From the NCBI GenBank assembly GCA_009773475.1, contig WSXV01000001.1:372001-436000 (forward strand): a DNA stretch of 64,000 nt, in the 5' to 3' direction. Positions 1 to 64,000 of the stretch are shown here, piece after piece. The stretch comes from Desulfobulbaceae bacterium (GTDB lineage: Bacteria > Desulfobacterota > Desulfobulbia > Desulfobulbales > Desulfocapsaceae). Positions within the stretch are counted from its first letter, which is position 1, and the number at the start of each line of letters is the position of its first letter. The notes under the pieces are model-generated. The model searched no databases. It saw only the letters and a program-made list of their open reading frames with translations, and was not told the origin of the DNA. Made by a program: the position numbers and the translations under genes.

Positions 1-105
1 AACCATGATGGCGCAGAACACCACCTGCAGGAAAAGCAGGGAGATTCCGGCGAAGACAGACAAGGTTGGACGGGCCGGCAGGTCAAGGCTTTGTGGACAG
101 TTCAT
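1..105 (-). CDS. N-terminal fragment of a membrane protein (runs off window)
   Basis: The first 35 codons of a gene that leaves the window at its left edge. The start ATG at 105-103 is preceded on the minus strand by AAAGGATCAATCCT, giving an AGGA ribosome site. The visible residues are a short polar stretch (MNCPQSLDLPARPTL) followed by an uninterrupted hydrophobic run, as in a first transmembrane helix or signal anchor. The family cannot be named from this much sequence. It lies upstream of, and on the same strand as, nothing else visible in the window. Confidence 0.5.
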   Translation of the reverse strand, partial: MNCPQSLDLPARPTLSVFAGISLLFLQVVFCAIMV

Positions 106-452
106 AGGATTGATCCTTTTTCTTAAGAAACGAGAAACTTAATAATAGCAGAGGATGAAAGGGGATATTCCGTACTGGTTACTATTGAGGCTATTTTATT
201 TTTCTGCACTACGATTACACTTGAATGGTAGCGGAATCAAGGGAAAAATGTAACAAAGTCTTTGGAAATGAACAAAAAGTATATGCCATGTTGGGAGAGT
301 TTTAGGGAGATGTGAGCTTTATAGAGGTGGAAAAAGGAACTGGTTTGTAGAAAGAAGCCGATAAAATGTAAAAAAGAAAGGGTTGAAAAGGTGAAAATTT
401 TTCTTTGCCGAGAGAATGAATTGAGCTGCTCTGTAAAACAGGCCTGGTTCGG
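106..452. other. Intergenic, AT-rich, no gene seen
   Basis: About 350 bases between the left-edge membrane gene and the end of the acyltransferase gene. The stretch is AT-rich with purine-rich runs. The only open frame crossing it (302-568, minus) overlaps the acyltransferase, has no family features and no ribosome site, and was not accepted. It probably holds the promoter of the left-edge gene. Confidence 0.4.
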
Positions 453-1190
453 CTAAGTTTCCTGGGCTCCCTTATTGAGGAGTTCGGCCACTTTGGCGTG
501 GACGAGAAGGGCCAGTTCCTGTTTGTTTTTGCTGCTGGAAAGATCTGTTGTGGGGATTGGATCACCAATCTTGATGGTGATTAGTCCGGGGCGGGCCAGG
601 AAGGTTCCTTTGGGCAGGATTGTGTAGGATCCTGAGAATGCGACGGGAACGATGGGGACTCCGGCCTTGATGGCGAGGAGCATGGCGCCTCCTTTGAAGG
701 GGTGAAGTTCCCCGTCCGCTGATCTGGTTCCTTCCGGAAAGATTAAAATTGAGGTACCGGCTTTAATCCGGTCTGCGGCCTTTTGCAGGCTTTTCAATGC
801 CTCCCTGCCTTGACTGCGATTAATGGCGATGGCTCCGGCGTTGGCCATGGCGCAACCAAGGAAAGGGATTCTGAACAGTTCTTCTTTGGCCAGCCAGCGG
901 AAGTCGCGGGGAAAGTAACCTTGAAAGCTGAAGATATCAAACTGGCTAAGGTGATTGGCGCAGTAGATATAGCCGCAATCGGGTGCGAGTTTGTCTGCCC
1001 CTTCGATCTTGACTCGTACTCCGGCGATGCGGCAAAACTGTCGTGCCCATTGTCGGGGTAGGTACTGCAGGCTCTTCTCATCCATACGAAAGAGAAAGAT
1101 GGCAACGAGAATGGCCAGGCTACAGTAGATGGTCACAAGGGGAGCGAGAAGCAGGAGCGCTCCCCCTCGAAAAAATGAAAGAGCAGTCAC
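453..1190 (-). CDS. plsC: 1-acyl-sn-glycerol-3-phosphate acyltransferase (PlsC family)
   Basis: Transfers an acyl group to the sn-2 position of lysophosphatidic acid at the inner membrane, a step of phospholipid synthesis. The 245-residue product has an N-terminal hydrophobic anchor, then the family blocks: the NHLSQFDIF catalytic motif (NHx4D), a conserved glycine/arginine block around AINRSQG, and the FPEGTRS substrate-binding motif. Length fits the family. The GTG start at 1190 overlaps the stop of the upstream epimerase as GTGA, indicating translational coupling; a TTG at 1205 would add five residues. Function is assigned on motifs; substrate chain length is unknown, and the epimerase partner suggests a dedicated lipid role. 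Confidence 0.9.
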   Translation of the reverse strand: MTALSFFRGGALLLLAPLVTIYCSLAILVAIFLFRMDEKSLQYLPRQWARQFCRIAGVRVKIEGADKLAPDCGYIYCANHLSQFDIFSFQGYFPRDFRWLAKEELFRIPFLGCAMANAGAIAINRSQGREALKSLQKAADRIKAGTSILIFPEGTRSADGELHPFKGGAMLLAIKAGVPIVPVAFSGSYTILPKGTFLARPGLITIKIGDPIPTTDLSSSKNKQELALLVHAKVAELLNKGAQET

Positions 1191-2341
1191 TTTGGGAGGT
1201 CGCAAAGGTCGATAAAGGGATTAATGGAGTCGTGATGGATACCTTCCAACAAGGTCCGGGGTTCAAATTTGAAGCCGACATCCACGGGGCTGTCTTTGAA
1301 CATGGCATCGTTAAACGTGGAGATGATGTTTTGCTGGCTCCAGCGGGTCAAGTAGTAGATGACCAGGGCCGGCAGTCTGGCGTAGACGGTTTCCTTGGGC
1401 ATGGGATCCTGGAAGCTGGATTGGGCCAGTTTGTGCGATGACAGGGTCTGGGTTTTGTAAAAACTTTCCAGAAACATCAGTTCCGGGGGAAGGGTTGCCC
1501 GAATGCCGAATTTTGCAAAGACCTTGAAGAGAGAGTTCATCATCTTTGTCCCCATGGTGGCGGCCGGATAAGGGATGTAGACCTCCCGTGGGGTTTTTAC
1601 CTCGAGATAGGATTTGATGGTGAGAATCAGATTGGCCAGATCCACTGGTTCTTTGTCGACAAAGTGATAGGTCTGGCCGGAGAACTCCTCACGATTCAGG
1701 AGGATGTGGTGGATAAAATAGGGGAGCTTGTTGGCATTGGTGTAGGAGTGGAGGACATTTTTTTTGGTGAAAAGGGCTGGCATGGTTTCATCGGCAATGG
1801 AAAAAAACAGGCGGTGAAACCCTTGAATTTTATGGTCGTGCTCGCCATACACCACGGACAGGCGAATGCAGGTGTAATCAAGTCCCACCGTTTCGTACAT
1901 GTGACGGAGGGTCATTTCTGCCATCAGTTTTGATTTTGCATAGTTGCTTAGATCGGAGGTGAGGGGTAAATGATCCTCTTCGGTTAGATCTTCACCATTG
2001 GGCAGGCAGGCAGCAGAACTGAAATGGATGTAGGGAATCTTAAGGGCAGCGGCGGCCCGGGCGATATTGAGTGCGCCGAGATAGTTGACTTCAAAGGCCA
2101 GTTGGCACTCCGAGCCAATGTTGGCAATGGCGGTGTTGATAATAAAATCAGGACGATGTCGTTTCAGGTAATCACGGATATCGCTGCAGCTTCTGATGGA
2201 GAGCTTCTTGCTGCTTGGGGCTCGGAGTGATATGGAGTCTGGAGTTGTATTCTTGAAATAGTTGTCAATGGTGCCGCCGATGAGGCCGGAACCGCCAATG
2301 AGAACGCCATGCAGCTTCTTTTTAGGGGTATTTGTCAGCAT
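1187..2341 (-). CDS. NAD-dependent epimerase/dehydratase (extended SDR)
   Basis: A 384-residue extended short-chain dehydrogenase. Near the N-terminus GGSGLIGG is the GxxGxxG dinucleotide-binding loop. HFSSAACLP supplies the catalytic serine region and NYAKSKL the YxxxK pair, so the active-site set is complete. The ATG at 2341 has AAGGA seven bases upstream. It overlaps plsC by four bases (GTGA) and the two should be one transcript. The C-terminal ~130 residues resemble no subfamily I can name; sugar epimerase, sterol-like dehydrogenase and acyl-reductase roles are all possible. Pairing with plsC favours a lipid or glycolipid substrate (inference). Confidence 0.75.
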   Translation of the reverse strand: MLTNTPKKKLHGVLIGGSGLIGGTIDNYFKNTTPDSISLRAPSSKKLSIRSCSDIRDYLKRHRPDFIINTAIANIGSECQLAFEVNYLGALNIARAAAALKIPYIHFSSAACLPNGEDLTEEDHLPLTSDLSNYAKSKLMAEMTLRHMYETVGLDYTCIRLSVVYGEHDHKIQGFHRLFFSIADETMPALFTKKNVLHSYTNANKLPYFIHHILLNREEFSGQTYHFVDKEPVDLANLILTIKSYLEVKTPREVYIPYPAATMGTKMMNSLFKVFAKFGIRATLPPELMFLESFYKTQTLSSHKLAQSSFQDPMPKETVYARLPALVIYYLTRWSQQNIISTFNDAMFKDSPVDVGFKFEPRTLLEGIHHDSINPFIDLCDLPK

Positions 2342-2425
2342 ATGCAGTCCTTATACTACGAAGAATAAATCATTCATTCCGGAAAAAGTGACTGAACTAT
2401 GGAAATATTGGAAACGCTACGGACT

Positions 2426-2465
2426 CCCGTGTGAGAGCAAACTTGCCGGCTTGTTCTCACACGGG
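2426..2465 (-). terminator. Hairpin after isocitrate dehydrogenase gene
   Basis: CCCGTGTGAGA pairs perfectly with TCTCACACGGG across an 18-base centre that adds a further CAA/TTG pairing. It lies between the icd stop and the epimerase start, so it can end icd transcription. No long T-run follows on the minus strand. A second inverted repeat, AACAGGTTC/GAACCTGTT at 2485-2493 and 2519-2527, lies just before it. Confidence 0.5.
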
Positions 2466-2543
2466 GAAACTGCTACCTCACCGTAACAGGTTCGTAAAGT
2501 TTGGGCTTTTTAGGGCTGGAACCTGTTGCCGCGTGATATGGGA

Positions 2544-3758
2544 TTATTGTGCCAGCATGCGGTCCAGTCGTCCGCGAATTTCGACGATGAACTCGCGGGT
2601 GCTGACCACCTTGGGATCTTTTATCTCGGTGATGAGGGCTAGGTCCTTGGTCATGCAGCCATCCTCAATGGTATCCAAGGAGGCCTTTTCGAGGGTCTCG
2701 GCAAAGGTGACAAGCTCTGGAATGGCATCCAGCTGACCTCGTTTTTTAAGTGCCCCGGTCCAGGCAAAGAGGGTGGCCATGCAGTTGGTTGAGGTTTCTT
2801 CGCCCTTGAGATGGCGATAGTAATGGCGGGTGACGGTGCCGTGGGCGGCCTCGTATTCAAAGCAGCCATCCGGCGACACCAGGACACTGGTCATCATGGC
2901 CAGGGAACCGAAGGCCGTGGCCACCATGTCGCTCATCACGTCGCCGTCGTAGTTCTTGCAGGCCCAGATAAACCCTCCCCGGGAGCGAATGACCCGGGCC
3001 ACCGCGTCATCTATGAGGGTGTAGAAGTATTCGATGCCGGCGGCCTCGAATTGCTGGGCATATTCCACATCATAAATTTCCTGCATGATGTCTTTGAAGG
3101 TATGATCGTAGATCTTGGAGATGGTGTCCTTGGTTGAAAACCAGAGATCCTGTTTGGTGTCGAGGGCATAATTGAAGCAGGCATGGGCGAAGCTTGCGAT
3201 GGAGCTGTCTTTATTATGTATCCCCTGAATGATGCCGGACCCTTCAAAATCGTAGATGGTTTCGCGCCACTGTTTTCCGTTTTCAGCGGTGAATACCAGC
3301 TCTGCCTTGCCCGGACAGGGGACGCGGTACTCGGTATTGCGATAGATGTCACCATAGGCGTGACGGGCAATGGTGATCGGCGCTTCCCAGGTTCGAACCG
3401 AGGGCTTGATGCAATTGACCACCAGCGGGGCGCGAAAGACGGTGCCGTCGAGGATGGCACGGATGGTACCGTTGGGACTTTTCCACATGCTTTTGAGTTG
3501 GTACTCTTCGACACGCTGGGCATTCGGAGTAATCGTGGCGCATTTGACGCCGACGCCGTACTTCTTAATCGCCTCTGCCGCTGCAGTGGTGACACTATCG
3601 CTGGTCTCATCACGGTGGGGCAGGCCCAGGTCATAATATTCCGTCTTCAAATCTATATAGGGCAGGAGCAGCTCGCTTTTGATATCGGCCCAGATGATGC
3701 GGGTCATCTCGTCGCCATCCATTTCGACAAGCGGGGTGGTCATCCTGATTGCGGTCAT
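2544..3758 (-). CDS. icd: NADP-dependent isocitrate dehydrogenase, homodimeric eukaryotic-like type
   Basis: Oxidatively decarboxylates isocitrate to 2-oxoglutarate in the TCA cycle, or reverses this in reductive carbon flow. The 404-residue protein matches the eukaryotic-type dimeric family in length and blocks: [13 protein letters not shown] at the N-terminus, the [10 protein letters not shown] and [17 protein letters not shown] substrate loops, [10 protein letters not shown], and [12 protein letters not shown] for cofactor binding. The ATG at 3758 has a strong GGAGGA site seven bases upstream. It stands alone with no other TCA gene beside it. Assignment is firm; cofactor preference is inferred from subfamily. 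Confidence 0.95.
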
Positions 3759-4265
3759 TGAAAATTCCTCCGGTTAACGTTTATTCCTTCAAGAAAAAGT
3801 GTCATGGCAGCGGAATAACTGCCTGCCATGGCACTTTATTGTCTGCAAGTGCTGTTAAGGGATGCAGGAAGACAGCCTGCTCAAAACAAAAAATATCTTA
3901 GCATAGGAGATAATCGATCTGCCAGCTTTTTTCTATGGCAGGGGGACCGGACCGCTTTTTTTATGATGCCGAATCAGACGAAGGGAGAAAATGATGGCAG
4001 AGGAGAATTTTCTTGTCTTGACAACAGGGAACTGGGCTCGATACAACGAGTGGGTGGATCGTTTAGGAGCCGTTACGAAATAACTTAGCCATTTCTATTC
4101 ATTTTGTTACGGATCCTTATGCCGCTCCAGTCAACTCATTGGCCATGGTGTTTTTTACAGCGGCTTAGAAGCCGTTGCGCCAAAAGGCAAGAGAATCCAT
4201 CATAACCGCATCAAATGAGGGCTCCGTTGCACTTTTTAACACTCCAGAATTGCTTTCTTTAGCCC
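3759..4265. other. Intergenic between divergent icd and comF
   Basis: About 500 bases holding the divergent promoters. An 86-codon frame at 3828-4088 has no ribosome site and no recognisable residues and was not accepted. TGGCAGC and GCTGCCA-like repeats flank the icd start side but give no strong hairpin. Nothing further is seen. Confidence 0.4.
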
Positions 4266-5012
4266 ATGCGTCCCTGGAGAGCATGGGCCAGAGGTTTGGT
4301 GGAATTGATTTTCCCGGCCCGTTGTTATTTCTGCCGGGTCAACCTGGTGCATCGAGGGGAGGTGGTCTGCCCCGAGTGCCTTGCGTTGATTCATTATCTC
4401 CATTCTCCTCTCTGTTCCTGCTGTGGCCGGGAGCTTCCCGACAGCGGCGGCGGCGATCATCTCTGCGGTGCCTGTCTGCGGAAGCCGCCGGTGTATGCCT
4501 GGTCGCGGGCCGTCGTCTGCTATGCCTCTCCGGTTAGTCACCTTCTCCATCGTTTGAAATACGCCTCCGATACCCGGGCGCTGCCGGCCTTGGTGCAGGT
4601 TGTTGCTCCCTTTAGGGAGGTGCTGAGGCAAGAATTTCAGTGGGAGACCGATCGCATCGTCCCGGTGCCGCTCTTTTCCGCCCGGTTGAAAAAGCGGGGA
4701 CTCAATCAGTCCCTGCTGCTTGCTAAAATTTTTTTCCCGCAAGCCGGGGAAGCCCTGCTGGTGGACATCTTGATTCGCACGCGCAATACCCCACCGCAAA
4801 CAACCCTGGATGGGGTTGCCAGAAGAAAAAATCTCAGAGCCGCCTTTGCGGTCAGGGATCCATTGGCAATCTGCGGAAGAAGGATTTTTCTTGTTGATGA
4901 TGTGCTGACCACCGGTACGACGGTGACGGAGTGTGCCAGGGCCCTGCTTGCGGCCGGGGCCCGCGAAATTCGAGTCGTGACGGTGGCCCGGGTGGCAGGC
5001 AGCAGGGAATAA
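4266..5012 (+). CDS. comF: ComF family phosphoribosyltransferase-like protein
   Basis: A 248-residue ComF/GntX family protein. The N-terminal 70 residues carry a double zinc-ribbon pattern (CYFC...CPEC and CSCCG...CGAC). The C-terminal half is a type I phosphoribosyltransferase fold ending in the PRPP loop IFLVDDVLTTGTT, preceded by RIVPVPLFSARLKKRGLNQS. Family members act in DNA uptake in competent bacteria, but the reaction is unsettled and many non-competent bacteria carry it. It stands alone here; no other competence genes are nearby. The start has no clear ribosome site, so a few residues either way are possible. Confidence 0.85.
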   Translation: MRPWRAWARGLVELIFPARCYFCRVNLVHRGEVVCPECLALIHYLHSPLCSCCGRELPDSGGGDHLCGACLRKPPVYAWSRAVVCYASPVSHLLHRLKYASDTRALPALVQVVAPFREVLRQEFQWETDRIVPVPLFSARLKKRGLNQSLLLAKIFFPQAGEALLVDILIRTRNTPPQTTLDGVARRKNLRAAFAVRDPLAICGRRIFLVDDVLTTGTTVTECARALLAAGAREIRVVTVARVAGSRE

Positions 5013-5925
5013 CCCCAGGACAAGCCCTGCATCCGCAATTTCTTAGCCCCCTTTTTCAAGCCTCCAGCTTTTTTGCAATATCCTTCCACCACTGAGGCTT
5101 CCAAGGACTTATGTGTCTTCCCCGCCCCGCCCCTTCCGAACAATTTGTCAGACAGCAGTCTCATCTGAGTATTGCTGTCTTCTTTGGATATCCCTATACA
5201 ATGGCGCGGTAAATTCCATTGAAGCCCATTGATTCATTGTTGTTGATGTCCCCCTCAAAGGCGTGAAAGGGAATGTCGCTGGTCCCCACATTGCACGTTG
5301 TGCAGTGTGGGCAGAGTTGTGTGCAAGGTGTCTTTGGAAAAAAATAAAAGAGAAAAAACAATTGTACGGGAGTGGTTGATATAGCGGCATAATCAAAAAC
5401 TAACTTAAGGAATATTGCGTTAATAAGAGATATTTTTTGCTTTATTGATTTATGTTGAGATCGTAAATTTTGAACAATTGTTGATAACTTGTGGAGCGGA
5501 TGAATAACCTGCGAAGATAACACGATAAAAAAGAGTCCTTTTGCTGATGCCCGAAATGCGGGGAGTTAGCGTTGGGAATGGGCTGAAAATCACGTTGGAC
5601 AGGCCTATGCAAAAAGAGGGGTGAGGGATGAAGAGTGTCGATAAAACTGGGATCAATCGACTTTGACGGAAATCCTGATTTCGGTTTTTATCGGGGAATG
5701 ATTTGATGAGGTGTTGATTTCAGTCAATGACAAAAAGGTCTAGTCAGTGCTGTAAAAAAGGTGCAAAATGGTCTTGAGGAAGATGTCGCTGTTGATTGTG
5801 GAGGGGTCTTTTTTTCTTTTTTAGATGTTTTCAAAAGGGCAGGTTGGCTGATTATGGGCATTAATTGTCCAAAACAGCTGTTCACTAGTGATCGATGTTG
5901 ACAGTAAAGAAAGGTGGTAAGAAGG
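5013..5925. other. Long AT-rich region upstream of dnaA, possible oriC
   Basis: A 0.9 kb non-coding stretch directly before dnaA. It becomes very AT-rich around 5320-5560 and 5790-5830, as replication origins do, and contains ATTGTTGATAACTTGTGGAG at 5477, which resembles a degenerate DnaA box. I could not find a clear cluster of TTATCCACA boxes, and dnaN is not next to dnaA, so an origin is only possible. A 12-bp hairpin lies at 5285-5311. It must at least contain the dnaA promoter. Confidence 0.3.
5285..5311. promoter_or_regulatory. Hairpin CCCACATTGCAC / GTGCAGTGTGGG
   Basis: Twelve-base arms with one T-G wobble and a GTT loop. It sits about 270 bases after comF and 610 before dnaA. No T-run follows on either side, so it is not a typical intrinsic terminator. 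It could be a structured RNA element or a protein site; no function can be assigned. Confidence 0.3.
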
Positions 5926-7260
5926 ATGGCTATGGTGTGGCAAAAAGTAAAAGAGAGCTTGCGTACAGCCCTGGTTGAGAATATTTACACCCTGTGGATT
6001 GAACCCCTGGCATGTGTCCAGTGTGACGAAGAAACGATCCGGCTTGCCTGCCCGGATCGTTTCTATCGGGCCCATCTGAGTCAGCATCATCTGGGGCTGA
6101 TTCAAGACTGTGTCAATGCCGTCGATGGGAATAAACGGCAGGTTGTTCTGTGTGAGGCAAGTCAGAAAGCTTTGCCTCCCTCGTCACCCACCGTTCAGTT
6201 GCGTTTACCCCATATTTCCGCCGGAGGCTCGCATGTCCGGTCCCTGCACCCCCGGTATACCTTTGATGAGTTCATGGAAGGGGAGAGCAACCTCCTCGCC
6301 CTGTCTGCCTGCAAATCCATGGCTGAAGGCAAGGATACCGTTGGTCCCTGTCTGTATATCAACAGTTCCACCGGCCTTGGCAAAAGTCATCTGACCCATG
6401 CGATTGCCCATCAGATCCTTGCCACCTCGCCTGCGACCCGCCTCTATTATCTCACTGCCCAGCAGTTCTCATCCGAGATGGTGCGTGAGATACAGGCTAA
6501 CAGCATGGATCGCTTCAAGCGGAAATATCATGATAATTGCGATATTCTCCTGGTGGAAGATGTCCACTCGCTGACCGGCAAAAAAAAGACCCAGGAAGAG
6601 TTGAATGAAATCCTTGATACCTTGATTAAGGGGGGGAAAAAAATAATCCTCACCGCCAATAGCGCCCCTCGGGAATTGAACGGCATTGACAATGAGTTTC
6701 GATCCCGTATGACGGCCGGACTGGTCACCTCCATCCAGGCACCGGATCTCCAGACCCGCGAGCGGATCGTGCTGAAAAAAGCCCAATTGATGGGAATTAC
6801 TCTGCACGAGGAATTTATCACCTATCTGGCACAACATATCAAGGGGGATGTTCGACGGATCGAGTCAGCTATCCACGCCATTCGGGCAAAATCTGCGCTT
6901 TTGGGAGGCAGGGTGGAGATGGCCCTGATTCGTGAGGTGGTGGAAGGGATTGTCGGAAGCCCGGATGATCTTTCGGCGTTGTCCATCAGTGAGTTTGTCG
7001 GTGCCCAGTTTCAGGTGAGCGTCCTCGATATGCAGTCGCGGACCCGTAAGAAAGGGATCGTCTTTCCCCGCCAGGTGGCCATGTATTTGAGCCGACTGCA
7101 TACCAAGGATTCCCTGGCCGACATCGGCAAGGTCTTTGGCCGCGATCATGCCACCGTCCTGCATGCGATCAAAGTGGTGAGTGATCGTATTCTGCGGGAT
7201 GCTTCTATCTCCTCCCAGGTTGAACTCTTGAATAAAAAAGTCAAACGGATAGAGATCTGA
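5926..7260 (+). CDS. dnaA: Chromosomal replication initiator DnaA (divergent)
   Basis: Binds origin DNA and ATP to open the duplex for replication. The ~444-residue product has the DnaA order: an N-terminal interaction domain (VWQKVKESLRT), an AAA+ domain with NSSTGLGKSHLTHAI as Walker A and ILLVEDVHSL as Walker B, and domain IV with the signature FGRDHATVLHAI. Two deviations are notable. The first Walker A glycine is serine (usual GGVGLGKT) and the Walker B second acid is glutamate where DID/IDDI is usual. The start may be ATG 5926 (AGGTGG eight bases upstream) or 5932 (AAGAAGG six bases upstream). dnaN and gyrB are absent, so this may be a second DnaA copy. Confidence 0.85.
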   Translation: MAMVWQKVKESLRTALVENIYTLWIEPLACVQCDEETIRLACPDRFYRAHLSQHHLGLIQDCVNAVDGNKRQVVLCEASQKALPPSSPTVQLRLPHISAGGSHVRSLHPRYTFDEFMEGESNLLALSACKSMAEGKDTVGPCLYINSSTGLGKSHLTHAIAHQILATSPATRLYYLTAQQFSSEMVREIQANSMDRFKRKYHDNCDILLVEDVHSLTGKKKTQEELNEILDTLIKGGKKIILTANSAPRELNGIDNEFRSRMTAGLVTSIQAPDLQTRERIVLKKAQLMGITLHEEFITYLAQHIKGDVRRIESAIHAIRAKSALLGGRVEMALIREVVEGIVGSPDDLSALSISEFVGAQFQVSVLDMQSRTRKKGIVFPRQVAMYLSRLHTKDSLADIGKVFGRDHATVLHAIKVVSDRILRDASISSQVELLNKKVKRIEI

Positions 7261-7261
7261 T

Positions 7262-7287
7262 CACCCATTGATTAATAATGATGGGTG
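7262..7287 (+). terminator. Short hairpin after dnaA
   Basis: CACCCAT and ATGGGTG form a 7-bp stem immediately after the dnaA stop. The region 7290-7585 before potA has no accepted gene; it also contains GACAC/GTGTC around 7423-7436. There is no T-run, so termination is uncertain. Confidence 0.35.
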
Positions 7288-7585
7288 TGTCTCCCGATGA
7301 CTTCCAGGGAGAGGGAACTCGAGGCGTATTTTTTATGGTGGGAGCGGGTCATTTTAGTCATATGGTAAACCTCCGGGAACACCACCGTCTGCTTGATTTC
7401 TCATTTCTTTTCTGCTATGAAGACACGTATGTGTCCACGGGGATGGCAGCGGTTGCGTAGTTGATCCTTCTGCAGCCTTATTCGCTTTTCTCTCTGGGCC
7501 AAGGGTGTTTGTTGTTCCTGTTCTGCTCGTTGTTTTTCAGGCCGGGAATATGGTATGGGTCTTCACAGGAAGGGAGAATGGTGCA

Positions 7586-8722
7586 TTGCTGGAAATAGTC
7601 AATGTCTCGCGACACTTTGATACCTTTGTAGCCTTGGACAAGGTGTCTCTGCATATTGAAGCGGGCGAATTTTTTACCCTGCTTGGGCCATCCGGCTGTG
7701 GGAAAACCACCCTGCTCCGCCTGATTGCGGGATTTGACCAACCCGATGGCGGCGATATCCTCCTTGATGGCAAAAGTATTATTGCTGTCCCCCCTGAAGA
7801 CCGTCCCCTGCACACCATCTTTCAGAATTATGCCCTCTTTCCCCACATGACCGTGGCGGAGAATATTGCCTTTCCCCTGCGCATGGCGCGAGTTGCTAAA
7901 CAAGATATCCGCACCCGGGTGGCAGAGGCCCTCGAGGATGTGCGGCTGCCGGATAAGGGCAATCAATATCCGGATGCCTTGTCGGGCGGCCAGAAACAAC
8001 GAATTGCCATCGCCCGGGCCCTGGTCAACCGGCCCCGACTGCTGCTCCTGGATGAACCCCTGTCGGCGCTGGATGCCAAATTGCGTGAACAGATGCAGAT
8101 TGAGCTGATCGACCTGCAGAAAGATATTGGTATTACTTTTATTTACGTGACCCATGATCAAGGGGAGGCCCTGGCCTTGTCGCACCGAATTGCGGTGATG
8201 GATCACGGCAGGATTATTCAGGTGGATGAGCCTTCCCGGCTCTACGGATATCCCGGCAGCCGTTTTGTGGCCGATTTTATCGGCAAGTGTAATCTGCTGG
8301 ACGGCAAAGTCAGTGAGCAACAGGGCAGCCGGGTCACCGTTGAACTGGATGGCCTCGGTTCGGTCTATGTGAGCGGGCTGGAAACGCAGTTTGCTGTCGG
8401 CAGCCGGTGTGCCCTGACATTGCGTCCGGAAAAGATCCGAATCAGTCGCTCTTCAGCCATCCCTGGAGCGAGCGATACCCTTTCTTCGCCGGCCGATCCC
8501 TCCCCTTTGAGTTCCTTTGACGGGGAGTCCCATTTCCCCGGGTATGTCCATGATATGCTCTACCTTGGCGATGTGACGGTCTATAATGTGACCCTGGCCA
8601 ATGGCGTGCTGCTGGAAACCCTGCTGGCTAACTCGGCTTCCGGAAGGACCAATTTCTTTGAGATCGGTGATCAGGTTGAGGTTGCCTGGTCATGTGACGC
8701 CGGTCATCTGGTGTTGGACTGA
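7586..8722 (+). CDS. potA: Spermidine/putrescine ABC transporter, ATPase subunit PotA
   Basis: Hydrolyses ATP to drive polyamine import through PotB and PotC. The sequence has Walker A GPSGCGKTT, Q-loop FQNYALFPH, signature LSGGQKQR, Walker B LLLLDEPLSALD and H-loop THDQ, then a C-terminal OB/TOBE-like extension that includes LTLRPEKIRIS. The TTG at 7586 is preferred because AGGAAGGGAG lies eight bases upstream and it gives the usual MLEIVNVS beginning. An ATG at 7550 would add 12 residues with a poorer ribosome site. It is first in a potABCD operon with a five-base gap to potB. Confidence 0.9.
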   Translation: MLEIVNVSRHFDTFVALDKVSLHIEAGEFFTLLGPSGCGKTTLLRLIAGFDQPDGGDILLDGKSIIAVPPEDRPLHTIFQNYALFPHMTVAENIAFPLRMARVAKQDIRTRVAEALEDVRLPDKGNQYPDALSGGQKQRIAIARALVNRPRLLLLDEPLSALDAKLREQMQIELIDLQKDIGITFIYVTHDQGEALALSHRIAVMDHGRIIQVDEPSRLYGYPGSRFVADFIGKCNLLDGKVSEQQGSRVTVELDGLGSVYVSGLETQFAVGSRCALTLRPEKIRISRSSAIPGASDTLSSPADPSPLSSFDGESHFPGYVHDMLYLGDVTVYNVTLANGVLLETLLANSASGRTNFFEIGDQVEVAWSCDAGHLVLD

Positions 8723-8727
8723 TTGCC

Positions 8728-9636
8728 ATGCTGAAAACCGTGCAGGGCAAGGCCTGGTCCAAGTATCTGCTCTCCTTGCCACCCATGGCATATCTGCTGA
8801 TATTCTTTGCGGCGCCGACGCTGATCATGCTCTTTTCCTCGTTCCGCTATCCCGGCGAATACGGGGGGCTGGCGCCCTGGCTGGTGCAGGATGGCGGTCA
8901 GTGGACCTTTGATCTGACCCTGGAGAGCTGGCAGCGCCTCTTTGGCACCGATATTTATCTGCGTCTCTTTGTCAAATCCATCGGCTATGCGATCTGCACC
9001 ACCCTGTTCTGCATGGTCATGGCCTACCCTCTGGCCCTGATGATTGCCCGCAGCGGCCGCAAGTCTCGTGATCTGCTGCTGTTGCTGGTGATTCTGCCGT
9101 TCTGGAGTAATTTTCTGGTACGTATCTATGCCTGGATGATTATCTTCAGTCCGGTGGGCGCACTCACCCGCATCCTCAACGGGGTCCTTGATCTCTTCGG
9201 GGTAGGCCCGGTCACCCTGATGTACAGCCCGACGGCGATGATTGTCTGTCTGGTGTATGTGCATCTTCCCTTCATGGTTCTGCCCCTGTACGCCAATCTG
9301 GAAAAGCATGATCCGTATCTGCTCGATGCGGCCCAGGATCTGGGCGCCGGCAAATGGCGGCGGTTCTGGCTCATCACCTGGCCCCTGTCTCTGCCAGGGA
9401 TCACCGCCGGCTCGATTCTGGTTTTTATTCCGGTGCTGGGGATGTTTGCCATTCCCGATCTTCTCGGCGGCACCGATGGCATCATGATTGGCAACGTTAT
9501 TAAACAGCAGTTTATGGAGTCGCGGGACTGGCCTTTCGGCAGTGTTCTGTCCATGGTCCTGACCGTGGCGGCGGTGGCGGTGGTTTTGCTTGGCTCCCGA
9601 TTGAGCAGACAGCGTGCCGGGATGAGTGGCTCATGA
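8728..9636 (+). CDS. potB: Spermidine/putrescine ABC transporter permease PotB
   Basis: One of the two inner-membrane channel subunits of the polyamine importer. The 302-residue protein has six or so hydrophobic segments, starting with YLLIFFAAPTLIMLF, and the permease EAA-type loop LDAAQDLGAGKWRRFWLI that docks on PotA. Length and order fit the family. It follows potA by five bases and overlaps potC by four (ATGA), so the genes are translationally coupled. Confidence 0.93.
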   Translation: MLKTVQGKAWSKYLLSLPPMAYLLIFFAAPTLIMLFSSFRYPGEYGGLAPWLVQDGGQWTFDLTLESWQRLFGTDIYLRLFVKSIGYAICTTLFCMVMAYPLALMIARSGRKSRDLLLLLVILPFWSNFLVRIYAWMIIFSPVGALTRILNGVLDLFGVGPVTLMYSPTAMIVCLVYVHLPFMVLPLYANLEKHDPYLLDAAQDLGAGKWRRFWLITWPLSLPGITAGSILVFIPVLGMFAIPDLLGGTDGIMIGNVIKQQFMESRDWPFGSVLSMVLTVAAVAVVLLGSRLSRQRAGMSGS

Positions 9637-10409
9637 TGGCAAAGAAAAACCTGCTCCTTACGGTCAGCGCCGGCCTTGTCTATCTTTTTCTTTACCTGCC
9701 CCTGGTGATTGTGGTGGTCTTTTCCTTTAATGATTCCAAGTTGAACGCGGAATGGGTCGGTTTTACCTGGAAATGGTACGGCAAGCTCCTGTATAATCAG
9801 GAGATGCTGACGGCGGCCATGAACTCGTTGATCATCGCCTCGGTCAGCGCCGGGATCGCCACGATCCTTGGCACCCTCGCTGGGATAGCAATGCACCAGT
9901 ATCGTTTGCGTCTGCTGCAGATGCTGGTGCTGGCGCCCATTGCCATGCCTGAAATTCTGATGGGGGTGAGCCTGCTGGTACTTTTTATCATGGTCAATAT
10001 GACTCTGGGGCTGATTTCAATCATGCTTGCCCATATCACCTTCTGCATCGGCTTTGTCGCCCTGGCGGTGCAGGCCCGGATATCGAGCCTTGATCCGGCT
10101 CTGATCGAGGCGGCACGAGACCTGGGGGCCACGCCCTGGCAGTGTTTCCGTGAGGTCACCTTGCCTTTGCTGATGCCGGGGATCCTGGCCGGGGCGCTGA
10201 TGGCCTTTACCCTTTCCATTGATGATTTTGTGATTACCTTTTTCACGGCCGGAGTCGGCAGCTCAACCCTGCCGTTGCAGATTTACTCCATGGTCAAGAT
10301 TGCGGTGACCCCCGAGGTCAATGCGGTGTCAACCCTGTTGATGCTGGTGACCCTGGTGGTGATCACCGTGGCGTCGCGGTTGTCTCCTGCCATTTTTCGT
10401 GGCGAATAA
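9633..10409 (+). CDS. potC: Spermidine/putrescine ABC transporter permease PotC
   Basis: Second channel subunit, 258 residues with about six membrane segments. The EAA loop is IEAARDLGATPWQCFREV, followed by LPLLMPGILAG, and IDDFVITFFTAG is the usual PotC block before the last helix. The start overlaps the potB stop (ATGATG). The next gene, potD, begins 27 bases later behind an AAGAGGA site, completing the operon. Confidence 0.93.
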   Translation: MMAKKNLLLTVSAGLVYLFLYLPLVIVVVFSFNDSKLNAEWVGFTWKWYGKLLYNQEMLTAAMNSLIIASVSAGIATILGTLAGIAMHQYRLRLLQMLVLAPIAMPEILMGVSLLVLFIMVNMTLGLISIMLAHITFCIGFVALAVQARISSLDPALIEAARDLGATPWQCFREVTLPLLMPGILAGALMAFTLSIDDFVITFFTAGVGSSTLPLQIYSMVKIAVTPEVNAVSTLLMLVTLVVITVASRLSPAIFRGE

Positions 10410-10436
10410 GATTAATTTAAAGAAGAGGAAACTGAC

Positions 10437-11498
10437 ATGAAGAGGGTCTTGAGTGTATTGATGCTGTTATTTTTAGCTTCCCCTGTTTTTGCTGTGGAAG
10501 AGCTGCACCTGTTTAACTGGAATAATTACATGTCCGCCGAGGCGGTGGCCGGTTTTGAAAAGGAGTACGGTTGCAAGGTGGTTCAGGACTATTATTCCGG
10601 CACCGAAGAGATGATGGCCAAACTCCAGGCCGGCGCCAGCGGCTATGATCTGGTTATTCCCACCCAGAACGCGGTGCAGACCCTGATCCAGCAGGGTTTT
10701 CTGGAAAAACTGGACAAGTCCGCACTGCCTAATATCAAGAATGAAGATCCCGGCTTTATGAATCGCTCCTATGATCCCGGCAATGTCTATTCCCTGCCCT
10801 ATGCCTACACCACCACCCTCATCGGGTACAACGTGGAAAAGCTGAAGGCCCTGGGCGTTGAGGCAAAGAGCTGGGCTGTTATCTTTGATCCGGCCATACT
10901 CGCTAAGATCAAGGGCAAGGTGACGGTGATGGATGATGCCGATGAACTGTTCGGGGCAGCCCTTAAGTATCTCGGTTACTCAGTGAATGATACCGATGAG
11001 AAGCATCTGCGCGAGGCGCAAGCCGTTATTATGAAGGCCAAGCCCTATTGGGCCGCCTTTAACTCGTCAAGCTATATCAAGGAGTTGACCGTTGGCAATA
11101 TCTGGGTGGCGCATGGCTATTCCAGTGATATGGTGCAGGCGAGAAACGATGCCAGGGATGCTAAACGTGATTTTATGGTGAACTTCTTCCTGCCCAAGGA
11201 AGGCGCGGTGCTGGCCCTGGATAACATGGTTATCCCTAAGAAGGCGAAAAATAAAAAGCTGGCCCTCCAGTGCATCAATTTTTTGATGGATGGCAAGAAT
11301 GCCGCCGGTCTCAGTAACGATGTCGGGGCCGGCAATCCCAATGCTGCGGCCCTGCCCTTTATCAATCCGGAGCTCAAAGAACTCATTGCCATCTTTCCCG
11401 ATCAGAAGGTGCTTTCCACTCTGGAAACCCTGGAGTCCAGCAATACAAAGGTTCGCCGTCTGAAAAACAAGTTGTGGACCGAGATCAAGCTGAAATAG
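10437..11498 (+). CDS. potD: Polyamine-binding periplasmic protein PotD
   Basis: The solute receptor of the importer, 353 residues. It begins with a Sec signal peptide (MKRVLSVLMLLFLASPVFA), then the mature protein starts with EELHLFNWNNYMS, typical of PotD/PotF, and has the substrate-site block YDLVIPTQNAVQTLI. The C-terminal domain carries NIWVAHGYSSDMVQAR. Whether spermidine or putrescine is preferred cannot be read from the sequence. It is the last gene of potABCD and is followed by a strong terminator. Agmatinase, 2.8 kb downstream, makes putrescine. Confidence 0.93.
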   Translation: MKRVLSVLMLLFLASPVFAVEELHLFNWNNYMSAEAVAGFEKEYGCKVVQDYYSGTEEMMAKLQAGASGYDLVIPTQNAVQTLIQQGFLEKLDKSALPNIKNEDPGFMNRSYDPGNVYSLPYAYTTTLIGYNVEKLKALGVEAKSWAVIFDPAILAKIKGKVTVMDDADELFGAALKYLGYSVNDTDEKHLREAQAVIMKAKPYWAAFNSSSYIKELTVGNIWVAHGYSSDMVQARNDARDAKRDFMVNFFLPKEGAVLALDNMVIPKKAKNKKLALQCINFLMDGKNAAGLSNDVGAGNPNAAALPFINPELKELIAIFPDQKVLSTLETLESSNTKVRRLKNKLWTEIKLK

Positions 11499-11546
11499 TT
11501 TTTGGTGTCGACAAGAGACGGTTGTCGACGGGTTGAAGGCTTTTTT

Positions 11547-11588
11547 ATATCCCTCCCACGCCTCAGGCTTGGGAGGGATATTTTTTTT
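11547..11588 (+). terminator. Intrinsic terminator of potABCD
   Basis: ATATCCCTCCCA pairs perfectly with TGGGAGGGATAT across an 11-base loop and runs into eight or nine T residues. It is a textbook rho-independent terminator, placed 49 bases after the potD stop. Confidence 0.92.
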
Positions 11589-11644
11589 ATTTTTCATTCT
11601 CAATACAGGAATTTCACTGTTCACTTCTCACGGAACCGCTTGTT

Positions 11645-13963
11645 ATGCGATGGACTCATCTTTTTCTTTGTTGTTTTCTGCTTTCCATTCTTTCTCCTCT
11701 GCCCGCTTTTGCAAAGCTGCCTGATATTCCTGCTGCGGTGGAGACTCGCCTGTATCAGGGGGCAGCAGAAGAAATTACCGCCTTTATTGGTCAACGGCAG
11801 GCCCAGATGGATGGTTTGGGCGCGCTGATCACCACGGATGTTCAGAAAACGACAGGGGAGAGTGACAAGATTGCCCTGGCTGCCGTCCTTGATCTCTATC
11901 AGGGGCTCTCCTTTCAGTTGAAAAATCTACAGGCTGAGCTGGTCAGGCCTGAAGTCCCGTCTCTGCCGCTTCCTTCTCTTGCTTCTCCGCCCTATACCCT
12001 TGCGGCCTTTGATGAAATGGTCTCTTTCCAGCAGAAGATCGCTCAGCAGCTTGCGGCCTATGAGGAGATGCGGGCCTTCGGAGAAGGCCGGCTCGAATCC
12101 CTTAAAGATGAGCTGGTCGCCTTGCTGCCTCTATATACCAAGGAGAAAACAGACGAAAACGGGAAGATTCAGTCCTATGAAATGTTGGCGCGTCTCTTTA
12201 GTTTGCAGCATGAATATGCCCTTTTTCAACTCAAGAAGCCAAAATTAGAGAAGGAGTTGGCGAATACGCGGACTCTCGTCAAGGAGTCAGGTGCTCTGGT
12301 TGCAAAGATCTTTGGTCAATTACAGATCAGCCAGGGCGATCTTGCTGCCTTAAACAAAAAGGCGGATGAACTGGCGGATGAGCTGGCAAAAGGTTTGGCC
12401 AGACTCAATGCGGAATCCTTGGAGTTGAGTAAGCAGGGTGTGGTGGCTGAATCCAAGCTTGATAAAGCGGTAACCCACATTGCCCGGGAGGCCAAAGAGG
12501 GTGCTGTTACGGGCCTTCTGGAGAGCGAGAAGAATCGGTTTGAGCTGGTGCTGGAAGCCCTTCGGATCCGACAACGGGCCATTATTAACGAAAAAATGAA
12601 TCTTGGTTTGACCAAGAAAAGTCTGATGTTCAGGCAGGCCTGGCTTGCGGCCTATGTTGAGATGGCCAAAGGTGGAAAACCCACTGATTTCGTTGAAACC
12701 TGGCGAAAAAATATTGATGAGCTGCTTGTTCAAAAGGAGGCCCTGGTCCGGGATCTATCTCAGGTCACGCAGCAACGCTCTGATCAGGCCCAGCGACTGG
12801 TGGCCATGATGAAACAGGCTGAAACCGTCAGTCAAGGGGATGCGAAAATATCTTTTGCCAGACAGGCGGAAAAGACGACCCAGAATCTGGAAGGCCTTAT
12901 TCTTAGTTTGGCTGATAATGTTAATGATATTAACGGATTGCAGAAAGATGTTGAGGTGATCCTCAGGCTTTTGCTGAACCGGATGGATACGGCAGAGCGG
13001 TTCTTTTCACTCAGCCTGACATTTATGACGGGAAAATGGGAGCAGGCTCGGACGGTTTTGTATTATCCCCTGGTTACCCTGGGCAATACCTCCGTCACCT
13101 TGATCAGTTTTATTAAGGTGATTTTTTTAATACTCATCGGGATACGGCTTCTCAAGCTTATTCGCCAGAAAACCGGAGCGATCCTGACTGCTAAGACTGC
13201 CATGAGCCCAGGGGCGGTTCATTCGATTACCACCCTGGTTTATTACGCGGCGCTGGTTTTAGGGAGTCTTGTGATCCTCTCCACCATTGGCTTTAATGTC
13301 AGCCAGTTGGGCGTGGTTTTCGGGGCGCTGGGGGTGGGTATCGGGTTTGGTCTGCAGACCGTCTTTAACAATTTTGTCAGCGGCATAATTCTGCTCACCG
13401 AGCAGTCAATCCAGGTTGGTGATTATGTGCAGTTGCAGACCGGCGTTGATGGCAAGGTCAAAAAAATCTCGATACGGGCCACCGTTGTCAGGACCTTTGA
13501 AGGGGAGGATGTCATTGTTCCCAATTCCGAGTTTGTCTCCAGCCGGGTCAATACCTGGAGCTATAGTGATAACTGGCGCCGGTTGAAGGTTCCCTTTGGA
13601 GTCTCCTATGATGCCGATCCGGACGAGGTGGTGCGCCTGGCGGAAGAGGCGGCGCGTGAGGTCAGTATAACCAGGGAGGATGCCGATCATCCCGTCCGCG
13701 TTCTTTTTGAGGGGTTTGGTAATAACAGCCTTGATTTCTCGATCAGGCCCTGGTGCTGGATGAATAAGGGCTATGCCGGGATGCTCAGCGAATATTATTT
13801 TGTGTTGTTCAGAAAACTTAAAGCAGCAGGTATTGAGATTCCATTCCCGCAGGCGGATCTGCATCTGAAATCGATATCTCCGGAAGTCCTGGCGATGCTG
13901 CAAAGCAGACTGGCACCCCAAGGACGGGATGAAGAGGTTGCGGTTGGTGGCAAGGGGGGATGA
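11645..13963 (+). CDS. Large mechanosensitive channel, MscS/MscK-like
   Basis: A 772-residue inner-membrane channel that opens under membrane tension to release solutes in hypo-osmotic shock. It has an N-terminal signal peptide, a ~430-residue coiled-coil-rich periplasmic region, then transmembrane helices near residues 475-600. The pore helix region contains LGVGIGFGLQTVFNNFVSG and the MscS beta domain starts with QSIQVGDYVQL, followed by NSEFVSSRVNTWSY. This layout is MscK/MscM-like rather than small MscS. It follows the pot terminator by 57 bases and stands alone. No obvious ribosome site precedes the ATG, so the exact start is uncertain. Confidence 0.85.
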   Translation: MRWTHLFLCCFLLSILSPLPAFAKLPDIPAAVETRLYQGAAEEITAFIGQRQAQMDGLGALITTDVQKTTGESDKIALAAVLDLYQGLSFQLKNLQAELVRPEVPSLPLPSLASPPYTLAAFDEMVSFQQKIAQQLAAYEEMRAFGEGRLESLKDELVALLPLYTKEKTDENGKIQSYEMLARLFSLQHEYALFQLKKPKLEKELANTRTLVKESGALVAKIFGQLQISQGDLAALNKKADELADELAKGLARLNAESLELSKQGVVAESKLDKAVTHIAREAKEGAVTGLLESEKNRFELVLEALRIRQRAIINEKMNLGLTKKSLMFRQAWLAAYVEMAKGGKPTDFVETWRKNIDELLVQKEALVRDLSQVTQQRSDQAQRLVAMMKQAETVSQGDAKISFARQAEKTTQNLEGLILSLADNVNDINGLQKDVEVILRLLLNRMDTAERFFSLSLTFMTGKWEQARTVLYYPLVTLGNTSVTLISFIKVIFLILIGIRLLKLIRQKTGAILTAKTAMSPGAVHSITTLVYYAALVLGSLVILSTIGFNVSQLGVVFGALGVGIGFGLQTVFNNFVSGIILLTEQSIQVGDYVQLQTGVDGKVKKISIRATVVRTFEGEDVIVPNSEFVSSRVNTWSYSDNWRRLKVPFGVSYDADPDEVVRLAEEAAREVSITREDADHPVRVLFEGFGNNSLDFSIRPWCWMNKGYAGMLSEYYFVLFRKLKAAGIEIPFPQADLHLKSISPEVLAMLQSRLAPQGRDEEVAVGGKGG

Positions 13964-14305
13964 TTACGCCGTTGGCTAGCGCTTCTGGTTGTTCCCCTGT
14001 ATCACCAAACGTTCTCCGTTTTTCAAGTCTGCCATGCAGATTATTGGAGAACTTAAATGGTTCGTTGCGGCTGGCCGATTTTGTCTTGGCTACTGGTTTA
14101 TTTGAGTCCAGATGAGATGGTTTCTTGCGATGCGGCTGGTTCTGTTATAGAATTAAAAAATATTTTTTGAAATTGATGTCTCTGATCGGAAAGAGTTGGC
14201 ATACTTTCCAGGACGCCCTTGTCTGGATTTCCAGGGATGGGTACCAGAGGCAGCAAACCTGCGGCAGGGGAGTCTGCCGTTTTAGTGGAAACGCGAGTGA
14301 CATCA
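13964..14305. other. Intergenic before agmatinase
   Basis: About 340 bases. GTTCTCC and GGAGAAC at about 14007 and 14048 form a loose inverted repeat that could end mscS transcription. A 29-codon extension of the agmatinase frame from a TTG at 14219 was considered and rejected. It probably contains the agmatinase promoter. Confidence 0.3.
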
Positions 14306-15148
14306 ATGAATTTTACTGCTCTTCCTGAAAAATATAGCGCATATAAAACGGCAAAGATAGCTGTCCTGCCCATTCCCTATGATGGCACAGCAACGTTGCT
14401 CAAAGGTTCTGATTTAGGCCCCCAGGCCATCCTGGCCGCTTCTTCCCGTCTTTCGCTGTTTGATATTGAAACAAACTCTGAGGTCTACCGGCAGGGGATC
14501 TTCACCTTGCCACCGGTAACTGCCAAAGAAAATACCGTCGACATGATTGATGAGGTCCGCCAGCAGGCGGCGCCTCTGTTTCGTGACGGTAAGTTTGTGG
14601 TGGGCCTGGGTGGTAAACATCTGGTGAGTATTGGTCTGGTCCAGGCGGCCCTTGAGCGTCACAGTGATCTCAGCGTGGTATATTTTGACGCCCATGCCGA
14701 TCTTCGTCCCATTGTCGCCGAGGAGTATGGGCACTCTTGTGGGATGACCAGGATTAGGGAGATGTGCGAAGCGGTGCAGATCGGCGTTCGCAGCATGGAC
14801 AGCGAGGAGCGGGGAAAAGTAGATCTTGACCGCATGGTCTATGCCCGTGATCTCCATCGGCACGGGGTGAGCGCGGCAGTGGACGCCCTGGACATGCTCA
14901 GCGATACAGTGTATGTCACCATTGATCTTGATGTCCTTGATCCCTCCTGTATGCCCTCGGTGGAGAGGCCGGAACCAGGCGGGATTAACTGGTATATGCT
15001 GCTTGAGTTGATCCGTCAGGTGGTCAATGAAAAACGGATTGTCGGCCTGGATGTGATTGGTCTGGTGCCCCAAGCCTGTCATCCGGCGGCGGATTTTCTG
15101 GCAGCCAAGCTTGTTTATCGGACATTAAGTATGATTTTTTCCCGGTGA
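14306..15148 (+). CDS. speB: Agmatinase / ureohydrolase family
   Basis: Hydrolyses agmatine to putrescine and urea; cytoplasmic, dimanganese dependent. The 280-residue product begins MNFTALPEKYS, has IPYDGTATLLKGSDLGP near residue 21, and shows the metal ligands in order: GGKH, DAHAD and the DLDVLDPS block. GG-K-H replaces the more common GGDH/GGEH, but the histidine ligand is kept. The ATG at 14306 gives the usual family start; no strong ribosome site is visible. Putrescine made here and the nearby PotABCD importer suggest a polyamine focus. Guanidinobutyrase or arginase activity cannot be excluded. Confidence 0.85.
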   Translation: MNFTALPEKYSAYKTAKIAVLPIPYDGTATLLKGSDLGPQAILAASSRLSLFDIETNSEVYRQGIFTLPPVTAKENTVDMIDEVRQQAAPLFRDGKFVVGLGGKHLVSIGLVQAALERHSDLSVVYFDAHADLRPIVAEEYGHSCGMTRIREMCEAVQIGVRSMDSEERGKVDLDRMVYARDLHRHGVSAAVDALDMLSDTVYVTIDLDVLDPSCMPSVERPEPGGINWYMLLELIRQVVNEKRIVGLDVIGLVPQACHPAADFLAAKLVYRTLSMIFSR

Positions 15149-15281
15149 AAATGGGCGCGTCTCCGCGGGGTGGCTTCAAGGTGTCCCCAATGATGAACGT
15201 TGCCGGCGGCGGCAAAGGTGTCAGCATGAATTTTTTGGAGGATTGCTGATTGAATTGTATTGATGATACGAGGATTTTTTT

Positions 15282-15617
15282 ATGAAAAAAACAGGTTTGA
15301 TTATTATAGCCCTTTTCCTGCTCGCCGGATGTACCCAGGAGACCCAGAATAAGCTTGGCCGGGCGGTTCAGAACTGGACCGGCACCAATGGAGTTCTGGA
15401 GGTGTATGCCGGAGAAAAACTGGTGAAGCGATTTCTGAAGATTGATAAGCTCACCACCGCCGCATCCACCACTGGCGGGGTGGATCGTCCCTATCGTTTC
15501 GGGTACGGGATCCTGGATGAAAATCTGAACGGGGTGGCCGATGCCAATGAGTCAAAGGTCTATTTTGAGTTCAGCGACTATTCAACCTCCTATGTCTTTT
15601 TTGAGAGTCCCCGCTAA
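15282..15617 (+). CDS. Small outer-membrane-type lipoprotein of unknown function
   Basis: A 111-residue protein with a type II signal peptide ending in the lipobox LLAGC, so it should be lipidated at cysteine 17. The mature part has no family I recognise; it contains TTGGVDRPYRFGYG and a DENLNGVADANES segment that could bind calcium. The ATG follows AGGA. It is 133 bases downstream of speB on the same strand and may share its transcript, but no functional link is evident. Confidence 0.7.
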   Translation: MKKTGLIIIALFLLAGCTQETQNKLGRAVQNWTGTNGVLEVYAGEKLVKRFLKIDKLTTAASTTGGVDRPYRFGYGILDENLNGVADANESKVYFEFSDYSTSYVFFESPR

Positions 15618-15829
15618 GCCTCGCGACCATTGCCCAGGTCAAAGTCATTCGTTGCGGTCTTTTCACCCCCCCATCATACAGGGTTTGATATACTATCCCC
15701 CGAACTTCATCCCGAACTCCATAACTATCGAAGATGAATAAACCAATGGATGGACTGGAAGGATGGCGCTGTTTTTCCCTGTTTTGCCATAGTTTTTCTG
15801 TTATTCCTGAGAATCTCATTTTAATCTGA

Positions 15830-15872
15830 CCCCATTTTTTTAACCCCATTTTTTTATGACCCCATTTTTTTA
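15830..15872 (+). repeat. Three copies of CCCCATTTTTTTA
   Basis: Exact 13-mers begin at 15830, 15844 and 15860. They follow the segment GAATCTCATTTTAATCTGA. Read on the other strand the unit is AAAATGGGGTCA followed by GATTAAAATGAGATTC. The repeats lie between the lipoprotein gene and the convergent deaminase and may also act as a bidirectional terminator. Confidence 0.7.
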
Positions 15873-15899
15873 CAAGAAAAAGTCAAGGCTGACGGGTAC

Positions 15900-17276
15900 T
15901 TATTTACCGTCAGGTCTGGCTTGCATGACTGCTTCCGCCAGCTTGCGGACCTCCTCCATGGTGTCCTGGACATCAAAGCTCAAGATCTTTTTATCTCGCA
16001 TGACCAGATGGCCATCAATGATGACGCTTCGGACATCGGCGCCACTGGCTGCATAGACGAGCAGGTCCTGGTTGTAGCAGGGGCTCAGATGGGGTTGTCG
16101 CATGTCGATCAGGATCAGGTCGGCCTTGAATCCCGGGAGCAGCTGGCCGGTGTTGTTCAGCCCCAGCAGGGCGGCGTTATTTATGGTGGCGCAGGTCAAG
16201 GCCTGTCCAGCCGGCAGGGACGTGGCCTCCATGGTACTCAGTTTCTGGGTCTTGCTGAAGTGATCCATTTCCCGAAACATATCCAGGCTGTTATTGCTGG
16301 CGCAGCCGTCGGTGCCCAGTCCCACCCGAATGCCGCGTCTGAGCATTTCAGTTGCCGGCGCCGTGCCCGAGGCCAGCTTCTGGTGGCTTTGCGGACATAT
16401 CACGACACCGGCCCCGCTCCCCGCGAGAAGGTCTATGTCCTCGTCGTCTAGCCACACGCAGTGGATGCAGGTGGTTTGCGGGTCAAGCAGGTTTAAGGCG
16501 GCCAGGTGCCTGATCGGACTGGTGCCTTGAGGCGCCTGGATCATTGACTGTTCCGCACGGCTTTCCGCCACGTGGATAAAGAAGGACGCTCCTCTTTCGG
16601 AGGCCAGTTTCTTGGCTCCCTGCAGGGTCTGGTTTGAGCAGGTATACGGTGAATGGGCAAAGATGGCCGGGGTGACGCGGGGGTGCCTACCCTGCCAAGT
16701 GTCCAGAAAACCAGCGGCTGTCTTCAGGTTTCGGGACGGGTCGGGGACGCCGGGGGCGGGGAAATCAATGACGCCTTGGGCGGCCACTGCCCGCATCCCG
16801 GTATCGATAAAGGCTTGGGCCGCCTGGTGTTCGAGAAAATAGCCGTCGGCCACGGTGGTGGTGCCGGAAAGGATCATTTCGGCTGCGGCCAGTTTGGTGC
16901 AGTGATAGACCATTGCTTCATTCACATGGCGGGCCTCCGCTGGAAAGATATGGCCATTGAGCCATTCGGCAAGTTCCAGGTCGTCCGCCAGGCCGCGGAA
17001 AAGGGTCATGGCGCAATGATTGTGGGCGTTGATCAGGCCCGGCATCAGCATCATCCCCTGACCATCAATGATGGTGGTGGCGGGGCTGATATCTGCCGGG
17101 GGAAGCTCATGGGCTTGCCCGATGGCGGCGATGGTGTCGCCTTGAGTCAGGAGCCAGGCGTCGGGGAGCAGCTGGGCGCCGGATCCGGTGAGCAGGGAGC
17201 AGTTGTGAATAAGGATTGAGTTGATCATGGTGGCAGGTAAGTGGACAAAGAGGTTGCGGGTTAAAAAGAGGGGCAT
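15900..17276 (-). CDS. Amidohydrolase, 5'-methylthioadenosine/S-adenosylhomocysteine deaminase type
   Basis: Metal-dependent TIM-barrel deaminase of the TrzA/AtzA/MtaD group; the usual bacterial substrates are methylthioadenosine and S-adenosylhomocysteine. Visible ligands and motifs are NAHNHCAMTLFRG (HxH), HVAES (third histidine), CIHCVWLDDED, PQSHQKLASG and GTDGCASNNSLDM (aspartate). The last part carries the usual beta-sandwich return, LPGFKADLILIDM. Start 17276 has AAGG close upstream; Met17 at 17228 (MINSILIHNC) matches the common family beginning but lacks a ribosome site. Monocistronic and convergent with the lipoprotein gene. Chlorohydrolase or guanine deaminase roles are less likely. 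Confidence 0.82.
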   Translation of the reverse strand: MPLFLTRNLFVHLPATMINSILIHNCSLLTGSGAQLLPDAWLLTQGDTIAAIGQAHELPPADISPATTIIDGQGMMLMPGLINAHNHCAMTLFRGLADDLELAEWLNGHIFPAEARHVNEAMVYHCTKLAAAEMILSGTTTVADGYFLEHQAAQAFIDTGMRAVAAQGVIDFPAPGVPDPSRNLKTAAGFLDTWQGRHPRVTPAIFAHSPYTCSNQTLQGAKKLASERGASFFIHVAESRAEQSMIQAPQGTSPIRHLAALNLLDPQTTCIHCVWLDDEDIDLLAGSGAGVVICPQSHQKLASGTAPATEMLRRGIRVGLGTDGCASNNSLDMFREMDHFSKTQKLSTMEATSLPAGQALTCATINNAALLGLNNTGQLLPGFKADLILIDMRQPHLSPCYNQDLLVYAASGADVRSVIIDGHLVMRDKKILSFDVQDTMEEVRKLAEAVMQARPDGK

Positions 17277-17397
17277 TTTCCTTAGGTGCAGAGTATAATA
17301 ACTATTTTTAAATTTTTTTGTAATGGATGATATGAACGTTCAGGATTGAAGAGGCAGCGGTTCATCATCCCCTTCAATTTTTTCTGCAGGAGTTGTT

Positions 17398-18495
17398 ATG
17401 GGTTTTCGTTGTGGTATTGTCGGCTTGCCGAATGTTGGAAAATCAACCATTTTTAACGCGTTGACTGCGGCCGGGATAGAGGCGGCCAATTATCCTTTCT
17501 GTACCATTGAGCCGAACGTGGGGATTGTGGCCATGCCTGATGCCAGGCTCGATCTTCTCGCGGAGCTTGCCAGGACAAAGAGTAAGGTCGGCACCCAGAT
17601 GGAGTTTGTCGATATCGCCGGACTGGTCAAGGGCGCCAGCCAGGGCGAAGGGCTGGGCAACCAGTTTCTCGGCCACATCCGTCAGGTGGATGCCATTGTC
17701 CATGTGGTGCGTTGTTTTGACGATGAAAATGTGGTCCATGTGGACGGTTCCATTGATGCTGAGCGGGACCGCGAGATCATTAACATGGAGCTGATCCTGG
17801 CCGATCTTGATACCGTTGATAAGCGGCTGAAAAAAACGCTGAGTCAGGCCAAGTCCGGGGACAAGGTCTATAAAGCACAAGGGCAGTTTCTCGAGAAGCT
17901 GCACGCGGCCCTTGATGCCGGCCAACCGGCGCGCAGTGTGGCGCCCGATGGCGATCTGGAGCGGGAGCTGGTGCGTGATCTCTGTCTTTTGACGACCAAG
18001 CCGGTGCTCTATGTGGCCAATGTGGCCGAAGAAGACGCCTTGGCCGGCAACGCCCATGTCCGAGCCCTGGAAGAGGCCGCCCAGCGTGAGGGGGCCGGGG
18101 TGGTGGTGATCTCCGGTAATATCGAGCAGGAGTTGAGTCTCCTGTCGCCCGCAGAACAACAGGAGTTTCTTGCCGATATGGGGATGAGCGAGCCGGGATT
18201 GAACCGGCTGATCAAGGCGGGCTATGAGCTTTTAGGTCTGATCACCTATTACACAGTGGGCGAGAAAGAGACCCGGGCCTGGACGATTTCCAAGGGAACC
18301 AAGGCGCCAGGGGCTGCCGGTAAGATCCACTCCGACTTTGAACGCGGGTTTATCCGTGCCGAGACCATAGCCTATGAGGATTTTATCGCCTGTAAAACCG
18401 AGGCCGTGGCCAAAGAGAAGGGCTTGATGCGCTCAGAAGGCAAGGAGTATGTGGTAGTCGATGGCGATTGTTTGTTGTTCCGGTTTAATGTTTAG
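17398..18495 (+). CDS. ychF: YchF/OLA1 ribosome-binding ATPase
   Basis: A P-loop NTPase of the Obg-related YchF family that hydrolyses ATP rather than GTP and binds ribosomes; linked to stress responses. The 365-residue product has [15 protein letters not shown] (G1), [19 protein letters not shown] (G3 and switch), the helical insertion, and a C-terminal TGS domain with [15 protein letters not shown] and the ending [23 protein letters not shown] lies six bases before the ATG. Monocistronic, ending at a GC hairpin. Identity is secure. Confidence 0.96.
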
Positions 18496-18497
18496 AG

Positions 18498-18520
18498 GCC
18501 GTTGCTCTACGAGCAACGGC
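18498..18520 (+). terminator. Hairpin after ychF
   Basis: GCCGTTGCTC and GAGCAACGGC form a perfect 10-bp stem with a TAC loop, starting two bases after the ychF stop. The following sequence is only moderately T-rich, so efficiency is unclear. Confidence 0.6.
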
Positions 18521-18553
18521 TGTTAGTTGCTTGTAGAGCTTACGGCCTCTTAT

Positions 18554-18599
18554 GCCGCTCAATACAACAGCCAGTTTTTGGGCTGTTGTATTGAGCGGC
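18554..18599. repeat. Perfect 19-bp inverted repeat with 8-base loop
   Basis: GCCGCTCAATACAACAGCC, then AGTTTTTG, then the exact reverse complement. It lies 58 bases after ychF, downstream of the first hairpin. It could be a second terminator on the plus strand or a REP-like palindrome. The neighbouring text to 18838 has no gene. Confidence 0.8.
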
Positions 18600-18838
18600 G
18601 TGTGCCCAAAAACTTGAATGAGCCCCGGAGCCAGACAATCAGGCCAAAAAGCCAAGGCTTTTTTTGTTTACGGCACCTTCTGCCGCGCCCAGTGAACAGC
18701 ACCACCCCCAACCCCCTCCTTGAAAAAATGAGGGGGCTTCTCAGACCTTTTCCGGTGCGTCGTTTGTTATAAAACAATCAAAGTTTTTTGCTGTTTTCTC
18801 ACACAAAGAAGATTCCCTAATGCAATGACGATACTTTA

Positions 18839-19882
18839 ATGCGTAAGAGTCAGTTTATCGAACAGTTGAAAGCAGGTGACCGGCTCGATGATTTCTTTCT
18901 GGTCAAGTCGGCGCGCATGGCGGAGACCCGGGCCGGCAAACCTTACATGACCCTCGAAGTCGTTGACCGTACCGGTGAGATCAGCGGGCCGATCTGGGAT
19001 CGTGCCGAGGAGTTGCAAGGGCTGTGTCAGGGAGGCCTTTTTGTCCATCTGAGCGGTCAGGTGCAGTCCTATCGCGACAAGCTCCAGCTTAAGATTGATG
19101 CGGTACGCGGTGTGGATCGCAGCGAGATAGATCCTGCTGATTTCACCTTGGTCAGTGATCAGGATAGAACCGGGATGGCCGAGGAGCTCCAGCTCCTTGC
19201 CGCCTCCGTAAAAAATCCCCATTTACGAAAACTGCTGGCCTTTTTTTTCAAGAGAGAGCCGATGTGGCAACGTTTTCAGGATGCCCCGGCGGCAAAAGGG
19301 ATTCATCACGCATATGCCGGCGGTCTGCTTGAGCACTCCCTTTCGGTGGCCCGGACAGCCGATCTTATGGCCGCCCACTATGTCGGTGTTGATCGCTCTT
19401 TGCTGGTGACCGGAGCCCTGCTCCACGATATCGGCAAGGTCGATGAACTGGAGTTGGAGCTGGCCGTCATTGACTATACCGCCGATGGACGGCTGAAGGG
19501 GCATCTGGTGATGGGCAGTGAGATGGTGGCCGCAGCCGCAACCCAGATCAAGGATTTCCCTGCCGAACTCCTGACCCAACTGCAGCATCTGATCCTCAGT
19601 CATCATGGCCGGCAGGAGTTTGGCTCTCCCACCGTGCCCATGACCATGGAGGCCTTTCTCCTCAGTTGTATGGATGATCTTGATGCCAAGATGAATCTGA
19701 TGGAGCAGCTCCGTAAAAAGATGAAGACCCCCGGCTTGCAGTGGACCGAGTATCAGCGCTCCCTGGAGCGATACCTTTACCTTGGGCCTTTTGAGGAGGA
19801 GCGTAGTTTACGCTGCGCTTCGGAAGATCTCGATGACGGGCAAGGGCAATCGGCGCCGGTGCGACAGCCAACGCTTTTCTGA
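18839..19882 (+). CDS. OB-fold plus HD-domain protein (YhaM-like 3'-5' exoribonuclease family)
   Basis: A 347-residue protein with an N-terminal OB-fold (residues about 15-90, TLEVVDRTGEISGPIWD) and a C-terminal HD phosphohydrolase domain: HHAYAGGLLEHSLSV, ALLHDIGK, and ILSHHGRQEFGSP supply the metal ligands. This architecture is that of YhaM/CBF1, which trims single-stranded DNA or RNA 3' ends. The family assignment is firm, the substrate is not. It precedes holB by 80 bases on the same strand and probably opens the holB-ricT-metG transcript. The start lacks a good ribosome site. Confidence 0.82.
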   Translation: MRKSQFIEQLKAGDRLDDFFLVKSARMAETRAGKPYMTLEVVDRTGEISGPIWDRAEELQGLCQGGLFVHLSGQVQSYRDKLQLKIDAVRGVDRSEIDPADFTLVSDQDRTGMAEELQLLAASVKNPHLRKLLAFFFKREPMWQRFQDAPAAKGIHHAYAGGLLEHSLSVARTADLMAAHYVGVDRSLLVTGALLHDIGKVDELELELAVIDYTADGRLKGHLVMGSEMVAAAATQIKDFPAELLTQLQHLILSHHGRQEFGSPTVPMTMEAFLLSCMDDLDAKMNLMEQLRKKMKTPGLQWTEYQRSLERYLYLGPFEEERSLRCASEDLDDGQGQSAPVRQPTLF

Positions 19883-19962
19883 AATTCCGGGGTGGCGATC
19901 TTTGTGCAGAATCTTTTTATGTTGATGAGCAGGGTAAGGGTAATCAAGGAACAGGCAAAGGG

Positions 19963-21012
19963 ATGAGCACACTTCAGAGACAATTGATTGCTCCTTTCTC
20001 CCATCTTGTCGGTCAGGAAAAGGCCAAATTATTTCTCGGGCGGGCCTTGGCGTCCGGGCAGTTGGCCCATGCCTATCTGTTCCGGGGGCCGGACGGGGTG
20101 GGGAAGCAGCTTTTTGCCCGCAGTCTGGCAGCGGCCGTGAACTGCCGGCAGCGGCAGGCCCTTCTTCCCGCTGCTGGAGAGAGTGATTGGGCTTCCCTGC
20201 CTTGCGGTCATTGTTCCTCTTGTCTGAAGTACAGTTCGGGGAATCAGCCGGATTTCATGGTGATCAGTCCGGAAAAGGGGACGATCAAGATTGACCGGAT
20301 TCGTGAGATGATCCAGGCCCTTTCCTATCCACCCTACGAATCGCCATCCCGGGTGGTGTTGATTGAGGATATCCATACCATGCGGCCGGAGGCGGCGAAT
20401 TGTCTGCTGAAAACCCTGGAAGAGCCGCCGGACAAGAATCTGCTCATCCTGACTGCCTCCGCCTCCCGTGATATCTTGACCACGATCAGCTCTAGATGTC
20501 AGATGATCCCGTTTTTCAGCCTGCGGCAAGAAGAGACTGTACAGGTGCTGATGCGGGTGAATCCTGAGTTGGAAGCGGAAACTGCCAGTCTCTTGGCCCG
20601 TTTGTCTGAAGGGTGTCCCGGCCAGGCTCTGATCTTGTATCGCCGCGAGATGATCGCCATCTGGCGGCAGGTGGTGGCGCTTGTTTCCGATCCGCAAAAA
20701 GACAGCAACCGTGATGTGGGCTTGCTCCTGCAGGCGGCGGAAACTATGGCGACTCTAAAGGAAGAGCTGCTTCCCCTTTTTGGTTTGTTGCGGATCTGGT
20801 TGCGCGACTTGCTGGTTGCCGGGTTTTCCGGCCAGACGGGGCAGGATCGGGATACCTTGGATGGGGGCTTGCCGGAAATCAAGCAGAAGCGCTGGAATTC
20901 CCGTCAGCTTTTTGATAAACTGCAAGCCATTGACCAGGCTGAAAAAGAACTTGGGCGAAACTGCAACCGGAATCTCGTATGCGAGGTGCTGCTTTTTCAA
21001 TTGCAGCAGTAA
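19963..21012 (+). CDS. holB: DNA polymerase III delta' subunit
   Basis: Clamp-loader subunit of the replicative polymerase. Of 349 residues, the N-terminal AAA+ part has FRGPDGVGKQLFARSL (Walker A-like), the zinc module CGHCSSCLKYSSGNQPD, the block EDIHTMRPEAANCLLKTLEEPP and the SRC-type motif SSRCQMIPF. The C-terminal ~120 residues are helical and variable as usual. It is followed by ricT (YaaT/PSP1) and metG, an order also known from Firmicutes around holB. The assignment is secure. Confidence 0.93.
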   Translation: MSTLQRQLIAPFSHLVGQEKAKLFLGRALASGQLAHAYLFRGPDGVGKQLFARSLAAAVNCRQRQALLPAAGESDWASLPCGHCSSCLKYSSGNQPDFMVISPEKGTIKIDRIREMIQALSYPPYESPSRVVLIEDIHTMRPEAANCLLKTLEEPPDKNLLILTASASRDILTTISSRCQMIPFFSLRQEETVQVLMRVNPELEAETASLLARLSEGCPGQALILYRREMIAIWRQVVALVSDPQKDSNRDVGLLLQAAETMATLKEELLPLFGLLRIWLRDLLVAGFSGQTGQDRDTLDGGLPEIKQKRWNSRQLFDKLQAIDQAEKELGRNCNRNLVCEVLLFQLQQ

Positions 21013-21121
21013 ATAGAAGAGAGAAATCAGAAGATAAAAAAGAGAAGATTGTCGGGCTGTCTGTGGATGTATTGTGTCCCCTTCCGCCTTAATATCTGAA
21101 AAATTTAACTCCAGTATATTC

Positions 21122-22027
21122 ATGGCAGAACATCAGGAAGACAATAGAGAAGAACAGGGGCCGGGTGAAGAAGAGCAGAAAGAACAGATCTTCTTCTATC
21201 GCATCTGTTTTCGTAATAAAGGACAGGAGGGCACGGCTTCTTCGGATATCGCTGATCTGAAGGCCAACGATGTGGTGATGGTCAAGACCGATCATGGGGC
21301 GGAGCCGGCAAAGGTGGTGAGTCGGGCAGCGTCCTGCCCGGGCTGTGAGAAGATTCGCCGGGCCCCGCACGCCATCACCAGACGGGCAAACCAGGAGGAG
21401 GCAGGCCGCTATGCCAACATAGACGCCTGGGAGGAAACGGCCTTCAAGGCCTGCAAGGTTCTCATTGAGCAGCACAAATTGCCCATGCGGCTGACCCGGG
21501 CTGAACGATATTTTAACGGCAGTAAAATCGTTTTGTTTTTCACCGCCAATAATCGCATTGATTTTCGCGATCTGGTCAAGGATCTGGTGCTGGAGTTTCA
21601 TACCAGGGTGGAGATGCGACAGGTGGGCGTCCGCCATGAGACCAGGATGCTCGGCGGGCTTGGTGCCTGCGGTCGGGAGTTATGCTGTTCCGTCTTTATG
21701 GAGGAGTTTGATTCAGTGTCCATCAAAATGGCCAAGGAGCAGGACCTGCCGCTGAATCCCACCAAGATATCCGGTGTCTGTAATCGTCTGCTCTGTTGTC
21801 TGACCTATGAATACTCCACCTATCGGCGCGAACGTAAGGGGATGCCCAAGCCCGGAAAACGGATCAAAATTGGTGAGGAGATCTTCCTGGTGAAACGGCA
21901 GAATCCCTTGCAGCAGACCCTTCAGGTCAGTGATCAAAAAGGGGAAAACCAGGTGTTGACAAAAGAACAGTGGCAAAATTGTGAACCGGTAAAAGTGGAA
22001 GAGAGCGGCAAGAAGGAAAAGAAGTGA
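21122..22027 (+). CDS. ricT: PSP1-domain protein, RicT/YaaT homologue
   Basis: A ~301-residue PSP1 family protein. In Bacillus RicT joins RicA and RicF to form an iron-sulfur Y-complex that affects RNase Y; whether that holds here is unknown. Cysteine blocks CPGCEK, CGRELCCSVF and CNRLLCC are conserved and could carry clusters. The PSP1 core runs from about residue 45 to 220, and the C-terminus is lysine-rich. ATG 21122 (MAEHQEDNR) is preferred; a GTG at 21074 would add 16 residues. The stop overlaps metG. Located between holB and metG, as in Firmicutes. Confidence 0.85.
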   Translation: MAEHQEDNREEQGPGEEEQKEQIFFYRICFRNKGQEGTASSDIADLKANDVVMVKTDHGAEPAKVVSRAASCPGCEKIRRAPHAITRRANQEEAGRYANIDAWEETAFKACKVLIEQHKLPMRLTRAERYFNGSKIVLFFTANNRIDFRDLVKDLVLEFHTRVEMRQVGVRHETRMLGGLGACGRELCCSVFMEEFDSVSIKMAKEQDLPLNPTKISGVCNRLLCCLTYEYSTYRRERKGMPKPGKRIKIGEEIFLVKRQNPLQQTLQVSDQKGENQVLTKEQWQNCEPVKVEESGKKEKK

Positions 22028-23994
22028 TGACGACCTATATAACCACCCCGATCTATTATGTGAATGCCGAGCCCCATCTGGGCCATGCCTATACTACCAT
22101 TATTGCGGATACCTACAGTCGGTTTCGCAGGTTGTGTGGCGAAGACGTGCGTTTTCAGACGGGGACCGATGAGCATGGCGACAAGATCGCTGAGGCGGCG
22201 GGTAAGGAGCAGGTGTCCCCTGGGGAATATGTCGATCGGATCAGCGCCCTGTACCGGAAGAGCTGGCCGCTGCTCGATATTGCCCCAGATAATTTTATCC
22301 GCACCACCGATGCTGTTCATATCCAGACTGTGCAGCGAGTCTTGCAGCAGGTGTACGATCAGGGGGATATCTATTTCGGCGAATATTCAGGATTGTACTG
22401 TAAGGGGTGTGAGCGTTTCCTCACCGAAAAGGAGTTGGTGGGCGGGAATTGTCCCGATCACCAGCGGCCGCCGGAGCAGATCACCGAGCAGAACTATTTC
22501 TTCCGCATGTCCCGCTATCAGCAGGCCCTGATCGATCATATTCATGCCCATCCCGATTTTATAACCCCTGAGCGCTACCGCAATGAAGTCCTCTCTTTCT
22601 TGAGCGAACCCCTGGAGGATCTCTGTATCTCACGCCCCACCGCAAGGCTGACCTGGGGGATACCGCTGCCCTTTGATTCCCGCTTTGTCACCTATGTGTG
22701 GTTTGATGCCCTGATCAATTATCTGACCGGAATTGGCTATCCTGATGGCGAGTCGTTTGAGAAATACTGGGGAGCGGCGGAACATGTGATTGCCAAGGAT
22801 ATTTTGAAGCCCCATGCCATCTACTGGCCGACCATGCTCCTGGCCATGGGCCTTCCCCTCTATCAGCGCCTGCATGTCCATGGATACTGGAATGTGGGGG
22901 ATGTGAAGATGTCGAAGAGCATCGGCAACGTGGTTAGACCGGCGGAACTGGCTGCTGAATACGGCGTCGATACAGTGCGTTATTTTCTCTTGCGGGAGAT
23001 GTCTTTCGGCCTTGACGCCTCGTTCACCAGCGCCGCCATTGTGACCCGCAAGAATTCCGACCTGGCCAATGATCTGGGCAATCTGTTCAGTCGTTCTCTG
23101 GCCATGCTCGAGAAATATACCCAAGGTCTGGTTCCGGCTCCGGGGATCGCCCTGGAAATCGATGAGACCCTTACCCAGGCGGCGCTGCAGATGCTGTCCC
23201 AGTATCACGAGAATATGGAGCGTTTCCAGTTCCATCGGGCCTTGCAGGGCGTCTGGGAGTTGATCAGCCATGCCAATAAATACATTGTCGTCTCGGAACC
23301 CTGGACCCTGGCCAAGGATCCCGCCCAGCAGCCTCGCCTGTCTGCGGTGCTCTATAACCTGGTGGAATGCCTGCGGCTGCTGGCCTTGGTGTTGCGTCCG
23401 GTGATGCCCCAGACCAGCGCGAAGATGGCAGCGGGACTTGGGCTGGAAAATGATGACCCCAGAATCAGTCATTTCCCGCAAGGGGCGCATTGGGGACTGA
23501 GCACGGCAGGAACCCGGCTGCAGAAGACCGAGGCCATCTTTCCGCGGGTTGACAACCCTGAAAAAGAGCAGAGCGCTGCCGGGAAAAGCGTGGCTGTTTC
23601 TGCGAAGCAGTCAGCTCCTGCAAAGGAGAAAAAAAAGGCGAAGGTGGAAAGTGTCGAGATCGGTGTCATTGACTTTTTCCACTTTCAGCAGGTGGATCTG
23701 CGGGTGGCCGAGGTGGTGGCCGCGGAGCGGATTGTCAAATCAGACCGCTTGCTGAAGTTGACTGTCAAGGCCCCCGAGGAGCGAACAATTGTCGCCGGCA
23801 TCGCCCAGTATTATACCCCGGAAGAGGTGGTCGGCCGTTTGGTGCTCATTGTCGCCAACCTCAAACCGGTGGAGTTGATGGGGGTTCAATCGCAGGGGAT
23901 GGTCCTTGCCGCCAGCACTATGGTGGATGGGAAAAAACGTCTGGTGCTGACCACGGTCAGTGGTCAGGTGGTGGCGGGCAGCAAGGTGGCGTAG
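22024..23994 (+). CDS. metG: Methionyl-tRNA synthetase
   Basis: Charges initiator and elongator tRNA-Met. The 656-residue enzyme has HLGHAYTT (HIGH signature), a zinc knuckle CKGCERFLTEKELVGGNCPDH-type block near residue 125, KMSKSIGNVV (KMSKS) and a C-terminal tRNA-binding EMAP-like domain from about residue 550 (FFHFQQVDLRVAEVV). A lysine- and alanine-rich linker joins them. The start is GTG 22024 or ATG 22027; both overlap the ricT stop. Identity is certain. Confidence 0.97.
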   Translation: MMTTYITTPIYYVNAEPHLGHAYTTIIADTYSRFRRLCGEDVRFQTGTDEHGDKIAEAAGKEQVSPGEYVDRISALYRKSWPLLDIAPDNFIRTTDAVHIQTVQRVLQQVYDQGDIYFGEYSGLYCKGCERFLTEKELVGGNCPDHQRPPEQITEQNYFFRMSRYQQALIDHIHAHPDFITPERYRNEVLSFLSEPLEDLCISRPTARLTWGIPLPFDSRFVTYVWFDALINYLTGIGYPDGESFEKYWGAAEHVIAKDILKPHAIYWPTMLLAMGLPLYQRLHVHGYWNVGDVKMSKSIGNVVRPAELAAEYGVDTVRYFLLREMSFGLDASFTSAAIVTRKNSDLANDLGNLFSRSLAMLEKYTQGLVPAPGIALEIDETLTQAALQMLSQYHENMERFQFHRALQGVWELISHANKYIVVSEPWTLAKDPAQQPRLSAVLYNLVECLRLLALVLRPVMPQTSAKMAAGLGLENDDPRISHFPQGAHWGLSTAGTRLQKTEAIFPRVDNPEKEQSAAGKSVAVSAKQSAPAKEKKKAKVESVEIGVIDFFHFQQVDLRVAEVVAAERIVKSDRLLKLTVKAPEERTIVAGIAQYYTPEEVVGRLVLIVANLKPVELMGVQSQGMVLAASTMVDGKKRLVLTTVSGQVVAGSKVA

Positions 23995-24128
23995 AGGAAT
24001 TACGATATTCAAATTTTGCGGAGAGAGAAAGGGGCTGGCCCTCTTTATCTCGTCTTGGCCAGCGCTTGGAAGAAAGAGATACAAACGGACTGAGTATTTC
24101 TAAACGGCCTTTTACAAGGAGAAAAAAT

Positions 24129-24428
24129 ATGTTTGTGGTGAATAATTTTATGATGGCCATTGCCCAGTTGATTGATTTCCTGCTTTCTGCGTATATGTGG
24201 ATTATCATTGGCAGGGCCGTGATTTCCTGGGTGAATGCCGATCCGTATAATCCCGTTGTCCGTTTTTTGTATGAAGTCACGGAGCCGCTGTTGAGTCGAA
24301 TCCGAAAATTGCTCCCCTTCAGTATGGGTGGCATTGATTTCTCGCCCATGATTCTCATCATGGTGATCATGTTTCTGCAGAGTTTTCTGGTGCCAACGCT
24401 CAAGCAGATGGCCATGACGTTAGGCTGA
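24129..24428 (+). CDS. yggT: YggT family membrane protein
   Basis: A 99-residue protein with two transmembrane helices separated by a short loop, matching the YggT/Ylmg family. The typical block GRAVISWVNADPYNPVVRFLYEVTEPLL follows helix 1 (quoted in part by positions 24207-24290). AAGGAG lies seven bases before the ATG, so the longer open frame from 24066 is not used. Family members influence membrane or division processes and are often next to sepF, divIVA and yggU, as here. Confidence 0.9.
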   Translation: MFVVNNFMMAIAQLIDFLLSAYMWIIIGRAVISWVNADPYNPVVRFLYEVTEPLLSRIRKLLPFSMGGIDFSPMILIMVIMFLQSFLVPTLKQMAMTLG

Positions 24429-24515
24429 TAAATTAAAAAAAGTGCGGTCTTGACTCAATTCAGAGAGGGTGTTTGATTGAGCCGTCAATCGTTTACCATG
24501 CTACAGAGGAATATT

Positions 24516-25472
24516 ATGACGACTACGCCACAGATTATTAAAGATCAGGAATTTCAGGTTAAATTCAGAGGTTATGATCCCCTTGAGGTGAAGGCCTATC
24601 TGGATGAGCTTGCCGAGGAATTTTTTGAGCTGCAGGAGCGCTGCCGACTGCAGGTGGAAGATCTTCAGGTCTTGCATGAGGAGCGGGCGGAACTGGAACA
24701 GCAGAAGTATTCCCTTGAGGCTGGTGGTGCCGAGGCGCGTAAAATGGCCGAGGAATTGCGGCAAACCGGTTTGCTCACCGAGCAGAAGTTCGCCGTGCTG
24801 GCCAATGAAGCAGAGGGCCTACGCAATAAGATCGCCAGCCTTGAACGGGAAAAAGAGGAGCAGGCAGACGCCGTGACGGCCCTAGAAGCCCGGCTTCAAA
24901 AGGCGAAAGAGGCGACACTGCAGGAAAAGGCAGAGAAGGAGGCCCTGGGACACAAGATTGCATTGATGGAAGAACAGAAGCGCGAGGCCAAAAAAGATGA
25001 GGTGGATTTCAGGTCTACCCTGGCGGTGGCCCAGCAGTTTTGTGATTCGATGAAACAGAAAAGCCAACAGGAGGCGGAGGAGCTTCTTCAGACGGCGAAG
25101 GCCGAGATCGAGGCGATCCGCAAAGCGGCGCACGATGAACTTGCCAGCCTGCCGGAGGAGATCAGTGCCCTGCAGCAGAAACGGGAGGAGGTTCGGAAGG
25201 TCTTGCGCACCACCCTTGAAACGTATCTGCGAAACCTGGACATCTTTCCAGAGGATAAGGACGGACTCAGCCCCTGGCAGGACACTGACGACTTGTTCCA
25301 GAAAATGCAAATTCTCGAGGATGGAACCCTTGCCGCCGAAGATATGGCCTCCATTAATGGCGAGGAACCTGCTGTCGATTCTGCATCGTCTCTGGAGGAG
25401 GAGTCCGACTTGATGTCTGTCTTTGACGGCGAAGATTCTGACAACGACGACGAAGATGCAAAAGGCCTCTGA
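24516..25472 (+). CDS. divIVA: DivIVA-domain coiled-coil protein
   Basis: A 318-residue protein whose first ~60 residues form a DivIVA domain (QEFQVKFRGYDPLEVKAYLDE-type motif at 24546-24610), followed by long coiled coil to about residue 250 and an acidic tail (DGEDSDNDDEDAKG). DivIVA proteins sense negative membrane curvature and recruit division or polar-growth factors. AGAGGA lies six bases before the ATG. Proteobacterial DivIVA homologues are unusual but occur in deltaproteobacterial lineages. Neighbours yggT and yggU repeat the Gram-positive division-cluster arrangement. Confidence 0.85.
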   Translation: MTTTPQIIKDQEFQVKFRGYDPLEVKAYLDELAEEFFELQERCRLQVEDLQVLHEERAELEQQKYSLEAGGAEARKMAEELRQTGLLTEQKFAVLANEAEGLRNKIASLEREKEEQADAVTALEARLQKAKEATLQEKAEKEALGHKIALMEEQKREAKKDEVDFRSTLAVAQQFCDSMKQKSQQEAEELLQTAKAEIEAIRKAAHDELASLPEEISALQQKREEVRKVLRTTLETYLRNLDIFPEDKDGLSPWQDTDDLFQKMQILEDGTLAAEDMASINGEEPAVDSASSLEEESDLMSVFDGEDSDNDDEDAKGL

Positions 25473-25530
25473 TGGCCTGGGGGCTGGTAATTGACTGCCG
25501 CCCCTTGATTTCCACCTATCTCTGATAGTC

Positions 25531-25854
25531 ATGGCTTTTCTCTCGTCCTTGCCGGATGGTAGATCCCTGCTTGCCGTCTATGTCCAACCCCGGGCCTCCC
25601 GCAACGGTTTGATCTGTATTTATGATCAGGCCGTCAAGGTGGCCCTCACCTCCCCGCCCGTTGATGATGCTGCTAACAAGGCACTTGTCGTCTTTTTTTC
25701 TTCTTTTTTCAAGATTCCCCGTCAGCAGGTTATTCTCCATCGAGGCCAGCAGTCCCGCCGTAAACAGGTCATTATCTCGGGATTGTCGGAAGAGGTAATC
25801 AGGGCGAAGATCCTGGAAGAGATTGCCGACAGGGATGCGGGACATAACACATAA
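25531..25854 (+). CDS. yggU: DUF167 / YggU family protein
   Basis: A 107-residue cytoplasmic protein of the DUF167 family. Typical features are LAVYVQPRASRNGL near the start, VALTSPPVDDAANKALV in the middle and a basic C-terminal segment. The function is not known; the gene is repeatedly found beside yggT. It follows divIVA by 58 bases and precedes the triosephosphate-isomerase-like gene by 69. No clear ribosome site. Confidence 0.88.
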   Translation: MAFLSSLPDGRSLLAVYVQPRASRNGLICIYDQAVKVALTSPPVDDAANKALVVFFSSFFKIPRQQVILHRGQQSRRKQVIISGLSEEVIRAKILEEIADRDAGHNT

Positions 25855-25923
25855 TGGAATTTACTAAAGAGAGTGGCTGGGGGATTGTAACGAGAAAACA
25901 AGCGTCTGAAAAAGGATCTGTGA

Positions 25924-26613
25924 ATGAAGAAATATGTGATCGGGAACTGGAAGTGTAATAAGACAGAGGACGAGGCAAAGAACTGGCTGACTGAATTTGC
26001 CGGGCGCTATCATCCGGCGGCAGGCCTGGAGATCATTATTGCCCCGTCCTTTCTCTGTCTTTCCGGGCTCTCGCGCCATGTGAAAAAGCTTGGGCTGGCC
26101 GGTTTTTCTCTGGCAGCCCAGGATATTTCCCCTTTTCCCAAGGGCTCCTATACCGGCGCGGTGGCGGCGGACATGGTCAAGGGGATGGTCGACTATGTGA
26201 TTGTCGGCCATTCTGAACGACGCCGCTATTTTCACGAGACCTCGCAGGATGTTGCGAACAAGGCGCGCGAGGCGGTGGATACGGGACTTACGCCCATCAT
26301 CTGCGTGGATCAGCCCTATGCCATGTCCCAACTCCAGGCGATCAGTGATATTGACAGCAAGGAGATGATCATCGCCTATGGCCCGGTGGACGCCACCATG
26401 GCCAGAAGCCCTGAGTCGCCGGCCAAGGCAGCCGAGACGGCGCGCTCCATTACTCGCATTCAACCAGGCCTGCCGGTGGTGTATGGCGGTTCCCTTGAAC
26501 CGTATAATGTCAAAGAGTATCTGCTGATCCCTGAGCTGGCGGGGATCTTTGTCGGTGAGGCCAGCCTTGACGTACATTCATTTTTGGCCATCTGTGAGCA
26601 GGCGGCATTGTGA
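25924..26613 (+). CDS. Triosephosphate isomerase-like protein lacking the catalytic glutamate
   Basis: A 229-residue TIM-barrel protein, short like archaeal TPI. Lys10 in NWKCN and His96 in VGHSERRRYF match the substrate lysine and catalytic histidine. The catalytic glutamate, usually in AYEPVWAIGTG, is missing: the segment reads AYGPVDATMARSPES, so Gly153 sits where glutamate is expected and loop 6 is changed. YGGSLEP (phosphate loop) is kept. AAGGA precedes the ATG. It overlaps the next gene by four bases. It may be an inactive or repurposed paralogue; classical isomerase activity is doubtful. Confidence 0.8.
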   Translation: MKKYVIGNWKCNKTEDEAKNWLTEFAGRYHPAAGLEIIIAPSFLCLSGLSRHVKKLGLAGFSLAAQDISPFPKGSYTGAVAADMVKGMVDYVIVGHSERRRYFHETSQDVANKAREAVDTGLTPIICVDQPYAMSQLQAISDIDSKEMIIAYGPVDATMARSPESPAKAAETARSITRIQPGLPVVYGGSLEPYNVKEYLLIPELAGIFVGEASLDVHSFLAICEQAAL

Positions 26614-27011
26614 GTGCAGTTGGTATTCTGTATTGTGTGAACAAAGCTGCAGATCTTGGCCGTGAAAGTGTTTTCAGGTTGACAATAGGACTAAATCCAA
26701 AAAACATCGTTTTCGCAGTGTTAGCGGCGTGCCTCCTGTCCGCATGTACTGATACCGCCACCCATGCCAACTCGCCGGATGTTCGCGAGGTTTCCTTCTC
26801 TTGCGGCAATGGGGAGTCAGTGGCTGTTCGCTTTTTCCCGGCCCAGGGCGTCGCAGTGCTGGTTCGGGATGGACAAACGATTGAGCTGCAGCAACAGCCC
26901 AGCGGCTCCGGCTTTATCTATAGCAATGGTCTCAACACCATCCGTGGCAAGGGAGATAATCTCACTGTGGAGATTGGTCGCATGGTTCCACTTCAATGCA
27001 AGGCCCGATGA
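26610..27011 (+). CDS. MliC-like lysozyme-inhibitor lipoprotein
   Basis: A ~133-residue lipoprotein with lipobox LLSAC after a hydrophobic stretch, followed by an MliC/C-type lysozyme inhibitor domain: SFSCGNGESVAVRFF, LQQQPSGSGFIYSNG and the closing cysteine in VPLQCKAR. The inhibitor domain binds host or environmental c-type lysozyme at the cell surface. The GTG start overlaps the upstream stop (GTGA), but it would give an unusually long pre-peptide; GTG 26668 or TTG 26679 are alternatives. Family by motif, moderately sure. Confidence 0.78.
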   Translation: MSAVGILYCVNKAADLGRESVFRLTIGLNPKNIVFAVLAACLLSACTDTATHANSPDVREVSFSCGNGESVAVRFFPAQGVAVLVRDGQTIELQQQPSGSGFIYSNGLNTIRGKGDNLTVEIGRMVPLQCKAR

Positions 27012-27281
27012 TTATGTCAAACAATCCATTCAAGCTAAAAGCCGTTTCTGTTTCTCAAACAGAGGCTTCTCCAGGGAACAGATTGCCCTTGTGCTGCCAA
27101 TCTGCTCGCTCGGAGTGAAATCCTGTCAGGAAAATGCTTCACCGAAAATAAGCGCTATTTCTAAGCAGGTAATTGTACCAGAATTAAATTGACACCGATT
27201 CTTCATTATGATTAACAGTTGAATGTTTCATGCTTTTTTAATGATGCCATTTTGTGCAATCCTTGCTGCTCTTCATAGGCC

Positions 27282-27628
27282 ATGGATAACGAGATGAATA
27301 AAATTGGGATTGGCTACGATAACGACCACGAAGCTTATGGGCTTGGACAGAGTGTGGCGCGATCGGCGCTTCACTCTGGTGGTATCCCAGGCTGATATGC
27401 TGATCGCTTTTTCTAGTGGTCATGATCTCGAGCGATTCTATGATGGCCTCCGCTCTGTCGGTGGAGATGATACCCCGATTATTGGCGGCTCGAGTCTCGG
27501 GGTTATTACCAGTAATGAACTTTCTTATAATGGTTACCCTGGAGCTGCTGCTATCAAATCGGACTCGGTTCGATGATGGGGAAAAATCGTGGTCTAGACT
27601 GGACCGGTGTACTTATAATTTTGGCTGA
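27282..27628 (+). pseudogene. FIST-domain sensor gene, frameshifted and truncated
   Basis: From ATG 27282 the frame reads MDNEMNKIGIGYDNDHEAYG and continues to SGGIPG then a stop. A second frame picks up as SQADMLIAFSSGHDLERFYD, IIGGSSLGVITSNELSYNG and SDSVR. Together these match a FIST N-terminal sensory domain with a frameshift near 27388. A further shift follows, and the C-terminal half of a FIST protein (several hundred residues) is absent. FIST genes commonly neighbour PAS histidine kinases, and one starts 12 bases downstream. The 270 bases before it hold no recognisable gene. Confidence 0.75.
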
Positions 27629-27639
27629 GAACATGTGAC

Positions 27640-30558
27640 ATGGACGGAAAGGGTACAGAGATGGAAGATCTATTGAATGCGTTTTCCGCCCTTGAGGTTG
27701 AACGGGACTACTACCGTCAGGTAGCGGAAAGCCTTGGCCGGAAAGCCTTGGCTGATGCTCAGGGCTCCTCCCCAATGATCCGAGATCTTCAGCAGAGAGA
27801 AATGAAACTCCCCCAGAGCCAAGAAGAATTCGAGAAGACCATAGAAGAACGAACTGCTGAACTTGTAACAAGAAACAAAGAACTCAGCGAGAGCACTCTG
27901 CACTACGAGAGTTTGGTCAGGCGGATTCCGCATGGCGTATATGTTTTGCGAGTCAGGGATACTGGTGCAATGCAGTTCGAATACTTGAGTTCGGTACTCT
28001 GCCAGATCTTGGATATTGATCCTGAAGAGGTGCAGCGCAACCCAGGCCTTGCTTTCTCTAATGCTCACCCGGACGACCGAGAAGGATTAGAGCGTTCTCT
28101 CCGTGAGGCTACCCAAGGCCGTATCCCCTTTCGCTGGGAAGGCCGTTTTGTCATCCGTCAAGACGTCCGTTGGATCAGGCTTGAAGCTGATCCAGCTACA
28201 ACCCCTACCGGTGATATTATATGGAATGGAGTTCTCAGCGATATCACTGAGCAGCGACAGATACAGGACAAGTTGAAAGAGAGTGAGGAGCGTCTGAACT
28301 TTCTCGTCAAGAATTCCTCGGACAGTATGGTCATCATCAATAGTGATGGAAGTCAAAGGTTTGTCAGTCCAGGTGCAGAGAGAATAACCGGATATCCGAT
28401 TGCTGAACTAGAAGGCAGAACAATCGACACCCTCATTCATCCAGATGATATCGAAGAGGTCATGTCAGCTTGGAATGAGGCTGTCGAACATCCTGAAAAG
28501 ACTGTCACCATCCAGTACCGACACATCCACAAAACAAGAGGATGGGTCTTCTCAGAAGCAATTGCCCAGAGTTTTTTGACTGAACCTGCAATCAACGGAG
28601 TCATCGCCAGCGTTCGAGACATCACCGAGCGCAAGCACGCCGAGGAGGCGCAGGAAAATAGCCGACAACGATTGGAGAGCATGTTCCGGGCGGCACCGGT
28701 CGGTATCGGGATGACCCGCTCGCGTGTCATCACCGAGGCCAACGACCTGCTTTGCAAAATCACCGGGTATAACCGTGATGAGTTGATAGGGCAGAACGCC
28801 CGGATGCTGTATCTCTCGCAGGAAGAATTTGAACGGGTCGGAACTTACAAATACAAACAGATCGAAGCATTCGGAACCGGAGCCATAGAAACTGTCTGGA
28901 AACGAAAAGACGGCACGTTGATGGATGTACTGCTTAGCTCATCGCCCATCGACCGAGCGTCTCTTGACAAGGGGGTCACATTTACCGCACTCGACATCAC
29001 CGAACACAAACAGGCCGAAAAAGCCAAGACAGATGAGCAGGCCTTCAGCAAGGTGATGATTGACAGCATACCCGGCACTTTTCAGATGATTGATGCGGAT
29101 GGATGCATTGTCCTTTGGAATTCCTATCTGCGCGATGAAATTGTCGGTAAACCTGAAGAGCAGATGCACGGCGTCAAGGTAGTAGATATAGTCCATCCGG
29201 ACGACCGGGAGATTGTGGGCTCGAAAATAGAAAACATCCTTCGGAGCGGAAGTTCTGAGACGGTGATAGGCCGGTTTCTGTTGCGTGGCGGTCCCGAATT
29301 TCGATGGTTCCTGATGAAGGGAAGCCCGATCCTTATTAAGGGGAAGCCATTCCTCGTAGGCATTGGGATTGATATTTCCGATCAAAAAAAAGTGGAGGAG
29401 GAAAAGGGCAACCTTGAGGCCCAACTCCAGCAAGCCCAGAAAATGGAATCGGTGGGCCGATTGGCGGGAGGCGTGGCCCATGACTTCAACAACATGCTGA
29501 GCGTGATCCTGGGCGTGACGGAATTGGCCCTGGTGCAGGTGGACCCGGCGTTACCGCTCTTTGCCAACCTGCAGGAGGTCCGCAAGGCCGCCGAACGCTC
29601 GGCTGACTTGACCCGCCAACTGTTGACCTTTGCTCGCAAACAGACCATTGCGCCCAGGGTTGTTGATCTGAACGAGATCGTGGAGGCGATGCTCACGATG
29701 CTGCGCCGGCTCATCGGCGAGGACATCGATCTGCTCTGGAAAGCCGGTAGAAACATTCTGCCGCTCAAGGTGGATCCCACCCAGATCGACCAGCTCCTGG
29801 CCAATTTGTGCGTCAACGCCCGTGACGCCATTGCCGGCGTGGGCAAAGTCACTATCGAGACGGACGCTGCCGTCTTTGACGAAGCCTGGTGCGCCGATCA
29901 CGCAGGGTTTGTGCCCGGCGAGTATGTGCTGCTGACGGTCAGCGATAACGGCTGCGGCATGGACCCGGAGACCTTGGATCTGCTGTTTGAGCCGTTCTTT
30001 ACCACCAAAGAGATGGGTAAAGGAACCGGTCTGGGGCTGGCATCGGTTTACGGCATAGTCAAGCAGAACAATGGCTTCATCAACGTGTACAGCGAGCCGG
30101 GCCAAGGGACAACATTCAAGGTTTATCTACCCCGACACGCAGTAACGTCATCCCCCTTGCCGGAGAAGATGCCGGGCCTACCAGCGGAACGCGGCCACGA
30201 GACCGTCCTTCTGGTGGAGGACGAACCGGCGATTTTGAAAATGGCCACGATGATGCTCGAAACGCTGGGATATACTGTGATCGGAGCCGAAAACCCGGGC
30301 GAGGCCATCCGCCGTGCCCATGAATATAGCGGCCGAATCGACCTGCTTCTGACCGATGTGGTCATGCCCAAGATGAACGGCCGGGATCTGGCTGGGAATC
30401 TGCTGTCCCACTACCCGAATCTCAAGTGCCTGTTTATGAGCGGCTATACCGCCGACGTCATCGCCCACCATGGCGTACTGGACGAGGGGGTGCAATTCAT
30501 TCAGAAACCCTTCGCAATGCGAGACTTGGCCGCCAGAGTGCGGAAAGTCATGGGATGA
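27640..30558 (+). CDS. Hybrid histidine kinase, coiled coil - four PAS - HisKA - HATPase - REC
   Basis: A 972-residue cytoplasmic sensor kinase with no obvious membrane segment. Order: coiled coil (1-85), PAS (about 90-210, 215-335, 340-455, 465-585), HisKA with phosphorylated histidine in [13 protein letters not shown] near residue 613, HATPase (N-box [11 protein letters not shown]1 [10 protein letters not shown]2 [12 protein letters not shown]), and a C-terminal receiver with [13 protein letters not shown] near residue 905. The start may be ATG 27640 or 27661. It sits directly after the broken FIST gene, which may have been its partner. Downstream is a non-coding gap, so the output target is not visible. 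Confidence 0.9.
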
Positions 30559-31210
30559 GAAAAGGCCGCCCAACTGCATGAATGATATGCGGGACCTTAA
30601 TGTCCAAATACCTCCTCTCAACTGGTCTAGAACTTTTGGAAAATATCTTCACTTTCCAAAAGTAGAAAATTTGAGAATTCAGATTAATTATGCTACAATT
30701 TTTTATAAAAAAAAACTTAGACAAACAAATCCAAACTTACTTGATAGAGCTAGACGCCTATCCTGTCTCGTTATTTCAGTAGGTTCTTCTTCCGCAATTT
30801 AAGGAGTTTCAGCTAATGTTTTTCTTAAAAACTATTTGCTGAAAGAAAACGACCAATTCATTTCTTATACAGCTGAACTGAACGAGCAATGACATCTCTG
30901 AAAAGTGCTGACCTTGGTATAATGTAACGTTACTGTTTTAACCCTCAACTTTTACAATCCAAAGTGGGATGCAGAGATGAATTATCCTCCTCCCCGTAAA
31001 GTTTATCTCGCACCTCCTGGCAATCGCCAAACCCTCCGTCGACAGGGCCGATCATCAGGCTTTTTCAGATTCATTTCTCTCTCCCGTCTCGCTAGGCCTC
31101 AAAACGATCACAGTTCCCTGCTCTCTGCAACTATCTGTGAACAGAAAGCCGTCAACCCGGCCCGATCCGTTCATGGTTTTTTCAACCCACTTTTCCAAGG
31201 AGGTATACAG
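30559..31210. other. Intergenic with hairpin, then promoter region of cytochrome gene
   Basis: About 650 bases with AT-rich centre. ACTTTTGGAAA (30632-30642) and TTTCCAAAAGT (30653-30663) form a perfect 11-bp hairpin 73 bases after the kinase, a likely terminator. A frame from 30977 that extends the cytochrome N-terminus has no signal features and was not used. AAGGAGG at 31197-31203 is the ribosome site of the cytochrome. Confidence 0.55.
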
Positions 31211-33121
31211 ATGAAGCATCGTTATAGGGTTGTGCAGTTCTTCCTCACGGCCATGGGCATGTTGCTTATGATGAGCGCTCCGGCAATGGCGACCGGTATC
31301 ACCGTGAGCGGTGTTGTCCAGGATGGGTCAAAACAGGTGGTGGCGAAGGCCACAGTGTACCTGATACAGGCCTCGGACGTGGAGGAAATGGCAAAAACCA
31401 AGTTGTACCCCAAGAAAAACGCCGACAACGACGAGCCCATGGAGGATAACCTGGCGGCCAACAAGGACAAGTACAAGAAAGGCCTTTCTGATAAACAGGG
31501 CAATTTTAAAATTGCCGGCGTCGCCGACGGCAAGTATTTCATTTATGTCGTCCCAGCAGATTCGACCTACCTGCCGGGCGGCAGCAAAGCCAATACGTCC
31601 GTTTCTTCCCAAGAACTTAAGGGGAAGAAAGTCGAAATTCTCCTCTCGGGCAATATCTCTGCCGATGCAACTTTCGTCGGGACTTCCAGCTGCCTGGAAT
31701 GCCACAAGGCGTATGCCACCGAGAAAATGACCTTGCATAAATTGGGCATCCGAGTGGCGGGAAAGGACAGTAAACTTCAGGACTCTTCAAGATTTGTAGA
31801 ATTCGACAACGGCCTCAACATTCTTAAGGCTGGAGCCACCTTCTATTTCACCAACTACGATAAAGAGCGGGGCTTCGATAAATATAAAATTTCCCGCGAA
31901 ATGCCGAAAGATCCTGCCGCTGCCAGCCTGAGTGCCACATTCGCCGTGGACGGCAAGGGAAATGTCACCGTCAAAATGCAAAACCTGAAGGATCCGTCAG
32001 ATCCGCCCAGGGTATACCCGGTGGAGATGACCTACGGCGGCGGACTCTACAAGCAGCGGTACCTCCTGCGCGTCGGCAAGAGTCTGTATCCGTTCCTCCA
32101 ATTCAATGAACACGGGAATGACGCCTATGGCAACAGGACGAGGCAGCAGTTCAGAGACTATCATGCCGACTGGTTTTATGACGAGGAAGCCAAAAAGCTC
32201 AAAAATCCGCCTATTGCCAAATCCTTTGACAAGGAATGCGCCTCCTGCCACTATACAGGATACACTCTCACCAAGCTGGATTCCGGAGAATATGTCGCCG
32301 GGGCGGTCAACGATCCAAACGGCGAGTTTGATGTCGATGGGGACGGTATCCCCAATGAACTGAATGTTGGCTGCGAATCCTGTCATGGCGCCGGTTCCGC
32401 CCATGTCAAAGCTTCGGCCGCAAAAAAGGCCGCGACCATTGTCAGCCCCAATAAATTGGCTTCGGAAAGGTCTTCCCTCATCTGCGGCCAGTGCCATTCT
32501 CGGCCCCAGGGGTTCCTCAACAACGACCAGCCGGTCAATAAAGACAACAAGATGATGGTCCCGGGGACCAGCCGTAATGACTATCTGAACAATTACACCA
32601 CCCGCGAGGACGCAGCCCCCGGTGATATCTGGGAATCCCATTCCAAGTCGCACCATCAGCAATATCTTGATTTTATCCGTTCCAGCAAATACCGGAACGG
32701 TGACCAGATTTTGAGCTGCTCCACCTGTCATGATCCTCATGGTAGTGGATCATTTAAGCACCAGATGCGCCAGGAAGGGGTCACTCCTGGCAATACCTAT
32801 TGCCAAGGTTGCCACACTGCGCAGAAGGATATCGTCAAGCATACAGAAAAGGCCGTGGGCATGGCACATGGGCCTGAAACCAAGATCACCTGTACCAACT
32901 GCCATCAGTTCAAGACAGCTCAGACCGGGGCAGGCTTTGGTAAAGGCCTGGTGACGGAAGATGGGAAGAACTACTGGGAAAACGATATTACCTCTCATTT
33001 GTTCATCGTGCCCCGCAAGGACAATAAGCACGTGAAGGGAGTTGATCCTGATAAGGCAATGCCGATCCCGTATACCAATTCGTGCGGCATCTCCTGTCAC
33101 GATCCGAAAAGTCTGCAATAA
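31211..33121 (+). CDS. Secreted multiheme c-type cytochrome with eight haem motifs
   Basis: A 636-residue periplasmic or exported electron carrier. The signal peptide ends in APAMA. Residues about 30-130 form an immunoglobulin-like carboxypeptidase-regulatory-type domain (GITVSGVVQDGSKQVV). Haem motifs are CLECH 161, CASCH 343, CESCH 388, CGQCH 425, CSTCH 503, CQGCH 531, CTNCH 561, and CGISCH 625, the last being CX3CH rather than CX2CH. So seven canonical haems plus one probable atypical one. The ATG at 31211 has AAGGAGG seven bases upstream. Possible role in anaerobic electron transfer; family beyond multiheme cytochrome not named. Confidence 0.88.
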   Translation: MKHRYRVVQFFLTAMGMLLMMSAPAMATGITVSGVVQDGSKQVVAKATVYLIQASDVEEMAKTKLYPKKNADNDEPMEDNLAANKDKYKKGLSDKQGNFKIAGVADGKYFIYVVPADSTYLPGGSKANTSVSSQELKGKKVEILLSGNISADATFVGTSSCLECHKAYATEKMTLHKLGIRVAGKDSKLQDSSRFVEFDNGLNILKAGATFYFTNYDKERGFDKYKISREMPKDPAAASLSATFAVDGKGNVTVKMQNLKDPSDPPRVYPVEMTYGGGLYKQRYLLRVGKSLYPFLQFNEHGNDAYGNRTRQQFRDYHADWFYDEEAKKLKNPPIAKSFDKECASCHYTGYTLTKLDSGEYVAGAVNDPNGEFDVDGDGIPNELNVGCESCHGAGSAHVKASAAKKAATIVSPNKLASERSSLICGQCHSRPQGFLNNDQPVNKDNKMMVPGTSRNDYLNNYTTREDAAPGDIWESHSKSHHQQYLDFIRSSKYRNGDQILSCSTCHDPHGSGSFKHQMRQEGVTPGNTYCQGCHTAQKDIVKHTEKAVGMAHGPETKITCTNCHQFKTAQTGAGFGKGLVTEDGKNYWENDITSHLFIVPRKDNKHVKGVDPDKAMPIPYTNSCGISCHDPKSLQ

Positions 33122-33137
33122 AAGGATGAAATAGCTT

Positions 33138-33171
33138 GAATGGAGGGGGCTTGTTCAAGCCCCCTCCATTC
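33138..33171 (+). terminator. Strong hairpin after cytochrome gene
   Basis: GAATGGAGGGGGCTTG and CAAGCCCCCTCCATTC form a perfect 16-bp stem with a TT loop, 17 bases after the stop. It also faces the end of the broken tauE gene. T-run is weak, but the stem is very stable. Confidence 0.75.
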
Positions 33172-33308
33172 CTACTCCTCATACAATTGTTCCAAACAGA
33201 ATGCCTTGGGCTCACTCATACAAAGCCTGTTGGGCGGCGAAAGAAGGTGTGTTGGTAGCCATCAAACCTTGTGGAGAAGATTAGAAGCGAATTGGAGCAA
33301 CTTTCTTG

Positions 33309-34099
33309 TTAAAGAAATCCGGTGAGCAGCGCAATCGAAATCCCCAACAGTAATACGCCAGTGATGGTTTGAATGGTCCGCATGGTGATTTTGTGCAGGT
33401 ATCGCTTGCCGATGAAAATACCGGCAAAGGCTGCCAGGCAACCGACCGTGATCATAGACCATTAATGGCGGTCAAAGATGCTGCCTGATCCGGCCAGAAA
33501 AACGACAGAACCGTAGACCACAATCCGGGCGAGATCGACGAGGAAGCCGATGAGAGCATTGGTCCCCACGAAGGCTTGCGGTGAAATCCCAACCTTGGTG
33601 AGAAAGGCGGAGCGCAACGCCCCCTGATGGCCGGAGAATCCCCCGGAAAACCCCGACAGCGGTCCACCCAGGGCGAGATATTTACGGTCAAAACGTAGAC
33701 CTCGTAGCGTCGGCACCAGCTCAAACAGGACAAAGACGAACATCAATGCGCCCATGATTAGTTTAACCGGGGTGATAAAGGCAGTTCGTGTGCCGATGGT
33801 ATAGCTGTGTAGCTCACTGAAATGAGCGACACAGCCGAGCTTAATGCGCCTGCAAAGGCAGCGACAATGGCAGGAATGCCGAACCGGAACGCCAGATCTT
33901 TGTCGGCATGCCGGCCAACCACTGCTACCTTGAGGATGTTGTTAGCGCCATGCACCAGAGCGGTAGCACCCACCGCCACCTCCACCGGAAAAAAGAAAGC
34001 AAAGACCGGGAGAAGTAAGGTGCCGAGGCCGAACCCAGAATATAGTGTCAGCCCGGAGGCTAAAAAGGCGCAAAGGGCTATTATCAAGTAGTCCATCAT
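33309..34099 (-). pseudogene. TauE/SafE family sulfite exporter-like permease, frameshift and stop
   Basis: The minus-strand gene starts with MMDYLIIALCAFLASG and reads well to the segment AGALSSAVSL near 33830. There the frame changes: the sequence resumes one frame over as HFSELHSYTIGTRTAFITPV, then MGALMFVFVLFELVP and the family block SGFSGGFSGHQGALRSAFL, up to GSIFDRH. A TAA then interrupts at about 33464, after which WSMITVGCLAAFAGIFIG continues in the same frame to the natural end TGFL at 33309. So one frameshift and one in-frame stop break a full-length TauE permease. Members export sulfite or organosulfur anions, or import tungstate-like anions in some clades. Confidence 0.82.
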
Positions 34100-34136
34100 T
34101 TCTTCCTTGTTGTTCTGATTAACTGTCTTTGTTTGA

Positions 34137-34358
34137 CCGTTCGACCTTACACGTCTATGGCCAACAGTTGGAACGATGTTTTCGATGATTCTCAGCGTTG
34201 GGTTGCTTGGCATTGCCATGAAATCGCTCCCCGTCGGTACGGCGTATGCCGTATGGGTCGGTGTTGGGGCAGTCGGTACAGCAATTCTTGGCATCGTATT
34301 GTTCAATGAACCAGAGAACCAGATAGTAAAATACACCAGTTCAACTGGTGCATTTTAA
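34137..34358 (+). pseudogene. SMR family (SugE/EmrE-like) efflux fragment
   Basis: The frame reads [20 protein letters not shown] then [20 protein letters not shown] and [18 protein letters not shown], which is the middle of a small multidrug resistance protein (helices 2-3 and loops). The first ~30 residues, with the essential glutamate helix, are missing, and after EPEN the reading diverges to unrelated residues and stops. It lies divergently from the broken TauE gene. Read as a remnant; a functional SMR pump is not possible from this. Confidence 0.8.
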
Positions 34359-34799
34359 TGCTATCAAGAATCTAGATTCCTCTAAAATCCTCACCTGGTT
34401 CACCCTTCCCCTTTCTCTTCCTGTTTTAAGAAATACCTTTTTGGCACCAGCTTTTCTCCAACCGACCTCAGTCGGAATGGAGAGTAGCAAGCTTGCGATC
34501 GTTGCCCTGATCCCATCTCCTGCGTAATTTACCAAAAACTAATTGTTTCAAAACCGTGTCTTAATAATAGTCGGCTAGACTGATAGTCTTAAGCGTTCAG
34601 TTTGAGCACTTCTTCTGGAAGATCAACGCAGCAGTATGCCAAAGATTTGTCTTAGTCCGCGCGGCGAACTGTGTCTTATATCGTGGCATCAAAATGGCAT
34701 TGGATATTTGAATTGTTGATAAAATTCGATCGGGCGGCGATGGCGGTCATACAACTCCGTACCAAAGGTTGTCCACGCACCATGACAAGAGAATAATTT
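34359..34799. other. Intergenic, upstream of kinase operon
   Basis: About 440 bases with no accepted gene. The right part should contain the promoter of the kinase-regulator pair; AAGAG before the ATG at 34800 is a weak ribosome site. No repeats or RNA structures were recognised. Confidence 0.4.
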
Positions 34800-36197
34800 A
34801 TGACCCATATACTTTCATCTGTACCGTTGGGCAGGACATCGGAGAATCAAATCCCGGTGAAGAGAATGCTTGGCGATCTTCGTTGTCTCGGTCGTCAGGA
34901 CAGCTTTGCCTTGCATGATTCATTGGCTGCACTAACGAAACGTTTTGAGACAGACTCCTGTTGTTTTGCTGTGGTCATCTGGGACAAACCTGGAGAGCCG
35001 CTCGCGATTGTGTCTCGAGATATCTTAGCCCAAGAGCTTACCCGTCCCTTTGCCTGCGATCTTTATAAGCATAGGCCTGTGGAAGCATTCTTGAAAATGT
35101 GTAATAACCCTGTTCTGAGGATCAACAGCACCGAAACGATCGAAAAAGCAGTAACTATTACCCTGAGCCGTCCCGCGCAGTACCGCTACGAACCTGTTTT
35201 AGTCCAGAGTGAAGATACCTGGTTTCTTCTCGATACGCACGATCTGCTGGTTCAACAATGTGAGGTTCTGTCGGCGTCCATTGAAGAAGTTAACTTGCAG
35301 CAGCAGGAAATTCTGGCCGCCCAGTTAGAAAGCGAGCTACTGCACAAACAACTTGTCACCGCATCACGGGATGCAGGTCGAGCGGAGGTTGCAACTGGTG
35401 TGCTCCACAATGTCGGCAATGTGTTGAACAGCGTCAATGTCTCGGCCGCCGTTATGAGCCGCACTTTGCAGGAATCGAAGCTGAGTAATCTCGGCAAGGC
35501 CCTGGCCATGATTCGCGAAAACGAGGCCGATCTTGGCACGTTCTTCACCTCTGATGAACGGGGACAACGACTGCCGGGATACCTGGCCAAACTGTGCGAG
35601 ATTCTGGTTGCGGAGCAGACGAATGTCGTCGAAGAGCTTCGGTTGATGGAACGCAGCATCGACCATATTCGTCAGATCGTGCAGATGCAGCAGTCGTATG
35701 CGCGCTCCACATGCATCTTTGAATCTGTTCGGCCGGCGGATATTATGGAAGATGCCCTGCGCGTCAATCTCATTTCCTTTGACCGGCACAACGTTAAGGT
35801 GCAGCGAGAGTTCCAGGAGATCGGCCTTGTCAGTCTTGACAAGCACAAGGTCCTGCAGATTCTCATTAACCTTGTCAGCAATGCAAAGAACGCCTGCAAG
35901 CTTAATCCACTGAACGAACGGTGCATCGTCGCCAGGATACTGTCTTTTGAGATTAACGGCATCCACAAGATTCGCCTTCAAATTGCCGACAATGGTGCCG
36001 GCATCAAACCTGAAAACCTGACCAAAATATTCTCAAACGGCTTTACAACGCGCAAAGATGGGCACGGATTTGGGCTGCACAGTTCAGCCAACGCCGCCCG
36101 CGAGATGGGGGGCACTCTCAGCGTTGTCAGCGACGGGCCAGGATTAGGGGCCGTTTTCACCCTCGATATCCCTCATCAAAAGGAACGGAGCTCATGA
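34800..36197 (+). CDS. Sensor histidine kinase, soluble
   Basis: A 465-residue kinase without membrane segments. The N-terminal ~160 residues are a sensory region not assigned to a named domain. A coiled coil leads to the H-box GVLHNVGNVLNSVNVS with His near residue 203. HATPase motifs are ILINLVSNAKNAC (N-box), DNGAGIKPEN (G1) and KDGHGFGLHSS (G2). It overlaps the downstream REC-GGDEF-EAL gene by four bases (ATGA), so the pair should form one two-component system controlling cyclic di-GMP. The signal is not evident. Confidence 0.88.
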   Translation: MTHILSSVPLGRTSENQIPVKRMLGDLRCLGRQDSFALHDSLAALTKRFETDSCCFAVVIWDKPGEPLAIVSRDILAQELTRPFACDLYKHRPVEAFLKMCNNPVLRINSTETIEKAVTITLSRPAQYRYEPVLVQSEDTWFLLDTHDLLVQQCEVLSASIEEVNLQQQEILAAQLESELLHKQLVTASRDAGRAEVATGVLHNVGNVLNSVNVSAAVMSRTLQESKLSNLGKALAMIRENEADLGTFFTSDERGQRLPGYLAKLCEILVAEQTNVVEELRLMERSIDHIRQIVQMQQSYARSTCIFESVRPADIMEDALRVNLISFDRHNVKVQREFQEIGLVSLDKHKVLQILINLVSNAKNACKLNPLNERCIVARILSFEINGIHKIRLQIADNGAGIKPENLTKIFSNGFTTRKDGHGFGLHSSANAAREMGGTLSVVSDGPGLGAVFTLDIPHQKERSS

Positions 36198-38101
36198 AAC
36201 AAACCCCAGACCAAAGTGTTCGGCGTATCCTTGTCATCGACGATAACACCGACATCCATGAAGATTTCCGCAAGACTCTCTCTCGTAAATCCTTTGGAGT
36301 TGATCTTGAAGACGATGAAGCCTTTCTTTTCGGCTCTCAACCCGTCGTCGAGACGCAATCCCGAGAATTCGACATCGACACGGCTTCCCAGGGCCATCTC
36401 GGGTTGGCTATGGTGGAGGCCGCCTTACGTGAAGGCCGTCCGTATCAGTTGGCCTTCGTCGATATGCGGATGCCGCCGGGATGGGACGGAGTGGAAACCA
36501 TCTCACGTCTCTGGCAGGCCGACCCCTCCTTGCAGGTGGTCATCTGCACGGCCTATTCCGATTACTCCTGGGACCAGATTGTGGAGAAGCTTGGTATCAC
36601 CGATCGGCTTCTCATTTTAAAAAAACCCTTTGACGATGCCGAGGTCTGTCAGCTTGCCTCGGCAATGACTGGTAAATGGCTGGTAACACAGCAGGCGCAA
36701 ATCAAGATTGACGATATGGAAGTACTGGTCGAAAAGCGCACCGCTGAGTTGCGCGACGTGGCCCTCCGGGACACCTTGACGAGCCTGCCAAACCGTATTT
36801 TTTTCAATGACCTTCTCTCACGATCCATTGCTTTACACAGGCGGGACCCTCAGCGGATGTTTGCGGTGTTTTTTCTTGATATCGACCGTTTCAAAATCGT
36901 GAATGACAGCCTTGGTCATCATATCGGTGACAGGCTGCTTATTAGTATTGCTGAACGATTATGCAAAGCGCATCGCAAAGAGGATGTCATTACTTCAATG
37001 ACTGAATGCACAGCCGCTCGTGTCGGCGGAGACGAATTCCTTATACTGATTGAAGGGATAAAGCATTACCACGATGCAATGACTGTCGCTGAACGACTGT
37101 TGGGTGTTTTGGCCGAACCGTTCAAGGTGGACGACCACACCATCAAGATCACGGCGAGTATTGGGATCACCACCAGCGCCCAATCATATGCGACACTGGA
37201 CGAGATGATTCGCGATGCTGATACGGCCATGTATCGTGCCAAGGCTGCCGGGAAGAATCGCTTTGTCATATTCGACACCCGCATGCACGAGGATGCTCTT
37301 CTTCGGCTGGCCATGGAGAACGATCTCCGGGTGGCCATTGAGAATGCGGAGCTCCGCCTGGTTTACCAGCCGATTGTCCATTTGGGCAGCGGCTGCGTTT
37401 ACGGCTTCGAAGCCCTCGTCCGCTGGCAGCACCCAACGAAAGGTGTCGTGTCGCCACTGGACTTCATCCCATTGGCCGAAGAGATCGGTATTATCGTGCC
37501 CATAGGAGAATGGGTTTTGCGGGAGGCCTGTCTGGAGTTGGCACGGTGGAGGCGCCTACCGGACCTCGGCAATCTTTTTATCAGCGTCAACCTGTCGCGG
37601 AAACAGCTTGGTCATCCACATCTGGTCGAAAGTATCCGTGACATAATCCAGCAGGCCGGCCTCCCACCCAGCGCCATCAAGCTCGAAATAACCGAAAGCG
37701 CCATCATGGAAGATATGGACCATGCCGTGACTATCCTGGGCCAGATCCGTGACCTTGGCATCGATCTGCACATTGATGATTTTGGTACCGGCTATTCTTC
37801 ACTTAGTTGTCTGCATAATTTCCCCGTTGCCGGCATGAAAATCGACCGGTCCTTTATCAATAACGTCGTTGACAATCCAGACTATGCCGCTGTTGTCAAC
37901 GCCATTGTCACACTTGCCCATAATTTACGTCTTGGACTCATCGCCGAGGGTATCGAAACGGCCGAACAGATGTCTATGTTGAAAACTATGGGCTGTGATT
38001 TGGCCCAGGGATATTTTTTTCAGCGCCCCGTCTCATGCGATCAGGCTCTGGAATATGCCCAAAAACATATTTGCAAGAGCCATAGCAGGATGATTGCTTA
38101 A
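36194..38101 (+). CDS. Response regulator with GGDEF and EAL domains
   Basis: A 635-residue regulator that couples phosphorylation to cyclic di-GMP turnover. The receiver (about 10-155) has phosphoacceptor Asp90 in AFVDMRMPPGWDG. A coiled linker leads to GGDEF (about 185-350) with the intact active-site loop RVGGDEFLI. The EAL domain (about 375-620) has FEALVRWQHP, SVNLSRKQLG, EITESAIMED, IDDFGTGYSS and AEGIETAEQ, so both synthase and phosphodiesterase sites look complete. Net direction cannot be judged. It is translationally coupled to the kinase before it. Downstream, a small GC hairpin (38274-38287) lies in a 266-base gap. Confidence 0.93.
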   Translation: MKQTPDQSVRRILVIDDNTDIHEDFRKTLSRKSFGVDLEDDEAFLFGSQPVVETQSREFDIDTASQGHLGLAMVEAALREGRPYQLAFVDMRMPPGWDGVETISRLWQADPSLQVVICTAYSDYSWDQIVEKLGITDRLLILKKPFDDAEVCQLASAMTGKWLVTQQAQIKIDDMEVLVEKRTAELRDVALRDTLTSLPNRIFFNDLLSRSIALHRRDPQRMFAVFFLDIDRFKIVNDSLGHHIGDRLLISIAERLCKAHRKEDVITSMTECTAARVGGDEFLILIEGIKHYHDAMTVAERLLGVLAEPFKVDDHTIKITASIGITTSAQSYATLDEMIRDADTAMYRAKAAGKNRFVIFDTRMHEDALLRLAMENDLRVAIENAELRLVYQPIVHLGSGCVYGFEALVRWQHPTKGVVSPLDFIPLAEEIGIIVPIGEWVLREACLELARWRRLPDLGNLFISVNLSRKQLGHPHLVESIRDIIQQAGLPPSAIKLEITESAIMEDMDHAVTILGQIRDLGIDLHIDDFGTGYSSLSCLHNFPVAGMKIDRSFINNVVDNPDYAAVVNAIVTLAHNLRLGLIAEGIETAEQMSMLKTMGCDLAQGYFFQRPVSCDQALEYAQKHICKSHSRMIA

Positions 38102-38367
38102 TCTGTGCAACTCCTGGGAGAAAATGCTCGAAGCTCACGCGTTCAAAGGCTGGAACATTTAGCCTGTCGTGCTTATAGTCACACTTTTACCCCTGCTTGT
38201 TGCAGCTCGAATTGACGCGGCGACAAAGGCGGGTTAAGAAGGTTGTATAAAATTACGCTCTGAAGAAGGCCTCGCCGGCAAGCCGGCTTCCGTACCCTTG
38301 AGCTTAGACATCAGAAGGACTTCCTGGGGACGATATTGTTTTTTTAAGTACTCAATAAAGTGGAAAT

Positions 38368-39048
38368 ATGATGAGCGATGAAAATAAAACAATTCATGAT
38401 TTTGACTTTAATTTAATCTGCGAATATTTTTCAAGTTTAGACCAACAAGGGCCTGGGAGTCCAGAGGTAACAATTAAGGCTTTGAGCTTTATTGATAACT
38501 TGACTGCTGATTCGCGGATTGCTGATATTGGTTGCGGAACTGGTGGTCAGACAATGGTGTTAGCACATCATACGTTAGGACACATTACGGGCATTGACTT
38601 GTTTCCCACTTTTATAGACTTGTTTAACCTCAACGCTAAGAAATTGAATCTGCAAGATAGAGTTAGCGGTATCGTGGGCTCAATGGAGAACCTTCCATTT
38701 CATAATGAGGAATTGGATCTCATCTGGTCGGAAGGAGCAATCTATAATATCGGCTTTGAACGTGGCCTGAAAGAATGGCATAAATTCTTGAAAACAGGAG
38801 GCTACATTGCCGTTTCAGAGGCATCGTGGTTTACCGATAAACGACCTCTTGAAATCGACAAGTTTTGGCAGGACGCTTATCCCGAGATAGATACTGTTTC
38901 TAATAAAGTCGCACAAATGCAAGCTGCCGGATATCTTCCAATGGCTACTTTTATACTGCCTGAAAATTGTTGGACGGAGCATTTTTATACTCCACAAGTT
39001 TTGTCACAGCAGAATTTCCTGGAAAAATATAAAGGTAATAAGAGCTGA
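38368..39048 (+). CDS. Class I SAM-dependent methyltransferase, C-terminus lost to a frameshift
   Basis: A Rossmann-fold methyltransferase with SAM loop [12 protein letters not shown], the acidic residue in GIDLFPTF, and [20 protein letters not shown] in the substrate region. The frame ends at residue 226 (KGNKS). In a neighbouring frame the sequence goes on as [20 protein letters not shown] then FGYVFYIGKTIKL to a stop at 39148, which resembles the normal end of this family. One extra base near 39043 explains it. The gene is more AT-rich than its neighbours, suggesting transfer. Substrate unknown. Confidence 0.75.
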
Positions 39049-39224
39049 AGAACTCATAACAAACCAACGTCATGAAGCTGAATTATATTACAAATACAAA
39101 GAATATTTTGGGTATGTTTTCTATATAGGGAAAACGATAAAGCTCTAATACCCAAGGTTTCATTCTAAGCCTGCCTATCCCTTACTCTCCATAACGATGA
39201 TCTTGTCAACATTCTGGAAATACT

Positions 39225-39671
39225 ATGAAAATTTTAACTGCACCAAGGATGGACCGATGTATTGGCTGCCATTCCTGTTCTCTGGCCTGCGCTCGCTTGG
39301 TTCATCATCGTCTTTCCTGGGATACCGCAGGGATTCGGATTCATTCTTCCGGTGGTTTGACCACTGGATTCATCGCCGTTCATTGCTTGGCCTGCGCTCC
39401 ACCTCCCTGTGCCGAAGCTTGTCCTACCGGCGCCCTTGTTCCGCGCAAGGGCGGAGGGGTGGTGGTCAAAAAAAAGCTGTGCAACCACTGCGGGTTGTGC
39501 GCAGCCGCCTGCCCGGTTGAGGCCATCTTTATCGATCAGGAAGGAGAACCTTTTGTCTGTTTGCACTGTGGCCTTTGCGTCCCTTCTTGTCCGCATGACT
39601 GCCTGGAACTGGCCGAGGTTAGCAGCCTCCGACTTCCATCCCCCAGCAATTCAACGGAGCCTGTATCATGA
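39225..39671 (+). CDS. Four-cluster ferredoxin-type electron carrier subunit
   Basis: A 148-residue iron-sulfur protein with four [4Fe-4S] ligand sets: CIGCHSCSLAC, CLACAPPPCAEAC, CNHCGLCAAAC and CLHCGLCVPSC (each followed by P or similar). The overall form is HycB/NrfC-like, as in electron subunits of molybdo- and tungsto-enzymes. It overlaps the following AOR gene by four bases (ATGA), so it is very probably the dedicated electron partner of that enzyme. No twin-arginine signal, so cytoplasmic. Confidence 0.92.
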   Translation: MKILTAPRMDRCIGCHSCSLACARLVHHRLSWDTAGIRIHSSGGLTTGFIAVHCLACAPPPCAEACPTGALVPRKGGGVVVKKKLCNHCGLCAAACPVEAIFIDQEGEPFVCLHCGLCVPSCPHDCLELAEVSSLRLPSPSNSTEPVS

Positions 39672-41407
39672 ACAGGGATCACTTTAACGTTCTAATTTTT
39701 GACCTGACCACCGGAAAAGGGGAGTATGCCCAGGTGGATGGCCGCGACCAAGTCGCTGGCGGCAGCGGCCTGGCAGCACTGCTGTTCACTCGATATGGGC
39801 AACCGAACGCCCCTTGGGATTTCCCCGGTCAGCCGCTCATTTTTGCCATAGGCCCGCTCACTGGGTATTTCCCTTTGATGAGCAAGACGATCTGTTCCTT
39901 TAAATCGCCCTACCATAATCAATACACCGAAAGCCACGGTGGCGGCCGTAGCGCGATGGCGCTGCGCCTGACCGGCCTCGACGCTCTGGTGTTGATTGGC
40001 CGATCACCAACGCCTTGTTTCTTCGAGGTGAGCAGCACTCACTTTCAGGCCAGAGATGGCGGGTTCCTCTGGGGTCAGGACGTGTTCGAAACCGGCAAGC
40101 TCCTGAGGCGCATGAGTAAAGGTTCCGGTCACCGTTCCATCCTGCGTATTGGCTCTGCGGGAGAGAACGGCGCAGCCATAGCGGGTATCAATGTTGACAC
40201 TCTTCGCCATTTTGGACGACTGGGAGGTGGTGCAGCAATGGGGGTGAAAAACCTCAAAGCCATTATCATCCATGGTGACGCCATCTTGCCGCTGCCTAAT
40301 GGGAACCACTATGCCAAGTTGTTTTCCAAGGTTCACAGTCAGGTCACGGCCAGCGGGATGATGAAGAAATACCACGATCTCGGCACTCCAGCTAATCTCA
40401 AGACACTCAACGATATTCAATCTCTGCCGTGGCGTAATCTTCAGGCGACGGCTGACGAGGCAGTTGACTGCATCTCTGGCGAGCGGTTCGCCGATGAAGC
40501 ACTGTTGCGCAACTCCGCCTGCTCTGGATGCCCGGTAGGTTGCATTCATGTGGGATTTGTCCGGGAAAAATTTATGGACAGCCACAGATACCTTTACCGG
40601 CAGGTCGCCTATGACTATGAAACGATCTTTTCGCTGGGAACCATGTTGGGAGTGACGGACAGGTCTGCGGTGCTCACCATCCTTGACCTGTTCGAAAAAG
40701 CCGGCATGGATGCCATGTCCGCCGGCGTGGCCCTTGCCTGGGCAACTGAAGCCACGGAAAAGGGCTTTATTTCTGCTCAAGAGACTTTGGTGCCACTGAC
40801 CTTCGGTGATTCCGCCGGTTACCGACAGGCAGCCGTCTCCTTTGGCGCCGGAGCTAACACCTTCTACCGACTTCTCGGCCAAGGGACCCTCAAGGCAGCC
40901 GAAGTATATGGTGGAAAAGATTTTGCCTGCGTACTTGGCCAGGAAATGGCTGGTTATGCCACCGGCGAGGTGTTTTTTGCAGCGCAAGCGCTCGGGTTCC
41001 GTCACTCACATCTGGATAGTGGCGCTTACTCGTACGATCAACAGCATGCAGACAAAGACGTAAATGCTGCGGTGGAGTTTCTTCTCCGAGATGAAGCATC
41101 TCGTGTCTTCATGACTTCCATGGTGGCCTGTCTTTTTGCTCGTAATGTCTATACCGATGCACTGCTGTCAGAGTGCCTGCAATCGCTCGGTTATGACAAA
41201 CTGGCTGACACCATACCTGAATGCGGCAGAGATATCCAAAAGATGCGATGGCAGACCCGTGTCGCCACTGGTTTCCAGCCCGATTCAATAACCATCCCTA
41301 AACGGTTCCGCGAAATCACCACTTGGAAAGGCCCTATTGATCCACAGTATCTCCAGTCCCTGCAAACCGACTATGGCCAGGCGATTCTTGCAATGGCCGG
41401 TGCTTGA
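39668..41407 (+). CDS. Aldehyde:ferredoxin oxidoreductase family, tungsten pterin enzyme
   Basis: Oxidises aldehydes to carboxylic acids with ferredoxin as acceptor, or the reverse, using a tungsten bis-pterin centre. Of 579 residues the N-terminal domain has GGSGLAALLFTRYG and SPYHNQYTESHGGGRSAMAL, and the cluster ligands CSGCPVGC at residues 285-292 (CX2CX3C) with a further cysteine in SMVACLFARN. This is the AOR fold with the cluster needed for electron exit. It is coupled to the four-cluster ferredoxin upstream. Substrate range cannot be told; family members also include acid reductases. Its metal need fits the MOT1/TunR locus 16 kb away. Confidence 0.92.
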   Translation: MNRDHFNVLIFDLTTGKGEYAQVDGRDQVAGGSGLAALLFTRYGQPNAPWDFPGQPLIFAIGPLTGYFPLMSKTICSFKSPYHNQYTESHGGGRSAMALRLTGLDALVLIGRSPTPCFFEVSSTHFQARDGGFLWGQDVFETGKLLRRMSKGSGHRSILRIGSAGENGAAIAGINVDTLRHFGRLGGGAAMGVKNLKAIIIHGDAILPLPNGNHYAKLFSKVHSQVTASGMMKKYHDLGTPANLKTLNDIQSLPWRNLQATADEAVDCISGERFADEALLRNSACSGCPVGCIHVGFVREKFMDSHRYLYRQVAYDYETIFSLGTMLGVTDRSAVLTILDLFEKAGMDAMSAGVALAWATEATEKGFISAQETLVPLTFGDSAGYRQAAVSFGAGANTFYRLLGQGTLKAAEVYGGKDFACVLGQEMAGYATGEVFFAAQALGFRHSHLDSGAYSYDQQHADKDVNAAVEFLLRDEASRVFMTSMVACLFARNVYTDALLSECLQSLGYDKLADTIPECGRDIQKMRWQTRVATGFQPDSITIPKRFREITTWKGPIDPQYLQSLQTDYGQAILAMAGA

Positions 41408-41549
41408 AAGGGCTCCGCTCACAACAGGGAGCAGTTCATCATTGAGGCTCTTCGTATGGCAAGGGCCTTGGCCTTGTCGGTAGTGGTGGCCCCTGCTCCG
41501 CACCCAGGCTGCTCGTCGCTTATACCCTGTATGATGTGTGCAATCTCGA

Positions 41550-42065
41550 ATGGACAACACGCTGACAATCAGAAACATGAACGGAAAAGATCTCACGGCA
41601 GTGCTTTATATTCAAGGCGAATGCTATACGGAGATTGAGCCCGAATCGAAGGGATCGTTTAGCTCGAAGTTGCTTGCATCTCCATCGACTTGCTTTGTTG
41701 CATGTGTTGGAGGCGATATGGTTGGGTATTTAATATCATTGCCATGGATAATTGCAGCACCGCCCATGTTGAATGCTCCCGACTGTGAAATACCCGCAAT
41801 CCCCGACTGTCTGTACCTGCATGATCTGGCCATCGCACCCACAGCACGCAAAACTGGTGCGGGGCAAGCCCTTGTGAACAAGTTCTTCTCTCGGCTGCAG
41901 GAGCTCAATTTCCATCGAGCAATGTTGATAGCAGTTCAGGCATCTGCGAATTATTGGCGCCGCCGTGGTTTCCATTCTGTAAATACAACCGACTCGCTGA
42001 GGGAAAAGTTATCCAGTTATGGCGAGGGTGTAGACTACATGGAGTTCCATGCTGAGAACGTATAA
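41550..42065 (+). CDS. GNAT family N-acetyltransferase
   Basis: A ~171-residue GNAT protein. The acetyl-CoA core is LHDLAIAPTARKTGAGQALV with the R/Q-x-x-G-x-A/G loop, then a C-terminal QASANYWRRRGF that matches motif B. The start may be ATG 41550 (MDNTLTIRNMNGK) or 41577; no ribosome site is clear. It follows the AOR gene on the same strand by about 140 bases, and no functional link is apparent. Substrate unknown. Confidence 0.82.
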   Translation: MDNTLTIRNMNGKDLTAVLYIQGECYTEIEPESKGSFSSKLLASPSTCFVACVGGDMVGYLISLPWIIAAPPMLNAPDCEIPAIPDCLYLHDLAIAPTARKTGAGQALVNKFFSRLQELNFHRAMLIAVQASANYWRRRGFHSVNTTDSLREKLSSYGEGVDYMEFHAENV

Positions 42066-42331
42066 CAAGTTGCACTTCAATCTTGATTCCGGCTTGTTAC
42101 TTGTCGCATTGAGCCAGCGTATCATGCTTTGATAGGAAAACTTTGGTGAGTTGTAGTTTGGTGCGGATATTTTGTGACATCCTGTCAATATCTTTGGAAG
42201 TATCTTTACCCAGACGGAGCGAAACCTTATCAGGAATAGTCTCAATTTTGAGGCGGGCTTTCAAACCGAGCCTTGCCATGTCAAATCTATCTCGGCTAAA
42301 GCGCGGATCATCTCCAAAAAAATGATTGGCA
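42066..42331. other. Unassigned stretch before the intron-like tail
   Basis: On the minus strand a frame (42097-42408) contains GDDPRFSRDRFDMARLGL and TSKDIDRMSQNIRTKLQL, ending QCDK. Codon use looks gene-like, but no family is recognised and it reads through the domain V/VI hairpins. It may be a remnant of a lost gene. Confidence 0.3.
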
Positions 42332-42401
42332 ACCGCTTGGTGCGGACCCACATGCCAAGTGGTGTGGGGGGCTGGAGGCCCCCCACACACGGCTACCCGA
42401 T
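42332..42401 (+). mobile_element. Probable 3' end of a group II intron (domains V and VI)
   Basis: ACCGCTTGG (42332) pairs with CCAAGTGGT (42355-42363) as a 9-bp lower stem; inside are TGCG and CACA separated by GACC, with TG as a two-base bulge. This is a domain-V-shaped hairpin with one mismatch. It is followed by GTGTGGGGGGC/GCCCCCCACAC (11 bp, loop TGGAG) and CTACCCGATT, like domain VI and the 3' splice end. No reverse transcriptase or 5' end is present. The reading is inference from fold and remembered intron ends. Confidence 0.5.
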
Positions 42402-42450
42402 TCTGCAAAGTAAATTTGTATGAATGCCCTTCTGTTCCCTTATGAAGATA

Positions 42451-42900
42451 TCAGTACTTCGCCTGGATTGCATCCAGCTCTTCCTTAGTGATATCTTTCC
42501 ACCGTTTCACACTCCAGTTGCCGACCCAGGCTTTGAAGGTGGCAAGGTTGGCCTTGCGCTCAGCATCGGTGGCACCCAGATGCTCATACATGTTTCCCGG
42601 TTTTTTGTCTTCGCGGCTGGTGCCGTCGTCGAGACGACGGATCAGGGCACCGGTGTAAGGCCAACCGACGTAGGTAATCAAATGGCTGTAGGTGTCTATC
42701 CGCATTCCGATGTTTTTCTCAGTGTAGCCTTTCTTGTCTTTGGCGAATTCGTCATGCTCCGGGTTCTCCTTGCCATGGCAACTGAGGCAGTTACTGTCGA
42801 AGAGCGGCTTTATATCTTTCTGCCAGGTCACATCGGCAGCCTGAGCATGGGTAACACAGGCAATAGTGATTGCTGCCAAAGTCATCAACATTTTTTTCAT
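42451..42900 (-). CDS. Monohaem c-type cytochrome, periplasmic
   Basis: A 149-residue protein with a Sec signal peptide (MKKMLMTLAAITIACVTHAQ) and one haem motif CLSCH at residues 38-42, in the context WQKDIKPLFDSNCLSCHG typical of PSCyt1-type domains. Distal methionine candidates include GMRID and NMYEHLG. GGAG lies seven bases before the ATG. It stands alone; partner not evident. It could receive electrons from the multiheme cytochrome 9 kb away (speculative). Confidence 0.85.
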   Translation of the reverse strand: MKKMLMTLAAITIACVTHAQAADVTWQKDIKPLFDSNCLSCHGKENPEHDEFAKDKKGYTEKNIGMRIDTYSHLITYVGWPYTGALIRRLDDGTSREDKKPGNMYEHLGATDAERKANLATFKAWVGNWSVKRWKDITKEELDAIQAKY

Positions 42901-43434
42901 CGTGAGGTCTCCTTTTCTTAGTCCTTTCGTCGCCAGTCAGTATGGGGTATTGCAGCATCCGCTGCAGTACCTGCTTGCCAATACAGTCGTAAACCATACT
43001 TATTAACGCTTGTTCTGCAAAGTTAAATGTGCATCGCGTCCCTCTTTCGCCTCTGTAAGATGTATGGGCACCCAATGACGTATAAAAGAACCTATACTCA
43101 GGAAAAAAAGGTACTCAATAGGGCTGTATCATAGGATATGAACAGCTTTCTTCGGCCTTTCTCACCACACCGGAATAAAGTTTGGGGCATAGCACCAATT
43201 TTTAAAAAGGAACATCCTAAAGTTCAATGATATGGACAACTCTCGTCCCGACAGACTCCCAGAAAAAAGGGGTTTAGCAAATTGCCTTGCTTTCATTTGA
43301 CCGCCCCAGCTTTGAATTGGCTGATACCGATGGTCTTCGTGTAGACAAAGGACTGTTTTTAAAAGCTCTCAGGTAACGAACAAAAGAAAAAGCTGGGCGG
43401 CTGGAAAGAATTCCTCAGCCATCTGTTCCTTATA
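42901..43434. other. Intergenic, possible decayed coding remnant
   Basis: About 530 bases. On the plus strand 43290-43376 reads LLSFDRPSFELADTDGLRVD with GLFLKALR and a stop, with no start; it looks like the end of a lost gene but matches nothing I know. Otherwise no feature is seen. Confidence 0.3.
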
Positions 43435-44298
43435 TTATAATTTACGAAGTGCGTTGATCCGTTGCTCAAAAGGTGGATGGCTTCTGAAAAGCTTAGCAAG
43501 ACCGCCTGCTTTTGGTCTGATACCAAACGCTGCAACCTGGTCTGGCAGGTGCGACGGTTCTTGGTGGATCTGCAATCGCTGCAGGGCGCTTATCATTTTC
43601 CCCTTGCTGGTCAAATAGGCCGCTCCTTGGTCGGCTGTATACTCCCTCTTTCTTGAAAACCACATCGCGATCATCGAGGCAAATAGTCCGAAAAATATCT
43701 CCAGTACGATAGTTACTGCCATATATCCAAAGAACCCAAGTCCTTCTCCCTCTTCGTCGCCGCGTAAAAAATTATTTATGACATTTGCGGCAAGCCGTGA
43801 CAGTAATATAACAAAGGTATTCAAAACACCTTGGATTAAGGCCATAGTGACCATGTCTCCGCAGGCAATGTGGCTAATTTCATGGGCGATGACTGCTTCA
43901 GCCTCATCTTTGGTCATGTTCTGCAGCAGACCTGTGGAGACAGCCACCAAGGCAGCATCCTTCTTCATGCCTGTGGCGAATGCGTTCAGGTCAGGAGAAT
44001 CATAGATCGCAACCTCCGGCATCCCGATCTCAGCCTGTTGAGCCATACGGTGAACAGTATCATATAGCCACTGTTCTGTTGGGTTGCTTGGATTGACGAT
44101 AACCTGGGCACCGGTAGATTTTTTGGCGATCCATTTGGACATAGCCAAAGAGATAAATGATCCACCCATGCCGAATACTGTCGCCATCACCAACAGTCCG
44201 GAGGTGCTCCGGGAATCAACCCCGAGAATACTCATTACTATGCCAAGTAAAACAATAATTGCCATGTTGGTTGCTAAAAACAGCACAATGCGAAACAT
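43435..44298 (-). CDS. htpX: Membrane zinc metalloprotease HtpX
   Basis: A 287-residue M48 protease of the inner membrane that helps FtsH in membrane-protein quality control. The zinc motif HEISH is at residues 139-143 in [13 protein letters not shown]. Two N-terminal helices and two more after the active site are visible, and the third ligand lies in [21 protein letters not shown] precedes the ATG by five bases. It is in the minus-strand series HPF-like, terC, htpX. An FtsH remnant lies 2.3 kb away. Confidence 0.95.
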
Positions 44299-44379
44299 GT
44301 TAACCTCCAGTTTTGAATGTGTAATTCCGCTTCCTCCGTAAACCTGGGTAGGAAGGCCTATTTACTATATTGTAATTCG

Positions 44380-45129
44380 TTATCCTTCGAGGTGCTTAAT
44401 CAGTTTCACTGGTTGAGTTTTCTTGTGGCGGTGGACTCTGATATTGAGCATCTCGACTGCTACTGAGAAGGCCATCGCAAAGTAGATGTAGCCTTTCGGC
44501 ACATGCACATCAAATCCCTCTGCCACCAAGGTAAAGCCGATCAGCATGAGAAAAGACAGCGCCAGTATCTTGATCGTCGGATTTGCATCGACAAAATTCC
44601 CAATAGGTCTGGCCGCGAACAACATGACAATAACTGCCCCGATGATCGCAATTACCATAACCGAAATATGCTGTACCAGGCCGACGGCGGTAATTACCGA
44701 ATCAAGCGAGAAGACGATATCGAGCACGGTTATCTGGGCAATGATGGCATAGAAACCGCCGTAGCCGGCTCGTGGCGTATCCGTATCGCTGAAGGTTTCC
44801 AGGCTGTTGTGAATTTCATGGGTCGCTTTTGCCAGGAGGAAGAGTCCGCCTCCTATAAGGACCAGATCCCTGCCGGAAAACTCCTGTGAGAACAGGCTGA
44901 ACCAGGGTTCTACCATGCCGATGATCCACGCCAGACTGAAAAGCAGGATGAGGCGGGAGAGCATTGCGAAACCGATCCCCAAAGATCTCGCCAGATCCCG
45001 TTGCTCTGGCGGAAGTCTGCCGACCAGAATGGTGATGAAAATAATATTGTCTATTCCTAAAACAATTTCGAGGGCGAGAAGGGTTGCCAGCGCCACCCAG
45101 GCCTCTGGCATAAACATCCATTCAAACAT
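44380..45129 (-). CDS. TerC family integral membrane protein
   Basis: A 249-residue TerC/YgjT-type protein with about seven membrane segments. Family motifs are LEIVLGIDNIIFI near residue 26 and LDIVFSLDSVITAVGL near 135, with acidic intramembrane residues that bind metal ions. TerC proteins are linked to metal export (manganese) and tellurite resistance. It lies between htpX and the HPF-like gene on the same strand, and the gap suggests one transcript. Substrate not established. Confidence 0.92.
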   Translation of the reverse strand: MFEWMFMPEAWVALATLLALEIVLGIDNIIFITILVGRLPPEQRDLARSLGIGFAMLSRLILLFSLAWIIGMVEPWFSLFSQEFSGRDLVLIGGGLFLLAKATHEIHNSLETFSDTDTPRAGYGGFYAIIAQITVLDIVFSLDSVITAVGLVQHISVMVIAIIGAVIVMLFAARPIGNFVDANPTIKILALSFLMLIGFTLVAEGFDVHVPKGYIYFAMAFSVAVEMLNIRVHRHKKTQPVKLIKHLEG

Positions 45130-45242
45130 ATGCTCTATGAATCCTTATTGGTGTTAAATTGTCAGTAAGCAATCTTCTAAGTCGGAAGCAAGTGTGACGA
45201 GGAGCTTTTCTCGTGCAGAACCCCTGGACTTGCCATAAGATT

Positions 45243-45596
45243 CTAATTTTCTAATTCTATAAATCTTATTCTACGATTAATTCGAATCGGCTTCTCGCGC
45301 TGCTTTGCAATCTCACGATGAACGGAACGAACAAGTCGGGCAAGGCCAGATTGAAAGGCTACAATATACTCCATTCCTTCACTTATGATGGTGACGTCCC
45401 CTGGAGAAGTGAACTCTGCGGAAAAGGTGCATCTCTTATCCGTACCGCCCTTGGGGCCGTTGACATCCGAAAAGCGAACCTGAACCTGTAAGATATAGGG
45501 ACGGAATCTCCACATAAAAATTTGCAACTTGCTGGATATGATACGGTTTGATTTCCTCTTGAATTCAAGCGCACTCCAATTAACATCAATGCTCAT
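45243..45596 (-). CDS. HPF/RaiA-like ribosome-associated domain protein
   Basis: A 117-residue protein. The segment VRFSDVNGPKGGTDKRC, followed by a beta strand and FQSGLARLVRSVHREIA, matches small hibernation-factor/sigma-54-modulation-like proteins that bind ribosomes in stress. The C-terminus is strongly basic. GAGGAGG lies six bases before the ATG. It is divergent from nhaR, with about 100 bases between them. The link to ribosome hibernation is by resemblance only. Confidence 0.7.
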   Translation of the reverse strand: MSIDVNWSALEFKRKSNRIISSKLQIFMWRFRPYILQVQVRFSDVNGPKGGTDKRCTFSAEFTSPGDVTIISEGMEYIVAFQSGLARLVRSVHREIAKQREKPIRINRRIRFIELEN

Positions 45597-45699
45597 TTAA
45601 TCCTCCTCTGATATGCTCTTGTGAGATATAATAACAAGGGGATATGTTCAGGACAAATAGATAATAATCTGCTTTGTATTCGATTAAATCGAAATCATA

Positions 45700-46617
45700 A
45701 TGGAATGGCTTAACTATCATCACCTCCACTACTTTTGGGTTGTGGCTAAGGAAGAGAGTATCACCAGGGCTGGGGCACGTCTCATGTTGGCCCCCTCCAC
45801 GATCAGCATGCAAATCACCAGACTGGAAGAATCGCTGGGCGGCAAGCTCTTCCGGAGAGTGGGGAGAAACTTGGAGCTTACGGAACTGGGACGAGTAGTT
45901 TTCCGCTATGCCGACGAGATCTTTGCCTTGGGCCTTGAGCTGCTCGATACAGTTCGAGGCCGGGCAGTTTCCGGACCGCTCCGATTTGAAGTTGGCATAG
46001 TGGACGTGCTCCCCAAGTTGATGGCCAGAAGATTTCTGGAGCCAGCGTTGGCTCTTCCTGAAGGAATTCGTCTTGTCTGTCACGAGGGAAAAGAGAAGCA
46101 ACTCCTGGCTGAATTGGCTATTCACAATTTAGACCTTGTTCTCACTGACACTCCAGTTAAATCGGGACTAAGCGTCAAGGCGTACAGCCATTTGTTGGGA
46201 GAATGCGGAGTGAGCTTTTGTGCTGTAGAGTCTTTGGCCAAGCCACTGAGACAGGGATTTCCACACTCACTAAACAATGTGCGCATGTTGTTGCCATCTC
46301 CAATGTCAGCATTAAGAGGAAGTCTTGATCAATGGTTCAGCTCACTTGGCATCCGGCCTGATATTGCAGGAGAATTCGACGATCATGCTTTGATGAAAGT
46401 ATTTGGTCAAGCGGGGGACGGCATTTTTTCTGTACCATCTATTATAGAGCAGGAAGTGTGTCTGCAACATAATGTCACTATCATCGGGAGATCAGACGCT
46501 GTCAGGGAACGTTTCTATGCAATCTCCGTGGAAAGGATCATCAAGCACCCAGCTGTAGTGGCTATCTGGAATGCCGTCCGAGCTGGTAGAGATCAATGGA
46601 ACGTAAAACTCGGATAA
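45700..46617 (+). CDS. nhaR: LysR-type regulator, NhaR-like
   Basis: A 305-residue LysR family activator. The helix-turn-helix at residues 5-62 starts WLNYHHLHYFWVVAKEESIT, and ARLMLAPSTISMQITRLEES is the recognition region. Length and the LNYHHLHYFW beginning are typical of NhaR, which responds to sodium and alkaline stress. No nhaA is visible here. It is divergent from the HPF-like gene and, with it and TerC and HtpX, suggests a stress regulon. Name by similarity, not proven. Confidence 0.82.
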   Translation: MEWLNYHHLHYFWVVAKEESITRAGARLMLAPSTISMQITRLEESLGGKLFRRVGRNLELTELGRVVFRYADEIFALGLELLDTVRGRAVSGPLRFEVGIVDVLPKLMARRFLEPALALPEGIRLVCHEGKEKQLLAELAIHNLDLVLTDTPVKSGLSVKAYSHLLGECGVSFCAVESLAKPLRQGFPHSLNNVRMLLPSPMSALRGSLDQWFSSLGIRPDIAGEFDDHALMKVFGQAGDGIFSVPSIIEQEVCLQHNVTIIGRSDAVRERFYAISVERIIKHPAVVAIWNAVRAGRDQWNVKLG

Positions 46618-46638
46618 ATTCTTAGAAGATTAATACTG

Positions 46639-46966
46639 ATGAAAAGAAGGATTGTCGCTTACCACCTTTCCGCGACAGCGGGGGCCGGTCTTTCTGGACT
46701 CCGATGGCGGCTATAGTTGCAGGCAGGATTCTAATGATACAACTGGGGCCGAGATCGATACTGAGGTCAAAATCATTCTCGAGCAAAAATTCCAGCATGT
46801 TTTATCGATGCTCAGGGAGCGCCAGGGTTAACTTGAAGGCATTGTCGAGCAGTTATTGGCGAAAGAAGTGCTTATGGAAGCCGATTTTAACCAGCTGGTG
46901 AACGTCGATAGCCTGGCTGCCAACGTTCGTGCCATATCGAAAGGGCTTCTAAGCGCGCAGGGTTAA
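46639..46966 (+). pseudogene. FtsH protease remnant, internally deleted
   Basis: From ATG 46639 the frame begins MKRRIVAYH, like the beginning of the FtsH protease active-site segment (KRIVAYHEAGH). The HEXXH continuation is gone. After a gap, RGPVFLDSDGGYSCRQDSND then TGAEIDTEVKIILEQKF and, across a TAA at about 46831, LEGIVEQLLAKEVLMEADFN follow, which match the C-terminal helices of FtsH (GPVFL and IDxEV blocks). So a FtsH paralogue was here and has been reduced to fragments. Its end overlaps the CBS gene end. Confidence 0.72.
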
Positions 46967-47569
46967 TCCGGGAAAATTGGAAACGGCAAAAACAAGATCG
47001 GTGCGTGTGAGGATGCCGACGAACATGTCTGCTTCATTGGTTATGGGGATGCAGTTGAGGTCTTGGTCATACATTATTTTCGCCACTCGTCGAATATCGG
47101 ATAAGGGGTCGGCGGTAATTATCGGATAGTCCATGAGTTCCCTGACAGAGGCTGGCTTGGCTTCTCGAATGACATTATCTTCAATGATGAGTTTTTCGAG
47201 GATTTTTTCCTTGCGGATCAATCCTATCGGGCTGTTCTGGGTATTAATGACGGGGAGTTGCCGGATGCGATTTTCTTCAAGAAGCATGTAGCAATCGGTG
47301 ATCGGTGCCGTGTCAAGGATTGTGATGACCGGGCGCTTCATGATTTGATAGACGTGATAAATGGTCTCCTCATGTTTAGCTTGGATCATTTGCTTGTAAG
47401 TTTTTATAGCTTCTTTGTTGTAATAGGATTGCGAGGCGAGTTCTTTTTCATCTCCGACGCCATGTGCCATCTGCTTCAATCTCTTGGTCGGTTTGATCCC
47501 TTTCACAAGATACAGGTCTTCGAGAGTACTGCGGAACGTTCGTCCCTGTTCATTATAGACGGCAAACAT
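46949..47569 (-). CDS. Tandem CBS-domain protein
   Basis: A 206-residue protein whose first 75 residues are a helical region (LYLVKGIKPTKRLKQMA) and whose remainder holds two CBS domains: VYQIMKRPVITILDTAPITD-type at about 75-130 and VRELMDYPIITADPLSDIRR at about 145-200, ending GILTRTDLVFAVSNFPG. CBS pairs bind adenine nucleotides and act as energy or ionic-strength sensors. Start ATG 47569 follows AGAGGTG. Partner enzyme not visible. Confidence 0.85.
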   Translation of the reverse strand: MFAVYNEQGRTFRSTLEDLYLVKGIKPTKRLKQMAHGVGDEKELASQSYYNKEAIKTYKQMIQAKHEETIYHVYQIMKRPVITILDTAPITDCYMLLEENRIRQLPVINTQNSPIGLIRKEKILEKLIIEDNVIREAKPASVRELMDYPIITADPLSDIRRVAKIMYDQDLNCIPITNEADMFVGILTRTDLVFAVSNFPGLTLRA

Positions 47570-47953
47570 ATGGCACCTCTTGGGGGAAAGCTGGTTTTGT
47601 GGTTTTGGCCTACTGTTTCCAGTAAAATTCAGGCTGACCAATGAGATAACGCTACTAATCTAAGTAATCATTATTGGAAAGCAACAGGCCTGTCCGTTTT
47701 CGCCGGTGGCAAATTGATTTCCCCCCACAAAGCACTGCCTGAGGTTCATCTCCAAGGTATGCACATTTCATGTCACATTTGGACGTACAGAGTCTTTACC
47801 CCATTCTGTCGCTCACACATTACACCACCGCTCATTGCTTTTTCTTTTGGCTGGTCTTGCAGTTACTCTTTGCCGAGGTTACAGTAATATAACGGCCTCC
47901 ATTGCCGGAAAGCCTCAAGAATTTAAAAAGATACCACCTTCGCTCACTAGCCT
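47570..47953. other. Intergenic, no gene seen
   Basis: About 380 bases between the divergent CBS gene and the PAP2 remnant. No open frame of interest. It could contain the former promoter of the PAP2-dgkA pair. Confidence 0.35.
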
Positions 47954-48467
47954 ATGGACTTCTTTTTTACAACGATAACTTGGCTCGGCTCGTTGTATTT
48001 TTTTGACACTCTCTGTGCTGCTCTGGTCTGGTAAATCCGGGCAAGTAATGTTGATCAGTTTCAGTCCATGTGGCTAAACTGATGTTTCATCGACCGCGAC
48101 CATCTTCAACCAAAATCCTTGTGACGATGCCTTCTGATGGTCATTTTCGAGCGCTCATACAGCCCAGGCCACTGCCTGTTTACTATCGTTAACGCTTGTT
48201 GCGTTCCAGCTCCTGCCACCAATCTGGGCAAGCCTTCTTGCCTTATTGAGCCTACTCTTTGTCGGCATTGTTGGATATTTGCGTATCTACCTTCAGGTGC
48301 ACTACTTTTCTGATGTGTTGGCAGGGATGGTTTTAGCGTTTCTGATTGTATCAGCGGTGCGGTTCATAATTCCCCTCCCTTGCCATGGCTCCAGAGGAAA
48401 TAATATCTTTGCTTACAACGCTATAATATCATTTAGAAAGAGTAAGTTGCAAAGGAGTATTAACTAA
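47954..48467 (+). pseudogene. PAP2-family phosphatase, multiply broken
   Basis: ATG 47954 begins MDFFFTTITWLGSLYF, then stops. KLMFHRPRPSS and TMPSDGHF (like the KxxxxxxRP and PSGH regions) follow in another frame, and after a shift near 48155 the frame reads FSSAHTAQATACLLSL and YLRIYLQVHYFSDVLAG, the third PAP2 motif, then ends at 48467. The order is that of a full PAP2 phosphatase with stops and a frameshift. The expected serine before R in motif 3 is also changed. It directly precedes dgkA. Confidence 0.78.
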
Positions 48468-48469
48468 CC

Positions 48470-48952
48470 ATGCGAAACAAATTTCTCGGTCAAGGAGAAG
48501 GTGGTTGTCAGCCAATTCGCATAGTGCAGGCCTGCCTTTCGGGCCTGCACTATGCCATCCGTTATGATTTCAGCGTTGCCTGCAGGTCTATCTTTCTCTG
48601 GTAGTGCTCCTGACCTGCTTTTTTCTCCGCCGATGGATTGCTTTTCTTCTTATCTTGGCGGCCAACGGACTGGCGCTCATCGCTGAAATATTCAACCGTG
48701 CCATAGAGGCTCTATGTGATTTCATCGAGACAAAGGAAAACCAGAAAATAAAAGTAATTAAGGACATATTTGCTGCGGCTAACAGGTATCTCCATTCTTC
48801 TATGGGGTGTTGTGTTAGTTGTTAAACTTGGCAACTTTTGGAAGGTCTTCAATACTGAGAGATCATCTGCTGGCAGCCCTCGGGGCAGGCCACAAATAGA
48901 TGTTCAGTTCCGCACTGTAGCAGCAACGTTGATCTCTTTAGGAGATAGTTAA
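48470..48952 (+). pseudogene. dgkA: Diacylglycerol kinase DgkA, two frameshifts
   Basis: Three frames together give a DgkA. From ATG 48470, MRNKFLGQGEGGCQPIRIVQ leads to LHYAIRYDFSVAC. After a shift near 48583, VYLSLVVLLTCFFLRRWIAF and AEIFNRAIEALCDFIETKEN then QKIKVIKDIFAAA follow. After a second shift near 48780, LTGISILLWGVVLVVKLGNF closes the protein. The catalytic block EIFNRAIEALCD is kept but no frame covers the protein. It is two bases from the PAP2 remnant, so the two were an operon. AAGGAG precedes the ATG. Confidence 0.85.
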
Positions 48953-48954
48953 AG

Positions 48955-51723
48955 ATGCAAGATAATTTTACAAAACCAGATGGTATGCTGTGGCATGCCT
49001 CATCAGATCAGGATGTCATGTCCGAGTTACAGACCAGCCTCAACGGGTTGAGTGGCAGTGAAGCAGCCGAGAGGCTACAACACTATGGCGCTAACATACT
49101 CCTTCGCAAGGGAAGCGATAGTCCCTGGCTGATTTTCTGGCGGCAGATCAATAACCCGATTGGCTGGCTGTTAATTGCTTCCGGTGCATTGGCGATCGGG
49201 CTGCAAAAAATCACCGATGCCCTGGTGGTTTTCAGTGCGGTGGGTGTTAACGCTGTTATTGGTTTTATGCAAGAATACCGGGCAGGACAGGCCATCGAAG
49301 CACTTGCTGCCATGATACCCGAATTTGCAACCGCTTTGCGAGCCGGGCAGTCAATTGCCGTTCCCGCCGAAAGCTTGGTCCCTGGCGACCTCGTGACCTT
49401 GCAGAGCGGCGACAAGATTCCTGCCGATCTGCGCCTGATCAGGGTGAAAAACCTCTTGGTCGAAGAAGCCGCCCTCACCGGTGAGTCACTGCCTGTGGCA
49501 AAGAGAAGCGCCGCCGTTGCCCATGATGCGCCTCTTGGTGACAGGTTCGGTATGGCCTACAGCGGAACGCTTGTTTTACAAGGCACTGCCACCGGGGTAG
49601 TGGTCGCCACCGGCGGCAGCACAGAGCTGGGTCGGATCAATGCCCTGCTCAATCAGACCAGGCAGCTGGAGACCCCTCTGACTCGTCAACTGGCCAAAGT
49701 CAGCAATGGCATTACCGCAGCCGTGGTGGCTGTAGTAGCTGTCCTCATTAGTTTCGGCATCTGGGTGAAAGATGCCCCCTTGGGCGAATCTCTCATGGTC
49801 GCAGTTTCTCTGGCGGTGGCCGCAATCCCTGAAGGTCTGCCGGCAGTCATTACCATATGCCTCGCCATAGGTGTTCGACGCATGGCCGAAAGGCATGCGG
49901 TCGTCCGCCACCTCCCGGCGGTAGAAACCCTTGGCTCCACCACTGTTATTTGTTCTGACAAGACCGGCACCCTGACCCGCAATGAGATGACAGTGCAGGT
50001 GGCATGGTTGGATGGACAGGAATACCGGTTTTCCGGCATCGGCTATGCCCCGGATGGGGAAGTCGAACGCGATGGTGCCCGTCTGACCGAACTCCCGACC
50101 GCCCTGCATGATCTGCTCATCATAGCCCTTCTTTGCAATGATGCGGTCGTGCGTCTTGAGGAAAACATCTGGACGATCACCGGTGACCCAACCGAGGCGG
50201 CGCTGGTCGCTGCCGCCGAAAAAGCAGGCCTTTCGTGCCAGGATCTCCGCAGTCACCACGCTCGCCTGGACGTCATCCCGTTCGAGTCGGACAGCAAATT
50301 CATGGCGACCCTGCACAAGATCGACGGGGAGAGCCATATCCTTATGAAGGGTGCTCCGGAAACAGTCCTTGAGCGCTGCACCTTAAATGAACCTGATTTG
50401 CGCCGAATCAATGACGCCATGGCCACCTATGCCCGCCAGGGTATGCGGGTGATAGCCTTTGCGATGAAGAAGAACGTTTCTGTGGATCAGATCCAACCGG
50501 AGGCTGTCCGTGGTGATTTACTGTTTGCAGGTTTACTCTGCATGATCGACCCGCCCCGGACCGAGGCGATGGACGCCATCCGGGTCTGCCATAGTGCCGG
50601 AATTACTGTCAAGATGATAACCGGCGATCATCCTGTGACCGCTGAGGCAATTGGTCGCCAGCTCGGTCTGTTGTCGCAGGGACAAAGTGCCATGTCGGGC
50701 CGTGACCTTGACGGTCTTTCGGAAAAGCAGTTGCAGGATGCGGCCATGAGCACCAATGTCTTTGCGAGAGTGGCTCCGGAGCACAAAATCCAGCTTGTCG
50801 AGGCCCTGCAGGCCCAACGCCATGTCGTTGCCATGACTGGTGACGGTGTCAATGATGCACCGGCCCTCAAGCGTGCCGACATCGGTATCGCCATGGGTAT
50901 AACCGGCACAGCGGTATCGAAAGAAGCAGCCAAGGTTGTACTTATGGACGACAACTTCGCTTCCATCACTGCAGCGGTGGAGGAGGGACGGCGGGTCTAC
51001 GACAACCTCATTAAATCCCTGGCCTTTATGCTGCCCACCAATCTTGGCCTGGCTTGCACCCTGTCGGTCTCGATGTTTTTCTTTCCGACAATTCAGGTTG
51101 ATGGCGTCAATGAACTCCTTATGGCCATGTCCCCCAGCCAGACCCTGTGGATCAATCTGGTGGCGAGTGTTACCCTGTCAATTCCCCTGGCCTTTGAGGT
51201 GCTGGAGCCCAACGCCATGCAGCGCCGACCGCGCTCTCCCGACGAACCTGTGTTTTCGGGCTTCATTGTCACTCGCTTGATTATTGTCGGAGTCCTCATG
51301 GCGGCAGGTGCTTGCGGGCTGTTCCTCTGGGAGTACTATCGAATTGTCGGCCCGGAGCCAGTGACGAGCGCTAGGCATGCTCTGGCCCTTTCCGAAGCGC
51401 AGACCCTCTGTGTGACAAGCATTACCTTTACCCAGATTTTTTATTTGCTTAACTGCCGGTCCCTGCACTCCTCGCTCTTCACCCAGGGATTTTTCAGCAA
51501 TCCTCCTGTATTTATTGGCGTCGGCATCCTCCTGATACTCCAGGCGTGCTTCATTTATCTGCCACCGCTGCAGAATCTTTTTGACTCGGCGGCGCTCGAT
51601 GGCCGGGCCTGGATGTATGCAATGGGCGTCGGAGCAATGGTGCTGCCGGTGATATCGCTTGACAAGTGGATTAGAAATCGTGGAAGTGTAGGCCTAAGCA
51701 CTAATACGAAGGAGATGAAATGA
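48955..51723 (+). CDS. Cation-transporting P-type ATPase, Ca2+ type (P2A)
   Basis: A 922-residue P2-type ATPase. Motifs: LTGES near residue 176 (actuator), PEGLPAVIT near 290 (ion-site helix), CSDKTGTLTRNEMT with phosphorylated Asp332, KGAPE in the nucleotide domain, and GDGVNDAPALK near 630. The N-terminal cation-ATPase domain (ALQKITDALVVF region) and ~10 membrane helices are present. Sequence type suggests Ca2+ export; Na+/K+ alternatives cannot be excluded. AGGAG precedes the ATG. The stop overlaps the psiE start (ATGA), so the two were coupled. It is intact among broken neighbours. Confidence 0.92.
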   Translation: MQDNFTKPDGMLWHASSDQDVMSELQTSLNGLSGSEAAERLQHYGANILLRKGSDSPWLIFWRQINNPIGWLLIASGALAIGLQKITDALVVFSAVGVNAVIGFMQEYRAGQAIEALAAMIPEFATALRAGQSIAVPAESLVPGDLVTLQSGDKIPADLRLIRVKNLLVEEAALTGESLPVAKRSAAVAHDAPLGDRFGMAYSGTLVLQGTATGVVVATGGSTELGRINALLNQTRQLETPLTRQLAKVSNGITAAVVAVVAVLISFGIWVKDAPLGESLMVAVSLAVAAIPEGLPAVITICLAIGVRRMAERHAVVRHLPAVETLGSTTVICSDKTGTLTRNEMTVQVAWLDGQEYRFSGIGYAPDGEVERDGARLTELPTALHDLLIIALLCNDAVVRLEENIWTITGDPTEAALVAAAEKAGLSCQDLRSHHARLDVIPFESDSKFMATLHKIDGESHILMKGAPETVLERCTLNEPDLRRINDAMATYARQGMRVIAFAMKKNVSVDQIQPEAVRGDLLFAGLLCMIDPPRTEAMDAIRVCHSAGITVKMITGDHPVTAEAIGRQLGLLSQGQSAMSGRDLDGLSEKQLQDAAMSTNVFARVAPEHKIQLVEALQAQRHVVAMTGDGVNDAPALKRADIGIAMGITGTAVSKEAAKVVLMDDNFASITAAVEEGRRVYDNLIKSLAFMLPTNLGLACTLSVSMFFFPTIQVDGVNELLMAMSPSQTLWINLVASVTLSIPLAFEVLEPNAMQRRPRSPDEPVFSGFIVTRLIIVGVLMAAGACGLFLWEYYRIVGPEPVTSARHALALSEAQTLCVTSITFTQIFYLLNCRSLHSSLFTQGFFSNPPVFIGVGILLILQACFIYLPPLQNLFDSAALDGRAWMYAMGVGAMVLPVISLDKWIRNRGSVGLSTNTKEMK

Positions 51724-52155
51724 TAGGAGCCATCAAGAAATTCGAGAGAATCATTTTTTCGAGTCTGCTGATCATGATGTCCTTGGTTGTATTGCTTGCA
51801 ACCATTGAACTGGGGTGGATCATCATATAAAGATATTATCACCCCGCCACTTTTTCTTCTTGAAATCAATGAGTTTTTCGAGATATTCGGCTTGTTCATG
51901 CTGGTGCTTATCGGTATCGAACTCCTGGAAACCATTGCCAAGACCTATGCCAACCAAAACGCTAACCATGCAAAAATTGTCATGGCCGTTGCCATTATCG
52001 CCATTGCCCGTAAGGTCATTATTCTGGACGTTGAGAAACACTCCGGACAGTCTCTGATGGGAATAGCATCGATCATTCTGGCGCTCTCTCTTGGTTACTA
52101 TATGATTCAACGCAAACCAGGAGCAAAGAAGTTCATTGAAACAGATGAAGGGTAA
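51720..52155 (+). pseudogene. PsiE-family membrane protein, single-base frameshift
   Basis: The frame from ATG 51720 reads MIGAIKKFERIIFSSLLIMM and goes to ELGWIII, then stops at TAA. Removing one T at 51828 joins it to KDIITPPLFLLEINEFFEIF and GIELLETIAKTYANQNANHA, then VAIIAIARKVIILDVEKHS to the end at 52155. The joined protein (~145 residues) matches the phosphate-starvation-inducible PsiE family, with four helices. The start is coupled to the P-ATPase stop. Either a real lesion or a base-call error. Confidence 0.82.
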
Positions 52156-52507
52156 GGCCGACTAGTGGAAAGTGTCTTCGACGGTGGCGGGTAGTAGCGG
52201 CGTGGCACTATAACCGCCTGTAGCCTGGTGCCGCTTTTTGCACGAAATCCATAAGTGTGGCATGATTAAGTTTACGAGCCATTTTTTCCTCCACGTTAAT
52301 AGAAGTCCTTTTGGTTTTTAAGTTACCACTTTTTGGTAAAAAATAGAGGACATTAAAAGTGGCCGCCGCTGGTGAGGTCGGTCATTAATATTGCCACATC
52401 GAATATCTAATCTTATTCAACTGTCATCGGGTTAATCTTCCTACTGAATATCTGATTCACAGTAGGAAGTATATCTCCTATCTGCCGGTCTAGTTTATTT
52501 GAAAGAA
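52156..52507. other. Intergenic, no gene seen
   Basis: About 350 bases. A small palindrome TTACCACTTTTTGGTAA lies at about 52323-52339. The right end carries the start region of the pseudouridine synthase. Nothing else was recognised. Confidence 0.35.
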
Positions 52508-53134
52508 ATGTACGTAATTCACGAAGAACCCGAATTTGTCGTGGTCGTAAAGCCAAGTGGGCTGCTCTCTGTTCCTGGACGTGGTCCGGAAAACCTGGAT
52601 TGTGTCAGCGAGCGGGTAAAAGCACGGTATCCGGGCTGCATCGAACAGCCCTCAGTTCACCGTCTGGATATGGACACTTCGGGGTTGTTGGTGGTCGCTC
52701 GAACCAAAGAAGCACAGCGTAACATCTCTATTCAGTTTCAAGAGAGTAAGGTGAAAAAATGCTATATCGCCATTCTTGACGGCGAATTAGATGGCGAGGA
52801 GGGTAGTATCGAGCTTCCTTTCCGCCTCGATATTGATAATAGACCACATCAAATTTACGATCCGGTTCACGGAAAGGTGGGAATTACCCACTGGAAAAAA
52901 CTTCTGGTAAAGAACGGCAAAACACGAATCGAGTTTAAACCCACAACCGGAAGAACACATCAGCTCAGGGTTCACGCCGCTTCCGAACACGGTCTCGGAA
53001 TTCCTATTGTCGGTGATCCGCTCTACGGAACTGGAACCGGCCCGGGATTGCTGAAGCTACATGCCTGCTATCTTTCTTTTGCCCACCCGAGGACTGGTGA
53101 GAGTCTCGAATTCAACTCGGAACCGCTGTTCTAA
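52508..53134 (+). CDS. RluA-family RNA pseudouridine synthase
   Basis: Converts a specific uridine in rRNA or tRNA to pseudouridine. The ~208-residue protein has KPSGLLSVPGRGPEN, the catalytic HRLDMDTSGLLVV with the essential aspartate, KPTTGRTHQLRVHAA and GDPLYG. It is only a catalytic domain, without the S4 domain. Start ATG 52508 (TTG 52499 would add three residues). The next gene is the N-terminal half-type domain that in other bacteria is fused to this one, but here order is reversed. The gene ends at a 40-bp palindrome. Confidence 0.9.
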   Translation: MYVIHEEPEFVVVVKPSGLLSVPGRGPENLDCVSERVKARYPGCIEQPSVHRLDMDTSGLLVVARTKEAQRNISIQFQESKVKKCYIAILDGELDGEEGSIELPFRLDIDNRPHQIYDPVHGKVGITHWKKLLVKNGKTRIEFKPTTGRTHQLRVHAASEHGLGIPIVGDPLYGTGTGPGLLKLHACYLSFAHPRTGESLEFNSEPLF

Positions 53135-53137
53135 TCC

Positions 53138-53177
53138 GCTGTAAAAAAATAACATGGCCATGTTATTTTTTTACAGC
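53138..53177. terminator. Perfect 40-bp palindrome, bidirectional terminator
   Basis: Arms GCTGTAAAAAAATAACATGG and its exact reverse complement meet with no spacer, so each strand folds into a 20-bp hairpin, ending in TTTTTTT. It follows the pseudouridine synthase stop by three bases and covers the first codons that would belong to the next gene. Confidence 0.8.
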
Positions 53178-53219
53178 TCCTTGTATGATATCTGCCAGAC
53201 GCCGGATCATGTTGTTGCC

Positions 53220-54083
53220 ATGAAAAATAGTATCGATATCGGTAACTTGATTGCTGCGCTTCCCAAAGACGCGACCTGCTACGGGTATTGTACAGCTTGT
53301 GGTGAAGTTCATTATCTGACAGAGGGAAATAGCCGCAAATATGCTCTGGAGCTGATGGCAGAACTCGAACAGAACAAACGGATTGACTTTCACTCCCCAG
53401 ATCCGGAGCCAATATTCTCCACAGACTGTCTCTGGGAAAAAAGAGGCGGGCAGATGTTTGGTGTGTTGGAATGTGTCGATGCCGATGGAAAGACTGTAGT
53501 GCTACGTGCATTTTCCGGACAGTTCAATACCCGCTGGCAAGCAGAGGGCTGGGTTCCACCGACGTTTGACCTGGATGGATACTACCAGATTCTGCCAAAA
53601 ATTGAGTCGTCGGTCCAGCAAATGACCGACGAAATTGAGTCCTCCCAACAAAAATCAGACCAGTGCAAACTGAAGTTCGAAGAAGCCATGCGTTCTGGTG
53701 GTCGTGCGGCACAGAAAGATTGCCGCAGGCAGATGCGAGAGGCATTTAAAGCGCTTGAGCTTTCAAAGAAAAGCCGGAGAACATACTCCCAATCCATGCT
53801 GTTTGTTTTTCAGGATTTGTATCAACTCCAGAATTTCAAAGGTGATCGGCATTCCATCCTGAATGTTTTTTATGAAGACCGGGGAATTCCCACCGGATCC
53901 GGCGACTGCTGCGCCCCAAAACTCCTCCATGCCGCCGCCCAAAGCGGGCTGATGCCTCTCGGACTGACTGAATTTTACTTCGGCAAGGAAAACAAATCTT
54001 CTACAAAGTACCACAAAGAATTCTATGTCGGCTGTAAAAACAAATGCCAGCCAATCCTGGGCTACATGCTTTGCGGCCTTTAG
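53220..54083 (+). CDS. Stand-alone N-terminal domain of RluA fusion proteins
   Basis: A ~287-residue protein like the N-terminal half of long RluA-type pseudouridine synthases of gammaproteobacteria. It has CYGYCTACGEVHYLTEG near the start, a coiled middle (KIESSVQQMTDEIESSQQKS) and the closing blocks GSGDCCAPKLLHAAA and YVGCKNKCQPILGYML. In the fused proteins a synthase domain follows directly; here the frame ends. ATG 53220 is chosen because the in-frame ATGs at 53154/53160 lie inside a 40-bp palindrome that should stop transcription. Function unknown; cysteine-rich, possibly metal binding. Confidence 0.75.
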   Translation: MKNSIDIGNLIAALPKDATCYGYCTACGEVHYLTEGNSRKYALELMAELEQNKRIDFHSPDPEPIFSTDCLWEKRGGQMFGVLECVDADGKTVVLRAFSGQFNTRWQAEGWVPPTFDLDGYYQILPKIESSVQQMTDEIESSQQKSDQCKLKFEEAMRSGGRAAQKDCRRQMREAFKALELSKKSRRTYSQSMLFVFQDLYQLQNFKGDRHSILNVFYEDRGIPTGSGDCCAPKLLHAAAQSGLMPLGLTEFYFGKENKSSTKYHKEFYVGCKNKCQPILGYMLCGL

Positions 54084-54164
54084 GGGAACAAAATCTTCCA
54101 CTAAACCTGATGCGAGTCCCATTGAGGGAATCAGAGGTGAACTGCCGAATTCACCATTTAGCCC

Positions 54165-55919
54165 GTGAGGTTAGTTGTGATAAATTCAGATATTATAACA
54201 AATCTTTTGGATCGTACTTTCCCGACCTTCCCCGCAAAAGTTAACGGGACAATTAGTATCCTCCTGTTTTTTAATCTGACAAGCATTGGCGCCTTTTTCC
54301 TTTCAGGCTCCCCCTTGGTCAGCAAATGGATGTTTTTTGTCATTGGATTGGGACTGCTCGCAATTCTTTTCGGGCTTGCTTTTTCCAGAGTGTTGAAATC
54401 CAGTAACGATGCATCAACTGCTGAGATACTTTCGCTGTTCTCGAGCATGGAAAGTGGCAAGGCCGATCTTTCCAAGGTCAATAAAACGTTCAGCACCCCG
54501 GAAACCCAGAAAATAAATCAGAGTTATGAGGTTTTTCTTGCATCCATCAGGAAACTGGTTGGTGAAATCCGAAGGATAGGCATCGGTATTGCTGTAGACT
54601 CGACGTATGTGGCCGCAACTGTTTCGGCAACCGCCAATAAAACCATGGAACAGCGAGAATTGTCAGAGTCGGCGACAGCGGCCACCAATGAAGCGAACGC
54701 CGCCATTGCCGAGGTAGCAGAGAATGCTCAATACGTTTCTGTAAGAACCACCAATAACCTGCAAATGGCAAAGAAATCCTACGATGAAATGGTTGACGTT
54801 ACATCTAAAATCGGCAGGATAAACAAAACCGTTAATTCATTTATCAACACTGTAGATGACTTGGGGAAGAGTTCGAAAAATATTCTTGAGATTGTGCACA
54901 TAATCAACAGCATCTCGGAGCAAACCAACCTGCTATCGCTAAACGCCACAATCGAAGCCGCCAGAGCTGGGGAGCAGGGCAAGGGCTTTGCCGTTGTCGC
55001 TGAAGAAGTACGTAGCCTGGCCAGGAGGATAAAGCCAGCAACTGAAGAGATTTCTGCAAATATTAATTTGATGATTGAGATCGTTGCCAAAACGCAGAGC
55101 GAGACATCAGAAATTCTAAAATATTCCCAGGAGACCGATGAGGTTGTTGGAAAGACGACAGACAATTTCAAGACAATGATCTGTGATTTTGAAACAACTG
55201 ACAATCAGCTCATGAAGATTGCCGCTGCGATCGAGGAATTGTCCACCAATAACAGCGAAATAACTAACAAAGTTGTGAGCATAGATACGCTTGCCAAAGA
55301 TATTGCCAACGAGATGGAGAAATCTGATGGTTTAGTCGGCACACTCAACCATGCAACCGAAAAAATGCTCGAGATGGTTTCTGTTGTAAAGACCGGCGAA
55401 GGTCCGCTTGACCAGGTCATCACAATGGCTCAGGAAATTCGATTGGTTTACGAGAAGAAAATTCAACAGCTCAAGGATAAAGGCGTCAATGTTTTTGATA
55501 CAAATTATAAAAAGGTTCCAAATACAAATCCACAGAAATACATGACAGCCTTTAGCCAAGCATTTTTAAGTGAATTGCTTCCGCTCTATGAATCAGCAAA
55601 ACAGCAAATTCCCAATGCGATCTATGTATTGGCTATCGACAAAAATGGCTACCTTCCCGTCCATCATGCCGCCTTTTCCCAACCAATGACAGGCAACCCC
55701 GCCCACGATCTGGTCAACAGTCGCCATCAGAGAATTTTCCTCAGCAATGATACAGAGAAGAGGCGCTGTACCCATACAGACCCTCTTCTCATGCAGACCT
55801 ATATGCGTGACACCGGTCAGATCTTGAATGATCTCTCCTTGCCGATATATATCGATAAGAAGCATTGGGGCGCTTTAATCATTGGCCTTGACCCTAAGGA
55901 GATGCTCTCGACGCATTAA
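54165..55919 (+). CDS. Methyl-accepting chemotaxis protein with C-terminal sensor-like domain
   Basis: A 584-residue transducer. Two membrane helices lie at about 25-70 with almost no periplasmic loop. The signalling hairpin is centred near residue 254-290: [29 protein letters not shown] and [18 protein letters not shown]. After residue ~440 comes a domain [17 protein letters not shown] and [13 protein letters not shown] that looks like a sensory (PDC/Cache-like) module in the cytoplasm. No HAMP is obvious. The GTG start at 54165 lacks a ribosome site. No chemotaxis genes are adjacent. Confidence 0.87.
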
Positions 55920-56605
55920 ACTCTTCTGACTCCTCTGCATAATCTGTGGGTAACCCCGGGAGCGAGCAGGCCACCAAGCCCATGATACAATGAGGTGGCC
56001 CACTAAAAAATGACAGTTGGCCAAGAAGTTTCTTTCTTTCGATTGAGGTGTTTTTATTTATTGAGGGGTTGGTCAAGAGAGAAGAGTCGTTGCTTTTTTC
56101 CTATGACTGCCCTTTAGCGACTCAAAAAATAAAAAAAGCAGCTACCTTAAGAAGAAGCAGGTGTTTGTTTTTTAGGACAACTTGGGAATGCTTTCGTTTC
56201 TTGACATTTGTGAGCAGATGGCAAAGGCATAAGTCGGTCATAATAACCTCGTAACTTAATTAAAACAGCGTGTTGCTGGACATGGCGACTGTTTTGACAG
56301 TGGTAAGGTTACGTTAAGGTTTTACGGTCATATTTTGTAGAATGAAAATAAAAACGCCCGCTCACAATGAGCAGGCGTTAAGGGGAGGGGAGGGAGAAAT
56401 GAAGTTTATTTCATTTTCATTCTATACTCCAATAATTGTGCCAATATACTGTTAATCTTATAACACATTAAAATGACAAGAATATTGCCATAATTGGCAG
56501 GAGTTAAATATCAAGACACCTGCCACCTTTTTAACCCATTTCTCAATCAGGTGCGTATCTTTTACTCACATTATTCCGCTTCTTGGAGGAAGATTCAACA
56601 CCTCA
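55920..56605. other. Intergenic with hairpin
   Basis: About 690 bases after the MCP gene. A hairpin AACGCCCGCTCA/TGAGCAGGCGTT (56353-56379, one mismatch, CAA loop) is the only structure, possibly a terminator. The plus-strand frame at 56494-57066 is antisense to the TOBE regulator over most of its length and was not accepted. Confidence 0.5.
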
Positions 56606-56639
56606 CGAGTAATAGGGGTCAGCGAGTAATAGGGGTCAG
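56606..56639 (+). repeat. Tandem 17-bp repeat CGAGTAATAGGGGTCAG
   Basis: Two exact, adjoining copies at 56606-56622 and 56623-56639, followed by AGTGAAAGTG. The core GGGGTCAG also occurs on the opposite strand at the 15.8 kb repeat. It lies 150 bases from the end of the TunR-like gene. Confidence 0.75.
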
Positions 56640-56789
56640 AGTGAAAGTGATCTGCAAAAAAAATCATCCACCTATGAGCCTATGCTTTTCATATGTTGAA
56701 GAAAGATTTAAATTTATTCTGCCCCCTTTTTCTCCTGCTTCTAAATTATTCAAAATCAAAAGATTATCTATGCCTGCGGTTCTTAATGG

Positions 56790-57899
56790 TCAGTCCACAT
56801 GCAGTATCACAGAAAAGCAGTTGAACAGTACCCAAACGCTGTCCCCTTCGCTAAGCTCAAGAATCCAACTGACCGCAGAGGAAACAACGGCACATATTTC
56901 AGTTGTATCCGAGATTCTGACAACGCATTCTGTATTGATCTTTCCCCTTGTTATCTTTGACAAAACCCCTTTAAATCTATTTTCCGCACTGCAGGCAGGC
57001 TCGGATTCACCGCCTTGGAGGATCACCCAGGGAGCCTTGACCTCCGCTGTAATCAGCCGACCTTGAGTTAAGCCAAGCCTCTCTAAACTATCATTGGTAA
57101 TCACGGTGGTGATTGCATGACCATCAATGGCTGTCAGGTTGACACGTGTCTGAATGTCGCCTCGTACAATGCTTTGGACTTTTGCGAAAAAAGAGTTTCG
57201 CGCACTGGTTTTGCGCAAAGATTCTTTTTCCATGAAGCGTTTTGCAAGGATTTGAATTTCTTCCTTAGAAAAAGAGACATAAGACGAAGCCTGATTGGGA
57301 GTCGAATGCCCTAAAATCATCTGAACCGCCGGTAATGGCATGTTGCTCTGGATCAATTCCACAGCTCGGGCCTTGCGGATTGTTTCCGGGCCGCCCAACT
57401 GTTTGGGAAAGCCGCAGGCCTGAGCACGTTCATAGAACTTTCGGCGCACAAAACCGGGATCTAAGTCCAGTAGAGCCTCTGAGTGCTCTCGAAATTGAGG
57501 GTCGCCTATCTTGTCCTGGATTTCGCGGGATAGTGCCGCCGAGATTTGAACTTCCCTCGGTTCTGTATTCGTTCCTCCTGCGATTCCACGAAAGATGACT
57601 AAATGGCGAACCCAATCGATATCTTCAAAGGGGTTCAAGGCCAACACTTCACTCAACTTGGCACCTGTGTATCGGATTAAAAGAAAAATAAGCAAAATAC
57701 GCTGCCGAGAAGAGCGCACATCGGATCGAGATGAGCGGTCCGCCCAATCTTGGAATGCTTGTTTTATCTGGTTTAGCTGTGTGGTGTCCAGACATTCGTC
57801 TCCATTTGCCAAGGAGACGAGATTTTTGTGGTTATTCTCTTCCAATAGTGAGGTCTTTGAATCCTGTTTGATTTTTTTGGTTTTTAACGGTGATTCCAT
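56790..57899 (-). CDS. TunR-like regulator: recombinase-fold DNA-binding domain plus two TOBE domains
   Basis: A 369-residue protein. Residues about 40-215 resemble a tyrosine recombinase catalytic domain: RYTGAKLSEVLAL, ETIRKARAVELIQS, LGHSTPNQASSYVSF. But catalytic residues are altered: the box-I arginine of TG-x-R is Lys81 and the HxxR histidine is Glu172, although His198 and Tyr207 remain. Residues 232-300 (SARNSFFAKVQSIVRGDI) and 302-368 (SAENRFKGVLSKITRGKI) are two molybdate/tungstate-binding Mop/TOBE modules. This architecture is that of TunR, a tungsten-responsive repressor of sulfate reducers. An IS3 copy lies 26 bases upstream of its start, with MOT1 beyond it. Confidence 0.83.
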   Translation of the reverse strand: MESPLKTKKIKQDSKTSLLEENNHKNLVSLANGDECLDTTQLNQIKQAFQDWADRSSRSDVRSSRQRILLIFLLIRYTGAKLSEVLALNPFEDIDWVRHLVIFRGIAGGTNTEPREVQISAALSREIQDKIGDPQFREHSEALLDLDPGFVRRKFYERAQACGFPKQLGGPETIRKARAVELIQSNMPLPAVQMILGHSTPNQASSYVSFSKEEIQILAKRFMEKESLRKTSARNSFFAKVQSIVRGDIQTRVNLTAIDGHAITTVITNDSLERLGLTQGRLITAEVKAPWVILQGGESEPACSAENRFKGVLSKITRGKINTECVVRISDTTEICAVVSSAVSWILELSEGDSVWVLFNCFSVILHVD

Positions 57900-57931
57900 A
57901 AGAATGTTTTGCCTCAGTCGGAAATGGACTT

Positions 57932-58860
57932 TCAGGCCGTTCGCTCTAAGTGTGTATGATGTTCTGCTGAGCGCATAATTTCAGGGATGGCTTTCTGTCG
58001 TTTTTGCTTTCTCAGTTCTCTTGCTTCCTCAAGCTTTTTATCTCGCTCTTTGAATATTTCCTGGTCTCTGCCGTTCAGCTTGTCTACTGGAGTGACATAG
58101 CCAATGGCGCTGTGCAGCCTGACGGTATTATAATGAACAATGTATTTTTCGACTATTCTTCGGACGTCGCCAAGGGAAAGTGGGACCCCGGGACGAATGC
58201 ATTCAGTTTTGATGGTTTTGTGAAATCGCTCCAGCTTCCCGTTGGATTGTGGATAATAAGGCGAAGTCCGCACATGAGTCACCCCTGAAATCCGGATGAA
58301 TTCCTTGAAATCTTTGGCAATGAACTGTGGCCCGTTGTCCGAAATAATCCTGGGCCTGGCTTCAGGGTATTTCTCCTTGGCCCGCTCAAGGATTATTTCT
58401 ACGTCTGTTTCGGTCATCTGCCCTCTGATCTCCCAATGGATTATAGAGCGACTGCATCCATCCAGAAAGCTGCACAGGTAATAGAAGGTTCCATGGATAT
58501 TGAGAGATACGAAATGTCCACATGCCATTGTTCATGGGGACGCAGCGGCTGGATGAACCCTGTTCCTTTAAGAGATAACTTTTTATTCCACTTCTGCAGC
58601 ATGCCAGCCTTTGTGAGAACACGCCAGGTGCTTGAGGGACTGACTGCCACGATATTCTGATCCAGCATCATAAAGGTCAGTCGACGGTATCCCTCAAGCG
58701 GGTTGTTCTCGGCAAACTTGACAATGGCTTCTTGTCCCCAGAGATCGAGCCAAAAATCACGGGGGATAGAAGCGTTATGTTCGTTCACTTTACCGTACCG
58801 TTTGATCCAGGTATAAAACTTGCTCTTTGAGACGGACAGCCAAGAGATAAACCGTTTCAA
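57932..58860 (-). pseudogene. IS3-type transposase OrfB, frameshifted
   Basis: The first part reads MKRFISWLSVSKSKFYTWIK up to HEQWHVDISYLSI, with the first DDE aspartate, then leaves the frame. After a shift near 58495 it continues as NIHGTFYYLCSFLDGCSRS, IISDNGPQFIAKDF (second aspartate) and YYPQSNGKLERFHKTIKTEC (glutamate), to 57932. So the complete DDE set is present in two frames. The start before MKRFISW could lie further upstream, up to about 58930. Not active as it stands unless shifted by the ribosome. Confidence 0.85.
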
Positions 58861-58940
58861 CGGAATCTCTGTTTTGACGCTCCACCCTTTGACATAATCG
58901 ATGACGGCATCACGAATATCATGGGGAACCCAGCTGCCGG

Positions 58941-59249
58941 TTAGAGCTCACCAAGTTCATTTTTTAGCTTGAGGTGTTCTTCCAACAGCTCAGAAAGAAC
59001 TTCGTGCTTTCTGGTCAACTTGGCTTCAAGCTGCTGGATCTTCAGATCCTCTATACGTTTTTGAGGACGGTTGCCACGGACAAATGCAGCTGCTCCGTTT
59101 TCAAAAAACTGCTTCTGCCAGTTATGGAAGATCCTGGGCTGAAGATGATACTCGTCACATAGGTCCGATACCGCTATATGCTCGACCAGGTGACGCCGTA
59201 AAATGGAAACTTTTTCTTCTGAAGAATAATTGTAACGTTTCTTTCGCAT
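58941..59249 (-). CDS. IS3-type transposase OrfA
   Basis: A 102-residue helix-turn-helix protein: RYNYSSEEKVSILRRHLVEH, then LCDEYHLQPRIFHNWQKQFF, and a C-terminal leucine zipper (LEEHLKLKNEL). It binds the element ends. It lies at the right end of the IS. OrfB begins in the -1 frame but separated by stops, so a fused OrfAB would need a different shift site. Confidence 0.88.
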   Translation of the reverse strand: MRKKRYNYSSEEKVSILRRHLVEHIAVSDLCDEYHLQPRIFHNWQKQFFENGAAAFVRGNRPQKRIEDLKIQQLEAKLTRKHEVLSELLEEHLKLKNELGEL

Positions 59250-59517
59250 AGACTTTCCTCCGTTTGTGATTGTTTATCACAAACGAACCAAAAGTCCAAT
59301 TCACGCTGAACCAAAACAAGAAGTCTCACTGGCAGTCGTTTTTTTGGGGGGCAACTTCGCAAAGGTTCATCAACACTTGTAAAGTGAAAGATAAGAGTCC
59401 TTGACTCCTGTCAATGATGGCAGATTTTACGATGAACAGAGATCTATTTTCGTGATAGTAAATCAGGCTCTTTTTTGTCTGGCTATTTCTTGACTGTGCG
59501 AGGTCTTGCTACATATC

Positions 59518-59712
59518 TCAAAGATATTGTGAAACTTCGCATATTGCTCTAATTCGCATTTGCAGCGCGTTTACCCGCGAGCAAAAAACTGCCGGTTTTT
59601 CTTTACAGGTTACACAGCTATGCAATTGTTCAAGTATCCTTTTTTTTTCTTCACGATTATGGCATTGCTGGAGTTGTTCAAGAATCATGTCGATATCTTT
59701 TTCTGAGCACAT
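59518..59712 (-). CDS. Small cysteine-containing protein
   Basis: A 64-residue protein, MCSEKDIDMILEQLQQCHNR..., rich in helix and with cysteines in CVTCKEKPAVFC and AICEVS. ATG 59712 follows GGGAG by ten bases; upstream codons would give an unlikely N-terminus. It is 160 bases after the MOT1 gene on the same strand. No family recognised; could be a metal-binding accessory of the transporter, but this is a guess. Confidence 0.5.
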   Translation of the reverse strand: MCSEKDIDMILEQLQQCHNREEKKRILEQLHSCVTCKEKPAVFCSRVNALQMRIRAICEVSQYL

Positions 59713-59872
59713 GACAAACTTTCTCCCTAATTTTATGAAGTAAAATATCCAATCGAAAAAATGATCAGTTCCAACCGGCTTGAGGGCACAATGCGATGTT
59801 CTCAAGGGGAATCAACATAGTTCCAGGCCCTGGCAGATATCTGCCCAAACACCTATCCCTCTTCCGCCAAGG

Positions 59873-61138
59873 TTAAATCTTAATTTTCATTTTTCGGATA
59901 AAAACATCCGTCGCGATACCTACGCCGAATGCCCACCCCATATTGGGTACGGTCAGTGCGATACCAGCTATTAACAGTGCAATAAAGTATTCCTCATTTG
60001 TCTTCAGGCTTCTTAGCAGCGGGCAAAGTTCTAGCCCGGCAAAGACCAGAAGGACACCGAGCACTGACTGGGGAATGATTGCCAGCAACGATAATCCAAA
60101 CTCACCCAGGATCAGGGCTATGACAACAAAAAAAATGCCAATCATAATGGGTGCACCACCAGTTCTGGCACCAAACCGAAAATGTGCAGCCAACCCACCC
60201 GTTCCATGACACATGGGCACTGCTCCCAATAATCCCGCCGGAAGATTCATTATCCCCATGGATAGAGCAAATTTCCCCGCCTTGGCCTTGGGGAGTTCAG
60301 TGTTGCCCCTAAAGAGGCTGGTACAGGTGTCCGCAGTGCCGACACAGGCATTACCGATGGTTAAAGGAATTTGCGGAATGATCAACATTATTGCGGCAGT
60401 CCAGAAATCCCCCATGGTGGGTTTGATAAGATGCATTTCTGTCGGTCCCAGGGAGAGTGTGAGCATGGAAAAACCGCCCAGGGCAACTCCAGAAACAATA
60501 CCGACGGCAAGGGCAACTAGGGCTGCCGGAAATTTCTTGTTGTCAAGAAGGAGCAGAACCAGGCCAAAGACCACGATACCTAGAATCAAATTAACCGGAT
60601 ATCCTGCAAATTTTCCCTGCGCTCCCGACATAAACAGATCTTTATTGATAATCAGTTCGATGCCTTTCTTGAGAAAGATAAGTCCCAGTGTCAACTGAAT
60701 GCCCCGGACAACGGCCTGGGAAAAAAGTTTGGCAAGTTGATCGATCATTCCAGATAGGGAAAACACCAGAAGAAAGACACTAAAAATAATTCCTGCAGCA
60801 CCGATAACTGATTCAGTGATAATCGTGGGATATGCAATGGCGATGGCGCCTACCGCTTTCAGGGGTTGTACAGGTATTGGTAAGCGAAAATAATATCCCG
60901 AGACCAAGTAAAAGAGTCCAAAGGTTAAGAAAACCGAAGAAGGGCTCAACTTATTGATGAAAATCATGGCCAAGACTATGGGCAGCATGGTGCCTAGATC
61001 GCCAAAAGCACCTGCCAGTTCAACCCGGTCGAACCGCAGGCGTCGGGAGTCCGGAGCGACATTTTGGGTTTCAGGTGGCGTGGAGTTCCCCACCCCCCAC
61101 GAGATATTTTTTTCATTACCGGGTTTCTTGTTCATCAC
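59873..61138 (-). CDS. MOT1-type molybdate (sulfate-like) transporter
   Basis: A 421-residue membrane protein of the MOT1 branch of the SulP-related group, with about ten helices. Family blocks: ELAGAFGDLGTMLPIV near residue 40, YYFRLPIPVQPLKAVGAIAI near 85, and PMCHGTGGLAAHFRFGARTG near 315. Members import molybdate, possibly also tungstate. The N-terminal 30 residues are polar and not conserved. With the TunR-like regulator 2 kb away, a metal-controlled uptake locus is likely. Start ATG 61138 or 61135; no clear ribosome site was resolved. Confidence 0.87.
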   Translation of the reverse strand: MMNKKPGNEKNISWGVGNSTPPETQNVAPDSRRLRFDRVELAGAFGDLGTMLPIVLAMIFINKLSPSSVFLTFGLFYLVSGYYFRLPIPVQPLKAVGAIAIAYPTIITESVIGAAGIIFSVFLLVFSLSGMIDQLAKLFSQAVVRGIQLTLGLIFLKKGIELIINKDLFMSGAQGKFAGYPVNLILGIVVFGLVLLLLDNKKFPAALVALAVGIVSGVALGGFSMLTLSLGPTEMHLIKPTMGDFWTAAIMLIIPQIPLTIGNACVGTADTCTSLFRGNTELPKAKAGKFALSMGIMNLPAGLLGAVPMCHGTGGLAAHFRFGARTGGAPIMIGIFFVVIALILGEFGLSLLAIIPQSVLGVLLVFAGLELCPLLRSLKTNEEYFIALLIAGIALTVPNMGWAFGVGIATDVFIRKMKIKI

Positions 61139-61685
61139 TGCGACCTCATTGTTCCTGAAAGAAGTTGCCGCCCGTAGTTATAGGGGGGGGATTTGTGACA
61201 CGATTTTGAAAATATTCGTAACAGTAGTTGTATTAAATAATCTCAACACAATGTTGTCAAGTTATTTGAATGTTTTTGCAATTTACAAAATAGGTCTGCC
61301 GTGGATAAAATGATTAATATTTTTCTTATGATATAATCATAGGTACTTACGTAGAAATCAGGGATGATGTAAAAGACGGACTTCCGCCCCCAAACATTAA
61401 CACAGCATTATGCGAAGGCATGAGAGGAGTGCCACTGGCGGTTCTCTCTTGCCTAGGACTTGCAATTTCGAGCGAATAAGCGTCGTAATGCTAAGAAAAA
61501 CTAGGGGCGTGACGTCGCCGGATATCACGGACGAGGAGTAAAATGGTGGGCGGGTCTGTTGGTGGGTTGAGCGGAAGTCCTGACGCGTTTGCGGAGTCGG
61601 TGGGAGCAGAGAGCCGATGGGCTGGAGAGATAAAACACTTCATTATCGTTTAAAAAAATCTTGATTGTTGAACAACTACACTTAT
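61139..61685. other. Intergenic upstream of MOT1 gene
   Basis: About 550 bases, AT-rich near 61170-61340. TATGATATAATCATA at 61327-61341 is a perfect 15-bp palindrome, a candidate operator about 190 bases before the transporter start. No gene was found from here to the UbiB gene end. Confidence 0.45.
61327..61341. promoter_or_regulatory. Candidate operator palindrome TATGATATAATCATA
   Basis: Perfect dyad TATGAT-ATA-ATCATA upstream of the MOT1 gene. The spacing and AT-rich nature fit a repressor site, but the same sequence could be part of a promoter -10 box. No matching copy was confirmed before the TunR-like gene, whose upstream region has been replaced by the IS. Confidence 0.35.
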
Positions 61686-63380
61686 TCATTTCCTCTTCTT
61701 CGGCCAAAGAAAAGCGGCCACAAATCCCGCCGAGTAAACTCCTGCCATAATCAGCCCGATAACGCCCAAGGTGCCCAGGATTCCAGGGGCTCCGGATATC
61801 CGGTCAGCCAGAATGAGAATGGCTGAACCCACGATCATTGCCGAGATAATCATGGAGATCCCCATCAGCCGGCTGGAGCTGTCCATTTTTTCCGCCAGAT
61901 GATCGAGGCGTTTTATCTCCAGGTTGAGGGTGAACTGGTTATAGCGGAACTGGTCAAGGAAACGCTGGATGTCCAGGGGCAGGTTTTCAAGAAGGGTGAG
62001 GTAGCTGCCCATGCTTTTCTCAATCCGTTGGCGCATTGCCGCAAAGCCATAGCGCTTGGTGACAATCTCCCGTATCTGCGGCTCCACATGGGCCAGGACA
62101 TCAAATTGCGGATCGAACTGCTCGGCGACTCCCTCGATGGTGGTCAGGGCCTTGACCAGAAAAAGCAGGTCGCTGGGACAGCGCACATGATAGCGCTGGA
62201 GCATGGCAAAAAAATCCGACAGCAGCTTGGTGATATCCAGGTGCTGCAGGTCGGATTCTTGAAAGTGGGTGGTGAAAAGTTGCAGGTCGGAACGGAACTC
62301 CCGCCCATCGGTGAGGGCCGGGTCAATATCGGTGAGCTCGATGGTTACCCGGCATAGTTTTTCAATATTGCCGGTGGTGACACCCGCCACCAGGTCGATC
62401 AGGTGGTCGGTGGTTCTTTTGTCCAGTTGGCCGGTCATTCCGCAATCGATGAAACAGAGTTTGTCGCCGGTCAGCAGAAAAATATTTCCGGGATGCGGGT
62501 CGGCATGGAAAAAACCAAAACGCAGGCACTGCTTGAAGATGGCGTCGGTGCTATTGGCCACAATGGCCCGGCGGGTCTCAGCGCTTAATTGCGACGGGGT
62601 GAGGGTGGAGAGCAGGCGGCCGTGGATCTCTTCCAGGGTCAGGATATTTCTGGTGCTTGCCTCCCAATACACTTTGGGAAAGCAGATGTTGGGGTCATTC
62701 TGAAAATAACGACGCAGCCGCTCCGTGGATTGCCCTTCGTGGATCAGGTTGACCTCTTTGAAGATCTCCCGGGAAAATTCCTTGGCAACGGCGACGGGGC
62801 TGTAGCCAAGGTCGGAAAAGTACTGTTCAACGAACTGAGCCATGCCTTCCAGCAGCGCCATATCCTCTTCGATCAGCTGCCGGTTTCCCGGTCGCAGAAC
62901 CTTGAGTACCACCTCGCTGCCATCGGTCAGTCTGGCTCGATGGACCTGGGCCATGGAAGCTGCGGCCAGTGCTACCGGTTCAATGGAGGAGAAGAGATGG
63001 CTGAGGCGACCTGGAAACTCGTCTTCCAGAACCTTCTGGATCTCGTCAAAGGAGACCTGCCGGCAGTTATCCTGAAGCTGTTTGAACTCTTCCGCCCAGT
63101 CCGGCGGAATAAGGTCCGGCCGAGTGGACAGAATCTGGCCCAGCTTGATAAAGGTGGGTCCCAGTTGTTCAAGAACCATCCGCAACCGCACCGGGCGGGC
63201 AAGGATGGCTGTTTCCTGTTCAGGGAGATCGGGCTTGTCGTCTTGCTTGTGGCCTGTGGTTCCAGTTGAGAGCCCCAGATCAACAAGCACTTCCCGGAAG
63301 CCGAATGTGGATAAAACCTTGAGGATTTCAGCCAGTCGGCGGGTGCTGCGCAGGGTCTGTCTGAGTTGCAGGACTTTCAT
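61686..63380 (-). CDS. ubiB: UbiB/AarF/ABC1 atypical kinase
   Basis: A 564-residue protein of the UbiB family, needed for isoprenoid quinone synthesis. Motifs: FIKLGQILSTRPDLIP (KxGQ), AAASMAQVHRA, FFHADPHPGNIF and FIDCGMTGQL for the kinase-like fold, and two C-terminal membrane helices (LMGISMIISAMIVGSAILIL and the following one). In sulfate reducers it would serve menaquinone. The exact substrate is unproven. The start follows no strong ribosome site. It lies downstream of the HDOD gene on the same strand with a 26-base gap. Confidence 0.92.
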   Translation of the reverse strand: MKVLQLRQTLRSTRRLAEILKVLSTFGFREVLVDLGLSTGTTGHKQDDKPDLPEQETAILARPVRLRMVLEQLGPTFIKLGQILSTRPDLIPPDWAEEFKQLQDNCRQVSFDEIQKVLEDEFPGRLSHLFSSIEPVALAAASMAQVHRARLTDGSEVVLKVLRPGNRQLIEEDMALLEGMAQFVEQYFSDLGYSPVAVAKEFSREIFKEVNLIHEGQSTERLRRYFQNDPNICFPKVYWEASTRNILTLEEIHGRLLSTLTPSQLSAETRRAIVANSTDAIFKQCLRFGFFHADPHPGNIFLLTGDKLCFIDCGMTGQLDKRTTDHLIDLVAGVTTGNIEKLCRVTIELTDIDPALTDGREFRSDLQLFTTHFQESDLQHLDITKLLSDFFAMLQRYHVRCPSDLLFLVKALTTIEGVAEQFDPQFDVLAHVEPQIREIVTKRYGFAAMRQRIEKSMGSYLTLLENLPLDIQRFLDQFRYNQFTLNLEIKRLDHLAEKMDSSSRLMGISMIISAMIVGSAILILADRISGAPGILGTLGVIGLIMAGVYSAGFVAAFLWPKKRK

Positions 63381-63406
63381 CGGGATTTTTGCAGAAACTG
63401 CTGTTG

Positions 63407-64000
63407 TCAGGCGTTGAAGAGACTGAAAACGGATTCGTCTTCGAGGCTGGCTCGCAGCTCACTCAGCCAGATATCGATATCTTCGGCCTGCCAGTTGAGG
63501 TCGTAATGGACCCAGAGTTGCGTGATTGCCGGGGTAAAATCATGGATCATCTCCAGAAGTTCCTTGCCATCAAGACTCTCTCCGGTTTGCAGAATATGGC
63601 TGAGGATATCGGCCATCTGGATGATCAGCGGGAAGGTCGCCCCTTCGGGAGCATGATCGGGACAATGGTGATAGCCGGCCGAAAAACAGAACTGGTCGGG
63701 GAACAGCCAGCGGTTCAGGAGGCGCATGCCGGCTGTATCATGGCTGATGCCGAAGGTTTCCTCTTCTTCAGGGAAGAAAGAATAGCGCAATTTTTCAGCG
63801 AGTTCGAATACCTGGTTGTAGCTGTTGGGCAGGGCGCTGAGCATGATCAGCTTGCCGATATCATGAATGAGCCCGGCAATATAAAGCTGGCTTGGTGGGT
63901 GCCTGTTTTGCCGATTGTGGGAGGCAATAATTCTGGCTGCCAGTCCACAGGTCAGGGAGTGCTGCCAAAGGGCGTCGATGTTTTTTTTGTTGGTGTTTCT
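63407..64000 (-). CDS. HDOD-domain protein, 5' end outside window
   Basis: The frame is open to the right edge. Visible residues include LWQHSLTCGLAARIIAS, then LYIAGLIHDIGKLIMLSALP and, in the middle, AGYHHCPDHAPEGATF. These are the HDOD fold, an HD-like output domain without the full metal set, often found in signalling proteins. An in-frame ATG at 63844 would be only an internal start. The C-terminus ends ESVFSLFNA. Full length and N-terminal domains cannot be seen. It probably precedes ubiB in one transcript. Confidence 0.85.
   Translation of the reverse strand, partial: RNTNKKNIDALWQHSLTCGLAARIIASHNRQNRHPPSQLYIAGLIHDIGKLIMLSALPNSYNQVFELAEKLRYSFFPEEEETFGISHDTAGMRLLNRWLFPDQFCFSAGYHHCPDHAPEGATFPLIIQMADILSHILQTGESLDGKELLEMIHDFTPAITQLWVHYDLNWQAEDIDIWLSELRASLEDESVFSLFNA

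Follow-up and report, generated by a model that had tools for sequence, protein, structure and literature searches.

Genes and features of the locus

Two minus-strand genes made up the core of the locus in the window, which here means the whole stretch of 64,000 nucleotides analysed. The earlier note had placed a MOT1-type transporter about 2 kb from a regulator on the same strand, and both ORFs were confirmed together with the domain matches claimed for them. The features were as follows.

56790..57899, minus strand: tunR, encoding a degenerate tyrosine-recombinase domain over residues 39-212, then two TOBE/Mop domains at about 231-366
57901..57904 (left) and 59319..59322 (right), no strand: AGAA, an apparent 4-bp target duplication, letters checked
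57905..59318, minus strand: IS3-family element, with orfA at 58941-59249 and orfB in two frames at 58441-58860 and 57932-58528
59319..59482, no strand: former upstream region of tunR, which aligns with the tunR-TSUP intergenic region of genome G005 as far as the ribosome-binding site of TSUP
59518..59712, minus strand: small 64-aa ORF (MCSEKDIDMIL...) 3' of MOT1
59873..61138, minus strand: MOT1-type transporter (PF16983, two stretches)
61199..61220, no strand: predicted TunR operator, core palindrome TACGAATATTTTCAAAATCGTG on the minus strand, 17.9 bits
61232..61237, minus strand: proposed MOT1 -10 TTTAAT, 17 bp from the -35, chosen by eye, letters checked
61255..61260, minus strand: proposed MOT1 -35 TTGACA, chosen by eye, letters checked

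The MOT1 product (421 aa) contained MFS_MOT1 in two stretches (5.7e-50, Pfam) and scored 168.8 bits against PF16983, for which the curated cut-off is 30. A divergent tunR-MOT1 arrangement, as in G009, G020, G029 and G045, was rejected for the window, where both genes lie on the minus strand. The 64-aa ORF had no Pfam match, and a few other loci carry weak relatives of it close to the transporter or to a fragment of TunR. The idea that small ORFs downstream of transporters form a general family was rejected, the largest group found having 4 members.

Most of the 2 kb separating tunR from MOT1 was filled by the IS3-family element, which the earlier note had missed. Its terminal inverted repeats (57905-57941 and 59282-59318) were 73% complementary, and it lay 5 bp upstream of the tunR start codon (ATG). 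Judging from the alignment with G005, tunR is cut off from its upstream region by this insertion, and its ancestral TSUP partner seems to be lost. The operator in the former upstream region was down to about one half-site, and the best operator-matrix score in 59300-59560 was -6.8. The orfB of the element runs in the direction of tunR and ends 32 nt upstream of its ATG, and a GAGG, read from the letters, lies 12 nt upstream of the same ATG. Thus, read-through expression of tunR is plausible. Transcription of the gene now probably starts within the element or passes through it.

The TunR protein

The tunR product (369 aa) matched Phage_integrase at residues 39-212 (1.9e-8) and TOBE in two stretches (3.4e-23) in Pfam, which listed no N-terminal core-binding domain for it. 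Its best PDB matches were the TOBE domains of ModE (1.4e-15), and an XerC-like recombinase was matched weakly (0.001); the recombinase fold is assigned from matches to profiles. These results bore out the TunR-like architecture with two Mop/TOBE domains that had been proposed. The window protein showed the domain order that marks TunR, an XerC/D-like recombinase domain with two ModE-like TOBE domains after it. ModE binds DNA by an N-terminal HTH_1-type domain, whereas window TunR has Phage_integrase there and would bind by a recombinase-derived domain. The source genome (G000) carries a separate HTH_1-type ModE-like protein (L047).

Active tyrosine recombinases possess the set R-H-R-H/W-Y. This set was incomplete in window TunR: the box-I position is K81 instead of R and the HxxR histidine is replaced by E172, both as the earlier note had read them, and R175, H198 and Tyr at 207 are retained. 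Among 81 aligned TunR sequences (the window and 80 loci, which were the best 80 of 244 found), the box-I position was K in 73 and R in 8, and the HxxR His position was E in 67, D in 13, N in 1 and His in none. The R175 position was R in all 81, the H198 position was H in 75, and position 207 was Y in 65, so the recombinase nucleophile is not strictly kept. A degenerate active site, suited to use in DNA binding and assumed by us to be a defining trait of TunR, was thus found in place of a working integrase with all catalytic residues, and that identity was rejected. In sequence terms, the window regulator is of the TunR design, with a recombinase very probably without catalysis.

The TOBE domains of the window protein retained ModE-type motifs, including TSARN and KAP, in the PDB alignment, and S232, A233, N235, T268, S271, K288, A289 and P290 were invariant in the 81 sequences. 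As far as motifs can tell from this alignment with ModE, the residues for oxyanion binding are in place. Records named Nitrospirae and Chloroflexi contain TunR relatives as well.

The predicted operator and its transporter partners

The family operator was a palindrome, TATAnTGACACGAAWAT..ATWTTCGTGTCA, of about 32 bp, just after a -10-like box. The TATAnT box adjoins the operator, and 59 of 65 family sites have upstream of them a hexamer that agrees with TTGACA in at least 5 of 6 letters, a placement typical of a repressor. To refine the matrix, 74 regions upstream of transporters in other genomes were used; 65 of them contain a site, a count that is partly circular because the matrix was trained on the regions then counted.

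A transporter lay behind the operator nearby in 79 of 91 distinct TunR loci (window included, duplicates removed). The partner was TauE/TSUP in 57, MOT1 in 15, both in 4 (L128 was assigned here by hand, MOT1 being the second gene behind the operator) and ChrA in 3, with none in 12. As the 80 named loci were the top-ranking ones among 244, all such tallies describe the nearer members of the family. Among the 12, L084 and L151 have a transporter and no scored site, and the genomes of L150 (G004) and L042 (G019) carry operator and MOT1 on another contig. A table of 95 loci, which contains three duplicates (L033/L104, L036/L131 and L038/L150), gave an operator in 64 of 67 loci with TSUP within 6 kb, in 18 of 21 with MOT1 and in only 3 of 12 with ChrA-like matches. 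L131, which is from Desulfofustis glycolicus, has a TSUP partner. Long palindromic operators were thus found at promoters of molybdate/tungstate or TSUP transporters, as in TunR systems. While TunR and the predicted operator stay constant, the transporter behind them varies, with TSUP, MOT1 and ChrA taking each other's place.

Kazakov and colleagues (2013, J Bacteriol 195:4466) reportedly described TunR of sulfate reducers as a fusion of ModE-like TOBE domains with an XerC/D-like DNA-binding domain, with a long palindromic site of about 30 bp, and as a repressor of TSUP transporters. The loci analysed here are alike in domain fusion, palindrome length and partner, TSUP alone in 57 of 91. The window differs in that its predicted target is a tandem MOT1 instead of a divergent TSUP, and in that its regulator is severed from the upstream region by the insertion.

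In the window, the matrix scan returned 61199-61220 as the only site above chance (20 random 64-kb windows reached 13.8 bits at most), and one mismatch separated it from the genome-wide pattern. This site in the MOT1 leader supports the earlier claim that the regulator controls the transporter. Its score was below those of 62 of the 65 training sites, and one end carries T where all 65 have C. It starts 40 nt past the start of the -35 (family mode 32, range 26-44), and a generic promoter scan did not list the proposed -10. Elsewhere in the source genome, a second candidate (15.4 bits, G000:C1:298209) preceded an ORF without clear molybdenum link. The TSUP homologue at C6:183535-184470 was rejected as a TunR target, since its 3.9-kb locus lacked an operator and scored -1.8 bits at best. 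In this genome, the search left MOT1 as the one clear predicted target.

Close MOT1 genes were found in 8 genomes, all among the 17 of 58 that have TunR (p 1.3e-5, uncorrected for relatedness; in G051, one of the 17, the match covers residues 121-369 only). Six of eight close copies other than that of the window had the operator, and the matrix scan found none before those of G036 and the second copy of G045. It also found none before seven distant MOT1 genes, six of them from genomes without a TunR match. In G019, tunR and MOT1 are on different contigs, and the only pattern match of the genome is just before MOT1; the pattern used in this genome-wide search overlooked known sites in G020 and G045. 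Neither this operator (29.9) nor that of the window had served as a seed or as a training region, whereas the G004 site is identical to the training site of G009.

Proposed regulation of MOT1 and alternative readings

In the proposed mechanism, the recombinase-derived domain of TunR, very probably non-catalytic, would grip the palindrome around 61199-61220 as a dimer. The palindrome would sit at the MOT1 transcription start, and bound TunR would block RNA polymerase. Given the family-wide operator at transporters, its position, and a site in the MOT1 leader that is lacking at distant MOT1 genes, TunR very probably represses MOT1. The conserved motifs make it quite probable that molybdate or tungstate is bound by the pair of TOBE domains and that this alters the affinity of TunR for DNA. 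As a whole, control of MOT1 by a TunR-family regulator through one operator, with oxyanion-tuned repression, is the explanation we consider likely. Excess oxyanion may release TunR, MOT1 would then be made at high molybdate/tungstate, and it would serve to relieve the excess; the odds for this sign and this direction seem about even, perhaps leaning towards true.

The name Mo/W uptake locus given by the earlier note survived in part: control of the transporter by the regulator was supported, and the uptake direction does not follow from it, since the same operator also fronts TauE/TSUP or ChrA and the source genome also has a ModE-like gene beside ModABC-like genes. ModE is a molybdate-responsive repressor of modABC and represses when loaded, and plant MOT1 imports molybdate; both are opposite to the favoured sign and direction. 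If oxyanion-bound TunR were likewise the active repressor, a MOT1 importer would be shut off at sufficiency, which the family name, the plant precedent and the match between the TOBE domains of TunR and ModE favour. However, tungstate is said, in the abstract of the TunR study, to weaken TunR action. An importer would also be partly redundant, because ModB-like permease matches, some weak, occurred in 16 of the 17 TunR genomes searched. Oxyanion relief is slightly favoured for this reason and because two of the three interchangeable partner families (TauE/TSUP and ChrA) are best known as exporters. MOT1-like proteins of several SRM genomes are described in passages of PMC5840216 as most likely molybdate transporters; its main text contains no occurrence of "tungst". 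Window MOT1, like the family, has two MFS_MOT1 stretches and differs in its place under a predicted TunR operator. Uptake is thus a serious reading that we nevertheless doubt.

The insertion could have silenced TunR, leaving MOT1 constitutive and its operator a relic. The element close to the ATG with AGAA on both sides and the decayed tunR-TSUP operator fit this; yet the tunR ORF is intact, with 83% identity to its G005 counterpart, and read-through is plausible, which makes silencing unlikely. A working tyrosine recombinase, with the palindrome as its site and TOBE domains gating recombination, could be read from the retained R175, H198 and Tyr 207 and from the resemblance of the palindrome to a two-arm Xer site. 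The box-I Lys, the absent HxxR His, the loss of Tyr in 16 of 81 sequences and the position of operator sites at promoters make it extremely improbable.

The earlier note had also suggested, as a possibility, control of an AOR operon, which it put at 39.2-41.4 kb and which was taken here as 38.4-41.4 kb. Family matches confirmed AOR, a likely tungsten enzyme, at 39668-41407, preceded by a 4Fe-4S protein. The operon had no site above chance: the highest score nearby, 10.8 bits at 38377-38398, was exceeded in 5 of 20 random 64-kb windows, and this site lies within a methyltransferase ORF beginning at 38368. The proposal was rejected and is very improbable. TupR (DVU3193), reportedly studied by Rajeev and colleagues in 2019, is also called TaoR and is taken by us as a different regulator family. 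In D. vulgaris, tupR/DVU3193 is the regulator of tungstate uptake genes, again tungstate-related genes in a sulfate reducer, according to part of PMC10102598. The TupR class appears the better candidate for AOR control.

The TunR design itself is already known, and what may be new is the repeated swapping of transporter families behind a constant regulator and operator; neither this nor MOT1 or ChrA under TunR was found in the open-licence literature searched, which does not include the 2013 TunR paper, so that novelty is claimed weakly. Molybdate, tungstate and similar oxyanions selectively inhibit sulfate reducers, as parts of PMC9723548 and PMC10102598 state. In a bolder reading, TunR and its operator would be a portable unit for oxyanion relief with an exchangeable transporter: TauE/TSUP, MOT1 and ChrA would have repeatedly taken each other's place, and all three would rid sulfate reducers and their relatives of surplus molybdate/tungstate. 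This is a tentative idea, somewhat short of an even prospect. The TunR unit provides three candidate Mo/W transporters that can be tested, and through it substrates could be assigned to bacterial proteins of the MOT1, TSUP and ChrA families. If the reading is true, it would also be a case of a recombinase converted to a metal-sensing repressor, with records in several phyla.

Regulator, transporter and an intervening element

The locus comprised the following features.

56790–57899, minus strand: tunR, an ORF of 369 aa (Pfam: Phage_integrase at residues 39–212, TOBE in two stretches)
57905–59318: IS3-family element between tunR and MOT1, bounded by terminal inverted repeats of 37 nt (73% complementary) and matching IS3-type transposases
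59873–61138, minus strand: MOT1-type transporter of 421 aa (Pfam, 168.8 bits against a cut-off of 30)
61199–61220: predicted TunR operator, 61 bp 5′ of the MOT1 start (17.9 bits, the only score above chance in the window)

These matches bore out the earlier note, which had read a recombinase-fold half with two Mop/TOBE domains and, on the same strand, a MOT1-type transporter. The N-terminal core-binding domain was absent from the Pfam matches of TunR, and ModE (PDB) could be aligned to its C-terminal half across both TOBE domains. Residues were counted in the window protein and in the best 80 of 244 loci, 81 sequences in total, two of which contained a stop within the span. At the box-I position 73 of them had Lys and 8 retained Arg; the HxxR His was replaced throughout, by Glu (67), Asp (13) or Asn (1). 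The earlier note had described both replacements. The second catalytic Arg was present in 81/81, the His after it in 75 and the recombinase Tyr in 65. The TOBE motif residues S232, A233, N235, T268, S271, K288, A289 and P290 did not vary, and R234 was kept in 77 and replaced by Cys in the other 4 (L118, L138, L145, and L150). We take the ligand-contacting residues to be those assigned from ModE. Judged from these residues, the recombinase active site is degenerate and the enzyme presumably dead, with the sensor motifs conserved. In a smaller set of 16 TunR proteins, four (L034, L037, L038, and L042) carried Cys for R234, which belongs to the first TSARN motif of the TOBE pair; this exchange possibly changed the oxyanion specificity. 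A second tunR-like gene with both TOBE domains and no recombinase half was observed in a related genome (G005:C71, L046:9881–10465). It matched window TunR at 86% across residues 216–369, and is either a truncated tunR copy or a stand-alone Mop protein.

The IS3-family element, unmentioned in the earlier note, was flanked by AGAA at both ends, and its edge lay 5 bp 5′ of the tunR ATG. When its flanks were joined, the region upstream of tunR could be aligned to the tunR-TSUP intergenic region of G005 as far as the ribosome-binding site of TSUP, a TauE/SafE-type transporter. Beyond this former tunR upstream region there was no TSUP gene, and within it no operator scored (best −6.8 bits). This suggested that an ancestral tunR-TSUP pair had probably lost TSUP. 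The element appears to have cut tunR off from its upstream region, and MOT1, with its own operator, is the predicted present target of TunR in the window; the order of these events is what we infer. The tunR ORF was intact, the orfB of the element stopped 32 nt 5′ of the tunR ATG, and tunR may be transcribed by read-through from the element.

Two other stretches of the window were recorded. A small ORF beginning MC(S/T)xKDI..IL (59518–59712), 3′ of the transporter, had no Pfam match and weak relatives in few loci (L030:11283, L097:4885, L037:11667, and L046:9794); such ORFs lay downstream of a transporter or close to a truncated TunR. The dnaA gene (5914–7260) was followed by an ABC set (7505–11498; ATPase with TOBE_2, two permeases and a solute-binding protein), possibly near the replication origin.

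The operator and its interchangeable transporters

In the relatives, tunR was commonly divergent from a TauE/SafE-family TSUP gene, and their upstream regions shared a palindrome, seen by eye, just 3′ of a −10-like box. Ten sites from relatives served as seeds for a palindromic matrix, which gave the consensus CACGAAWAT..ATWTTCGTG after refinement on 74 regions upstream of transporters in the 80 named loci (the best 80 of 244). Scores above 14 bits were found in 65 of the 74 regions, the same ones used to refine the matrix; 370 resampled regions never exceeded 20.4 bits, and their 99% quantile was 10.7. On extension the symmetry reached ~32 bp, with TATAnT immediately in front, and a TTGACA-like hexamer lay upstream of 59 of the 65 operators (44 of these 59 at 29–32 nt from the operator start). 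Placement directly after the TATAnT box, with the hexamer upstream, argues that the operator occupies a repressor position.

In the window, the next-best score was 10.8 bits, at two places, and the maxima of 20 random windows ranged from 4.2 to 13.8. A TTGACA-17-TTTAAT promoter was read by eye upstream of the operator and did not appear in a generic promoter scan. The genome of the window (3.03 Mb, 26 contigs) contained 11 forward and 11 reverse pattern matches with up to two mismatches; the reversed control gave 4 and 5. Three places, the window site among them, differed from the pattern by one mismatch, and the window site had the top matrix score among the loci fetched for these matches. 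Next among the TunR-type sites found genome-wide came C1:298209–298232 (L152; 15.4 bits), at an ORF whose single match, to LCIB_C_CA, was weak.

Six of eight other close MOT1 copies carried the operator (14.7 to 32.9 bits), the exceptions being G036 and the second copy in G045. None of seven distant MOT1 genes had it (maximum 4.0 bits); for six of these, the genome lacked a TunR match. In G019, MOT1 and tunR were on different contigs, and the site before MOT1 was the sole match of the genome with up to two mismatches. G005, G036, G004, and G009 each had a single perfect match, before TSUP or MOT1, with additional two-mismatch matches in G005 and G036; the genome-wide pattern missed the known operators of G020 and G045. 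From these searches, TunR seems to have a single target or a few.

Among 91 distinct TunR loci from the nearer part of the family, including the window, the operator preceded TSUP only in 57, MOT1 only in 15 (the window among them), both in 4 and a chromate-transporter family protein (ChrA, PF02417) in 3; 12 had no operator-transporter pair. On a quick TunR tree the MOT1 label required 11 changes, of which strongly supported branches forced at least 7, though its clustering was tighter than that of 499 out of 500 shuffles. ChrA arose in three separate places on this tree; a ChrA-like match lay within 6 kb of tunR in 12/95 loci, and behind an operator in only 3 of these. The nearest relatives of window TunR were in L030 (TSUP) and L072, where MOT1 (80% identical) was divergent from TSUP with two operators in between. 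MOT1 was divergent from a TSUP-tunR pair in L137 and L139, and L128 had one operator followed by TSUP and MOT1. The MOT1 identity in L123, L128, and L142 was confirmed by Pfam.

Distribution, known systems and a possible role of the module

TunR matches (E ≤ 1e-10) were found in 19 of 58 genomes. Two were TOBE-only (G003 and G008), leaving 17 with TunR, including G051, whose match was restricted to residues 121–369. MOT1 at least 65% identical occurred in eight of the 58, all with TunR (Fisher p 1.3e-5, uncorrected for relatedness). TunR, operator and partner were also observed in records named Nitrospirae, Nitrospiraceae, Nitrospira or Thermodesulfovibrionales and in one Chloroflexi MAG (L105, L106, L107, L109, L113, L117, L147, and L111); thus, the module reaches beyond the records labelled as sulfate-reducing deltaproteobacteria.

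The proposal that the regulator perhaps controls the AOR operon found no backing, since the matrix scan gave no site above chance at 39225–41407. A second AOR was located at C21:158439, about 8 kb from a ModE-like gene. In the surrounding stretch (G000:C21:150175–159491; L047 and L165) a ModABC-like set followed the ModE-like gene, and this AOR shared their strand.

TunR is reportedly a regulator family already described by Kazakov in 2013. MOT1 in sulfate reducers is likewise known, as stated in PMC5840216, and PMC10102598 has tungstate uptake in D. vulgaris regulated by tupR/DVU3193. No report of transporter families swapping behind one operator, or of MOT1 or ChrA as TunR targets, was found in a search of literature other than the main TunR paper.

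What we observed is a degenerate active site, together with sensor motifs and a MOT1 promoter operator that are both conserved. We infer repression of MOT1 by TunR, the effect of the oxyanion and the direction of transport. The transporter under TunR might serve uptake, which we hold to be possible with clearly less than even confidence: plant MOT1 is a molybdate importer, and ModE represses in its loaded state. Relief of excess oxyanion seems to us an even guess or slightly better, because the operator partner can be TSUP, which Pfam names 'Sulfite exporter TauE/SafE', or ChrA, a chromate transporter with efflux function, and because a ModB-like permease was also matched in 16/17 TunR genomes, some weakly. 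In the genome of the window this permease was grouped with a ModA-type binding protein and a TOBE-containing ATPase, after a ModE-like gene; in L033 a ModABC-like set adjoined tunR-TSUP. Tungstate reportedly weakened modABC activation in the TunR study, and a tungstate-driven release of TunR would fit this.
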